From Zychaea mexicana (taxonomy: Eukaryota; Mucoromycota; Mucoromycetes; Mucorales; Lichtheimiaceae), in NCBI RefSeq assembly GCF_025766255.1, contig NW_026516673.1, positions 558,001-622,000 of the forward strand: a DNA stretch of 64,000 nt. Direction: 5' to 3'. A model generated the notes under the pieces. The model searched no databases. It was not told the DNA's origin and was given only the letters and a program-made list of their open reading frames with translations. Both the position numbers and the translations under genes were made by a program. Each line of letters opens with the position of its first letter. Position 1 is the stretch's first letter. Shown here piece by piece: positions 1 through 64,000 of this stretch.

Positions 1-379
1 GACGACTTAATGGTGAATTGGGCCCTAAACCATCGTCGCCGATAGACCGCCAAACACTCCGAGTAGCGTCTTCATGAGCAACTGCAATGAATGCTTCGAG
101 TATGATTCCAAGAACAGTTGAAATGGCAATGGCGGTTGTATAGACGATCGTTTCTCTTGAGACTTTTACACGCGCCCACTAGGTAGAGTAGTTGTTTAAG
201 TCGGAATAAATGAACCGACCTATTCGGTTGCTGGATTTTTCTCTCGCTCTTTCTTTTTCTCCCCCTTTTTATTGGTTTACCGATAGTTGAAGGATACGGA
301 AAGCAAAGCTTGGTGTTTTATTATTGTCGGACAGCAGTTGTTCTTGGGGCCGTGATTGTGTTTCTTGACGTTTCGCCAT
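1..379 (-). CDS. 5' part of a membrane protein gene, truncated by the window edge
   Basis: Two minus-strand exons are visible. Exon 1 (379-281) begins with ATG and encodes 33 hydrophilic residues. A GTAAAC donor follows and the intron (280-179) ends in CTAG. Exon 2 (178-1) continues in the same phase and stays open to the window edge. It encodes a hydrophobic stretch (TIVYTTAIAISTVLGIILEA) that looks like a transmembrane segment, followed by an acidic, Gly/Pro-containing loop. The gene lies divergently from the histidine kinase, with about 1.4 kb between the two start codons. I do not recognise the family from this short N-terminus. The splice model rests on consensus motifs and uninterrupted phase only, so the gene itself is moderately supported and its product is unknown. 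Confidence 0.45.
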
Positions 380-1774
380 TCAAAACAAGGTAAAGTAAGT
401 GAGCACAACAAAAAAGAGAGGGCGTCCACAATTGGGGACAGCACAGCCAAGACTTTTTTCCCTCACCCTAATGACGACGAGTACATACAGAAATTAAAGG
501 GGGAAGGGTTGAAGTTGCATCCGGAAGGGACGCCAAACCTTATATAGTAAAGCCATGCTTTTCTTGTATAGTGTGGTTTAATATGGGCTAATGTGGCACT
601 GTGGCACTGCTCTAATATAACGGACCCGCCATAATGTAAAAAGCTGGAGCGGCAGAAGACGATGAAACAAATCATGCAGAATGATGATGATGATGATGAT
701 GACGACGAGGCAGCGTACTCAACCCTTTCTCTTTCTCTTTCTCTCTTTATCAAAACAGTCCAGGAGATCGTCGACAATGGCAACAAAACAAACAACAATA
801 AGAGCACAACATTGTGTTTTATATGCACGATTGCTCTTTTTTTGATAGATCCATTATAGCAGCTTTCTAGTATAGGCAACGCCGAATCTAAAATAATGCT
901 GCCCTGTTTCTCTGCTGCATGTAGCCTCGATAGAGATGTACGCCAGGGAAAAATGATGGTTGATGCTCATTATTCCGCAAGAGAGTCATCGGATAAGCTT
1001 AGGTACCCAGGCAAGCGTCTTCCGTTCGTCTGCTGAGCTGTTTATTTTGTTCTGCGTTAAGCGTCACAAGATCAAATAGTAGCGATAACCCCCTTGCTCG
1101 CCTTGTTATTTCTTTGTTGCTAAAGTACTTGCCATACTGCTACTACTATCTACTACCGCTATCGCTATGCTGCTAGCGTGAGCGCCTAGATGTTTCGAAT
1201 GTTACCACTCCGCCTTGTTCTTGCTACGTGCACTAGGTAGTTCTTATTGATATGAAACAGCAAAATAAAACAATTCATTCTCAGAGGTCAAAACGCTGTA
1301 ACAGTCGTGCAGGAAAAAAGAAGAGAGTGAGAGAGTGGAGTGGAGTGGGTAGTGTCAAGACAACTCGGCGTAGCACCAGCTGAACCCCGTTTTATACTTT
1401 TCTTTCTTTCCCTTCTCTCTTTCCTTCTTTCTTTCTTTATCTCAAAGGGCAAATTGCATACTACTTCAATCGGTCGTACCATTGCATGAAGAGCACCAGT
1501 AGCGTACTTTTTCTTCATCTGCCCTTATAGTTTGCCTTTAGCTTTTAATATTGTCATCCTCCTCCTCCTCCTCCCCCACCCATCCGCCACCTTTTCATCT
1601 GTTTCATACGACCGCCTTTCCCTTACTTACGTATCTCGCACATATACACCTCATATACAGCACGCATACAATCCAATACTTCATTAATTACGTGTTGTCA
1701 CTCGCTCCCTGTTCCTATTTTAAACCTATCCTTTATTGCGATTCCCGTTCTTTCTAGCCACAACCTGAGTGGTT
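380..1774. promoter_or_regulatory. Divergent intergenic region upstream of the histidine kinase
   Basis: No convincing gene is seen. The region holds a GAT/GAC trinucleotide run near 683-709, CT-rich tracts near 720-750 and 1395-1440, and a TCC run near 1555-1575 shortly before the kinase ATG. Short open frames here are low-complexity translations of these tracts. It presumably carries the promoters of both flanking genes, but no specific site can be defended. Confidence 0.4.
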
Positions 1775-4700
1775 ATGAAACGCTCATTAGACGACAATCA
1801 TTCACACGACTCCAAGAAATTCTGTTCACCGACAGAGAGATCCCCTCAGCAGCAACAACAACAGCAATCTAATTCCGTCACCATGAGCGCCACCGTATTA
1901 GATTACGTGCGCGACATCATTCAGGATCTCGACCAACGTCATCTTGATCACTGCCTCAGCAAACAGCTTACTCGTGATACCCTAGGCAACTTGCAACCGG
2001 CTGATGCCGAGCTAGCCAGCACGTTGGATGCTGCATTGAAAAGAATAGCCCAGTATCAGCTGATGCTAGAAACAGATAACCTTAGATACCGCATCGCGAT
2101 ACAACAGCAGTATCAGCTGCTGACGGGTGCTCAAGGCGATGATGACAAGAACGCATCTGCAGTATCAAAAAACAATTTGAACAACACCACCCGTAACAAT
2201 AACGATCAACAGCAATCACCGACGCCTACTACCACAACTACATCAAAACCCGCTACGACTAAATCCGATCAGGAACCAGATCATGCCGATAATAACAACA
2301 CGACCGCTGCTACTGCTACTACGAAGAAAGTTGCCATGACACCCGAAGATGGCATTTCCACCATCAGAGACTCGTCGTTGCTTGAGAAAATGCAACCCCA
2401 CAACCGAAGCCCCATGCTCTCTATGCCAACTGCCACTACGCCTACCGGCTATTTTTGTAAATATTTCAAAAATATTTTCTGTAACAACGTTTTGCCAAGG
2501 GAGAGGAGGAGTGAGAAAAGACCGCGGGATGTTTTTATTAATAAGAGAATTCCTGTTGTTGCTGTTGTTGTTGTTTTTGTGTGTATAAACACATTACGAA
2601 CATGACCGTGTGTTGCTGTTGTTGTTGTAGCTGTCACGACCCACTCTGCCTCCGGAACGCCTCCTGCTGGTGCCTCACTGACACCATCGCCCTCCATGAC
2701 ACCGCCCTTTGGAATTGCCGCCTCAACCTCAAACGCATATCCTGTGTTTTTTGGAACACTCTCGTCGCCTCCGCTCATGTCTTTCCCAGCTGCTACCGTT
2801 CAAACAAGCGCCGATAACATTGTCTGTCCCGACTGCGTTGTGCAGGCTGTCAAAGTTGCCTCCAATGTCTTTGCCGGCAAATTGGACCAGCGTATCACCT
2901 GCAACCACGAACGCTGTGTCTCTGGCCCTGTTCACCCGTCATCGCCCATCAACATGCTCAAGGAGGCTGTCAACGCCATGACCGACCGTCTGCAGCGCCT
3001 AGCAGATGAGGCCATGTACGTCTCGCACGAAACTGCCGTCAAAGGAAAACTCGGAGTTCAAGCACGCTGCGACCGCGAAATGAAAGGCGTCTGGCGTGAT
3101 TTTATCCTCAATCTCAACAGCATGACCCGTAGCCATCTCGAACAAGTCCGTGATATTGCTGATGTCTCCACCGCCATTGCCCGCGGTGATCTCAGCAAAG
3201 CCATGACTGTGCCTGTCAAGGGTGAGACGCTTTTATTGAAAAACACATTTAATACTATGGGTAAGTATAAAAAAGCTGCCAGTGAAGCTGAAGAGAAAAA
3301 GTTTATTTTAGCTTCGTAACACTAACTTTTCTTAACTTCCAAAAAAAGTCAACCAACTTAATCTTTTTGCATCCGAAGTGTCTCGTGTGGCACACGACGT
3401 CGGTACCGAAGGTCGCTTAGGCGCTCAAGCAACCGTTGCTGGCGCTGATGGCATCTGGAAAGAGCTCACGGACAATGTCAACACGATGGCAGCCAATCTT
3501 ACGAACCAGGTGCGGGACATTGCACAGGTCTCGAAATCTGTCGCACGTGGTGACTTGACCGAGAAAGTTACGGTTGAAGTCAAGGGCGAAATGCTGGATT
3601 TGAAAAACACAATTAATACCATGGTCGACCAGGTATGGCAACTCTTCTGCTTGCTCAACAAAAAAAAAAAGTGCCGCAAACACGTGTGTGCTTAATATGA
3701 GGGCGGTTGTTTAATAATCGCCGTCATTTCTCTGTCCCTTTGCATGTATGCATTACACATTACAGTTATCTACCTTTGCAACTGAGGTTACGCGTGTGTC
3801 ACTTGAAGTGGGCACAGATGGCAAACTGGGTGGTCAAGCCATCGTCAAGGATGTGGCTGGTACCTGGAAGGACTTGACAGACAATGTCAACATGATGGCC
3901 TTTAAGATCACCGGCCAGGTGCGTGATATTGCCGCAGTCGCCAAGGCCGTAGCAAAGGGTGACTTGAGCAAAAAAGTTACTGCGAATGCCCAAGGAGAAG
4001 TGCTCGAACTCAAGGACACAATGAATAAAATGGTTGACCAACTGACTCTGTTTTCGGCTGAAGTCAGGCGTGTGTCGCTCGAAGTCGGCGTCGAGGGTAA
4101 GCTTGGCGGACAAGCTGTCGTCAAGGATGTGGGCGGTGCTTGGAAAGATCTGACAGATAATGTGAATACCATGGCTGCCAATCTGACCACCCAAGTGCGA
4201 TCCATTGCTGGAGTGACCAAGGCCGTTGCGATGGGCGACTTGAGCAAAAAGATTGAAGTGCAAGCACACGGTGAGATCCTGGACTTGAAAAACACCGTGA
4301 ACGACATGGTGGACCAGCTTAGCGTCTTTTCGACTGAAGTGACGCGTGTTGCACGCGAAGTCGGCACCGATGGTAAACTCGGCGGCCAAGCACATGTACC
4401 CAATGTGGGTGGTACCTGGAAGGATTTGACCGATAATGTCAATACTATGACAACCAACCTGACTACACACGTACGAAGTATTGCCGTGGTTACCAAAGCT
4501 GTTGCCAACGGCGATCTCAGCAAAAAGGTCATGGTCAACGTCAGCGGCGAAATCTCTGATCTCAAGGACACTGTTAACAACATGGTGGATCAATTGCGTG
4601 TGTTTGCATCAGAAGTAACGCGTGTGGCCCGTGAAGTCGGCACTGAAGGCAAACTCGGCGGTGAGGCTATCGTTCCAAGCGTCAGCGGCACATGGAAAGA

Positions 4701-7700
4701 TCTGACCGACAACGTCAATGTGATGGCCGCCAACTTGACAACCCAAGTACGATCCATTGCCCAGGTAACAAAAGCCGTTGCCAAGGGCGATTTGTCGAAA
4801 AAGATTGACGTCGAAACACGGGGTGAAATTTTGGATCTTAAAAACACGGTCAATAGTATGGTGGATCAACTGAACGTATTTGCTGCCGAAGTCACACGTG
4901 TCGCCAAGGAAGTGGGCACGGATGGCAAATTAGGTGGCCAGGCCATGGTGCCCAATGTCGACGGAACTTGGATGGACCTCACTGATAATGTCAATCAGAT
5001 GGCCACCAACTTGACAACCCAGGTGCGGTCCATTGCCGAAGTCACCAAGTCAGTGGCAAACGGCGATCTTAGCAAGAAAATTGAAGTCGCGAGTGGCGGC
5101 GAGATCCTAGAGCTAAAAAATATTGTCAACAACATGGTGGACCAACTTCGTATATTTGCATCCGAGGTCACGCGTGTCTCTAAGGAAGTCGGCACAGAAG
5201 GAAAGCTGGGCGGTCAAGCCGTTGTGCAAGGTGTGGCTGGTACATGGCATGAGCTCACGGCTAACGTCAACATCATGGCAGCCAACCTGACGAACCAAGT
5301 ACGGTCCATCGCTGAAGTGACTAAAGCCGTGGCATTGGGTGATTTGAGCAAGAAGATTGAAGTCGAAAGTGGCGGCGAGGTGCTCGAACTCAAGAATATT
5401 GTCAATAACATGGTCGACCAGCTGCGTATATTCGCCTCTGAGGTAACGCGTGTATCTAAAGAGGTCGGCACTGAAGGCAAGCTTGGTGGTCAGGCTGTTG
5501 TTCAAGGCGTAGCCGGCACTTGGCATGAACTTACAGACAACGTCAATATCATGGCTGCCAACCTCACGAACCAAGTGCGATCGATTGCCGAAGTGACCAA
5601 GGCCGTAGCGTTGGGTGATCTCAGCAAGAAAATCGACGTTGAGAGTGGAGGGGAGATTCTTGAACTCAAGGATATCGTCAACAACATGGTTGATCAACTG
5701 CGTATTTTCGCATCCGAGGTTACGCGTGTCTCCAAGGAAGTAGGCACGGATGGCAAATTGGGTGGCCAGGCCATGGTGCCCAATGTCGACGGTACATGGA
5801 TGGAACTGACGAACAATGTCAATATCATGGCTGCCAATCTTACGAATCAAGTACGCTCCATTGCCGAGGTGACCAAGGCTGTCGCTTTAGGTGATCTTAG
5901 TAAAAAAATTGAGGTCGAAAGTGGTGGAGAAATACTGGAGCTCAAGAACATTGTCAACAACATGGTCGACCAGTTACGAATTTTTGCATCCGAGGTGACG
6001 CGTGTCTCCAAAGAGGTCGGCACAGAGGGAAAACTAGGCGGCCAAGCGGTTGTACAAGGCGTTGCAGGAACATGGAATGAACTCACGGACAATGTAAATA
6101 TCATGGCGGCCAATTTAACCACCCAGGTACGATCCATCGCAGAAGTTACCAAAGCTGTCGCCAGCGGTGATCTCAGCAAAAAGATCGAAGTCGAAACTCG
6201 AGGCGAGATCTTGGACTTGAAGAACATTGTGAACGACATGGTGGATCAGTTACGTGTCTTTGCATCTGAAGTTACACGTGTTGCGCGCGAGGTCGGCACC
6301 GAAGGCAAGCTCGGCGGTCAAGCTGTAGTGTATGGCGTGGCTGGCACCTGGATGGACTTGACGGTCAATGTGAATACCATGGCAGCCAATTTGACGACCC
6401 AAGTGCGATCGATTGCTCAAGTCACCAAAGCAGTTGCTCGCGGCGACTTGTCAGAAAAAATTGATGTTGAAACTCGAGGCGAGATCTTGGACCTTAAAAA
6501 CACAGTGAACAACATGGTGGACCAATTGCGCGTTTTTGCTTCTGAAGTCACGCGTGTATCCAAAGAAGTCGGCACTGAAGGCAAACTTGGTGGGCAAGCT
6601 GTGGTACAAGGTGTCGCAGGCACATGGAAGGACTTGACAGATAATGTCAACTTGATGGCAAGTAATTTGACAACACAAGTACGGTCCATTGCCCAGGTCA
6701 CGAAAGCTGTCGCGTTGGGTGATCTCAGCAAGAAAATTGACGTTGAGAGTGGAGGAGAGATTCTTGAGCTCAAGGATATCGTCAACAATATGGTGGATCA
6801 ACTGCGTATTTTCGCATCTGAGGTCACGCGTGTCTCGAAGGAAGTAGGCACGGATGGCAAACTAGGGGGCCAAGCAGTGGTACAAGGTGTAGCCGGCACT
6901 TGGTACGAACTCACAAATAACGTCAACATCATGGCCGCAAATCTTACAAATCAAGTACGGTCCATTGCTGAAGTGACCAAGGCTGTTGCTCTAGGTGACT
7001 TGAGTAAAAAGATTGAAGTTGAGAGTGGTGGAGAAATCCTGGAGCTCAAGAATATCGTCAACAACATGGTCGACCAGTTACGAATTTTTGCATCCGAAGT
7101 CACGCGTGTCTCTAAGGAAGTCGGCACGGATGGCAAATTGGGTGGCCAGGCCAGGGTGCCCAATGTTGACGGTACATGGATGGAACTGACGAACAATGTC
7201 AATATCATGGCTGCCAATCTTACGAATCAAGTACGGTCTATTGCCGAGGTGACCAAGGCCGTAGCGTTGGGTGACCTGAGCAAGAAGATCGAGGTGGAAA
7301 GTGGCGGTGAGATTTTGGAACTCAAAGACATCGTCAACAACATGGTGGACCAACTCCGTATTTTTGCATCCGAGGTCACGCGTGTCTCCAAAGAAGTCGG
7401 CACAGAAGGAAAGTTAGGAGGCCAAGCTGTCGTGCAAGGCGTGGCTGGTACTTGGTACGAACTGACGAACAATGTAAACATCATGGCCGCAAATCTTACC
7501 AATCAAGTACGGTCTATTGCCGAGGTGACCAAGGCCGTAGCGTTGGGTGATCTTAGCAAAAAGATTGAAGTCGAAAGTGGTGGCGAGATCCTGGAGCTCA
7601 AAAACATTGTCAATAACATGGTCGACCAACTACGTATATTTGCGTCAGAAGTAACGCGAGTGTCCAAAGAAGTCGGTACTGAAGGCAGGCTCGGCGGACA

Positions 7701-10605
7701 AGCTATTGTCCAAGGTGTTGCTGGTACATGGAACGAACTGACAGATAATGTCAATATCATGGCTGCCAATCTGACAAACCAAGTGCGGTCCATTGCCGAG
7801 GTGACCAAAGCTGTGGCAAACGGCGACTTGAGCAAGAAGATCCATGTTGAAGCACGCGGTGAAATTCTAGATCTCAAGAACACTGTCAATGACATGGTGG
7901 ATCAACTCAGCGTATTCTCAACCGAAGTAACGCGAGTGGCCAGAGAAGTCGGTACTGAAGGCAAATTGGGCGGTCAAGCCATTGTGCAAGGTGTCGCTGG
8001 CACATGGAAGGATCTGACGGACAATGTCAACATGATGGCCGGTAATCTAACAACTCAGGTGCGATCTATTGCTGCAGTTACTACGGCTGTTGCTAAGGGC
8101 GATTTGTCACGCAAAATCGTTGTAGAAGTACAAGGTGAAATCTTGGAGCTTAAGTAGGTTACTATGTTTTGTTTTGTGTGTGAAGGAGGTCGATCCACGT
8201 GTATGAAATGGATTACTAAGAACATTATCACGTCCAAATAGAGATACTGTGAACTCCATGGTAGATCAACTGCGAGTCTTTGCTGCAGAAGTTACGCGTG
8301 TCGCTAGAGAAGTCGGTACAGAAGGCATGTTGGGTGGACAAGCAGCGATCATAGGCGTCGACGGCACTTGGAAAGATTTGACCGATAACGTCAACTTGAT
8401 GGCCAGCAACTTGACGGATCAGCTTCGTGCCATCGCTGCAGTCTGTAAAGCCGTCGCTCAAGGTGACTTGTCCAAAAAAATTGAGGTCGAAGTGCACGGT
8501 GAAATTGCCGAGCTCAAGAACACAATCAACACCATGGTGGATCAGCTTAACTCGTTCGCGTTTGAAGTGACGCGTGTGGCACGCGAAGTCGGCACAGAAG
8601 GCAACCTTGGTGTCGAAGCACGTGTCAAGGGTGTCGGTGGTGTATGGCTCGAAATCACCAGCAATGTCAACACAATGGCCTCCAACTTGACCACGCAAGT
8701 ACGCGCGTTTGCCCAGATTTCCGCAGCTGCTGCTGAGAACGACTTTTCACGGATGATCACGGTTGAAGCACAAGGTGAAATGGACGCACTCAAGACCAAG
8801 ATTAACCAGATGGTAACCTCGTTGCGCGACGCGATTCGCAAGAACGGCCAAGCCAGAGAAGCGGCCGAATTGGCCAACCGCTCCAAAAGTGAGTTCCTGG
8901 CCAATATGAGCCACGAAATCCGTACGCCCATGAACGGTATCATTGGCATGACAGGCTTGACGCTGGAAACCGAGCTGACGCGACAACAGCGTGAAAATCT
9001 CATGATCGTGTCAAGTTTGGCAAACACGCTGCTCACCATTATTGACGCGATTCTCGATATCTCCAAAATTGAAGCGGGTCGAATGACGGTAGAAACGATT
9101 CCGTTCTCACTCCGGTCGGCTATATTTAGCGTGCTCAAGACTTTGGCAGTCAAGGCTAACCAAAAGAAGCTGGATCTGATTAACAACGTGGACAAGGCTA
9201 TCCCTGACCAGCTTATCGGCGATCCGCTCCGCCTTCGCCAAGTAATTACCAATCTCATCGGTAATGCCGTCAAATTTACGACAGAGGGTGAGGTGGCACT
9301 CGAGACCAAAGTGGTGGAAATGGAGGGCGATTACGTAAAGCTTCAATTATGCGTTAGTGACACGGGTATTGGTATACACGAGGACAAGTTGCACATTATT
9401 TTCGATACGTTCTGCCAAGCAGACGGCAGTACCACGTAAGTTTAAGTGTCACTAAAGTTGATGAACTTAAACCTGTATTGGCAAAAGAATGAATCTAATT
9501 GAAACTGATGTATAGGCGAGAATATGGTGGCACTGGCCTCGGCTTATCTATTTCCAAACATCTGGTGGAACTTATGGGCGGCGATCTATGGGTGGAATCC
9601 ATGTATGGCCGAGGCTCACAATTCTACTTTACCATCAAGCTGCGTCGCATAGGTGTGAGTGACAAGGAAGCGATAGGCAAAATGGCGCGGTACCAAGGAC
9701 GACGCATTCTCTACGTAGACAGCATGAAAGACAACACGGGTGTGATTCGAAAGATCGAGCAGCTCGGATTGACGGCTTTCCGTGTCGGTAGCATCGAGGA
9801 AGCCACTGAACTTGCCAACAAGTATTCAAACCGAAGCAAGGTCGCGCCATTCTTTGACACGGTTGTTATCGACAAGATGACTCAAGCAGAAAAGGTCCGC
9901 GAAATCATGCCGTTACGTTATACCCCCCTTGTCCTCATTGCTCCCGAAATCCACATGCTCAACATGAAGCTGTGCATCGACCTTGGCATTACAGCATACA
10001 TTAATTCACCACGCAACCTTGCAGAGCTTATGGATGCACTATCACCAGCGCTCGAAAGTCATGCCGCGTTACCGAGCGACTCTGGCAAAATCCAACCTCT
10101 CCAGATCCTCATTGCCGAAGATAATGTGGTCAACCAAAAGCTCGCCCTGCGTATTCTGCAAAAGTTTGGCCACGATGTCAAGATTGTATCAAATGGCAAA
10201 CTTGCGGTCGAGGCATTCGAGAGCCAGCGGTTCGATATGATCTTCATGGACGTGCAGATGCCTGTTATGGGTGGATTTGAAGCGACACAAAGTATACGAC
10301 GTATCGAAAGCGAATCTGGTACCGATGCGCGTATCCCAATTATTGCCTTGACGGCACACGCCATGATTGGTGATAGAGAGAAATGTCTGGATGCGGGAAT
10401 GGTACGATCATAAAAAAAATAGTACAGCGATACACGTCCATCTCATTTTCTACTGTGCTAATTATCTATTTTCTCTGCTTTCGTTTATTTTCAGGATGAA
10501 TATGTCACCAAACCATTGCGCATGCCCGAGTTGATAGCAGCAATCAAAAAATTTGCACCGTATTCTGCACATGTCATTACAGATTCACCTCACCAGCAGC
10601 AATAA
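1775..10605 (+). CDS. Group III hybrid histidine kinase with 20 HAMP-type repeats
   Basis: This is a Nik1/Os-1-type hybrid sensor kinase, which in fungi feeds the HOG osmotic-stress pathway through a phosphorelay and is the family targeted by phenylpyrrole and dicarboximide fungicides. Seven exons (1775-2456, 2631-3260, 3349-3632, 3766-8153, 8242-9435, 9516-10401, 10495-10605) join in phase to 2724 aa. The N-terminus has a poly-Gln run and an Asn/Thr-rich linker. Residues from about 335 to 2185 form the HAMP-type array. The H-box ([12 protein letters not shown]) puts the phospho-accepting His at about residue 2219. N ([10 protein letters not shown]), G1 (DTGIGI) and G2 ([10 protein letters not shown]) boxes follow. 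A receiver domain ([18 protein letters not shown]) has its phospho-Asp at about 2638. No transmembrane segment is seen, so it is probably cytosolic. Family members usually carry roughly five to nine HAMP units, so this one is exceptionally long. The ATG at 1775 is the first in frame. Confidence 0.95.
2954..8812 (+). repeat. Array of 20 tandem 276-bp HAMP-coding units
   Basis: Twenty successive units of about 92 codons are readable: one in exon 2, one in exon 3, sixteen in exon 4 (the last crossing into exon 5) and two in exon 5. Each has the pattern MVDQL..FA.EVTRV, then EVGT(D/E)GKLGGQA, TW..LT.NVN.MA.NLT, QVRSIA.VTKAV, and GDLSKKI.V...GEI..LK..VN. The outer units are more divergent. The inner units (about 5.1-7.7 kb) are nearly identical to one another at the DNA level over long stretches, indicating recent internal duplication or gene conversion. 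Confidence 0.93.
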
Positions 10606-11974
10606 TAATAAAACAAAACCTAAAATAAAACCTGCTGGGTCTGGTCACCGAGCAGATGTGTACATATACTATACTATAATCAAAGTCAGTGTGTGTGTGT
10701 GTGTGTGTAAGCGTGTGTAAAACGCCCAAAATATACCTAATACCGTACAATCGGTAACGCGACATTTTCATGCATGCAGTCCATCGTGGCCAGTGCTTGC
10801 CCCTCATAACCAATGGGGTTGTTTTTATGCAATAATGTCAACGGATGCAGACAAATATTTAATTCTTCAATATAGTGTACATGTAAACAAAGATGCTGCA
10901 AGTCAAATCTACCGCGTCACGGTGCATCTGGGATCTGGGTAACTAAGTGTAATTTAAGGTGTGCAAACCAAAGACAAAAGACGGACATCGTTGCTAAAAT
11001 ATCAACTGAGAGTTTTCTGCGCATTATCGCACATTACATACTAGTGGTGCCCCATCATATCGCACCACTCATTTTGCTGTAAGCATTATGTGCAGATTGC
11101 ATATTGGATGTTCTTAATAGCAGTCTTAGTATTAGTCGTGTATTAACATGTGCCTCCTCCTTTACTTTGTCTTTCTTGTTGCTGGGAGCTATTTAGTAGC
11201 AAAAGTGCTTCACCTTCTCCTGATCTGAATATCAATATGCATTGTGCTGCTGTTGGCATGAGATATGCTTCCAATAGCGTCCTTCTGTCTGTGCATATAT
11301 GATACACAGTTCAGTTTTGTGCTGCTATCATATACTATCATATACTACGTAGCAATTATTAAATCAAATTGATCGCTGTCAATATATATTGTGATGATAT
11401 TTATATATTTCCATTTATGCTGCTGTTTTACACTTCAATAATGATTTGAACTATAGATAACTTTCACATTCCATTTGTATATTGTATTATCCCTGCTACC
11501 AGGAGTTGTCTACATACAGTAATGTCAGGAGTAATAAAACCAGAAGGAAACAATTATACATATGTACTGATGAACTAAGTCCCCGCTTTTTCCTTTGTGA
11601 GAAAACAGATTTGAACTAAAGCAAAAACGCACGGCTGCATCCTGTCGCATGGACGCTGTGTTAATCTCATGTTACTTATCAGCGTAATAGGAGCAATGCG
11701 TGCTCGATAAAAGAGAGAAGCAGATAATTGTACATCCTGGCGCATGAACCAAATTAACGCTGTGGACTGGTATGTGTATGTATGTTTCTAATGTACATAT
11801 CTTAAAATCGTAAGTGTAGCAGAAGAGTCTATTACTCGTGGAGGATGTAGTACGCTGTACGCAGCACGCGGTGTACTTGTTGCCAGTAAAGTGGCAACAA
11901 GCTCAACAACAGGAGAGCACAAAACTGTGCCACTCACTAAAGTGGCTAATATAATAATTTCACAAAAGGGTAGG
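10606..11974. other. Intergenic, AT-rich, no gene seen
   Basis: Downstream of the kinase there are AATAAA-like signals directly after the stop codon and a GT dinucleotide microsatellite at about 10689-10708. The rest is AT-rich with frequent stops in all frames and no recognisable coding segment. Confidence 0.5.
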
Positions 11975-12344
11975 ATGGCCGAAAGTCAGTGTAAACAGAA
12001 TATGGCTGGAGAAAGCGACAGGAACTTCTATTTGAAACGGCCCCGTTCGGCTCAAAAAACACCGTCTCCGATTCCAGGCTATTTAAATTACCTCCACCGT
12101 AAGTACTACGCTTTTCTTGATATGAGAAAAAGTGGCGTCGGAAGAAGCGTTACTGTTGTTGTGCAACGTTTTGCTTATTAAGCTACAAGTGGGCTAGCCG
12201 CTCTCAGTGCCCTTTTCATTTCGTATGACAACAAATGATCTGTTAACGTAAGGAACCCTTGTCTCCTTGCTTCTTTCTTCGTTAGCCCTCTCCAGCTCAC
12301 CAGAAAGAATTCGACGACTAACGTGTACTACATTAAGGGCTTGA
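11975..12344 (+). CDS. Possible small spliced gene of unknown function
   Basis: An ATG at 11975 opens 41 codons of non-repetitive, fairly basic sequence (ending TPSPIPGYLNYLH). A strong GTAAGT donor follows at 12099. A TAG acceptor at 12285 restores the frame and adds LSSSPERIRRL before a stop at 12344, giving about 60 aa. Two CAG acceptors further on (12295 and 12303) would give different short C-termini. The peptide matches no family I know. This is a tentative call based on the donor site and on locally better codon composition than the flanks; it could equally be chance. Confidence 0.22.
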
Positions 12345-14057
12345 AATCCGAATTAGGCAAATGTTCCCACACATTTCCATGTTCTTGAGCTATTCCACAA
12401 CTGGGGCCCACCAGGTAACGTGGCAATCGGCGTATGCTTTTATTTTTAAAAGCTGTGATGTAACATTGGCGAGTACAGTACCACTTTTTACACGAATATG
12501 GGTTATACAAAAAGATACAGGTACAGCATACAGCAATTCTCGTGTGTACCCAATGCCATGTACTTTGCTACTGCTGCTGCTTCAGCTGTGTCGCTCTGTC
12601 CATATTATATTAAATGCTGTTAAAGTACATACCATCGATATATTGCATGCATTTTGCATGGTGGTCTGTGGTCTTCGCACGAGTTGGAAGCATCATTGAG
12701 ATGGTATGCGGAAGCAACACTAGGTGGGAATGATAATGACTAGTGATGCTGCTGCATATTATACATAACGCGAAAGGGTCGAGAGATGAAGCATAGAACA
12801 AAAGGAAAATGATGAACAAAATAGTTAATACTATTGCTACGAATAGAAGAAGAAGATAATTTTGGGTGCAAAGACGATCTACATGCTCTAGCACGGAATA
12901 GGGAACTGCAGGATAACCCGTTATGCAGGGTGAGATTGCATAGTATTTTTAATTTTAGAAAAGTTGGGGCAAGTTCTCTTGGGTTTCATCGTCCGTACGT
13001 AGCATAGAAGGATGGCACCGCCAATTTGTGCTTATTTCTACAACAAGAAGGCAAATGCGAGATGGTGCCAGCTACGTACTATGTTTGTGGCCAATGCGTA
13101 CGACGTGTCTATGACATATACTAAAGAGAGCGAAAAACTACCACCAACACAACACGATAACAAGTTCTTTGCGGGAGATGTAGATTACATGTGATTAAAC
13201 AATCCAAGATTCGAAGAATTGTGACACAAGCGCCTATGTTCCGCAAAAAAAGCGGGTGCGGTTCCGCCGCCACGTTGAATATAAGCAAGGCCGACCGGCT
13301 GTCTCTCCAAACATGGTAAGACCTCTTTGTTGACCTTGCTTTTTTTTCTTGGGTCAGAGAAACACTTCTCCTCCTCATCTCCCTATGAGTAAACACACCA
13401 TATGAATTACATATCAAAAGGGAAGGAGAAGAGGCATGCATCCAAAGTTTGTTCTATATGTCCTCCTCCCCTCCTTATTTTTTTCCAATTCCTCAGGGTT
13501 TATTTTGCTTTTGCTAAGGACAATGTATATTCTCAGTTAACACAGCTACTACGACAATACCAGCACCAGCATTAGTAATAAATAGAGAGAGAGAGCCAAG
13601 TAAATTTTCTTTCGGGCTATACGACGGGCCTGTCGCTAGATCAGGTAAAATCTTAAAAAGCTTAATTTACTTCTGTTTGACGTGATCGTCTCTACATGGT
13701 ACATACTGCGCTATATACATCTATCCCATCTTTATGCCAAGCGTTACATTAGCCACTGTTGCACTACTGCTGTGGCGTCCTTACACCATACCTCTGTTTC
13801 TTGCTACCATCTCCCACCCCCCAAGCTATTCAAACCCTCCCCTTCTATACTGGTTTTTTTTGGATGTCCTTCTAAATTGAATTGTCTGGCGCTGCTATAT
13901 AAAAAGGCGTATCTAGCAATGACATGTTTGGAAAAAAAGAACTCCCCACCTGCTCTATCATCACTTCTTGTTGCTGTGTAGTTTAGTAAAAGCTCAATTC
14001 GACTGTTCACCAATCTATATATCATTGCTATTCTATTATTACACATTGTTTACGTTC
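12345..14057. other. Intergenic, no supported gene
   Basis: Several ATG-started frames of 60-100 codons exist, but their translations look random and they have no consistent splice structure. An ATG followed directly by GTAAGA at 13314-13322 resembles the first exon of some fungal genes that split just after the start codon, but I could not find a matching downstream exon. Confidence 0.35.
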
Positions 14058-14387
14058 ATGGAGCCATCGTCTTATGGCATCTTGTCTCCAAAGCCTAGCA
14101 ACTCACGTCAATTATTAATGCGATTGGACGCCGTTGAAAACGAACTTGGATTCCTTTTGGGCGAGTGTGCAACCATCCACGTCATGATCCACTCGAGGCG
14201 CAACGTCTTCCGCATAAGTGCCCCGACACAGTCGAGATCTGCCGACATTCAGCGCGAGATCCTCATTGACTACGACGATCTGTTCTTCAAGGTGAAGCAG
14301 CTGGAACGCAAACTCGAAAGGCTCGAAACGGAACTCAAGGCTACACAACAGGAACAACAGCTGCAGCAGCAATGGTGGCTCAACTAG
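14058..14387 (+). CDS. Small coiled-coil protein, 109 aa, unknown
   Basis: A single-exon frame starts at ATG 14058 and ends at TAG 14387. The first half mixes hydrophobic and polar residues (LMRLDAVENELGFLLGE). The second half is strongly heptad-like and charged (YDDLFFKVKQLERKLERLE), then Gln-rich, ending in WWLN. This suggests a helical coiled-coil protein that may dimerise or bind a partner. Local codon use is GC-richer at third positions than the AT-rich surroundings, which supports real coding. It lies about 520 bp upstream of SDH1 on the same strand, with a separate promoter. I do not recognise the family, and no function is inferred. Confidence 0.6.
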   Translation: MEPSSYGILSPKPSNSRQLLMRLDAVENELGFLLGECATIHVMIHSRRNVFRISAPTQSRSADIQREILIDYDDLFFKVKQLERKLERLETELKATQQEQQLQQQWWLN

Positions 14388-14624
14388 GCGACAAATACCT
14401 TATGCTCTTCCTCTTATTATCTCTTATTCTTATTTAATAAGCAACATTATCTGTCTTCTTTCTCTCTTTTGCGCTGGCGTTCTTGTAGGGTGTATATATA
14501 ATATATAGTATAGTTTTAGTATAGCTTAGCAGTATGCATTTCCACCCCCTCTTATATCATGTAACCACTCTTCACCATTTATCGTGTTATTTTATATATA
14601 TATCATATGTAGATATACTGTTTA

Positions 14625-14660
<36 letters not shown>

Positions 14661-14907
14661 GTCTCTCTCTCCTGTGTAAATTTTTATGGCAATACAACAA
14701 TAAGGATCAAGTTAAACAAGCTTCCGAAGCATGCATGTGAATTTGCTGCTGTGGCAATTATTTGCCCCGGTCGTCTCTGCCCATTTTCTGACTCCGTAGG
14801 AGAAACAACAACAAGCGCCTTTCTTACTTTACTCCACAAAAAAACAAACCTTCCCCCACTCCCCACTCTCTTCTTTCGCCGTACTGGGCTTGTTTTTTTG
14901 AATCAAC
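14388..14907. other. Intergenic between the coiled-coil gene and SDH1
   Basis: The region contains TA-rich sequence and an imperfect CT-dinucleotide microsatellite at about 14624-14672. It ends in pyrimidine-rich DNA just before the SDH1 start. No gene is seen. Confidence 0.5.
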
Positions 14908-17421
14908 ATGTTGAGACTCTTGCAATCTACCTCGTCCGCGGCAGTACGTATAGCTGATCTAGAGCTGTCTTCTTTTGTGCTTGGAAATGCCTTAGTAACA
15001 CTTGTAACTAAATTCCTGTTATCTCTATTTTGATAGTCGCGCGCTGCCAGTACGTCGTCATATACTGCTTTCCGTTTTTTCGCATTTGACAGCATCCTAC
15101 TCTAGAATCATACTAACACGCTATACCTTTAGGCTCCTCAACTGGCCGTATGGCTATCCGTGGTCTTCACCAGTCCAAGCCCGCAATGCAGGTCATGGCC
15201 ACTAACCCTCTTCGTGCACAGGAAGCCACTGTAAGCGCTGCCATTCCTTTTGAGCAGAGTATGACGCGTACTGTCAAAATATAAATATTCAAAACATGAA
15301 TTGCTTTTTCCTCTCTGTTATAGGGCTCTATTGCTAGCAAGTACCCCGTGATCGATCACGAATATGACGCTGTTGTTGTGGGGGCTGGTGGTGCTGGTCT
15401 CCGTGCAGCTTTCGGTCTTGCCGAAGCTGGTTTCAACACGGCATGTATCACCAAGCTCTTCCCCACGCGTTCCCACACTGTTGCTGCTCAGGTAACGAAA
15501 ACGAAAGAACATGTGATAGGCAGGAAGAGGGGGAGAAGGGGGAAAAAGGTACACAAGCTCGTGGTGGTGGTGATATGATCAATTAACGTCGTGTTTGTCT
15601 AAAATGCATAGGGTGGTATCAACGCAGCTTTGGGCAACATGACCGAGGACGACTGGAGATGGCACATGTACGATACTGTCAAGGGTTCGGATTGGCTTGG
15701 TGACCAGGATGCTATTCACTACATGTGTCGTGAGGCTCCTCACACTGTCATTGAATTGGAACACTATGGTGTGCCTTTCTCCCGTACTGAAGAGGGTAAG
15801 ATCTACCAGCGTGCTTTCGGTGGTCAGAGTTTGAAGTACGGTAAGGGCGGTCAGGCCTACCGTTGCGCCGCCGTCGCTGATCGTACCGGTCACGCCATTC
15901 TTCACACCTTGTACGGCCAGTCGTTGCGCCACAACACCAACTACTTTATCGAATACTTTGCCCTGGACTTGATCATGGAAGATGGTGAGTGCAAGGGTGT
16001 CGTCGCTCTCAACATGGAAGACGGTACCATCCATCGTTTCCGCTCGCACAAGACCGTCTTGGCCACCGGCGGTTACGGTCGTGCCTACTTCTCGTGTACC
16101 TCTGCCCACACCTGTACTGGTGACGGTAACGCCATGGTGGCCCGTGCTGGTCTTCCTCTCCAGGATCTTGAATTCGTACAGTTCCATCCTACTGGTATCT
16201 ACGGTGCCGGTTGTTTGATCACTGAAGGTTCGCGTGGTGAAGGTGGTATCTTGATCAACTCTGCTGGTGAGCGTTTCATGGAGCGTTATGCCCCTACTGC
16301 CAAGGATTTGGCTTCGCGTGATGTCGTCTCGCGTGCCATGACCGTCGAAATCAAGGAAGGCCGTGGTGTTGGTGAGGATAAGGATCACATCTTCTTGCAG
16401 TTGCACCACTTGCCTGCTGAAGTCTTGAAGGAGCGTCTGCCGGGTATTTCCGAAACCGCCGCCATTTTTGCTGGTGTTGATGTCACCAAGGAGCCCATCC
16501 CTGTGTTGCCTACTGTCCACTACAACATGGGTGGTATCCCTACCCGCTACACTGGTGAGGTTATCAAGGTCAACGAGAAGGGTGAAGATGAGGTTGTCCC
16601 TGGCCTCTATGCTGCTGGTGAGGCTGCCTCCGTCTCTGTCCACGGTGCTAACCGTCTCGGTGCCAATTCGCTCTTGGATATCGTTGTCTTTGGCCGTGCT
16701 GTTGCCCATCACGTCGCCGAGACCTTGGAGCCCGGCACCCCCTTGAAGCCTTTCGCTGCTGATGCTGGTGCTGACACCATTGCCAACTTGGACAAGTTGA
16801 GAAATTCCGACGGTAACAAGACCACTGCTGAGATTCGTTTGGCTATGCAGAAGACCATGCAGGCTGATGCCGCTGTCTTCCGTACCCAGGAGACTTTGGA
16901 TCAAGGTATGCAATTTTGCTTCGTATATCATTTGCATGGATGTCAGACAGGGCGTTTATCCATGGTACTAACTCTATGGGACTTGGTAATTATAACTACT
17001 AGGTGTTGTGAAGATCGACCAGGTCTGGAAGTCGTTCGCCGACGTCAAGGTCACTGACCGTGGCATGATCTGGAACACTGATTTGACCGAGACTCTTGAA
17101 TTGCAAAATCTGTTGACTTGTGCCTCACAAACCATGCACTCTGCTGCTGTCCGCACTGAATCCCGCGGTGCTCACGCCCGTGATGACACTCCTGACGTAA
17201 GACATGTCCCTTTGTTTTTAATTCATACGAGGAGGTCTGTTTAACTAACTTAAATATTGACTTATATTCCTTAGCGTGATGATGAAAACTGGATGAAGCA
17301 TACCCTCTCATGGCAAGACCAGGAAACCGGTGAAGTTAAGCTTAGCTACCGTGCTGTCGAAGCTAACACCCTCGATGAGAGCGAGTGCAAGCCCGTTCCA
17401 CCATTCGCTCGTGTTTACTAA
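14908..17421 (+). CDS. SDH1: Succinate dehydrogenase flavoprotein subunit, mitochondrial
   Basis: This is the catalytic FAD subunit of respiratory complex II, oxidising succinate to fumarate in the mitochondrial matrix. Seven exons (14908-14943, 15037-15049, 15133-15230, 15324-15491, 15612-16905, 17003-17196, 17275-17421) join in phase to 649 aa, the usual family length. The N-terminus ([16 protein letters not shown], then RGLHQS) is a typical Ser/Arg-rich mitochondrial targeting peptide. It is split by a 13-nt second exon. The FAD-binding dinucleotide fold ([13 protein letters not shown]), the flavinylation segment ([11 protein letters not shown]), HPTG, the RGEGG loop and the C-terminal HTLSW region are all present. 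The protein looks intact and functional. It should work with SDH2-4, which are not in the window. Confidence 0.97.
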
Positions 17422-19511
17422 ACAACATAAAGGCATCGTTCTATAAAAATTTGTTTTTCTTTTCTTTCTTCAACTAAAATATTAAAAAAAGGCACTGCAT
17501 TGATGTTGCGGCAATTACAAAAACGGCATTTCTTATCTATTGTTACACCAGTGGGCTATACTTTTAGCCTGACAACCGAGATTTTCCATGCATGGACGTG
17601 AGTGTGTGGCACAAGATTATTAATGCAATCGCTGGTTTCAAGCAAGTACAATGTTTGAGTATAGATGTAATAAGCTGGTCAAAACGGTGTGTGATAGCCG
17701 CTGTATGAAAGAAAAGCTTTAAGGTTCATAAGAGAAGCCTGCGCTGTATAGTTCCCGTTTGTGATTTTTGTTCTCGGACATGTATTATACGTCACTAGGA
17801 ACTCGACCAGGATGAAGTGCATTATTTTTCAAATTGTTGTGGATCGATCCACCTATGTCAACAGTACATACCAATAGCATAACAGCCGTATACGGATCGT
17901 TCTGATATCGATGCACATATGTCATATAACATTGATAGATGCAGTTACTTTTTCTTGCTTTATCTGTTCTTTTTTGATTTATTTCGTATTGTTAATCATG
18001 CGCTATATTATGATTCTGAATTATCTTATAGAACCGAGTAGCTGTATGAATAGCGACAACAACATCAGTATGCGCGACACCTATATCTTGCTTTTCTTCC
18101 TTAATTTACTTTTTGTTGTACCATTTGTTTTTGTCAAAGCGAAATGTCCAAAGCGTTTTAATGTTGATTTATATACTGCTTCACTGTTTCAATAGTAAAA
18201 GAAAAACAGCGTTCCATATCGGTTCTTAACATGGTCTATTTACTCGATATCCAAACACCTACTCATAATGACAACGCGTACGATGAAGAATTATGCATAT
18301 TTATCTCTTAAATTTTGACACAGCTAAATATCATGCGTGATCTCAGCCATGGTCAAGGCATATTGAGGACGACGTGTATGTAAGTACCTTTGGAATACCT
18401 TTAAGAACGAGCTATAAAAATGGTCAAAAGAACTGCGTGTATGTGTCTGAAGAATGTGCCGATCGTTTATACTAACTTCGTTTCTCATTTATTTGACAGG
18501 TCTCTGCTCTCTCTCTTCTCCTCCAAGCAAAGCAACAAATTGCATATTTAGGCAAAAGAAAACTTTGGCACTGGCAGAAAGAAATGCGCGAAGGATGATG
18601 GAGAGTCCTGGGGATGACGTGTCAAACGTGCGTAGCATGTTCAGCAGGGTGACAAGTAAAGAATCATGACCATGACATGTATAGTATGACAACTTTAATT
18701 AATGTTCCTTTTTCTCGTCTTCTTCCCAGAATTTTTTGGTCGTGCCTTCAGTGCTGCTCCCCTCTCCAACGCAACGAAGCGGCAGCGGTTAGTGTATCTG
18801 GAAAGGATCTCATGTCTGTGGTTGCGTGTCTGGAAAAATGAAAGATGTTTGCCGGGACGTGTCAAAAGTGTGTATGTCGTGTGCGTAGCTGCTCATGGTT
18901 CTTTGTATTTCTATTTGTGGCAGGCTCTGTGGTGGGCTGTTTATCTGATTTTGTATTGGATCTTTTCTTTTTCAAAGGAACAAAAGAAATGTAAGCATAA
19001 TTGAATCGAATTTGTGTTGGAGGAGGATCCTGGTATGATATCGTGGCAAAAAATAAATAGGTAGCTGCTCTTTGAATAACCCAAGCATTTCTGCCTTCGC
19101 TGCTCTACTCGGTACCCGGCTTCCCCACATCTCGTTGTATGACATCCAAAAGACACAAATCGCCGTTAGTTACTTGAAATTTTGGATGAGCCTAATCCTA
19201 TTAACTAAACCCTAAATAAGCGTGATCCTGGTTTATGTGCGTGGGTAGTGTAAGTACAGCTCCTCATGATGTTCACCCTCGGTATGTCAGTAGTGTACAG
19301 ACACCTCCACGCTGGTCTTTATGTATTGCCCTGCTATCAACTCACTCCATTGAGTCCACCATGTCATCAGGTCATCCACATGACTAAAACTGCTGCAACA
19401 AGAAGCCAATCTGTCAACAACATATATCCGTCTGCCTCAATGGTAGCATGTAAACATGTGCACTTATAATGACAACTTTTTCCTTAGCCTACTTGATCCG
19501 TGAAACACCAA
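17422..19511. other. AT-rich intergenic DNA downstream of SDH1
   Basis: No supported gene is present. A 94-codon ATG-started frame at 17911-18195 translates to a very hydrophobic, Phe/Ile/Leu-rich peptide, as expected from AT-rich DNA, and is not called. The SDH1 3' end carries T-rich, polyadenylation-like sequence. Confidence 0.45.
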
Positions 19512-20909
19512 GATGAGTCGGCGCAATATGTTTGTGCGCTTGACATACATATTGGGATCACAGAATACTTACAGCTCTCGAGACAAGCACAGGTGGTGTC
19601 GATGACCACCTGTGCTGAAAAGCCATGGGAGTGCGTAGACGACCATCTAGCGAGATTGAGATATATAATTCGTTGAAACCGATGAGAAGGCCGCGGTCTA
19701 TAAGATTGTTTCTTGGTTGTATCATAAGTCTGTATATAAATTTCCCTCTAAGAACAGAAACAAATTTACGTCTCTTGCTATAGACAGGCAATGGCTTACC
19801 CAGAATTGGATGACCCGAGCTTTTTACCCATTTCACAGCGTTGGAATTGAACTCTCGCGATATCGTCCCCATTTGGCGTTTTCGCGACGTTTTCAGACGA
19901 GATCACTGGTACACGAGGACAAGATATGGCCATGTCCACTGAGGCTTGCCCGTTTGGTGAGCTCCCCCCGCTAGAAGTTGACGACCGTCTTACTAGAAAA
20001 TTGACAAAAGAATCAATTTGTTACCCCTTATCATCCATCAAAGGAATGATGTATCGTACTTTTGAAGAATACAGACCGCTCAATCGATACTGTCCTGGGT
20101 AGCCAATATATTTGAAAATTAGGAAAAGTGCAATACAATTAGCGACGGTAAGATGCTGTACAAACTCATTTTGAACTGAAACAAAGCAAAAAGGCTTTTT
20201 AATTCTTTTGAAGAAACTTAGTCATTGATATTATGATTTGTATTTGTATACGTAGTAGCTTTATACGGCAAAACATCGGTAGGTGGTCCGAAGCTTGAGA
20301 GCCATCATATCGTACTGTCCGAAGTTTTCGTGGGCCAACTAATTACAGTCATTATTATGTTCCATGCCATATGTGGACGACAAGTAAAAGGTATACCGCG
20401 GAAGCTAACTTTATCGTAACTGTATGGACAAGCAGGGTTACGGAGAAAGAGTAATAAAGAAAAGCGTTGCTGTACATATGTCGAACTGCCTCCACCTGAA
20501 AACATATCTGGAGCTCCAAAGGCAGCTCAATATCAGGCGATCTCCCAGACCGATGGGTACATCCACGTGGATTTAGGCTTTCATAGAAAGCCATTTGAAA
20601 CGCTTGTATAACAATTTTACTAATGAGTATGAGCATTACAGTATTCGGTATCAAAAGTTTTGATTTTGGCTGTAGAGTGCATGTCGTGCAGATCTTTTGA
20701 GAAACGACAGTTTAAGCATACAAAGCTCGATCAACTTGTTCCAAGTCCAAAAGAGTTTCTGCTGTGCAAGAAACTTTCTGATGTGCCCAGTACTTACGCA
20801 ACGGGTTTCACAACAATTTGACATTGTATTCCATGGTCTGTGCATTATGCTTGCGTCAAACAGTTGCCTAGATATTATGTTTAGAATCGATCAAGTCATT
20901 GCAAAGTAA
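19512..20909 (+). pseudogene. Frameshifted relic of an unrecognised protein
   Basis: Consecutive plus-strand segments read like real protein but switch frame. They are 19512-19673 (stop at 19674), 19675 to about 19868 (next frame), 19869-20102 (third frame, stop), then 20264-20611 with an internal TAA at 20417, 20681-20821 in that same frame, and 20817-20909 ending in TAA. Example peptides are YKIVSWLYHKSVYKFPSKN, ELPPLEVDDRLTRKLTKE, ENISGAPKAAQYQAISQTD and KLDQLVPSPKEFLLCKKLSD. Introns might explain one or two switches, such as GGGTAGCC at 20097 onward, but not all. The composition contrasts with the AT-rich flanks. I cannot name the family. A decayed transposon protein or a dead cellular gene are both possible. 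Confidence 0.5.
19586..19616. repeat. Perfect 12-bp inverted repeat with 7-nt loop
   Basis: AGCACAGGTGGT is followed after GTCGATG by its exact reverse complement ACCACCTGTGCT. It would form a stable hairpin in RNA or cruciform DNA. It lies inside the relic open frame beginning at 19512, so it might be a chance feature of old coding sequence or part of a mobile element. Confidence 0.7.
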
Positions 20910-21540
20910 AAGTAATTACGAATCTAATGTGAGCCATTTGACATTGTTAGCATTGTATAAGAACAGGGACATAGCACGCCAAAACGTGAGTTCTTTCCTA
21001 ACTGTCAAATGAAGCGGTGAAGACGATTTAACACAGTCAAAAAGAAAATGACTATTGCAGGGTCAAGCAACACGTAAATACCTTCACAAGGAAAGAAATT
21101 GTAAATGAGTTTGAGCAGGACATAAAGTAAAAGAGCAGGTTTTTATTCATTGTAATATTAGAGTAAAGAAACATTTTATAAAAGACAAAAGTTATCGTTA
21201 TGAATATCAATAGTCGAAGGGTACAAATTTTATTTAAAGAACACAATCAGTGGACAATAAAGACAATAATAAGAACGCGATTTTACAAAGTGACCTCAAC
21301 AAGCAGTTCGCACAACCTGCAGGCTATACAAAAAGCATGAAGAAAGCAAGAAGAAACAGAAGAAGTATGTAAAAGGGGGAGGAAAAGAAAGCCACCAATG
21401 CCTCGGCCTGGGAGTCCCAGTCTCCCAATCATTTGGCTGGGTCAATCAACCACAAACCCAGCCATCATGGTACAAACGAGTGGGAACCATGACGTACGCT
21501 ACGTTTCGAGAGTCAAGTGCAAGCAATCGGTTGTGGATTG
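20910..21540. other. AT-rich spacer, no gene seen
   Basis: Only short frames with random-looking translations occur. The sequence shifts from AT-rich to purine-rich near 21350, where the repeat cluster begins. Confidence 0.4.
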
Positions 21541-21663
21541 CCTGTGAGTGGGGAAGGGGGAAGGGAAGGACGGAAGGAAGATGGAAGGGTAGACGGAAGG
21601 GAAGGAAGGGAGGGAAGGACGGAAGGAAGATGGAAGGGAAGAGGAAAGGGAAGGGGTGGGGGT
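21541..21663. repeat. Purine-rich GGAAGG tract with an internal 27-bp direct repeat
   Basis: Almost uninterrupted G/A sequence on the plus strand. A 27-bp segment containing GGACGGAAGGAAGATGG occurs at 21563-21589 and again at 21612-21638, 49 bp apart. Open frames through it encode only low-complexity Gly/Lys/Arg peptides. Confidence 0.8.
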
Positions 21664-21792
21664 AGGGGAAAGAATTGACTCTCGAAACACCCAAAAAAGA
21701 AAAAGAAAAAAAATTGCTGCTGTTGTCGAATGCTGGAGGAGCTGCTTACTGGATACTCGGATGCTGGGAGCCGAACACTGAAGCTGGGAGCT

Positions 21793-22051
21793 GATTGCCG
21801 AGTGTCGATTGCCGAGAGTCGATTGCCGAGAGTCGAATGCCAGAGAGTCGAATGCCGAGAGTCGAATGCCGAGCGTCGATTGTCGAGAGTCGAATGCCGA
21901 GAGTCGAATACCAGAGAGTCGAATGCCAGAGAGACGAATGCCAGAGAGACGATCGCCAGACAGTCGATTGCCGAGCGTCGATTGCCGAAAGTCGTTTGCC
22001 GAGAGTCGAATGCCAGATAGACGATCGCCAGACAGTCGAGTCCTAGGAGTC
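21793..22051. repeat. Minisatellite, about 18 units of 14-15 bp
   Basis: Degenerate tandem copies of GATTGCCGAGAGTC / GAATGCCAGAGAGTC run for about 260 bp. Units of 14 and 15 bp are intermixed, so the reading frame changes along the array. The Arg/Ser/Glu-rich open frames across it are therefore by-products of the repeat, not evidence of a protein. Confidence 0.85.
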
Positions 22052-22314
22052 GAACGCGATTTACAGTGGCACCTGGCTCCTCATTGCGACCCCCACCATG
22101 GCAGACCAGACCAGACCAGCAGACAAGGCATCCAACCGAAAGGACACTACCATATTTCTATGGCGAGAAACCGAAAAGGATTTCTCCGTCCTCTGATCTC
22201 GCCTGAAGATCGGTTGTGGCCAACACCGTTGAACGCCAGACTGGACAGCCCAAAGCAGGGACCGGTTGTAGGCAGCCAGAGTCCACGGGAAAAAGGCTGA
22301 GACCAGGACCGACA

Positions 22315-22430
22315 GAGGCAAGACCAGGACCAAGGGAAGAGCCAGGACCAAGGGAAGAGCCAGAGCCAGGGGAAGACCAGAACCAAGGGAAGAACCAGAG
22401 CCAAGGGAAGAGCCAAGAGAAGACCAGGAG
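22315..22430. repeat. Tandem repeat, about six units of 18 bp
   Basis: Imperfect copies of ACCAAGGGAAGAGCCAGG follow each other. The translation is a Pro/Glu/Gln/Gly-rich low-complexity string. The array sits between the 14-15-bp minisatellite and the 34-bp duplicate. Confidence 0.75.
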
Positions 22431-22550
22431 GAGCCATGGGAGTGAAGGAAAAAGAAAAATGAAGGAAAGAAAGAGTGAAGAGAAAAAACGAAATGGCCTG
22501 AAAAATGTGGGCGTATTTATGCTTTTTGGATTGACCCGCCGCTTAGAAAA

Positions 22551-22618
22551 AACACGTCACGTGACTTGTGATTCGTCATTCAAAAACACGTCACGTGACT
22601 TGTAATTCGTCATTCAAT
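22551..22618. repeat. 34-bp direct duplicate carrying a GTCACGTGAC palindrome
   Basis: Two adjacent 34-bp copies (22551-22584 and 22585-22618) differ at a single base. Each begins AACACGTCACGTGAC and includes the 10-bp palindrome GTCACGTGAC, whose core CACGTG is an E-box. A related AAAAAACACGTCAC segment recurs at 58837-58851. Confidence 0.85.
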
Positions 22619-23148
22619 CAGCAGGTGGGAAAGTAAAATGGCAGGGAAGATACCATGTGAAGTAGAGGTGTTGAAGAGACACGGTCAAGCTGTCAAGAAG
22701 AAGGCGCATGCGGTCTGCGTGTTTTGATAGTCCTACGAAATATGTTTCACCGGCATCATGCAGGGCGTGCCCCGACGGTGTCGCCGCCTGTTTTTGAATA
22801 GGAAGATACGTGCACCCGTCGGGCCACAAGGCGCACTGACACGTTCTACAGTGTTTCAGCAACAAGATCCCAGAGAAAAAGTAAATGGCAGGTGCCGGGA
22901 ATGATTGACATTGTAGAAAATAAAAATTACTGATATTGTAACAAGAAGCTCACATAAATAGAAGCCATATACACAAAGAAATAATGGCGCAGAAGTTGAT
23001 GACCGTGCAGTACACGTGCTCCAAAGCAAAGTGTATACCAAGGACAAGTGGTGAAGCTCGGTAACGGTAGAATGAGGATGACGTCGAGTGTCTTTGAAGC
23101 CCTTCACTTTGCTAACAGCCTTTAACAAATAAACCTGGGTGAGTGCTG

Positions 23149-23264
23149 GCTGCCTCCCATAGAGCGTTCGCCATCTCTCCCAGAGAGTCTTTGCCATCGC
23201 TCCCATAGAGTGTGTGCCATCTCTGGCCATAGAGCTTTTGCCATCTCTGGCCATAGAGCGTTCC
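23149..23264. repeat. Tandem repeat, about five units of 23-24 bp
   Basis: Units of the form GCCATCTCTGGCCATAGAGC plus a short variable end are repeated. Minus-strand frames encode a Met/Ala/Arg/Asp/Gly repeat peptide that I regard as a by-product. The array lies about 500 bp upstream of the MULE relic. Confidence 0.8.
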
Positions 23265-23790
23265 ACAGGTCCAGGCTAACAATGCGGGGAAAATGGCAGA
23301 TCTTCTGTATCGTAGCCGACAGTAACACAATCACAACGCGCTTTATCACACATTGACTTTTTTTTCACTTTCTGTGTTCGCCTAAATTGCGAAAATGATT
23401 GAAGAAAAAAAATGTTGGGAGGGTATGCACACCAGCAACAGCGGCGCTTAAGGCAAGCTGTTCTAAGCTGAGAGAACCGGTTTAATGGTATGTTTCGCTT
23501 GCCACGCCCCTTTCAGCCCCTTGATTAACCGAAAACATCGTTGGCACAACTTTCACTGAACAATAAACCCACATAGAAACATGAGAGAAAAGTACGAGTC
23601 CACGTAATACGAACTCATGTGCTCAGAAGCAAGGCTAAGATTGTACATGCTTGACTCTCGTACGAGCGACCGTCTTGCTGATTTTTGTATTTTGTTTTTT
23701 TTCCACAAATATCATACATCACCCACACATACGCAGATTAAGTCACACCACGTCTGATTGACTTTGTATCGCTACTGCTGAGAGATATGG

Positions 23791-25552
23791 TTGCTTTTTT
23801 TTGCTCATCATTCTACAATTTCGCTTGCTCGCCAATTCCCTGAAACCATCATCATGGATGCCACGTACAAGACAAACAGACATCGGCTCCCGTTCGTAAA
23901 TGTCGTCGGTACAGGCAGTGTTGGTTATCCAGACTTGAAAACGTTCTGTATTGCTGGTGGATGGGTGTCTGAAGAAACGAATGTCAGCTACGACTGGTTT
24001 GTCAAAAAGCTTGAGGAAGTTGTTTGGCTCGCCAAGTCAAATGGACAGGCTGCTAGATTTACAGCGCCACTTATCGAAGTTCGCCTTCAATGCAATTCGC
24101 AAGAAGCTTGTATATCCAAATCCGCTAAGAACCGATAACTGTCGATGTGCAATCGAAGCTCTTTACGGAATTCCTTGCTGCCACATGATACCTTCTAGAG
24201 GAAAACTTCCTTTGAGCAATATCGCTAAACGCTGGCATCTCCATCCTGAAAAAAAACAGCTCCTGAAGGTATAGATGATTTAATACCACTCTTACTCGCT
24301 ATACTAAACTGTGGTAGCTTTATGTAGAGGAAGAAACAATCCACAGAAGCAGCAACATTCTAGCGATTTCGGAATCATATTCTGCTCCCACCATGGAGAA
24401 TCAAATCGAGGCTGAGCTCACGCGTATCACCACTATGTTGCATCGATTTCCTGACCAAAAGCAACGTTCGACTCTTCTGTGCCATTTGCAAGCCATCAGC
24501 GATGATCTTTTTATGGACATCAAGTAACTGGAGCAGCCAAATCTCTACCAATGAAAGGCAAACATAAGCGCAGCTCAAAGCACGATCTTATTGCTTTGGA
24601 ACACCAACAGAACGAAAGTAACAAGAAAGCCAAAACAAACGTGGGTCGCGAAGCAGCCGATATTTGGAGATTAATAGTATAATTTTTGCTGCAATTGATC
24701 TTTTATTGTTATTACACATACAGTACTGGCTAGGTTTACTAAGGGAGGGCAAACATAAAGCTAGAGCTGACATTACTACCACACTACTACCGCCACCGCC
24801 ACCACAGCAACAACAACTTACAATGCCACCTTTTTGGGCATCCTTTTTGCCCGCTTCTTTACTATCACCTTTTCTGTCCGCTGATCCACCTTTTGTGCAA
24901 ACCTGGACATGGTCTGCGATGCAATTCCTCGCACTGCTGTGGATCTAGTACACAATCCGAATCCAGATGGAAATTGTGGTTTCCGCTCGTTGGCTGTTGC
25001 TTTACTTGGAGATGAAAAACGATATATTGATATAAAAGTTGGAATGCGCGAGTTCTTTACCAAAAATCGCAGCAAAACTATCTATCAGAGTTTCGACACT
25101 GAAAGAATGCTAAGTGTTCTTGATCCAAACGCACATCATTGGTTTATTATCCAGAGTGTGCTCAGCTTGCCTCGGATGCTTTCAACACACCTATAGCGTT
25201 CTTTGGCACTGAGTTCTCGTTATTTTGCCCCTTACTGAGCACCCCATCCCAAGCAATACGTACAGCTCCCATCGTAATGCAGCTCATTTTCAACTATATA
25301 ATTTTTATCCAGCTCAGGCCGGGTGCATTGGTTGAATGGCCTGCCTGCTACCCTTATGCTCAAGGTAAAGGCCGCAAAGATGGTGGTGCCAGAATCTGAG
25401 GTGATCAATGGTATCCCTTATTCCAAGGCGCATTTGAAAGCATGATCCATGTGGATATTCCCCGTCCAGAAAATTTGGATGCTCATTCTCTTTCATCTGG
25501 ATCTGAAGCAGAACACTCTGATTCTGAGCCAGTTGGACCTTATCAATTTTAG
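23791..25552 (+). mobile_element. Decayed Mutator-like (MULE) transposase with SWIM and OTU domains
   Basis: The relic reads in order along the plus strand with frame changes. Segment one (from about 23800) has the MULE transposase signature IIMDATYKTNRHRLPFVNVV followed by W/Y/E-rich sequence. The next frame (to about 24274) has a SWIM-type zinc motif (CRCAIEALYGIPCCH, then RWHL). A polar linker follows (24330-24660), with a frameshift near 24527. A Pro/Gln-rich piece leads into an OTU cysteine protease domain from about 24912, with the catalytic-site motif NPDGNCGFRSLAVALLGD. This changes frame near 25145 (YPECAQLASDAF) and ends in a Ser/Glu-rich tail with a stop at 25552. Part of the transposase core between the first two segments appears to be missing. 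No terminal inverted repeats or target duplications were identified. It cannot encode an intact protein as it stands. Confidence 0.8.
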
Positions 25553-27046
25553 TAGCAAAATGTCTCTTTTTGCCCGCTCTGTCTTTATTCTCTCTTCTCT
25601 TCCGTTACTTTTCTTCCCCTCCCTTTTTTTGATAGTCATCTAATTAATCCGATATACACATGTTTAAACCAATAGATACATTGACCAGGAATTTAATAAG
25701 TGAACCAATGAGGCTGCAAAGTACTAGGCCATTCAAATATATGAATAGTCTTATGATACCACTTTCTCTATTTTATTTTCGTTGACAATACCTTCTGTAA
25801 CTTTACAACAGCTTTATTCTTCAAATCTTCCATTATCACAGCATGAACAGTAGATTGCCAATGTGTGTGTATGCAAAAAAACAGCAACCCCTTGCGCACC
25901 TGCTTCGACTCTTTGGTTCCTTGAATATGTCGGACCATCCATATGGTGTCTGTTTAATGTTGGAGTTCATCTCGCCGTCTAGGTAATAGGTAAGGAAAAA
26001 AAGAGATACACTCGCATAGTTCGTCAGTTGTACATAATTTTTCAAGTGTAGTAACATTTAATAGAAGTTGCAGTCATCATTTTCATCATCGATATATGCT
26101 TCGTCGTTTTCAAATGATTATTAGAAGAAGAAAAAAATGAGAAACGAAGATCACATAGAAGGTGCTCCTCTCCTTCACACATAGTCCGTTACTGCACCAG
26201 CGAACATATAAAAAAGCCACCCGCACAACAGCCAATCGCCTTCGAATCACACCACTCTAGTTATAATTTTTTATCATCCAGCACAATGTTGATTTGTCTG
26301 TAAGGAAACCGCTGTAATGCTGATAAAGAAGCCAAAGTGCATGAAAATATATACAGGAATCAGGTTTCTTTTGTTGATTTACCATCTTTACATAGTAAAT
26401 TCGAATATTGTCAGCCCCGATGAAAGCATTGAACGCTTGCATATTTGTTCAAGTCTTGTCAGCTATAAACATTGAAAGCAAAAGAAGTTTCCTTTTGTTC
26501 TTTCTAGTTGAAATCGTTGCTAAGACTAGTAGTCTCGTTGCATAAAAATTATGTACCTGTCCATACATGGCCTATTTAAGACCTGTTTTATAAAAAGGAG
26601 TCACTGGATGAGTGCCTTGAATGTTCCTGTTGTTGCAAGGAATGATTAAAAGCATGCACTTGATGAATGAAAAAGAGCTCGTAGCAATGAATTTTTCACA
26701 ACTCCTTTTTTGCATAATAAAGGTTTTTCGGTGAAGAGGGGGGTGCACGAAGGGTGGGGTGCAAATAGACGTGCCCGCAATTTCCCATAGCATCTTTACC
26801 CACAACTTTCCCGGTTTGTGAAATACTACTGTGCATGTGCATTGTTTTTTGAATATTAGATCTGCCGTAAATTGACCGTCTATATATCACATATGTATCT
26901 TTAAATGAAAGCAAGCAGTCGCAACTCCACCACCACCATCCTCTCGTTGCCCTACATTGTATGAAGCATTGTTTACAGATACCCTGCTCAAGCCCAAAGG
27001 ATTGGAGCATGTACTGTATCTATTTATTATAGCCTAAATTTTGGAA
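25553..27046. other. AT-rich intergenic DNA, no gene seen
   Basis: Short frames only. A 104-codon minus-strand frame at 26696-27010 has a Trp run and a Cys/Ser-rich random-looking translation and is not called. Confidence 0.4.
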
Positions 27047-27506
27047 TGAATGAGGCCTTTGAAATTTGAATCACGTTCAAAGAAGGCCTCAAAGAAGCAG
27101 CCCGATTGGGACCAGGTCTTCCAAACGCTATTAGATGGCGTTAACAACGGTGATAGCAGCCATGGCAACATAGAATAGACAAGGGCCACCTCTTCTAGCA
27201 ACAGCAACAACAACAACAGCAGCAAGAGATCCCGCTTCATGAGAGAAAGCTCCAAAAGCGATTCTTACCCGTTGACTGACGAAACCAAGCAGCAGTTTGT
27301 GAAGCCTTATGATGACATGGATATGCTTGACTGCCCACAGGGTTATGTGTGCCGGTTGGGCAGCAGTGGATGAATCACAAGAGCTTATTAGGGCTGCTGT
27401 AGAAACTGTTGACATGCCTTTTCCCTCCCGTGGTTCGGCAAAGGTTTGTTCCCTGCAGAGCCATATGTTTGATGCTACAGCTTTTTTATCCACTGATTAC
27501 GGTTAA
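27047..27506 (+). pseudogene. Asn/Ser-rich relic, possibly the N-terminal end of a second transposon gene
   Basis: An ATG at 27047 opens a Lys/Ser-rich frame (KKASKKQPDWDQVFQTLLDG). It hits a TAG at about 27176 and continues in the same frame through an Asn/Ser run (SSSNSNNNNSSKRSRF) and YPLTDETKQQFVKPYDD to a TGA near 27373. The next frame continues DESQELIRAAVETVDMPFP until a stop near 27505. The peptide texture is protein-like and unlike the AT-rich flanks. The last segment faintly recalls the N-terminal region that precedes MULE transposases (PFPSRGSAK), but this is only a resemblance. Two interruptions make it a likely pseudogene. Confidence 0.35.
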
Positions 27507-30259
27507 AATGAAGTATACAGTATGACACAGATTTTAAAACATACTTCAGTAAAACCAAATTATATCTTCTTTATTAAAAGGTGTATAGCTACACTTTTTA
27601 AGCATGGAATTTCATATGTTAACAGAGGAGGATTTGAGTTTTTGACTAATTTTTATTCATGGATAGTATTTCGAAAATTATCCATATCATACTGTATACA
27701 GTACTTTTATGTATCTACTGTTATCTTCATTTGTCGCGCTTTCTCATATTCCAAAGGGCACATGTCAAATAGTATCGTGTTTTTTAATTTAAACTGAATC
27801 CTATGCTACTGCTAGCTACAGACTATTTAAAAGAAAGCATCGAAGCAATAAAGTCACATTTAGGAAAATCAATAGCACCAAGCATCACATCTATAAGTAC
27901 AGCAGCCACAACCCTCTTATTGCAACCACGTCTTTAACATTTGCAAACAAAAAGCGAAATGAGAGTCAATAGCTCTAAAAAACTTGATCTATTTACACCA
28001 TGCATTTATGCTTTGCTACTGGGGTTACAAACTTCGGTTAGCATTTCGCCAGACCTGTAAGCAGCGATCAAGTGCTAAAAGATTAGATATGCTACGGCTT
28101 TACTAAAATGCAAGATAGAGTATAAAGTCAGTATCCTACTAGTTCATTTTCGTTTAAGATTTCAGTCCAAGAAATATTAGCACGTATATGATTTGGGTCA
28201 CTGGAGAACACGACAGACCGTCAGAATTGATCGAAAGGAGAAAAGGATAATATGGCCTGAAATTTACCAAGAGAAGAATAAAAGAAAGTCAATTAGCTTT
28301 GTGTCGAACGTCAAAAGCATTTCATTCAACACCACATACGTCTCATTGAAAGTTATCTCTTTATAAATTTCATTAACAACTTCTTCGTATGAGCTGATGC
28401 TGGCCCTTGCGGTAGTATGAAAACGCTACAAAGCAATAACGAACAAAGGAGCATACCGATTTCCTTCCTTTTTCCCCCCTCTTTGGTGACAATTGACGAT
28501 TTCATATCTCAAAATATCTCATCAATGCTAGCTAAACCACTCCTTAACCGTAAACATGTGTTAATTTTGTCAAACACTTCTTGAGAACATTAAGAAAGCA
28601 TGTCTTGAAAGTACAATCATATTGAAAAATGCTTTGTCGTAAATCTTCTTTGGCATCCATGGAGGCAGTAGGATGTAGAAGGTAAAATGTACTATTGTAT
28701 TACAAGAACCGGTCCTTGAATACCAAAATATCAATCTCACATTATTCCCATGATCCTGCGATCTGTATAATAGTGAGCAGAAGCCCATTTTCACATAGTA
28801 TTTCATGAGCTTGCGCCATATGCCGCAGATCAGGTAGTACTCGTAACGTACTACTGGGAAAATTTCTTTTTCAATAAGCTAGATCGGTCTACTACACCGA
28901 AGAGTAATTAATTTAAAATTCACATCTAGCATACTGGAAATTTTATTCGTGATAGTTTTTTCTCTGACAAAAGTCATGCGGCTTTCTACTATATGGTCTA
29001 GTTTACAGCAGCTGCGATAGCTTCGCTTTAAAATCATGATGTTGCATTAACTCTTTCCAGTAAAGGAAAATTATGACCTCTCTTGGTCCGGTTTCCGCCA
29101 TCATGTGCTGAATAAATAGCCTCGTGGGAACAAACGTTTTACCGTTGTCCGCCCTCTTTTTTTTCTGTCGTTGGATACGGAGAAAATTGTAAGTCAAATA
29201 CCACAACAAGTGTGTAGACGTATGAGTCTTTAGACAATTAAAGTGGACCAGACAAGCTATCTATTACAGGACCCTCCTTAGAACTAGTACATGATCCAGC
29301 CCTTTTGAAACAGTGCTCTTCTTGCTTGTCAACAGCTGCGGCCGGCGCATATTGGATGGAAAATATGATGAAGCTTGCTTTTATACTTAAAGGCATATAC
29401 AAACAAACAAACAACCGATCATGATGATACTTTTCCGTAATGACCCGTTTGAAATCATGTAAACTTAATATTCTCCCGGCGACTCCACACGCGCGCATGT
29501 CATATTTACTAGAACAACAAAGCAAAAGCTGGATAAGGAGCACCATATACAGCATGCTGCTATCTACTCATCAAGCTTAAAGAACCTAATCAAAGAAGCT
29601 ATAGAAGCAAGAGCTATATCACACATACCTGCTGATATACTTTATTCTGGGTTTACACGATATATATAGTGCTAATAGGTTTAAGTTGACTTCTTTTCCT
29701 CCTTGAAGGGTGCTCAGATGCAGATATCCAGATAGTAGTTTTGACTTGATTTGTCAAAACAGGACAGGGTAGCTCTATTCTGTATGCGACTGCATGAAAA
29801 TGTACCAACAAGTAGTTATAACAAATATGCGCCGACTTCGTACGTGCATGCTCGCATAATGTAGGAACGGAATAAGAGGTTTTGAGTAATTTGTGCTGTC
29901 CAATAATTTAGGTTCTTTCTGACGAGCCTTTATCAAGCATCCCAAAATGTAATGCATCTGCTGCACTATGCACGCACAACATGCAAGCAACCGATGACAG
30001 GTTGATCCAAGGATTATACGATAAATTCATAGTATGGGTTTTAAAGTAAATATATTATTAACAGTGTATCTTTATACTAGAAAATAGATACTAACTATGA
30101 TAAATTAGTAGAGAGTGAGAGAATGATTAATGTACATACGCGGATGAGAAAATATTATGTTTAGATAAATGTTTGATAAGGGGATTGCGGAAGAAATGAG
30201 GTGAAGAAAAAAGGGTAGCATCGACAACAGGGTATATAGCAACACGTAGTATATCGTAA
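27507..30259. other. AT-rich intergenic DNA, no supported gene
   Basis: About 2.7 kb of AT-rich DNA with frequent stops. A 68-codon minus-strand frame at 29003-29209 reads somewhat protein-like (ADNGKTFVPTRLF) and may be another small relic, but I cannot support it as a gene. Confidence 0.4.
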
Positions 30260-32117
30260 TCATGATGATTGTAAATAATCGTTAATCAGTTCTGGGGATT
30301 CTTCAAGCACCACCATCATGCCCTGTAGCATATGAGGACTGTTATGGCAATGCAATAACCAGACGCCAGGATTATCCTAGAGAACAAATACTTTTAGTGA
30401 CCCAGACCTCTCAACTGATCGTCCACAGTAAACTTACAGCTAGTATCCGTATTTTAGACCATCCGCAACCCACAGGTTCTGTTGCTAATGTCCCATTCAC
30501 TATGTCATCGTCTGGATCAATGCCTGGATATCCTAATGTGACATCCTTTTGGATGGGATGCGGGTTATTGCGTATATCACTATGCTCAAACTCGTCATAT
30601 TCTCCTAGCCCATGAGCAATTTCCCAATGCGAGTGGCCATGTGTATGCCATGGATGGCTACGACAAGGTTCGCCCTAACAATGATCATGACAGTGAGTTT
30701 AAACAGTGACACAATCAGACAAATATTTTCTTACCGGTATATGGGTGCTCTGCAACACAAAATCGACGATTTCATAGTGATACAACGGATAAGTTGCCAA
30801 ATAAGGATCGTACCCGTTATGAAAAGTGTTCGCCGACATTATGGGTCGTTGTCGTTTGATTTGAAGGATGTCCATAAGAATTGGCCGCTCAGGCTCAGTA
30901 TAGGCGATACCATTGATGAACCAGCGTCTTTCGCCTGTAGGAAATATCATATCCGTTGCCCGGAGCTTGATCGTGCGAGATGCAGGTCTGTTGACCACAG
31001 GATCCACCCCATACAATGGTTCGAGTTCGGACCAAATCCAATGAGTAGAGTCCGCAAGCGGGAAATAGGGCTTATTAGGCGGTAGTTTGAAAACAGGTGC
31101 TTTGTCGTTATTGTTATCGTTACTGATGTGGCTGGTAGTAGTACTAGTAGCGTCATGTTCGCTATTGTATCGCAGGATACCCATACCGTTTGAGCCTCGA
31201 CTGACGTCTTCAGCCCATCGACGATTCGTGGCCATCGTATAGTCGCCCACGGGCTGGACAGCATGGAGTAGAACAGAAAAGCGCTGGCCAGGAGTGACTT
31301 CGAGAAAAGGAACCGAGTACGGCTTCACACGCTCACCATCGACTTCGATAATAGTTAGGTTATGATGTGCAATTCCAAACCCCAGCGTGCGAAAGGTTGA
31401 AGCGCCAATGACACGCAGCCGATACGTTTTCCCCCGATCGACCTCCAAGAGTGTGTAACCACCACAGACATCTTTGTTCTGTGGAGAAGGGCGGTCGGTG
31501 TTGTACAAGGTTCTGCCATTGATCAAGACGCTCTGTGCCTCGGGAATGAATTCAAATTCTGGACCGAGAAAATACTCTTCAAGCGCTGTGCGACTGGCAT
31601 GCCACCATTCGCTGAGGCTGATTATGTGCTCTGGATATTTTTCCGACAATTGTTCTTGCTTTGAGTGTATGATGAACGGTCCAAACAGGGTCTGCTCCTG
31701 CAGTCCTACGTGGGCATGATAAAAGTACGTTCCTACTTGGTTGACAACGTGGAAATAGTGGGTGAATTCGGCGCCTGGTGGGATGGGCTGCTGTGTCAGG
31801 AAAGGCACGCCGTCGGAATGTGCTGAGCTGTATTGACGGATTCCATGAAAGTGGACGGTCACGTCGTTCATTCCTGCGCCTGTTATGTTGGAAGGCGTAG
31901 ACCGCGGTAGAAAATTGCGCACAGTGACTTGGACGCGCTCACCCTCTTCCACTTCAAGGACAGGCCCAGGCAGTTGGTGGTTGGCGACTAGCGCATAGCC
32001 TGCATAATCGGAGCAGTCAGGGTTGATCTGGTCGAGAGTGATGTTCAGATCAAAGCGTTTGAGAGCCGCTGCTAGATCAAGAGCTACTAGCAACAGCAAC
32101 AATAAGATGGATCGCAT
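30260..32117 (-). CDS. Secreted multicopper oxidase (laccase / ascorbate-oxidase type)
   Basis: It probably oxidises phenols or related substrates with reduction of O2 to water, outside the cell or in the cell wall. Three minus-strand exons (32117-30735, 30674-30438, 30376-30260) join in phase to 578 aa, normal for the family. Residues 1-18 (MRSILLLLLLVALDLAAA) form a clear signal peptide. All four copper-binding segments are present: HFHG near residue 90, YHAH near 132, HPWHTHGH early in exon 2, and HCHNSPHMLQGM in exon 3. The residue ten positions after the type 1 Cys is Met, as in ascorbate oxidase and low-potential laccases. Several N-x-S/T sequons are present. It is transcribed divergently from the bZIP gene. 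The exact substrate cannot be decided from sequence. Confidence 0.93.
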
Positions 32118-33091
32118 CTTTGTCCTCCTCTATAGAGTGTCAACTAATAAAGGTTAATGGAATGAGAAAGAGAGAAAGAAAGAAAGAGAGAGGAGGAGAA
32201 AGAAGACGTCTTACATTCATTCAGCGTTCTTCCTACCTTCACATAGTGGTGTCATGTAACGTAAACACCATACGCGTTCAATTGTAAAGACGACAAGGTG
32301 AACCTCTTCTGTTTTAAGATTTGTTGTCGCGTCGTTCTCATGTCGCACGGGAACCTAAATATGCAGATTTGACCGTCTGCTTCAGCCCTTTCAACTTTTT
32401 TTTTTTGTTGCTTGGCTCTTTTCGTTCTCTCACACACTCTCATTGTTCTCGCTTTCGACTCAATCCTGGGTAAATTAATACGATCTGAAACCTCGCAATT
32501 TGCCCAGCGCAGGTTGCTTCCGCTAGCAGTTTGGACTAGCAGGTTGAGAAAACATCCGGACGGTTGGTGAGAGAGAATCTGTGATTTAACGCCACCACGC
32601 TAGGTGTGTGGCAAGAAAAAAGCTTTGCTTTGTTATTCAAAGAGGTAAGAACAACAAATAAAAAGACTAAAGGGTCATCGTTTTAGCAAGCGGGCATAAG
32701 ATTTGCCAAAGTGTAAAGTAAGCACATTTCCATAAATGGTAACGTGGATCATCTTCTGAGGTCATCTCCCCAACATCATTTGTGCCCGCCTGCGACGGTG
32801 GGAAAATTGCTTACACATGGCGGGCGGAGAGGAAGCAGCCCCAAGAGCATCAGGTACGGACCAATAGCCCACGACGCCCCCGCATTTCGGAGAAGAAGAG
32901 ATGGAAAAAGATGCGAGCGGTTACACAGAGAAACTCCACTAAATAGCGCTCTCCTCACAAATATAGAAAACGAATAAACGTCTGAGAGTATATAAAACTG
33001 TGTCCTCAAATTTAGCTCTCGGCTCGCCTTCTTCTTTTTCCCCACATCTTCCTTTTTTTTCTATTATATTTTCTGCGGTTTACAAGAAAGA
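32118..33091. promoter_or_regulatory. Divergent promoter region between the multicopper oxidase and bZIP genes
   Basis: A 974-bp region separates two start codons facing outward. It has GA/CT-rich tracts near 32163-32210, a poly-T run near 32397-32406 and pyrimidine-rich sequence just before the bZIP ATG. No individual binding site can be defended. Confidence 0.5.
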
Positions 33092-34953
33092 ATGTCTCCC
33101 GAAAGTCCAATGCCCAGCAACGATGAGCTGGCTACCGCTCTTCTACAACCGTCCTCCCCTGAGGATTACAGCGACAGCAACGACATAGCATCTCCACCAT
33201 CACAACAACCGTCGCTAGGGCAACAGCAGCCACAGTCACAGCAACCTGTCAAAGTCAGAAAGAAACCTGGCCGCAAACCCAATCCAGCATCACCTGCCCT
33301 ACGCAAAGCCCAGAACCGTGCTGCACAACGTGCCTTCCGCGAACGTAAAGAGCGCCATCTGCGAGAACTCGAGACGGCCGTCAAGCAGATTCGGGAGCAG
33401 CGCGACAAACTGCAGGCCGAGAACGAGCAGTTCAGACAAGACTCGGACATCCTGCGCTCCGAGAACTGGTACCTGAAGGGCATTGTCTTGACGCTCCAGC
33501 TCGTCTGCTTCCGCCACAACCTGGTCATCCCATCGCACTCGCCCTACATGAACGAAGAGGCCTTGTCGCTGCTGGCTCAGTCGATTCCAGAACCCATTGC
33601 GGCGTATCTGAGCGCCAATGCCAACAACAAGCTTCCCATCCCATCGCGTCTCTTTGACTATTCTCCCAGCAAGCCGCGCGACCGGTATCTTTCACAAGGT
33701 TCATTATTCGTCACAAAGGATGGTATTTCTAACCAGGCGCCGACCGAATTTGAGAATTTTCCCAGTGTCACTTCGAATAGCAGCAGCAGCAGTAGCAGGA
33801 GCAGCAGCAGCAGCCACACGGACGATTTGGCGTCCGAATTACCAGCCTTATCGCCAGTGTCTGAAGATGAGGTGCCGCTGCCATCGCCTCCAGCGGCGCT
33901 TGAAGAACCAATCACATCCAATCTTGCGGCTATTCAGATCTTGCGTCTGCGCCTACGCTTGCAATCCGCCTGTGCACAGATGGACTCGACACCCTTTGCC
34001 ATTCAACCGACTGTACTACAGGTAAGAGAGCTAAAAAGAGAGAAAAAGGCCATCTTCTTTTCAGAAGAAAAGGAACGGGAAAAAGGCGTATGGGATTGCT
34101 AATAAGCTTTTGTCTTGTTATATAGCTCACAATTCCCCACGATCCACGTATTGACCTCATCCCCACGCCTCATATGCGTGACCGCATGATCCTGTTCCGC
34201 GACCTCTTTGATCTAGACGACTGTTTCCGCTGCTTGATCGGTAACTCGGTATTCCATGGTGGTGACCCTGCACTGGCATCCAACTGGCAGCTTCCCCCGG
34301 AGTTCTTTGACAAGTTCTGGTTCTTGACGATCGATTTCTCGTTGCAGCGCACAACGAATCGATGGAGAAGACTGCAAGGTCTGAAGGAACTGCAGCCGAG
34401 CGACGAAAAGCGAGAAATGCCACCTGCCATTGCAGCTGCTCTTGCCAATATGCCACAACTCTCCTCTGCATTGAACTCGTTTCCTCCACCAGCATCGTTG
34501 AACAGAAACAGCAGCAACACCCATAGCAACAGCAACAGCCGAAACAACAACAACAACAACCATAACTATGCATCATCACTAGCATCAGACACATCCTCAA
34601 GCGGAGAGAGCGACAGCACCATGTTCTTCGCGTCACCAGTACAGCTCACGAATGGATACATGCCCACATCACAGCCACAAGACAAGGACACTGACTTTCT
34701 GATGGACACGTCCACTTGTCATCCATGGGACACCATGCTGTCGCCTTCCGAAAACGACTATGGTACGTACTCTCAACGCGATGGATAAAAAAGGAGTGGG
34801 GATGTTACGAGAGAGCGGGTTGGAAGCACGAGGCATTGTGTGTGCGTGTGTGTTGTACGAGTATTTGTTTACTGATTCGTAATACCCTTGCTTTTATTAC
34901 CACGCATATTAGACATGATCATGGACAGTCTTATCGACTCGGATAAATCATAG
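33092..34953 (+). CDS. Yap/AP-1-like bZIP transcription factor with C-terminal DUF3425-like domain
   Basis: A nuclear DNA-binding regulator. Three exons (33092-34021, 34126-34762, 34913-34953) join in phase to 535 aa. The basic region at residues 71-90 has the fungal Yap/AP-1 signature N-x-x-A-Q-x-x-F-R (NRAAQRAFRERKERHLREL), followed by leucine-zipper heptads to about residue 130. Ser-rich and acidic low-complexity sequence lies in the middle. Exon 2 begins with a segment typical of bZIP proteins carrying DUF3425 (DLIPTPHMRDRMILFRDLFD, HGGDPA..NWQLPPEFF, KFWFLT), then Asn/Ser-rich tails. Yap1-type Cys-rich redox domains are not evident, so an oxidative-stress role should not be assumed. Short frames on the other strand are shadows. 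Confidence 0.93.
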
Positions 34954-35441
34954 GTCCCTCATTCCGACCGTCATCTTTTCCCTCCATCCGTCACTCACTC
35001 ATTCACTTTTTCACTGTACTTTGCATCATTTCAAGGGCTGGGCCCCCCCCCATTTCCCGCTGTAATCATTTAACCTTCTACCTATATTTTTCTTCCGTGT
35101 AAATTTTTTTCATCCCCCTTTTCTCTTTGCATTTTTTAAAAACCAAGATATCGAGCATGCTATTCCCAAAAAGAAAAACAGTAGTAGTAGTAGTAGTAGT
35201 AATATAATAATAACAAGTATTTTAGAAACACTCGTTTGTATTTCATTACCAAGCATCAGAACATGGTACATTGCGTGTGTATTAAAAGATTATTGAAACA
35301 ATGAGGTGGGAAAAGAAGGAGATGCGGATAGGTGACAAATGGATCTATATGTGACAGGAGGAAGAAGATAATAGATAATATATTACAGGTGGTGCTTGTT
35401 GCTTGTGCGTCAAGAGTTTAAGTGAGTAGGGATTGATGTTA
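34954..35441. other. Convergent 3' intergenic region
   Basis: This lies between the 3' ends of the bZIP and glycosyltransferase genes. It contains a C9-10 run near 35043, T-rich sequence and an AGT trinucleotide microsatellite at about 35180-35200. No gene is seen. Confidence 0.55.
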
Positions 35442-37920
35442 TTATACTTGCAGACGACTCAAAAGAGCCTGCTCCTCGGTAAGTTCATGTCTGCTTAAAC
35501 GTGGTATCCTTCTCTCGGAAATGGCAATGTTGTATGCTTGCAAATAGTCGTGCACAGGTCCTTGCTGCTGCCCGCGATCCCACCCTAGTGCAAATGCACT
35601 TCGAATCATCCGTAAGATAAACTCTTCCCTTCGAACCTTGCTCTCCTTGTTGCGCCGATAATCTTCAGCAGCATCCTCAATCGCCTTGCCCAGTGTTGCT
35701 GGCTCAAACAGGTACGCATTGTAATTCTCCTTGCTCGTCACGATAGGCGCGTTGGTGTGCTTGTCGCGCGTCACATGAACCTTGTTGCGCGCTCCATCCA
35801 CAGGTCGATCAATCAAAAATTCCTTTAATCCACCCGCTCCAGTTGATATCACAGGCGAGCCAAACAGCAAGCCCTCGGCAGCCACCAGTCCAAAACTCTC
35901 GGTGAGACTAGGCACGAACGCAAAATCGGCCGCAGCACGATAATACACAGACCACTGACGTTGTTGCTGAGCCGTTGACATGACAATGACGTTGTCTGGA
36001 TACCGTTCCTGAAGCGCCTTGACCCACTCCAAGGGGTAATTGTTCCGCTGTCCAATGATGACAAACTTCATGTTGTGTTTCACAAAATATTGCACTGCCG
36101 TCTCAAATATCTCCAAGCCCTTGTTGTACTGGAATCGACCCACGAACAAAACCACAGGTCGATCCAAATCTTCTTTACTGAGCCGATTGCGTCGGATCAG
36201 GTATTTTTTAGCCCGGTCCTTGGCCGACATGACATACTCTTTGGTCGTGGGTGCCAGGTGCCATACTGTGCGCTCGTCCGTCAGCGTCTTGGTCTGCTGC
36301 TGGATCAGTGCTCGACCAAACTCGGGGAAATCTGACTTGCGCTGGATCAGTCGAGGATGCGTGAACGGATTCAGCGTACCGAAATCGACGCCATTGGTAA
36401 TGCCAAAGAACCGGCCTCGTTCTGCTTTCCGCAGTATGCTTTGCATGACCAGCTCTTTGAGATAAAAATCGTCGCGTCCTTCTACTATATCTTTTGCCAT
36501 GGCCCCGCTCACAAACGTCACCACGTCCGCGTAATCTATACCCATACTCGACATGAACACCCGGTTGCCACGCATGTACTTGTTGATCATTTCGTCCGGC
36601 TCGTTCATGAACTTTTTCACATTGTTCCATGTATTCGTATACTGCAATTCGTCAAGGTAGTCGTGCATCGTATACATGATCACCGGGGGCCGCGGTCCCA
36701 ATTGATTGCGTCGCTGGAAGTCTTTGAGATGCTTTGCGATATACGCGTTCGTAGCACCATGGATATGAACCACATCCACGTGGCGAGTAACTCGTGCTGG
36801 TGCAAACAACGGTACTTCGTCTGGCGATGCTGCCTGGTGCACCAGGAATTCTGCAACTGCCTTGTCAAAATACTGATCCTTCCATTCCTGTGGTAATCCC
36901 GGTGGACAAGAGTAGATATCCAACGTCTTGCGGGCCCGGAAGGCTAGGTTGAACGGCTTGCGATTGCCAGGGCCAATCAGATACACAGGCACCTGTTCTG
37001 TCAGCGGTAATTGTTTGGCTTGATCCATTACTGATAGCGTCGAATTCGCTGCGTTGGCTGAAATAGTGGCTGCTGTTTCGGAATCAATAATATGAATCAT
37101 TCGCCAGACTCTGAATTCCATTGGTATTAAACGGCCGTTTTTGTCGCGGACGTCGATAACGAGATCGATAACCTTTTCGGGACGATGCTTGTTCTTAAGG
37201 AACGAGTAGTATGGCATCACAACGGCGGAACGCACCAATCCCGACCGCTGCTGTGCAGAGGCGAGTGCAGTGACAATCATGCCCATGCCGCCCATGGATG
37301 CACTGCCGAATTCCTTGGTGACGTGATATACGGTCGTGCCTCGTGTGATTGGCGTTGCAAGCGCGTGTTCTTGCAATGGTTGGTATCGCACGGCGGGGTA
37401 TTGTCGCAGAGCTGTTGAAAATTATTATGTGCATACGTGATTTCGTGTGTATAATAAAGTATAATCGTATGTAATAAAGCGTATTGGCGTGTGTGTGGGT
37501 GAGTACAAGACAGAAGCATGAGAAGGGTGTCTAATGTTCCACAAAATCTTTTTTACCTATGCGGATCGGTGGAGGTTGTCTGTGTAGTAAAGCGCCGCCC
37601 ACGAACACCGCTGCCAGCTGTATCAGCCCTAGGGCCAGGATAAGCAGACATAGTACGTTCCACCACCGCCACCGTCGGCAGTAGCGTGCAAAGAAATTGT
37701 GAATGCGTCCACTATTGCTGCCCTTTTCGTTGTATGAAAGTGGTAGTCGATGGTTGGAGAAATGTCGTCGCTGCCATGCTGGAGTTGATTTCGTGGTATA
37801 GGTTGCTGTAGCTGAAGAAGGGGCGAAAGGACCCGCCCCTCCTGAACCGGAGCGACGGTACGTAGGTGCGGTCATGTTGAAGGTTTTGGCGTCGACGTTA
37901 TTTGGCGGCGGAGGCGCCAT
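35442..37920 (-). CDS. Membrane-anchored glycosyltransferase of the starch/glycogen synthase (GT5-like) type
   Basis: It likely transfers glucose from a nucleotide sugar to an alpha-glucan or other acceptor at a membrane. Two minus-strand exons (37920-37557 and 37411-35442) join in phase to 777 aa. The N-terminal 85 residues are basic and Pro/Ser-rich. A single transmembrane helix follows at about 87-112 (NVLCLLILALGLIQLAAVFV), suggesting type II topology. The catalytic part starts with a synthase-like N-terminal fold (VTKEFGSASMGGMGMIVTAL, compare KTGGLGDV). It ends with a GT-B C-terminal fold (VLFVGRFQYNKGLEIFE, VPSLTESFGLVAAEGLLFGS) containing the expected E-x7-E arrangement. Classic fungal glycogen synthase (Gsy) is GT3 and soluble, so this is a different enzyme. 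The acceptor and compartment are unknown. Confidence 0.88.
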
Positions 37921-39866
37921 TGTTATGTATTTAATTTAAATAGTGATGGTTGATGCGTTATATAAAGGAATGGAGGAGTGCTGTATGCCAGTGGGGAGAG
38001 AGAAAGAGAAAAAAATAAAGAGCTCTGTCAAACCACGGCAGCAACGGAGGCTCAATTTAACGTTAATAGGTACACACACACACACACACACATCCCGCAC
38101 CGATGAAACACCCTTAATAAAGTCTTCTTCTTTCCCTTCCACCTAATTTTGGGGGGGAAAGCCCAGATACATCACGTTCTGCCTTTCCCCCTCTGATCTT
38201 TGCATTAATGGTGCTTTTTACTCTCTGTGCAAGTACATTTGTCAAAGAAAGCTTCTTCCTATCAACAAGTTCCAAGATGCACAGTCATGAAGCCAGATTT
38301 CTTTCGTTTTCATTCGGCATTGGTCTGGACCTGTCTCCGATCAATATACAAGCATTTATTGCGCGACAGGAAATTTTCTTTATACGTCGCGTGCTAATGG
38401 TAGTATGGCTAATAGACAGCGGCAGTCTATCGATCAAAGGTCGTGACAAAAAAACAGCAAGGATGATCAAGATGATAGAGTGGTACCCACCTTGAAGGCG
38501 AATAATTGGTGCAATGTAACAGCAATACCACGTAATAGCAGAAAAAACGGCTGGCTTCTCTTTAGAAAAAGGTCCTTGGCGGAGTAAGCTGTCAAGGTAA
38601 GATCCAGCGAATCAGATGCTTTTTTGCCGTAGAGTGTTACTATTCAGTATCATAATCCCCCAAAGAAACACAAATTGGCGACAACAATGAACAATTCTAT
38701 AGTTGTATGTAATTAACTATCAATCAAAGTGTGTTATGTGATGCCCTGTCGTGTGCTACCTTGACCAATCGACTTATGTAACCTGTTTTTCCCTTTTATC
38801 CAACTTGATCTCACCATCATCGATCCATCCATTCATCAGTCGAAAGTAGCTTTTGGCCTCAAACACAAGTCTACTTGAATATGGGTTTTCCATTGATCCG
38901 GCGATCATCTCACATTCTGTCTTTTGCTATAACGAGCATATATAGAAAGTTTAGTAGCTGCTCTGGCTACTACGCTAATGCCATCACCTAAGACGGAACG
39001 AGTTGTTGTGGTAGCACTTTTTTATATAGACAACTTCCTGGATCAGAGAAGTGAGTGCAACATGGATTGTGTAAACTCACCATGTCTCCCAATATAACAG
39101 TAATTCGGGGAGTTAATATGTTTAGCAATAAACTAACGGAATCTACAGCATAGTGTGGCCCCACTCTATAGAATAGTAACTGATCATCTTTTTTTCAAGT
39201 CCCACGTCGTTTGAATCTTGGGTGAATAAGTGGACACTACAATACTCAACAGAAGGTTTTATGTGATAACCATTACATAGGCGATTATCGTTTATATAGG
39301 ATGCGTACTCGCCCTTGACACCTTGACCACACCACAAGTCAAGGTATATAGAAAGTATTATAGTGTGGCTGGATGGAGTTGCTTCTGGCATAGAGAAATA
39401 GATGATTGATGTTCAATTGCTGTAAGGGTCGTAAATAGAAACTATCAGTAGCCTGACAATCATGCCTCGTCCCACTTTAACAACATGTATCTGCAAGTTG
39501 CTATATACACAAGAGCTTGAATCAAAGTCAGTATTGTGAACGTGAGAGAAAAACCATCAGAGTGAACAGAATAGTTGTTGTTTTATTTACAAATCAAATC
39601 ATGCTATATGGAAACGACGACAGCGAGAGAATGTATTCGCCTCGTTTGCACCGTCCTCCATTTATTAACGGTAGTAGTATAAGTGCTAAGGTCGCATGTG
39701 ATCTTCCTATATTTTCTATGATACATGTATATCTTTGCGTCTTCCCGTTATGTGGTTGCTTTCATCAAGTATATATGAAGTATATACACACAGCATACCG
39801 TTATATGTCGCCCATCTTTTCTATCCAAGCGACGTATTACAAAGGGAATCGATTTCGTCCGACATT
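37921..39866. other. Intergenic, no supported gene
   Basis: The region holds a CA dinucleotide run near 38072-38090 and AT-rich sequence. Frames of 60-117 codons have random-looking translations with no splice structure that extends them. Confidence 0.45.
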
Positions 39867-42153
39867 TTAGGTTTCTCGCAACATGCCAAGCCAAGCCATA
39901 TTGGAATATTTGGAAAGGATATCGGGCTGCTGTACTTTCCGCTCGACTTGATCCAATGCATCGTCGGACATGTCGCTCGTATAAACCACTGGTTTTTCGT
40001 CCCTTGTGCGATATAAAACGACCGACAGCTTGGTAGTAGTAGTAGTAGTAGTAGTAGACACGCGCCGCTGAGCAAACAATGTCGTCACTGTATCCTTGCC
40101 GACGTCCATGCAGCCATGACCACGTAATTCCAGGCGCCGTAGATTGTGCATATCTGCCAAAGCGACCACTTTGTCGTGCATGGGAACGGATGTCGATGTG
40201 AACGTCAGCTGGAACACGTTGTCGGCATGATGCTGTGAAAAATGAATGAGGCCTTTGACACTGATACTGGCGGCTATACAGCCGCCCAATTCCAGTATTT
40301 CAATGTTCTTGTTGCGAGCACAGATAGTTTCCAAATGGGCGTCGGTGAAATGATCAATTGCTGTTAGAGATACGCTCCGCAGCGACCGGGCAGATGCAAA
40401 GAATTGGTGCATTTTGTCAACCGACACTGCTTCCATATCCAACGACACTTCAAGACGTTGGAGGTGGTCAAGGTGCATGAGTGCATCAAACGTTTCATCA
40501 GTAATTGAATCCAGTGTGATCCATCGGATCGACGGGCATGCACGGATCACCTTGCCTACGACGTGTTTGTTGCAGGGTGCGTCTAATAGTTCTAGATGTT
40601 GTAGTTGTGGTGCTCTTAAAGTGGCTAGCTTGGATAACGTCTGTGTTGCAGGTCGCATCAGCATGGATAGACGGAACGTTTCGAGCGTTTGACTGCTGGC
40701 TTCGATAAGTCGTGCTAATTGATGATCGACGTGATGTGTCACGTTGGGGAAATATGCAAGTTTTTTCAATCGCAGACGAGGGTGTAGCGTGGCAGTAGCA
40801 GTAGTAGTAGCGACGGTTCCTTCAGTGATAACACTCGTACCGTTCCTAGTGTCCAGCGGTGGGATGTGGTGCTCCTCTAATCCATTCCCATAGTGGAAAC
40901 TGTGCAGACGTGGACAAGATCGTTCGACCAGGGCAAACAGTTCAGTGTCCTCTCCTTCATGCTTGTCGGCATCAATGGCAAGGTGTCGGAGGTTCGGGCA
41001 TCGCGGTAAGAGTTGTGGCAAATACGTCAACATGAGGTGACAGGCAATGTTGAGGGTCGTGAGGACAAGTGTGTCGGCAAGCTGGAGGGTTGGATAAGGG
41101 CGATCGTAAAAGTTATAGTACCAGCGTCTGTCTTCGAGTTGATGCACATAGGTCAGGTCGGTGAGTTGGGTGCAGAAATCAAACACATCCTGAAGTAATT
41201 CTTCTGTTTCACTTGTGTCTTCGGCTCCTGCTTGCGTATCCACCAACCGGATGGACTTGATTTGTTTGTTGATTTGAAGGAATTGGCGCCATGAGGATCG
41301 ATTGATGCGTGAGCTGGAAATGCCTAAGATAATACACACGGTTGATATTTGAAATTTCTATGAGGGGAACCAGGATAATGAAAAAAACCGTACTAAGAGA
41401 TTCAATGTGGCACCAATTAAATTCAACCAGGCGACCTAGTAATTCCTGGTTTCGACGCAATCCACGCAAAGTCAATCGTCGCACATGCTTGCTGGCAACA
41501 GAGCCTATGCGATCCAGGAGCGATGCATCCAGGTGATGGATATCCTGCCACATAGCCGGGCTGTCAAACATGTACGCATGCCAATCCTTACATGTCTGAG
41601 CGCAGGCAATGCGGTCGGTGATGGAGAGCTTGGACATGATCTCACAGATGATATCGTACGGCAATATGCGCATGACCCGAGTATTTCTCTCTGCAATCTC
41701 GTGCGCCACTTGTTCTTTGTGTTGTACAAGCTGTATGTGTCGTGGATCGTCGATAGCAACGCGGTCTATGCCCTTCTGATACAATGCGGCCGCTTCTGCC
41801 CATTGCTTTTGCATGACGAATAGACTGCCTGCGCAGAGGTAGCCGCCCGCATACGTTGGGTCTGCTAAGATGGCGCGCTGAGCGTCCTGCAAGGCATGGT
41901 GGAAGTTGCCGAGTTGCTCATAGGCACCTGCGCGGAAGAGGTATATTTTGCAAGTGAGGCTGCCTTGAAGCTGGGCAATGACTTGGTCGTAAATGTCAAT
42001 AGCTTGGTGGTAGTTTGCATTGGTAAAGGCGTGTTTGCCACCATTGCACAGGTGTTGTAGGTCGTTGAATCCAAGCTCGGTCTGAGTGATGCAAGAAAAG
42101 CTGCTGCTGCTGTTGTTGTTGTCGTTTTCGTTTTTAACAGTAATCGTTGCCAT
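39867..42153 (-). CDS. TPR and F-box protein with C-terminal leucine-rich-repeat-like region
   Basis: Probably a substrate receptor of an SCF ubiquitin ligase. Two minus-strand exons (42153-41394 and 41323-39867) join in phase to 738 aa. Residues about 35-135 form TPR-like helices (YHQAIDIYDQVIAQL, AYEQLGNFHHALQDAQRAIL, QWAEAAALYQKGID). An F-box follows at about 162-206 (ILPYDIICEIMSKLSITDR, then CKDWHAYMFDSPAMWQDI). The remaining 500 residues have recurring leucine/cysteine spacing like F-box LRR proteins (LRHLAIDADK, LEILELGGCIAAS). A run of eight Thr codons near the C-terminus comes from an AGT microsatellite at about 40033-40056. The arrangement resembles yeast Dia2 and fission yeast Pof3, but orthology is not claimed. 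Confidence 0.9.
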
Positions 42154-42951
42154 ATAACGTGTATGACACAAAAAAAAAGGAACAAGTATAGGTAAAAGAG
42201 ATAGGGAAAGAAGCAACTCTTTCTGGATCTTACTAAGCCTAAGCCGGGGCGTTCCATGCCAGTGTGCTCTGACTTTGTAAATTTCCTTATTCGTGATTGG
42301 ACGTTGGACCTATCATATATCCAGCAGCAGGAAAGCATGTTCCATATTTGGGATTGAGGGAGATCACAATCGTTTAATCACCTCGCCCATCGATCTGGGT
42401 AAAAGAAAAAGAGCAGCGCGTTTTCTGAAAAAGCCGCAAAAGGGCAGATGACGAGCTTTATTTGTTGCTGCCAATCAAGTACGTGTCTCTGTGAAGAGAG
42501 AGAGAGTCAAAGTAAGGTTGTATGCATGATCAGCAATCGGGATAAATGATGATCATCATCATCATCACCACACAGCACACCATATATCAGAGGGCCAAGG
42601 CAGAAAGGGGAGAGGAGAGTGGCATGCTACTACCATATAAGAGCTGGTGCACGAAAAGAAGCGTGTGACTCTCAGTGTGCAGCAGCAGCAGCAGTGATTG
42701 GTTTAGATTGGCCCGCAGCTTCAAAGCCAGCACGCCCGCGCGTGTTTTTTTTCCAGCCAGCGGCCAAAGAGTAAAAAAAAAAAAAAACGGGGGCGCTTGC
42801 GCGGCCAGCCCCCAGCCTGGCTTCTAACACCACCCGCACTCACTCGCTCACACACAACTTTCCCTCTCTCTCTCTCTCACCCACACACCACTCTCTTTCT
42901 CACTCACTCACTCCAGCGTACCTTTCTGCTGAGGATAATCTCTAATATAAG
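42154..42951. promoter_or_regulatory. Upstream region and 5' UTR of the NHP6 gene
   Basis: Between the divergent F-box and NHP6 genes. It holds an ATC trinucleotide run near 42548-42567, an A14 run near 42773 followed by G5, and long CT/CA-rich pyrimidine tracts (about 42830-42920) directly upstream of a putative 5' UTR intron. Such CT-rich stretches are typical of highly expressed fungal promoters. Confidence 0.55.
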
Positions 42952-43279
42952 GTGAGTACTTTTTTTTTTTTTTTTGCGTGCTTTGGCCCATACAAAAAAA
43001 AATTATTATATTCTTTACGTGTTGGCCTGCCTGCCTGCCTGTCTGTCTTCTTGCCCAACACCCTCTGTTTCCCCCATCGCGTTTGCCTTACCTGCCCTCA
43101 ACCCCCACCCTTCTCCACACAGAACCCACACTCTTCCCCCATTCGCAACAACAATGCGCCCCTCCCACACTCCCCGTTGTCTTTGGTCTTGCCCTTTGTG
43201 AATCGTGCACTCATTTATGGTGTGAGCTCTCTCTCTCTCTCTCTCTTTCTCATCAAACACCAACCCTCTGCTACTGTAG
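42952..43279 (+). other. Putative 5' UTR intron of the NHP6 gene
   Basis: A strong GTGAGT donor at 42952 and a pyrimidine-rich stretch ending CTACTGTAG at 43279 lie four bases before the ATG at 43283. The 328-nt interval is T/C-rich and has no coding role. It is inferred only from the splice motifs. Confidence 0.55.
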
Positions 43280-43282
43280 ACA

Positions 43283-43937
43283 ATGCCCAAGGAATCCACC
43301 AAAGTCACCAAGCGCGCCGCCAAGGAAGACGGCAAGCAGCGCCGTACCAAGAAGGACAAGACTGGCCCCAAGCGTGGTCTCTCTGCATACATGTTCTTCT
43401 CCCAAGAGCAACGTGCCACGGTCAAGGAAGAAAATCCTGATGCCAGCTTTGGTATGTAAAAAAAAAAAAACGCGCTACGAATTTTTTTTTCCTGCTGGGT
43501 TGCTGAACCGTGTTTTTTTTGGTTCTCTTCATCTGATATGCAATAATGAATAGGCACTATTGGAAAGATCCTTGGTAACAAGTGGAGCCAAATGACTGAC
43601 GAACAAAAGGCCGTAAGTGTTGATAGCATCATCATCATCATCGTCATCATCCCCCCCCTCTTTGCGTATACACACACGCAATCAGTCTGGTCATCTACGT
43701 AATACTCACTCAAAACTGTTTGATTAGCCCTACAACGCCAAGGCCGAAGCCGACAGAAAGCGCTACGAGGCCGAAAAGGCTGCTCTTGTAAGTACACGTC
43801 CTCTCTCTTTCTCTCTCTCTGTTCTGCTGCGTTACGCACTATATCCCCATACTGATTATCGTTGGAAATAATTAAAAGAAATAATGCTGAACGCTTTCTC
43901 TTCCAATGCGAACGGTTAGGCGGACAAGAGCGACTAA
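43283..43937 (+). CDS. NHP6: NHP6-type HMG-box chromatin protein
   Basis: A small non-sequence-specific DNA-bending protein that assists nucleosome remodelling, FACT and transcription. Four exons (43283-43451, 43554-43612, 43728-43787, 43920-43937) join in phase to 101 aa, close to yeast Nhp6. A basic Lys/Arg-rich N-terminal arm (residues 1-28) is followed by one HMG box: [17 protein letters not shown], then [20 protein letters not shown], then [17 protein letters not shown]. The last exon codes only ADKSD and the stop. An ATC repeat lies inside the second intron (about 43626-43650). The ATG is preceded by a likely 5' UTR intron. Confidence 0.95.
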
Positions 43938-44115
43938 AGAGGCTTATGTGCCGATCGTCGTCCTCTATCTCATAACATCATCAACAACAACCGCAACAAC
44001 AACAACAACTACAACAACATCGCGAACAACAACAACAAACATTGCATAGCCAGCAGCTTCTCTTCTCTTTCTTTTCCTTTCTTCTATTACTTTCTTTGCT
44101 GTATTGTCTTCTTTC

Positions 44116-46354
44116 CTATGGAAGCATCGCTTCAAATAAACAGTTGGCCTCCTGGAAATTATTATGAACTACATTCACCAGCCAGTACCGGTCTCCGATC
44201 TCTTTTAACAGCTGTGCGGTCTTGCTATCCGGTGCATACTGCTGCTCCCAATCTGTCCATAGTCCATAGGCCTCTTCCTATTATATCCACGTTGATGTGC
44301 GTGAGCCCCAGTGTTCCGCGATAAACAGAAAAAAAAAAGAAAACCTTATTTATATTACCTTCCATGATTCAAAGCTTACTCGCTCGATAATCGTCGGCTG
44401 TACAATTTCTTTTCCAGGAAACACGCCCCACGTAACCGCGTTCTGTGCCTCTGCATTCTCCACGTTGGTCACAAAGTCGCCTTTCCGGTTCGCTGCATAG
44501 AACGTGACAAACGGGTCCGCCTTGAGTCGATCCAGCAATGCCGGCAGCTGTTTGTCGGAAACAAAGCATTCTAGGAATGCCTTTTGGTATACATAGCCGT
44601 TGGCTGGGCCCCAGCCATACACTGCATCTCCACTCGGTGCACCATTGACTGCAGGCTGCGAGCCAACGGTCCAGTACCTGTTGCGGTTGATCTGGATCAG
44701 TTGCTGTTGGATCGTCTCCGTCTCGGTCTGCAACGGTTCCTCACACCACGGCAGGCTGTTCAGCTGGCCAAGAATGTACTTTTCAAACAGCCGTGTAATG
44801 TCGTCTGGTGTCGTAGGATGGCCCCACTTGGCTGCTGCTTTTGAAGTCTAGATAGAACACACGTTGGGTTAAACACCTATCTCTCAATACAACCACCTCC
44901 TCTTTTGAGCAACTTACTGGCAGTGGCAGGCTTGCACCATACGTGTTTTCACCAAATGCTGGAGAACGAGCATCACCATAACGTCCGTTAGGAAACTCGT
45001 CCCAGTTCTCCATATGTGCTGGATCACGGATGGCCGACCAAGGTGCAAAGCCCTTGTTCTATTTGACATTCAGTGTTAGAGTACTTGTCCGTCCGTCCGT
45101 CCGTCCGTCCAATTTTATACATAAAAGCTGGTTCCACTTTTTCCACCTTTCATTGAACCTTACCGAATCTGTGACAGGTGCTGCTGCTGCTGGTGGTGCC
45201 TGCTTTGGTGCAACACCCAACTTTTCCAAAATTAATTTTGCCGAACGTTCCAAGTTCAACGTTGAGATGTGGATGCCACTGATGCCACAACCACCGTCCC
45301 GAATCTGTCGAATCATATCCACTGCCAAATCAACGCCATAGTCCTTGACCTTCTGATCGTCAGCCTGTAATAATTAATAATAAAAGAATCGATAAGGATG
45401 ATTACCAAGTGACACACGACCTTAGTATGACCCCAATTTTACCTTGATGGCATCTAACGCGTCTAAAATAGGCTTTGGCACCTGTACACTGCACAGATTG
45501 ATGATGCGACGGAAACTTTGATAGGTAGGAATAGGCATGATGCTCGGCACAATCGGTACGTGGATGCCAATGGCACGACATGATTTTACCCATTCCTTGA
45601 ACGTATCGACATTGTAAAATAACTGAGTCATGATGAAATCAGCACCACAGTCCACCTTGGCCTTCAGGTACTGCAGATCCTGCGCCTTGTCTGGGGTATC
45701 CATGTGGCCTTCTGGGTAGCCGGCAACGCCAATGCAAAAGTAATCGCCGTATTGCTGTCGGATATACGATACCAAGTCAGATGCGTGCGTGAATCCTGGG
45801 TCAACCGGTGTCCAGTACTCTTGATCGCGTGGAGCGTCGCCTCGGAGTGCAAGAATGTTTTGCATACCGGCGTCTTTTGCGTCCTATACGTTAATTAATG
45901 TGTGTAAGCAAAAAAGTTCTTGATTTCTTTTTCTACTTTTTGCAAAGGAAGAAACAAGAAAATATAACGAACCTTGAGTGCGCGATCTATCTTGTCTTTG
46001 CCCATGTTGGTACATGTCAAGTGCATGAGCGTTTCGAGACCATACACGCTTTGTGCCGTAGAGCAAACTTCAAGTGTGCGTCCTTGCGTGGAACCACCAG
46101 CGCCCCAAGTACATGAAATAAAGTCAGGTTCGCATCGCGCCATGCGTCCCATACGGTCGAACAAGTTGGCAAGACCCTAGCAACAACAAGAAAGAAGCGT
46201 AATACTGAGTCATTGTATTTCATTATGTGTGGGGTGTGTCGGTCAAAAAAAGCTGTCGATTATTTACAGCTTCTGTCTTTGGAGGGAAATATTCAAACGA
46301 GTAGCTTAATCGATGTTGGTCATGAGCATGCTTCAACTTGTCGGAAATCTTCAT
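44116..46354 (-). CDS. Methylenetetrahydrofolate reductase
   Basis: Reduces 5,10-methylene-THF to 5-methyl-THF with an FAD cofactor, supplying methyl groups for methionine synthesis. Seven minus-strand exons (46354-46268, 46176-45973, 45883-45443, 45364-45164, 45058-44918, 44847-44359, 44277-44116) join in phase to 574 aa. The catalytic barrel starts with SYSFEYFPPKTEAGL and contains SCTWGAGGST, LTCTNMG, ILALRGDAPRDQEYW, ADFIMTQLFYN and VPIVPSIMPI. After a short Ala/Pro-rich linker comes the fungal regulatory domain (PWSAIRDPAHMENWDEFPNG, NSLPWCEEPLQTETE, GWGPANGYVYQKAFLE), ending at LVNVVHNNF. Yeast has two paralogues, Met12 and Met13, and I cannot assign which this corresponds to. Intron 4 holds a GTCC tetranucleotide repeat (about 45086-45110). 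Confidence 0.95.
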
Positions 46355-46505
46355 ATTTAATGATATATATATTCTAATATACTATATAGAGAGCGAAAAC
46401 GAAGAAGCGAGTTTTCCAGGAAACCCCCTCGAGTTAGATAATAGATGATCTAGGATAGGACTTTGCTTTAATTCGCGCCGCTTTAAAAATAACTTGACAG
46501 CTTTT

Positions 46506-47010
46506 TCATTTATCGACACTACTTTTCCTTTTAGTCTTTGTCGTTCCTGTCCGGCGAAACGCCTTTTGCCGCTCCCCCATCGCCCTATATCGGTTCTCTT
46601 CCTGTCGTTGCGCAACCTCATGTGTTGGCGTATAATTGGATTTGATGATCCGTCGTACGGCTTCATGCGAGATATGGAATTTTTCGGATAATGCTGGTAT
46701 ATCGTAGTGTTCCGGTGACTGGATATAAATCATTTGTTTTTCAAAAAAAAAAAAAGGTAGTGTGAGTAGGGTGCTCACGATTAAACAGAGCAACTGCTGT
46801 TTCTGGGAAACATGGTACAACGAGAGAAAGTTTGCGTTTTACCATGGCGTATAGTTCACGTAGTTGGCCCATGGCTGCTCGCGATAATCGTTTCTTTGGT
46901 TGCCAATTGCCTTGATCGCTTGACATGCTTCGTGTTACATTGTGTAGTCCATGTCGTGGTTGTTGCTGTAAGAATCGAAGACAAGTGAGCGATCGTTGTA
47001 TTGATTGCAT
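46506..47010 (-). CDS. Rrg9/neugrin-like mitochondrial protein
   Basis: Yeast Rrg9 is needed for mitochondrial genome maintenance and respiratory growth, and metazoan neugrin binds mitochondrial rRNA. Two minus-strand exons (47010-46843 and 46718-46506) join in phase to 126 aa. The Arg/Gln/Ser-rich N-terminus (MQSIQRSLTCLRFLQQQPR) looks like a mitochondrial targeting peptide. The core has the family pattern: KKRLSRAAMGQLRELY, then ALSEKFHISHEAVRRIIKSN, which is a helix-turn-helix-like segment, followed by a basic tail. It is short for the family but complete from start to stop. It sits 151 bp from the MTHFR start and 157 bp from the next gene's stop on the same strand. The family assignment rests on this motif only. 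Confidence 0.75.
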
Positions 47011-47167
47011 AATGTATGCTTCTGTTATGTAACAGAATAAAAAAAATTTAATGGGGCCGGGAACGGGTAAGGTAAGAAAGAGTAATTGAACGCAGTCCAA
47101 AGATTTTTTTTAAATCTTATGCCGCATGAAAAATGTCAACTTTTTTAATGCTGGATACATATTGCTG

Positions 47168-48294
47168 CTACATGCGTGCTTGTACATCAATCACTCGTCT
47201 ACTCAAAACAGCGGCAATCACAGCCATTAGACCGCCGAAACGAAGCACCCAAGCAACACCTGCGGCTTCTTCCATGCTTCCTTCCTCCGGTGATCCGCCG
47301 CCGCCCTCCGCGTCTTTGTTCTTGGATTGAAGATGATGGACAATAGCAAAGATTACTGCTGAAATGATTGCGACGGCAAATTGGGGGAATACGACGTACA
47401 TGTTGAGCACACCGAGCACCATGCCTGCATCGTATTTCGTTTTCTTGTTATGATCCTCTTTTTGCGTTTGGACTGCTGCTGGTCCTTGTTGTGATGATGA
47501 TGAAGATACCGACGACGATCCAACAGCTGTTGTTGTCGCTCCGTAATTTACATCCTTGCTGCTGCTGCTGCTGTTGCTACTAGCTGTTCTTGGACGAGCA
47601 GTGCTATTGCCACTTTGTTCCACACCATCTTCACCATCAATACGACAACCATCCTCTACAATCATCACTTGTTCTTCGACATCCTGCTGCTGCTTATTTT
47701 CGACCACAAGGTATTCGCCGACCAGAGCATACGGGATCCACATGGCACATGCAAAAGAGATACCCAATAAACTGAGCAAAAAGGTGGCACCTGCGACTGT
47801 GTGCACAAACACGGTCGACACCATGGCTATTGCAAAGACAACATGTGATAGAGTGTAGGTGTTTTTCAGCGAAACATACCCATTGGCCGTAAGGATGGGT
47901 AATACTGTTCCAGCAATGACTGCGACTATTGCGTATAATAAGAGGGCAAAGGATCCCGCGCGTGTTCCTTTGTCCCATGCGTCTGGATCTTCCATTTCGT
48001 GCGTTTGAAAGTAAATGTCAGAGATCCATGTCGTGCTACCACAGCATATAATCGCATATCAATAAAGAGGACTTGTGCTTGGTCACGGAAAGAGACATAT
48101 TATATGTGTAGTAATGATAGCAGCACTGTACCTGTAGAACAAAAACGGAAACCATCCCATCCAAGCAAAGAACATCACGTTGCATAATTTTTGCACAGAC
48201 GATGGAAGCTGGCGGAATGCATGCCAGATGTACACGAAAATTAGATACCATGGTCTACACACAAATCAAAAAGGGTTAAGCAACAACATCATGC

Positions 48295-48326
<32 letters not shown>

Positions 48327-49556
48327 CAGTAGTGAATGCCCGTTATCAATGTCTGCTTATACACATCATTCGCCCTTTCTTCCCAGATACACATGTCAGC
48401 TACACTCCTGGGGGGCAGATGACGATGAAGCTGTTATTGTGCCCCTCCAACTACTTACTCGGATGACTCATCTCGTGTTTTCCGATACGGGACCTCTTTC
48501 ACCGCGAAACATGTTACAGATATAGCACATACAAATACAATCACGCCTGCTGTACAGAATGCTTCCATTTGCGATTTCCCGAGCCCTGGCACATACTTGA
48601 CCAAGTCAACAAAGCCGATAAAGTATCCAAACACATTGGTGACGTTTTGGGTATTGCTTGCAAACGCATTCGCCGTGTCTTGCTGTGTGATGGGAAACAC
48701 GTCGAGAATGAGAGATCGGCACGACGCTTGAACTGCATTCAGTGAGAAATCCAACACGTAAAATGCGCTCACAGCTACTGCGATTGCCACCTTACTCTTT
48801 TCAATTGAAGTAAGTAGATTAGCTGTGGCAAGCGATATTCCATTCAATTTGTTTACCTGAGCAGGATTATCATCTGTTACAAAGATTGCTGCAATCTGTT
48901 TGGAATAAGCAACACAAAGCAAGGATAAACAAACAAACACTCCACCACCGAGGATGAACGGTCGCCTCCGACCCAATCGAGATGTATGCTTATCACTCCA
49001 TGCACCAACAAGCTACGAGGAGAATAAAAAAAGAGTGACAGGTCTTAAAGAAGAACTATTGGCGGAAGTAGTCGCTAGGAAGGATAGAAGACTTTCATAT
49101 CTGTTGTTGGCTTACCGGTTGGACAATCAAGCCTATCGTACATTTTAAACGAGTTCTGCGTGATGAGACGTTTGGATTGCGTCATTATGTCAAAGCGCAC
49201 CGCTATTACCTGATAGGGGTGCTGCAAACCACACGAGCGCCGTTAACTCTTTGGATAACTCTAGCGATAAAAGATAGGGTGTCCCATATCTATCAGACAC
49301 GAGCAAATCAGTATCCATGGCCATGTACACATCATGATGCAAAGTCCAAGACGTACGATAGCTCAACCGTCCCTGGTTGCATGTGCGTGTAAAAAGTTCA
49401 GTAACTCTTCTTTAAGGGAGGGGGTGGGAAATGGTAGGCAGTATTATTATTATTACAGGTGAATTGAATGCCGGCAAAGCACATGGTCGTCAGACATAGT
49501 TGTAATAGCGACGCCTTTGGCCTAGTGTCGACGGCCTTTGTATCCAGAGTACACAT
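47168..49556 (-). CDS. SLC45/sucrose-transporter-like MFS sugar symporter
   Basis: Probably a proton-coupled sugar transporter in the plasma or vacuolar membrane. Seven minus-strand exons (49556-49457, 49372-49357, 49289-49210, 49132-49116, 49012-48459, 48254-48132, 48035-47168) join in phase to 585 aa. Two of them are only 16 and 17 nt. The reconstructed N-terminus has the diagnostic family sequence: FAGIQFTWTVELSYGTPYLL, GLIVQPLVGAWSDKHTSRLG and RRRPFILGGG. Later segments AFYVLDFSLNAVQASCRSLI, AWMGWFPFLFYSTTWISDIY and NMYVVFPQFAVAIISA are also typical. About twelve hydrophobic segments can be counted. A long Ser/Gln-rich cytoplasmic loop lies between the last transmembrane groups. The transported sugar cannot be deduced. 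Confidence 0.92.
48293..48332. repeat. AGT trinucleotide microsatellite in an intron of the SLC45-like gene
   Basis: About a dozen AGT units with one AGC interruption, wholly inside the intron between 48255 and 48458. Confidence 0.85.
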
Positions 49557-49733
49557 CAATGTATATGCTACGGCTTGCGCGGAAAGAAAAGAGAGTGAGA
49601 GAGAGAGAGCGAGAAAGGGAGAGGGTAAAAAATAAAACCACAAAGGCACATTATAAATCTTTGTATTCTGTGTAACATGGGATTTCTCAAAACTAAACTT
49701 TGGTGCATCTTGCATGAAAAGATGCTTTTTTCT

Positions 49734-51402
<1,669 letters not shown>

Positions 51403-51583
51403 GTTGCTAGGGTGAGTGTCAACAAAGTGTCCCAAACCCAAGAGCGGGGCTTTTTTTTTTCTCTTCACGGTTCGCCTCGCCTGTGTTTCACAGGATCCTT
51501 GCCCTTTTACTTTCACACACTTTTTTTTTCCGCGTATTCTTTCGTCTTCTTTTTCTTCTTCTTCTTCTTCACAATTCCTGATT
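51403..51583. promoter_or_regulatory. Compact bidirectional promoter between mitochondrial PheRS and DERA
   Basis: Only 181 bp separate the two start codons, so both 5' UTRs and core promoters must share or overlap this stretch. It is T/TTC-rich toward the DERA ATG (a run of TTC units at about 51548-51570). No classical TATA box stands out. Confidence 0.65.
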
Positions 51584-52395
51584 ATGACCAAGATCAACGT
51601 TGAGACGCTTACCTATACTCAGCTCGCCAAGGTGTTTGATCACGCCATTTTGAAGCCTGAACAAACAACCAAGGACGTAGAGCAAGGCTGTAAGCTCGCA
51701 ATCAAATACGACGCCAAGTCCGTGTGTGTCAAACCGTGCGATGTCAAGCAGGCTGCCGACATTCTGAAAGGCTCGAGTGTTCTTGTTGGTACCGTCATTT
51801 CTTTCCCGCACGGCAACTCGCCTACTACAGCCAAGGTCGCCGAAGCTTTGCAGGCCGTAGAAGACGGTGCTATCGAGTTGGATGTTGTCATCAATATCGG
51901 TCACTTGAAATCGGGCCTCTACGACGAATGTCAAAAGGAACTCGAGGCTATTATCAAGACCTGCAAGGCCAAGCGATCCGATGTCATCTTTAAGATTATT
52001 TTCGAAAATGCTTATTTGTCAAAGGATGAAATTGTTCAGGCATGCAAGATTGCCGAGGCTGCTGGTGCAGAGTTTGTAAAGGTACAGATATCGGGTGTCG
52101 CAACCCGGGGGAGAGGGGGAGGGGAGAATACACTGTATATAGTTATTGGCCAACTCACGCATGCTTTGTGAATATGTGTATATAGACTTCCACTGGCTTT
52201 GCATCTTCGGGCGCCACCTACGATGACATTGAATTGATGCGTGCTAGCGTCTCGGATCATATCCAAGTCAAGGCATCCGGTGGCATCAAGAGCCTGGATC
52301 AAGTGATCACCTTCTTACAAAAGGGTGCCACACGATGCGGATCGTCTTCGACGGATAAGATCCTTGAAGAATTCAAGCAGAAGAACAGCGCATAA
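51584..52395 (+). CDS. Deoxyribose-phosphate aldolase
   Basis: Cleaves 2-deoxyribose-5-phosphate to glyceraldehyde-3-phosphate and acetaldehyde in deoxynucleoside catabolism, in the cytosol. Two exons (51584-52081 and 52186-52395) join in phase to 235 aa, the usual length. The TIM-barrel motifs are intact: FDHAILKPEQT, VCVKPCDV, GTVISFPHGNS, GAIELDVVINIGHLKSG with the catalytic Asp, and FKIIFENAYL. The Schiff-base Lys (AEFVK followed by TSTGF) is residue 166, encoded by the last codon before the intron. The second active-site Lys is in VKASGGIKS. Head-to-head with mitochondrial PheRS; no functional link between the two is expected. The function would correspond to bacterial DeoC. Confidence 0.95.
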
Positions 52396-53700
52396 GATAT
52401 TTACTACTGGTCACAGCAGTAGATATATAGCCTACTATACCTCTTTATCTCTCTCCCTCTCTCCCAATGTATCGTGTGTTGTTGTAGATGTTTTGAATTA
52501 TAACATTTTGTACAGTTTATAGCCCGCAAAATACCAGTTATACCCGTTACACTGGCATGCTGTTGTTTAAAAAGGAAAGAGGTGGAGAGACTTTATACCG
52601 GGTATACACAGCATCTATGTTGCTTGAGATCATTCTGGAATCCTTACGTATAACACCTATTTAGGAGCTTACTTGCGCTATGTGGGGAGAATACGTTCAG
52701 CAACAGCATTCGAACATCTCCTAATATGGACACTATTTGCCATAATCCAACATGGGTCAAAACAATGTGCCCCGCTACTGCTGATATCGGTTGACAGGAA
52801 CGGGCGTTGCTATGGCGACATCCACAGTTGACGGGCGTGTCACGTGTCACTACGGATGAAAACACACAAAGTCTTGTTGCTGTAAACAAGCCGGTGGGTT
52901 GGGGGGGGGGTTGGGTGTTGTTGGATGGCTTGAATGAAAGAGACAAGAAGAAAGAGACAAGAAATAAAGCAAAAGCAAAAGGGCCCATGCCCTTTCATGT
53001 TGCACGCATCCGTTTTGCATGATTTGTTCCCGTAATTCCAAATAATTGACTGCCACCGATTAACCGAAAATCCAGCAAATTATGAAGCACGTTCCATGCG
53101 GAGCTTTTTTTTTTCTCTTCTTTGAGACAAACAATGAACCCAGTCTTCAATGATTCAAATTGCTCGCTTATCTCACCTCTTTCTGGTGCAAATAAAAACT
53201 GATCGGTGGCACAATCCCATATTTTTGTACATCAAAGAGTTAAAAAAAGAAGTACCTCTTTTGTCTACAGACAAAACGGCACTTGTTCTACTACTACTTC
53301 TTCCTCCTTCTGCCCTTCAAGTGAGGCCGCGATGTTGCCCTGGTAACGTCCACAGAACGGATTGACAAGAAGCATGTGCAGACTCGTTATAGCATCGGTT
53401 GTTTCCAGCTGCCATGACGGCTATATTTGTGGTTTCAAGCAGTAAAACTTCTCCGAAAAAAGGCAAAAAGGAAATCAATAAAAGGAAAGTGCAGAGCTCC
53501 GAAGAAAGGGGCGTAAACGGCATCTTTCTCGTGATGGGCAAAGAGTAAAAAGGGCAACAGGCTCTTTTCCTTTCAACTTTGTTTTTTTTCTTTCTTTCGT
53601 CTGTTCTTTTTTACTTCTTGCTCTGCTTTGCCTCAACTGCTATTACAAAATAAAGAATACATAACCATCGTCGTATCGATCTTGTGCTCGGGCAGTCATC
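52396..53700. other. Intergenic, no supported gene
   Basis: Contains a G10 run near 52900-52910 and purine-rich DNA near 52930-52980. Short frames have random-looking translations. Pyrimidine-rich sequence precedes the next gene. Confidence 0.5.
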
Positions 53701-56040
53701 ATGGAGAAACCACCAGAAGATAAAAATGTTGTCAACGAGAAAAAACATGACGGACCAAGCCAGCAAAACAACAATGACAACGACGACGCCGCATCACTTG
53801 GATTTAGAGACGAAGTTGATCCTTATACCTTCGAGGCTGAGTATAAGGTCCGACGGTAAGGGCAACGAACACAACAAGATGAAAAGAAGAAGAGACTGAC
53901 GCGACAGTAACGCATCAAACAATGGGCTTATGTCAACACGGATCATGGTATCCAGAAAAGTAGATCTTCATGTCATGCCCGTACTTCTTCTTGCCGAATT
54001 AGTGGCACGCTATGGGCAGTAAGTTGGATTTTCCAGAAATTCCTAGCGCCGTTTGATTCCCTCTTCCTGCCACATACTATCATGATATTCTTCTGGCTTG
54101 GGGTGGGGGAGGTGTCATTGCATGAACAACCAAGCTGTTGACTGATGATTCGCATTATTATTATAGTCTGGTCGTATCCAATGCTAAATTAGGTGGTCTT
54201 CTGGAAGATCTCTCCATGACCGAAGGGCAGTACCGGTGGTGCCTCTCAGCATATTATTTTGCTTTCGTCATTCTCAATATACCCATTACCATTCTCTTCC
54301 GCAGATGGCGTCCGTCGCTTTTTCTGACGATTCTTATATTGTAAGTAGTCTTCCATGTGCCAGAGAGACGAAAGCCACTTGTTTGTGCTACATTGGGCGA
54401 TTGACAGCAGCCACAACTGTGTGTAATTTTCTAGTTCCTGGGGCGTGCTGGGCATGTCAACTGCCGCGGCTACAGACTTTCCTGGATTTCTCATATGTCG
54501 AATCATCATGGGTGCATCTGAAGCAGGTAAAGATGCATCTGCTACCTTCTCTTTGCTCCTACAAGAGTGAGGTTCTCTAACATTTTCTTGATTATGCTTA
54601 ATAGTGTATAGCCCAGTTCAAAAGTAGGGTGTCACACACAGATTAATGCTGAGTTCTTTGTGTGAGAATCTTAAAACTGACGTAGCAGCATATAAAATCA
54701 CAGGTACTATATCTCGCTCTGGTACAAGAGAAACGAACTCGCTCAACGAGTAGGGTATACGGCGGTGGTTACGACTCTGGGAGGTGCCTCTGTGGGATTA
54801 ATTGCGTTCGGTGTTAGTCACATACCTACAAACTCATTGAATACCTGGCAATGGTATGTAAAAGGTGGTTTCAGTATAAAATGTGAGAAAACCAGACTTC
54901 CAACCCTTTATTATAAACTATTGTATGTATTAGGATGTGTTTAATATTTGGTTCACCCGCTATCGTACTTGCAGTCTATGCGTTCTTCCAAATTCCGGAC
55001 AAGCCAGAAACAGCCAAATTTCTCAAGGAAGAAGAGCGGGAATTAGAGATTAAACGATTAAAAATTGGTAAGAGATTACAGATTTGTACAGTATGGTTAT
55101 CCAAGAGCCATATCAGCGACGATTTCTCTAAGTACACTATGCCCTATTTCATACAGATCAGGGAGCCGCACATGATCATTCGTGGTCCTGGTCTCAAGTT
55201 AGAACGGTGCTGACGGACTGGAAGGCATATTACTTTGCAGTCCTTTACTGCCTCACCGGCATCTCTGGATCAGGCGTAAAGTTGGCACTACCTTCCATCA
55301 TTGACGGTATGGGAGACTGGCAGCCTGATGTGTCTCAGGCCTTGACAACCCCACCTTACGTTTTAGCTTGTGTTTTCATTCTGGTCTCCTCTTATTACTC
55401 AGGTATGCATACATACTTACTGATTGAATGGAAATTATGCCATGCTTAACTTGTTATCACTAATTGTAAGAAACGCATATCTATAGATCGAGTGTTTGAA
55501 AGAGCATACTTCTTACTGCTGGCGAATGCCATTGCTGTTGTTGCGTTTTTTATGATTATGTTTATACCCAATCAGCACGTCTGGCCACGTTATATCGGCA
55601 CCTGTATCTTAGTAGCATCCACGGTAAAGAACAGAAAGAGGGTCATTTTTTTTGTATTGATAACACTAACGCAGGAATCTCATCATTATCATTATTAGCG
55701 AATGGACAATTCCATCCGATCAGCTTGGTACACCAGCAACTTTTCTGGTCTTACTCGTCGTGCGGTTGCCTCCGGAGTTATCTACACCATCCATGCTATT
55801 GGTAATGCACTCGGTGGCCAGATTTATTTCGATCCACCAAATTATCGCAAAGGACATACCATTGCCATTTGTGTTGTCGTTCTCCAATCATTTATGATTT
55901 TGGCTTTACGAATAATACTTAAACGGATCAACAAAAGGCGAGACGCAATGACGGTAGAAGAAAAGGAGCGCGAGCTTGCTAAATATACTGATCCAGGCCA
56001 AATTGGCGATAGACATCCAGACTTTCGTTACGCTTTGTAG
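53701..56040 (+). CDS. MFS anion/nutrient transporter of the Dal5 (allantoate permease) type
   Basis: A plasma-membrane transporter; relatives take up allantoate, vitamins or organic anions. The best model has nine exons: 53701-53855, 53956-54018, 54167-54340, 54435-54566, 54704-54853, 54934-55067, 55157-55402, 55487-55623, 55699-56040. These close in phase to 510 aa. The N-terminus is hydrophilic. Family features include KVDLHVMPVLLLAELVARYG, SNAKLGGLLEDLSM, FLICRIIMGASEAG, YYISLWYKRNELAQR, PDKPETAKFLKEEER, DWKAYYFAVLYCLTGISGSG and a conserved C-terminal half. About twelve transmembrane segments are present. The usual FFPG-like residues after the SEAG motif are missing, so the 54527-54703 junction is uncertain. 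The substrate is unknown. Confidence 0.88.
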
Positions 56041-57881
56041 CAGCATCAGCAGTAGTATCTGTATACTCCTGTATTCCATTTTTCAATTTCATTTTCTCGC
56101 ACACGAAACTAATAGCCAATATATACTACTACCCCTCCACACCATCATTTATATTGTAGATGTTCCAATTCCTTTCCGTTCAATTCTTCTTGTATTCACG
56201 ATACCATATTTATTGTTAATTTTTAAAAAACACGTCCTTGTGAAAATATAATTAAATAAATAATGTGCTCCATCAACAGCACATCATGATATGTTTTTGA
56301 CTGTCAGGATATTTTGCTTGGTCTAGGCTGCTGTCATCTTGTAATAAAAGATAATATGTCGTTCTACAGAACGTTCTTAGTGAGTTGCAAGAGAGAGAAC
56401 GGTACATCACTCCACTGACTCAGATCTGAAACATGACTGTATCATAGCGACTTTGAGATTACCGAGTTGACACAGATCAGTAAAGCATTACTGCTCTTTT
56501 ATGGCTTAACCAAGAGTTTTCGTATCACTACATAGTCAGCAGTTTCATTACTTTATTGCTTTACGTATAGCAATTTATTTTTGAATACACGTTGTTGTCA
56601 ATAAAAAATGAGCAGATAGTCCAATTATTGTGCGATCCATATAGTTCTTTGATATTGAACTCGAATTGGCTACGTGATAAGTTGTAATAAAGACCCTCTT
56701 TCCCAAAAAACCACAATCTATTTCTGCTCGCAACTATTTAGCGATACCCTTCATATTTTCGCTAGTATGTAATCTTCAACCGACTGCTTTAATCAAGAGA
56801 TATCCCCATCACTCTTGCAATTTTTCTTTAACAGACCCTGTGTCTGAACGTCAGGAGTTAACCTGACTAAGATTCATCCATTGGTGGGACGTAGAGACAT
56901 CGCTGCTCTTACGATATCCTTTAGACTGCACCACATCAAGAATCGCATCTTCTTTTTTCTTCGATCAAGACAACGATATGTCTCAGGCAGCTGATGAATT
57001 GAATTGTATCAACCAGTAGAGATGGGCAGGCACCTGATCCGAGACAAGAGGGACCGATAGCTTAGATACACGCTTTCCGTGACACTGGGGACTTATAAAA
57101 AGCCAGATTATCCAGATAAGCATATCCGCGCGCTCAAAAGAGCTAAGGACCTTTGTCCTGATCGACACTATCGCTCACCTTCCACTTTTACAATGTTCTA
57201 AAGAAACAAAACATTCTGATAGTATGTCTTTTGTCAATGTATGTGATTCATTCGACCACTTTAATATACATATAATAAACAAGATGAACGTATCGTGTAA
57301 AAACAAGGCAACATCAAGCACGCGTATGAAAATCCAAGATGGTAGTTTATTGTTTATAAAAGCCTTCAGAAGTCTTTGAAGGCTTTTCCACGGCTTTTGA
57401 AAATTTCAAAGAGCATCAAGTTATAAACATTTATTTTTTGACGACGTGGAAGCATTAAGTATCAAGCGCCTACATTATCAAGGAATAGTCAATCACTTCT
57501 GATTTCACAATGAGGAACATGTTAGCCCACACTACCCCGCACCCCATCCACTACTCGGCACACACGCTTACTTTAACGACACGGATTTAGCTAGCCTCGC
57601 GTTCGCCAGCATGGCGGCCCAGTACACATCAACTTTTCGCTGTCCAGCCAAACGTAACACTTGTCGAAAGGTGCGGCTCCTGCTACTACACGAAAAAGAG
57701 AAAACCACGCAAGCGTAATTTTTGTCTAACTACATATCATCCCACTCCATCCACCCTCCCCATTTTCCATGATACCTGCTCTCTTCGTTGATAAGTCACC
57801 AGACAACAGCCCTCGCAATTAAAGACGCGCCGCTGCTCGGGACCGCGTCATCGTTCAAGAAGAAGAGGGTGTAAAAAAAAG
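56041..57881. other. AT-rich intergenic DNA, no supported gene
   Basis: No frame here reads as protein. GC content rises from about 57.5 kb, at the start of the next protein-like relic. Confidence 0.45.
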
Positions 57882-58401
57882 GTGAATATAATAAACAAAG
57901 ATCGCAGAGAGAGTTCCAAACTGAGAGGCAAGCCCTTCCCCAGCGTCCACAAACCCACTTGGGAGTACACAACTGCGCGAGTAACTCAAACAGCAGAAGG
58001 TTCCCTTGATGGTGTAAGAATGCCCCAGGAGCAGCCAGCCACGGTCAGAGATGCAGGACTAGCCACACTTGGAGCTCTTGGTAATCAGATACAAAGAAAG
58101 GCTTCGCAGCCACTGGTCGCCGGACAAGTAGGGATTCGTCCTCGCTTACTCTGAATACTCGCAGAGGGCATATACTTGGAGCCGGTTACGGTTTAGGACC
58201 ACTAGGCATGCTCATATCAGCCCGCCATGCACAGCGGATCCAAAGGCGGCCAACCCTCAAACCCGCACACTTGCTGCACACTTTGGGCAGTCTGCTGACA
58301 TGAGATGCCCTAAAAGAAAAAGTAAAAGGGAGAGAAGAAGTGATCCCAAGCAGCATCGCGTGCCTGCAATTATGAAAAAGAAAGAAAAAAAATGTCATTA
58401 A
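57882..58401 (+). pseudogene. Two-frame protein-like relic, unknown
   Basis: A plus-strand frame from 57882 (no ATG at its start) reads through Arg/Gln/Ala-rich sequence (VRDAGLATLGALGNQIQRKA) to a TGA at 58152-58154. An overlapping second frame from 58153 continues protein-like (PKAANPQTRTLAAHFGQSAD, then CPKRKSKRERRSDPKQHR) to TAA at 58401. The composition is distinctly GC-richer than the flanks. The second part, basic with a Cys, resembles linker sequence of transposon proteins only in general character. It is treated as a broken fragment; it could also be two exons of a gene I cannot assemble. Confidence 0.3.
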
Positions 58402-61348
58402 GAACGTGTTATCAGAATTTACGAAAAATTAAGATTGAAGAGAAAACAACCATTCAAAAAGTGTTCTGCGTCTCTTACCTAACGTTTTTTAACGTTGATC
58501 AGGGGCAGTTTGAGTCGTACCCCAGACTTTCGGAAGGCTCTTGTGTGAAGCAAAGCTCAATGGCAATGTTTCGAGCAAACCGGGCTTCTATTGCAAAAAA
58601 AGCCAGTTGTAAATGCTTGAAGACGAAAGTAAATGCCATAATGATTAACGTTTGTTTCTATTTCAAAAGTGCTAACAATTGCTAAAGCTACGAAATCTCT
58701 TTATACATACTTGTTGTCGTTTGCGGGCTACAACTGTTGATTGCTGTCCTGTACACTTTGTGAGATGTTGATTTGGTGCAGAGCAAGCACTTTTTTGCAG
58801 GTGAAGGTGCAGAGCACACACTGGAAAATACGCGCTAAAAAAACACGTCACTAAAATTCAGCCCCGCTGTGACGTCATCTAATCTCTTATGATATTGCTA
58901 CTGTGCACCTTTCATCAAAAAGAGCTATAAAGAAGTTTTCGAACTTAAAGAAGTTGCCTGTCATTGTCTTGGGTGTCGTTTCCAAGCAGTGCATGAATGT
59001 TTCACAACTGCAAGGCAGCTCCGCTTACTTTTGTGGCAGATGTAGTACCTGAACTGTCGCCGCAGAAATCAGCGACAAAAACAGAAGCAAGGAAAAAAGG
59101 TTCTACAGGTGTTCTGTGCCTGAAAGTTGATATACTAGCCCAGGAGCTGCGGATATCATTGATAAGCGCTAGTTCTGACACCAGGTAGAAGCAAATTTGT
59201 TTGTTCTTTAAATGCCTCATATACTATTATGATATGTTTATGACCTGATAAACGCAAAAGGAACGCATTATTATAAAGAACCTTTTTCCCTGTGTCAATT
59301 CACGACCTTTTCAATTTAACATGCTCCTTCAATCTGTTTTGAGCATACATATCCGTCCAAGACACTGTAAAATTTTACAAAAACACAACTTTTAGTAGTA
59401 TAATAAACCTTTGAGATCCGAACATCAACTAACCTGTGTTGACGTTGGATTGAACGTCCTAGTCCCTCCCTGCGATTAATAGATGCTTCCTCGTAGAGTA
59501 CCACTACTGTTTACTGATTATTTGTCTGCTTCTTCTACCGATTACTTAATACTACTTTTACGTAATACAAGGGCGGCGCGAAAGGCAATGGCTACGAGAA
59601 GAAAGTACAAAATACACAATCATAATAATGTGGTGCGGTTGTCCTGAGAGTAGTTTAATGAAGCACACTTATTCTCGCCAATTTTTAAACTTTTACGATC
59701 AAACTATGAGTACTTTTCTCTTTGTGAAATGATTCTATATGACTGTATGTTTCATGGGTGTTTTGTCCTTCTTGAAGTAGGTAATCTCGCTGGCCAATGA
59801 GTTCCTTTTTTTTCACACCAACTTATCCCAACGTGACACGCTTTCATTGTTTGCTTTGCTGTCTGATAACACACGGCTGGTACAGGACATTTGGTGCTAC
59901 TGAAGAATACAATGATCACATATATCTTGGCACTATATTATAATTCATAACGGATAAATTAATTGCATCGAGTTCGCATTGTGCGATTTATTGCTTAGCA
60001 TTAACGTGCATATTTGTTATTGAAAACTCAACAACTATTATGTCGACGCACCATAAACAAATAATGAGTACCCTTTCTTAAAAATCCTTCTTTTCTAAGA
60101 TTAGGTTTATTTGTGGCTAATGATAACAAGTGATCCCGCGCCTCGTTGTTAATATAAGGTTTTTACTTTTCACTTTGATTCCATGTAGAAGGACGAATAA
60201 AAAAAGCACATTTGCAATTGTAGTAGAAAATAATTTTATTTCTTAGAAAAGAAAGCGCCATTCAGATAATCAGACTGTAATAGTCTCTTTCCGGAATCGA
60301 CGAATTGTAACGAGAAAAAAAAGGCTCTTTCACCCCTATGTTTGGGGTTACTTGGAAAACCTTGAGCAATAATGACATAATGGGCCGAAATTTCAAAGCC
60401 AAAAAACCCTTTGGTGCTGTGATAACACTCTCCTTCCTTTGAGCACACTCTCTTGAATACGCAAAAAATGCGTGGTTCTGGCCCTTTCTTCGTGATGTTT
60501 GCAAAGTGTGCACACACTCTATGGAAATTGCTTATCCTAACAACAGGATTTCGCTTTTAAATTTATAGCTGGTTTTAAGCTTCCTTTTGAAAAAAGAAAA
60601 AGGTTGCGACCTGGGATATGATAGAATGAGCTTCACTTCACGCAGTCTAATGATCTTGTTGTTGCTATGAAGAAAATGTCGATAAAACGGCAGTGAGACG
60701 CTTGTTACTTAGTCTTTCGAGATTACAAGTTTTCTCCAAATAGCCTAATTCAGTAACACGAGCGAAACCTTTTTTCTGGTTTGTGGCACCTTAGAGACGG
60801 CAATCCTGGACATTGTTTTTAAAAGTATGTACCACAAAACTTCTTAGACACCAGTTTGTTCCGAACGGATGTAAGAAATATTTTAAATGCTGAGCAAACG
60901 CGGGGGTTTGAAGGAACGCACTCGTTCCATTGAAAGTTTTGAAGTAAAGGTCCAGCTGTCAGTAGTAAAGAAAAGCTGGTGCATCGAATGGTAGTGGAAA
61001 GAAAACGATCCCCCATTACAGCATCATCATGATATCAAATGCTTTTATCTCCTAAAACAAATACTGGTCTCTCTGACAACAACAAGCTCAAGGATCATTC
61101 AAACTTACAATGATGATATATTTGATCTAGAGGATCAAAGCTACCGAAGAGTTGACAGCTGGGATCACATTTATTCCGCTGCGGAGCGGAGGTCATCGGA
61201 TGGGTTAAGACAAATTTAAGGCATACTCTGCTGGTGCTGGTGATGTGCACCAATGATAATTTTAGCTATTCCATTTTAGAATTGCTTCCTTTATACTTCT
61301 TTATATGGTAGGGGAGTCTTTATAATGCTGTCATAGTAACTTGATCCA
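58402..61348. other. AT-rich intergenic DNA with a CRE-like palindrome
   Basis: No supported gene. A segment AAAAAAACACGTCAC at 58837-58851 matches the start of the 34-bp duplicates at 22.55 kb. A TGACGTCA palindrome (CRE consensus) lies 19 bp further on at 58870-58877. The remaining ORFs are random-looking. Confidence 0.4.
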
Positions 61349-61684
61349 TCATGTGAGAATGAACATTAAAGCCAGTTGACAGCAAGGTAGTAGTTGTTTT
61401 ACATCATATGGAGCGATATATGAATCTTTGTAACATGAAACAGGTACGGTGAAAGGATGCATGTAAGGTAAGTTTTTCTTGGCTACTGGTAATAATAGAC
61501 AGAATGCATGATGTGAGCTTTTGAAATTCAGTTTTAACTGCAGCATGTCGTCGGATGTTTGACCATGTTTGTATATCGTTTTACCATCATTGTCCTCAAT
61601 GACGACATGGAAGTAACCCTTCTGCTGCGACAGCCCAATGAATGTGTGCTTTGATGCGCATTTTGTAGCATTTGGCTCTAACAT
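61349..61684 (-). CDS. Possible small protein, 111 aa, unknown
   Basis: A minus-strand frame runs from an ATG at 61684 to a stop at 61349. The translation is more protein-like than its surroundings (KGYFHVVIEDNDGKTIYKHG, then SSHHAFCLLLPVAKKN). No family is recognised. There is no obvious signal peptide, and no upstream exon was found. It could be a relic exon or a chance frame. Confidence 0.28.
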   Translation of the reverse strand: MLEPNATKCASKHTFIGLSQQKGYFHVVIEDNDGKTIYKHGQTSDDMLQLKLNFKSSHHAFCLLLPVAKKNLPYMHPFTVPVSCYKDSYIAPYDVKQLLPCCQLALMFILT

Positions 61685-62123
61685 TTTTTAAAAGCCTGTG
61701 GTGGAAATTAGAGGCATGTACAGTATCATAAAAGTACGTAAAGTCATCGTAGTTAGTGGCACTCGATGCGCATCAACAATATCACTCATCATGCAATACA
61801 CCATGAAATCGTTTCGAAGGAGCTTGGATGTTAAAGGATCTGTCACCCTTATAAATGTAGCATATGCAAAATCAAATTACGCACTACGACGCAACATTCA
61901 TTTGCGCCACTTTGAAGCATGCACCGTTCAGTCGTACGACGCCGCGAGAATATAAATAAAGGATACTTTTCCACTTATGAACTGGGTTTAATACTTTCTC
62001 TTTCCCTCACTTTCTGGTAAAGATCATATTCTAATACTGTCACAGTGTATGACAAACCCTATACCCGCGAGTAACTAACAATTATGCTCTATCACAACTC
62101 TCAGTTAAACATATTTTCGGGTT
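61685..62123. other. Intergenic region upstream of the single-exon gene at 62.1 kb
   Basis: AT-rich sequence with a CTTTCTCTTTCCCTC pyrimidine tract near 61996-62010. It presumably carries the promoter of the downstream gene. No gene is seen. Confidence 0.4.
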
Positions 62124-63317
62124 ATGGTCCAGACACCCGCCCCCTTCACCGATATCCTTACGTTTTTACACAGCGTCCCTGTTGAACTCCAAAAGAAACC
62201 TGAACCTTCGAATCAAGTCATTCTCGAATCGTTCCTGTTCGCAGCCCATTGCGATCTCGGCATTTACATCATCGAGCCGATTCTTGCCAATGACGTACAT
62301 TTGAAGCATCAGTTATGGCAGCACCGCAATGGTGAGCTGGTCAACAAGGCGCTCGAGAGCGGATACAAGCAGATTCTCAAGGACATTGTCCGCTTAGTCA
62401 ACCACGCAAACCAGCGCCATGAACAATTTACGACGGCCAACTATACGTACAACGAAGTCCAACGTCAAACACACATTGATTACTTGAAAGAAGAGACCGC
62501 CAAACTGCGCCGACTTCTCAATGCACTCTTCTTGCAGAATGTGCCCAGCACCCCGGCACTGACGATTTCCATGTTTGAACCAATCATGTCCGTCGACGCC
62601 TATGACTTTTGGAAGCTCCTTGGCAAGGATGTTGTCGTTCCATGGGACAAATTCTCAACAACATACAACATTCTCTTTGGAAACGTCGAGCCACAGTACA
62701 AGAAATACATCCAGAACTTCTTGTGCGAATCAAGCAGTAACAATGTAACGGCATTCACCTTTATCTCACTTGTCGACAGCTTCGGTTTCCCTTTCGGCAG
62801 AAACAACGACAAACAGGCTCTCTCAGAAAAGGGCCGTGTGCAAGTGACCCAAATGATCGTCGAACTCATGCGCGAACTCGGTTCTCCGGAAATGCGTGCC
62901 CATCTCTTGGAGGTCTATGAATGGTACAAGGGCATTGATCGTACCGATGCTGGCGCTATCCAGCAGAGAGCAAACGAATGGGCTGCTATCATCAAAAAAC
63001 ATCCACGCACTGACACCTCGACCCCTAAAAGTGAAGAACAGAAGCGTGCTGACGACATCGACTTGGCCAGACGTGCTATTTCTCTTTTCTACCAACGCTA
63101 CATGGTGCTCTGGAAAATTGGTCCAACTGCTCGCGATGTGATCAAGAATGTTGATACTCCCGGAAAAGCACGCATTCGCGACTTTCTTACATATGTGAAG
63201 CCTCTGGACTATGCGAATCTGATCACGGTCATTGGCGCCGACCCCGCAAGTTGGCCAAAGAAGAAACCAGTTGTCTACAGCTTCTTAGACACTCTCGTCA
63301 ACCCTCCTTCAAAGTAG
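62124..63317 (+). CDS. Single-exon helical protein, 397 aa, with a weak Cbl-N-like signature
   Basis: An intact frame from ATG 62124 to TAG 63317 with well-biased codon use, clearly coding. The N-terminal 140 residues are predicted mainly helical (VILESFLFAAHCDLGIYIIE, ALESGYKQILKDIVRLVNHA). A segment near 165-185 reads FWKLLGKDVVVPWDKF and is followed about 25 residues later by FLCESSSNNVTAFTFISLVD. This order and spacing resembles the helical bundle plus EF-hand-like part of the Cbl tyrosine-kinase-binding domain, which has FW..FG....VPW..F. No SH2-like or RING part is present. The C-terminal half is helical and charged, with YQRYMVLWKIGPTARDVI. No catalytic motif is seen. Function unknown; the Cbl resemblance is an inference from a short pattern. 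Confidence 0.75.
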   Translation: MVQTPAPFTDILTFLHSVPVELQKKPEPSNQVILESFLFAAHCDLGIYIIEPILANDVHLKHQLWQHRNGELVNKALESGYKQILKDIVRLVNHANQRHEQFTTANYTYNEVQRQTHIDYLKEETAKLRRLLNALFLQNVPSTPALTISMFEPIMSVDAYDFWKLLGKDVVVPWDKFSTTYNILFGNVEPQYKKYIQNFLCESSSNNVTAFTFISLVDSFGFPFGRNNDKQALSEKGRVQVTQMIVELMRELGSPEMRAHLLEVYEWYKGIDRTDAGAIQQRANEWAAIIKKHPRTDTSTPKSEEQKRADDIDLARRAISLFYQRYMVLWKIGPTARDVIKNVDTPGKARIRDFLTYVKPLDYANLITVIGADPASWPKKKPVVYSFLDTLVNPPSK

Positions 63318-64000
63318 CTTCTTTGATTATCGACGCATTCACTTGTATCAATCTTTCTTATTTTTTTTTTCTTCGCTTGTTAGTAATAAAAGGTTGTCCA
63401 AGTGCATAATATTTATTTTCACCTTGTGTGAACTGTTGGTGTTTTAGTTCACGTCCAATTACCTACTGCATGCACCACTGTTTTGGATGTCTTGCTTCCA
63501 TTTATCATGCTGATGCGCGCGGGAAAAAGACCCGTGTTGTTTACATAAAATTAAATGCTTGCTGCTTCACACAGTCGTCACTTGGCTCATTTAGTGCTGG
63601 CATTCTTTAGTATAAGCATAAACGGATCCTTACTTATTCGAAACACAGTGTTAAAGTTCATCGGCTTGGCTCTTAAAATGTACAACACTGTAACAGCGCC
63701 CTATCGTTATGTACGTATGTTTAAGTACTACGATGATTGAGAATAAAATCGCTGTATTACTGCCAGCTAGTCTTCTGACTAGACCCAGTCTTGCGGGTGC
63801 TTCTTATCTCTCATTATTCTGTGGAACTGCACATTTTCGTTTCTCAGTGCCGTTATAACAAGATAAATGGCACCGTCAGCAGAGACCTAAAGATTGTTTG
63901 TATACTAAAAACACATGTTTTGCCCTTGCAGTATATATACATCACTATCACCACAGTGGCAGTAAATACGGGTTTCCTTTTTATGGGATGCGTTTCGAAA
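63318..64000. other. AT-rich sequence at the right window edge
   Basis: Contains the 3' region of the preceding gene (T-rich, AATAAA-like near 63390) and a small CTAGTC-TTCT-GACTAG hairpin at about 63766-63781. No gene is supported. Confidence 0.45.

Follow-up and report, generated by a model that had tools for sequence, protein, structure and literature searches.

The best-described relatives of the protein analysed here are the group III histidine kinases of fungi, among them CaNik1, DhNik1, TcsC, Drk1 and Bos1, in which HisKA, HATPase_c and receiver domains follow an array of HAMP repeats. As set out in PMC3848655, the studied members have five to six repeats; CaNik1 has nine HAMPs, its 92-residue repeats being concatenated HAMP pairs, and when all HAMPs were removed from CaNik1, Hog1 was activated in yeast. 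Phenylpyrrole fungicides are reported to need group III kinases for their action (PMC6433957). A third protein search, made with a Nik1-like bait and scoring longer arrays higher, named no ascomycete among the best 120 of 7996 matches, which were mainly long bacterial or early fungal arrays; for the number of five to six repeats we accordingly depend on PMC3848655. Bacterial hybrid kinases with long arrays (Myxococcus AskA/AskB type and others) share with our protein the 92-residue pair and an N-terminal cap HAMP. They differ from it in that most carry GAF families and, in the Ask kinases as described in PMC7643160, several receivers. The Aer2 poly-HAMP structures (PDB 3LNR, 4I44, 4I3M) are more distant, having only three HAMPs, belonging to a chemoreceptor and showing 11-12% sequence identity. 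The closest solved sequence is a presumably bacterial histidine kinase-Gcn4p fusion (PDB 9TRK, 9TRJ; E 1.3e-79), of which 272 residues align to a 370-residue stretch of our array and whose first HAMP, unlike the one described below, has no cysteines. Our literature search, which covered titles and the beginnings of abstracts and left most subscription papers outside, found no paper on the recent structure 9TRK and none that deals, for Mucorales, with the length of the array or with a cysteine cap. Early fungal kinases are drawn in PMC5285503, and these drawings may include long arrays.

The window, by which we mean the whole stretch of 64,000 nucleotides that was analysed, comes from Zychaea mexicana, a member of the Mucorales. 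It contains a gene for a poly-HAMP array followed by an intact hybrid kinase core (Table 1). All six introns are GT..AG, and the translated exons give 2724 residues with a single terminal stop, letter-identical to the deposited Zychaea mexicana protein P0007 (BDB00DRAFT_868740). The original prediction had called seven in-frame exons, a product of this length, an intact kinase core and a kinase of group III type, and all of this is borne out. The HisKA, HATPase_c and Response_reg domains were found together with SHEIRTP (residue 2218), NLIGNAVKF (2332), DTGIG (2368), GTGLGLS (2398) and MDVQMP (2637), which we take to be the H, N, G1 and G2 boxes and the receiver aspartate motif. The group III type is supported by the 92-residue HAMP repeats, HisKA, HATPase_c and one C-terminal receiver. 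The most hydrophobic 19-residue window (1.93) falls in the HisKA region at residue 2248 rather than in the N-terminal part; since nothing strongly hydrophobic lies outside the kinase core, the kinase is probably soluble. Pfam matches to a CovS-like HAMP, spectrin, a coronavirus stalk, HTH_6, YciZ, DUF1759 and MOM1 lack any stretch passing alone, and all but the first were dismissed as repeated-helix noise. Elsewhere in the window, a minisatellite with 14- and 28-base units (TGCCGAGAGTCGAA type) lies at 21793-22053.

Table 1. Features of the window, with positions counted from its first letter
Feature	Position	Residues	Strand	Basis
Hybrid histidine kinase gene, group III (Nik1-type), 7 exons, 2724 aa	1775..10605		+	splice sites, translation; identical to P0007
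Exons	1775-2456, 2631-3260, 3349-3632, 3766-8153, 8242-9435, 9516-10401, 10495-10605		+	splice sites, translation
Cap HAMP, C293-x2-C296-x21-C318 with H320/C323	2825..3010	293-354	+	motif, AlphaFold, PDB matches
Units 1-7, putative input-side zone, position-locked; introns 3261-3348 and 3633-3765 inside	3002..5154		+	same N-end index 25-50/51
Units 8-17, interior zone, number varies, many near-identical, interchangeable	5155..7914		+	same-index match rare
Units 18-20, putative output-side zone; intron 8154-8241 inside	7915..8830		+	same C-end index 23, 50, 44/51
HisKA with SHEIRTP	8882..9079	2209-2274	+	PF00512 (Pfam)
HATPase_c; intron 9436-9515 inside	9218..9645	2321-2436	+	PF02518 (Pfam)
Receiver domain (Response_reg) with MDVQMP; intron 10402-10494 inside	10105..10548	2590-2706	+	PF00072 (Pfam)
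FAD-binding flavoprotein	15612-17057			Pfam
Multicopper oxidase	30699-32129			Pfam
bZIP factor	32996-34102			Pfam
Glycosyltransferase with starch-synthase catalytic match	35442-37421			Pfam
Class II tRNA synthetase core (F type)	50378-51280			Pfam
DeoC/LacD aldolase	51416-52171			Pfam

The array runs from residue 352, where unit 1 starts, to residue 2191, where unit 20 ends, and all 19 spacings between unit anchors are exactly 92 residues. At the DNA level, TRF reports a 276-base array with a score of 2686 and 75% matches. The earlier count of 20 HAMP-type units is thus correct as to units, but each of them consists of two HAMPs. A HAMP domain count, which had been suggested as a check, gave 19 stretches of PF00672 (HAMP) and 19 of PF18947 (HAMP_2) in Pfam, and two profiles of our own, one for the front of the unit (b) and one for its back (a), gave 20 b-type and 20 a-type HAMPs, although these profiles were derived from the window protein itself and so favour recovery of its own pattern. 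Because each 92-residue unit comprises two HAMPs, the array is, judging from its sequence, one of about 40 HAMPs plus one cap. The DExG motif of canonical HAMPs was looked for across the array and found nowhere, as in the divergent poly-HAMPs that lack it according to PMC3570549.

The same regularity holds for a set of 149 collected proteins, made up of the best 120 of 7999 scored matches and 29 new ones that a search seeded with the P0116 cap added. The a-to-a spacing is exactly 92 residues in 2354 of 2490 cases, and the type switches between a and b in 5075 of the 5092 steps from one HAMP to its neighbour. The remaining 136 spacings include values of 93 (30 cases) and 97 (16 cases), both of which are possibly real; the 7 alternation breaks inspected, out of 17, are all gaps of 71-72 residues. 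Array length thus appears to change nearly always in whole HAMP pairs. The 71-72-residue gaps occur in seven deposited proteins from six species (P0009, P0046, P0049, P0052, P0054, P0057 and P0058), two of these proteins coming from Radiomyces spectabilis. Such a gap looks like one left by an in-frame skip of 60-63 bases in the annotation, and in 7 of 7 proteins it stands before the third-last unit. The skipped bases of Zychaea contig 270 are open coding sequence in the DNA, reading GT...AG; their equivalent in the window gene is the unit 18 region, 7915-8278. The skip may reflect an error of gene prediction common to these proteins, or else an exitron that has been conserved.

How unusual an array of 20 units looks depends on the comparison. 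Raw a-type counts among the best 120 of 7999 matches range from 12 to 42, part of them including the cap, with the highest values in Kickxellales (32 in Coemansia and 42, over a 38-unit span, in Linderina); the presumed-bacterial long-array proteins among the matches listed have 14-17 a-type matches each. With the cap excluded, the 96 of the 149 proteins that have both the cap motif and an H-box contain 6-30 units: 12-26 in 77 of them, at least 18 in 58 and fewer than 12 in 17, these last being Glomeromycotina and Rhizopus models. Unit counts often differ within one genus. Arrays of 18 or more units occur in 25 of the 26 Mucorales genera of the named subset, in a search that favours long proteins. 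That search accepted only proteins of 0.55-1.75 times the query length and ranked long arrays first, and it therefore cannot show that short arrays are rare. On these sequence counts, long arrays are widespread in early-diverging fungi and 20 units are not exceptional for the Mucorales lineage. The original prediction had set the 20 units against a usual five to nine. That contrast stands with respect to the studied kinases, in which PMC3848655 gives five to six repeats, and is misleading for the lineage. The comparison with related species that it proposed yielded exactly 20 units in both Circinella minor and Dichotomocladium elegans.

Two paralogues are encoded in the same genome. The contig-270 copy has 19 units in its DNA, whereas its deposited model, P0046, has 18, one of them shortened; since this model omits a unit that the DNA contains, unit numbers taken from deposited models may fall short. 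The contig-263 copy (63001-73000) has about 10 units, nine by profile and one more divergent by eye. Its array is spread over more reading frames, with more introns by eye, and it has a cap-like start with C-x2-C and CPSCH. Could the 20 units of the window gene then themselves be an artefact of assembly or annotation, given that repeats are annotated so unreliably in P0046? We consider this very improbable, because two other species have the same number and no two unit copies are more than 88% identical in DNA, that is, all differ at 12% or more of their bases; moreover, the frame of exon 4 stays open through 15 whole units and two part-units. In a kinase-core tree of 86 sequences, 84 of them distinct (3 of the 89 chosen were left out for want of an H-box match), the window gene belongs to a clade of Mucorales sequences that has a support of 0.92 and is placed among poly-HAMP kinases of fungi. 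Those grouping with it include P0039, annotated NIK1; the tree contains neither a characterised Nik1 kinase nor a characterised ascomycete one. The contig-270 gene clusters with Circinella umbellata and Lichtheimia (support 1.0), and the position of this clade among Mucorales has a support of only 0.34.

We compared the units of the window protein with those of 51 proteins having at least 15 units (50 from Mucorales and one from Dimargaris) by reciprocal best match. Counted from the N-terminal end, the same index was matched in 50 of 51 proteins for unit 1, 48 each for units 2 and 3, 46 for unit 4, 32 for unit 5, 38 for unit 6 and 25 for unit 7. Counted from the C-terminal end, it was matched in 44 for unit 20, 50 for unit 19 and 23 for unit 18. 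Units 8-17 gave same-index matches in only 0-7 proteins from the N-terminal end and 0-6 from the C-terminal end. The two ends thus match unit by unit, whereas the interior units lack positional identity; since end units match by position and units 8-17 do not, it is the interior that carries the differences in length. Three of the six introns lie inside the array, in units 1, 2 and 18, and in both other Zychaea paralogues a profile match is interrupted at the position that corresponds to the break in unit 18.

This interior freedom, together with a range of 6-30 units that often varies within a genus, is what would be expected of a conventional group III kinase whose stalk is passive, with neutral drift in the number of units and importance for the ends alone. 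We regard this as a possible, if rather unlikely, explanation, and what speaks against it is the sequence of the interior units. These are up to 99% identical in protein, and many are 89-99% identical at a time when their synonymous sites are near saturation, which points to selection on the sequence, without implying selection on the number. Among the 190 unit pairs, dS is finite in 85, with a median dS of 1.91 and a median dN/dS of 0.10 for these. Adjacent units 8 and 9 are 96% identical in protein, their dS being past saturation, and the minimum over all pairs is 0.79 (units 10 and 15). On this ground we rejected the idea that the near-identical interior units arose by slippage or gene conversion in recent times. 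Synonymous sites are not fully random: in the 25 pairs that reach 89% protein identity or more, the same codon is used at identical residues in a fraction of 0.48, where codon usage leads one to expect 0.38, and the highest fraction in one unit pair is 0.64. Because protein sequences remain so alike while synonymous sites are near saturation, the unit copies are old, and their likeness has been kept by selection rather than by recent copying.

Ahead of unit 1 lies one extra HAMP, whose final residues overlap unit 1 as delimited here (from 3002) and which carries a C-x2-C-x21-C motif. This cysteine cap is present in 102 of the 149 proteins; prior to enrichment for it, the figure was 79 of 120. 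As to a possible zinc site of four Cys/His ligands, all 102 have the three cysteines at one spacing, and in 95 of them a histidine or cysteine follows within five residues of the third; 7 have neither. None of the 19 presumed-bacterial proteins with a cap HAMP has the cysteine motif in it. Ascomycota are not known to have the cysteine cap. For the studied group III kinases, the available text of PMC3848655 makes no mention of such a cap. An AlphaFold model of the cap and unit 1 (pLDDT 89.7) has 32-residue helices running continuously between HAMPs, and a Foldseek search with it returned Aer2 poly-HAMP structures as the top PDB matches. This last result bears on another reading, namely that the array serves mainly as a scaffold for binding or reach, holding DNA or partner proteins. 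Such a role has a precedent in vitro: myxobacterial AskA and AskB, both with extended poly-HAMP regions, bind promoter DNA, AskB in two assays and AskA in a pull-down but not in EMSA (PMC7643160). Our array, like theirs, has a weak Pfam overlap with HTH_6. Yet this match overlaps HAMP and has no stretch passing alone, and the structural search placed poly-HAMP folds first, so we find a scaffold function improbable. We propose the cap HAMP as a candidate input site and possible sensor of the kinase.

Taken together, these features lead us to a reading that we hold to be probable: the gene encodes a hybrid kinase of group III (Nik1-type) that is soluble and belongs to a HOG-type phosphorelay, its very long poly-HAMP array being of a sort found widely in its lineage and divided into an input end, a relay of pairs and an output end. 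In the dimer, four-helix bundles would stack into a rod whose length, when straight, would be about 0.1 micrometre (41 stacked HAMPs of 16 helix residues at 0.15 nm). This geometry rests on the cap model and Aer2, because three interior units gave a poor prediction (pLDDT 48), which was left out of the fold search. The N-terminal cysteine HAMP and units 1-7 would make up the input end, units 18-20 would grip the kinase as its output end, and the HAMP pairs of units 8-17, many of them near-identical, would relay the signal. Tandem HAMPs are described as taking alternating conformer states in work cited in PMC3570549. If neighbouring HAMPs adopt opposite conformers, the gain or loss of a whole pair would keep the sign of the signal, whereas that of a single HAMP would invert it. 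Length might thus change in 92-residue steps because whole pairs would keep the signal sign at the kinase. The resting array would lock the kinase in one state, and stress at the input end would flip the array and alter phosphate flow to the phosphotransfer protein. Since unit number ranges from 6 to 30, length itself may be nearly neutral. The suggestion in the original prediction that repeat number may tune sensitivity to osmotic stress or fungicide gains no support from the analyses made here.

A bolder version of this relay model, which we put forward tentatively and consider doubtful, extends it to the origin of the signal. Long arrays of early-diverging fungi might start with a dedicated sensory HAMP in which the C-x2-C-x21-C motif, with a nearby histidine or cysteine, either ligates a metal or is modified by thiol reagents or aldehydes that stress produces, and thereby flips the first HAMP of the rod. 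Fungi would have made this sensor from a cap HAMP that bacteria share, and the interior pairs would relay its state to the kinase with the sign unchanged.

The search for the input of group III kinases is a long-standing one, and to it the cysteine cap contributes a concrete candidate site that is open to point changes. The family as a whole may be viewed as a natural test of HAMP-chain signalling, comprising arrays of many lengths that are almost always made up of complete pairs, their ends being fixed and their interiors free.
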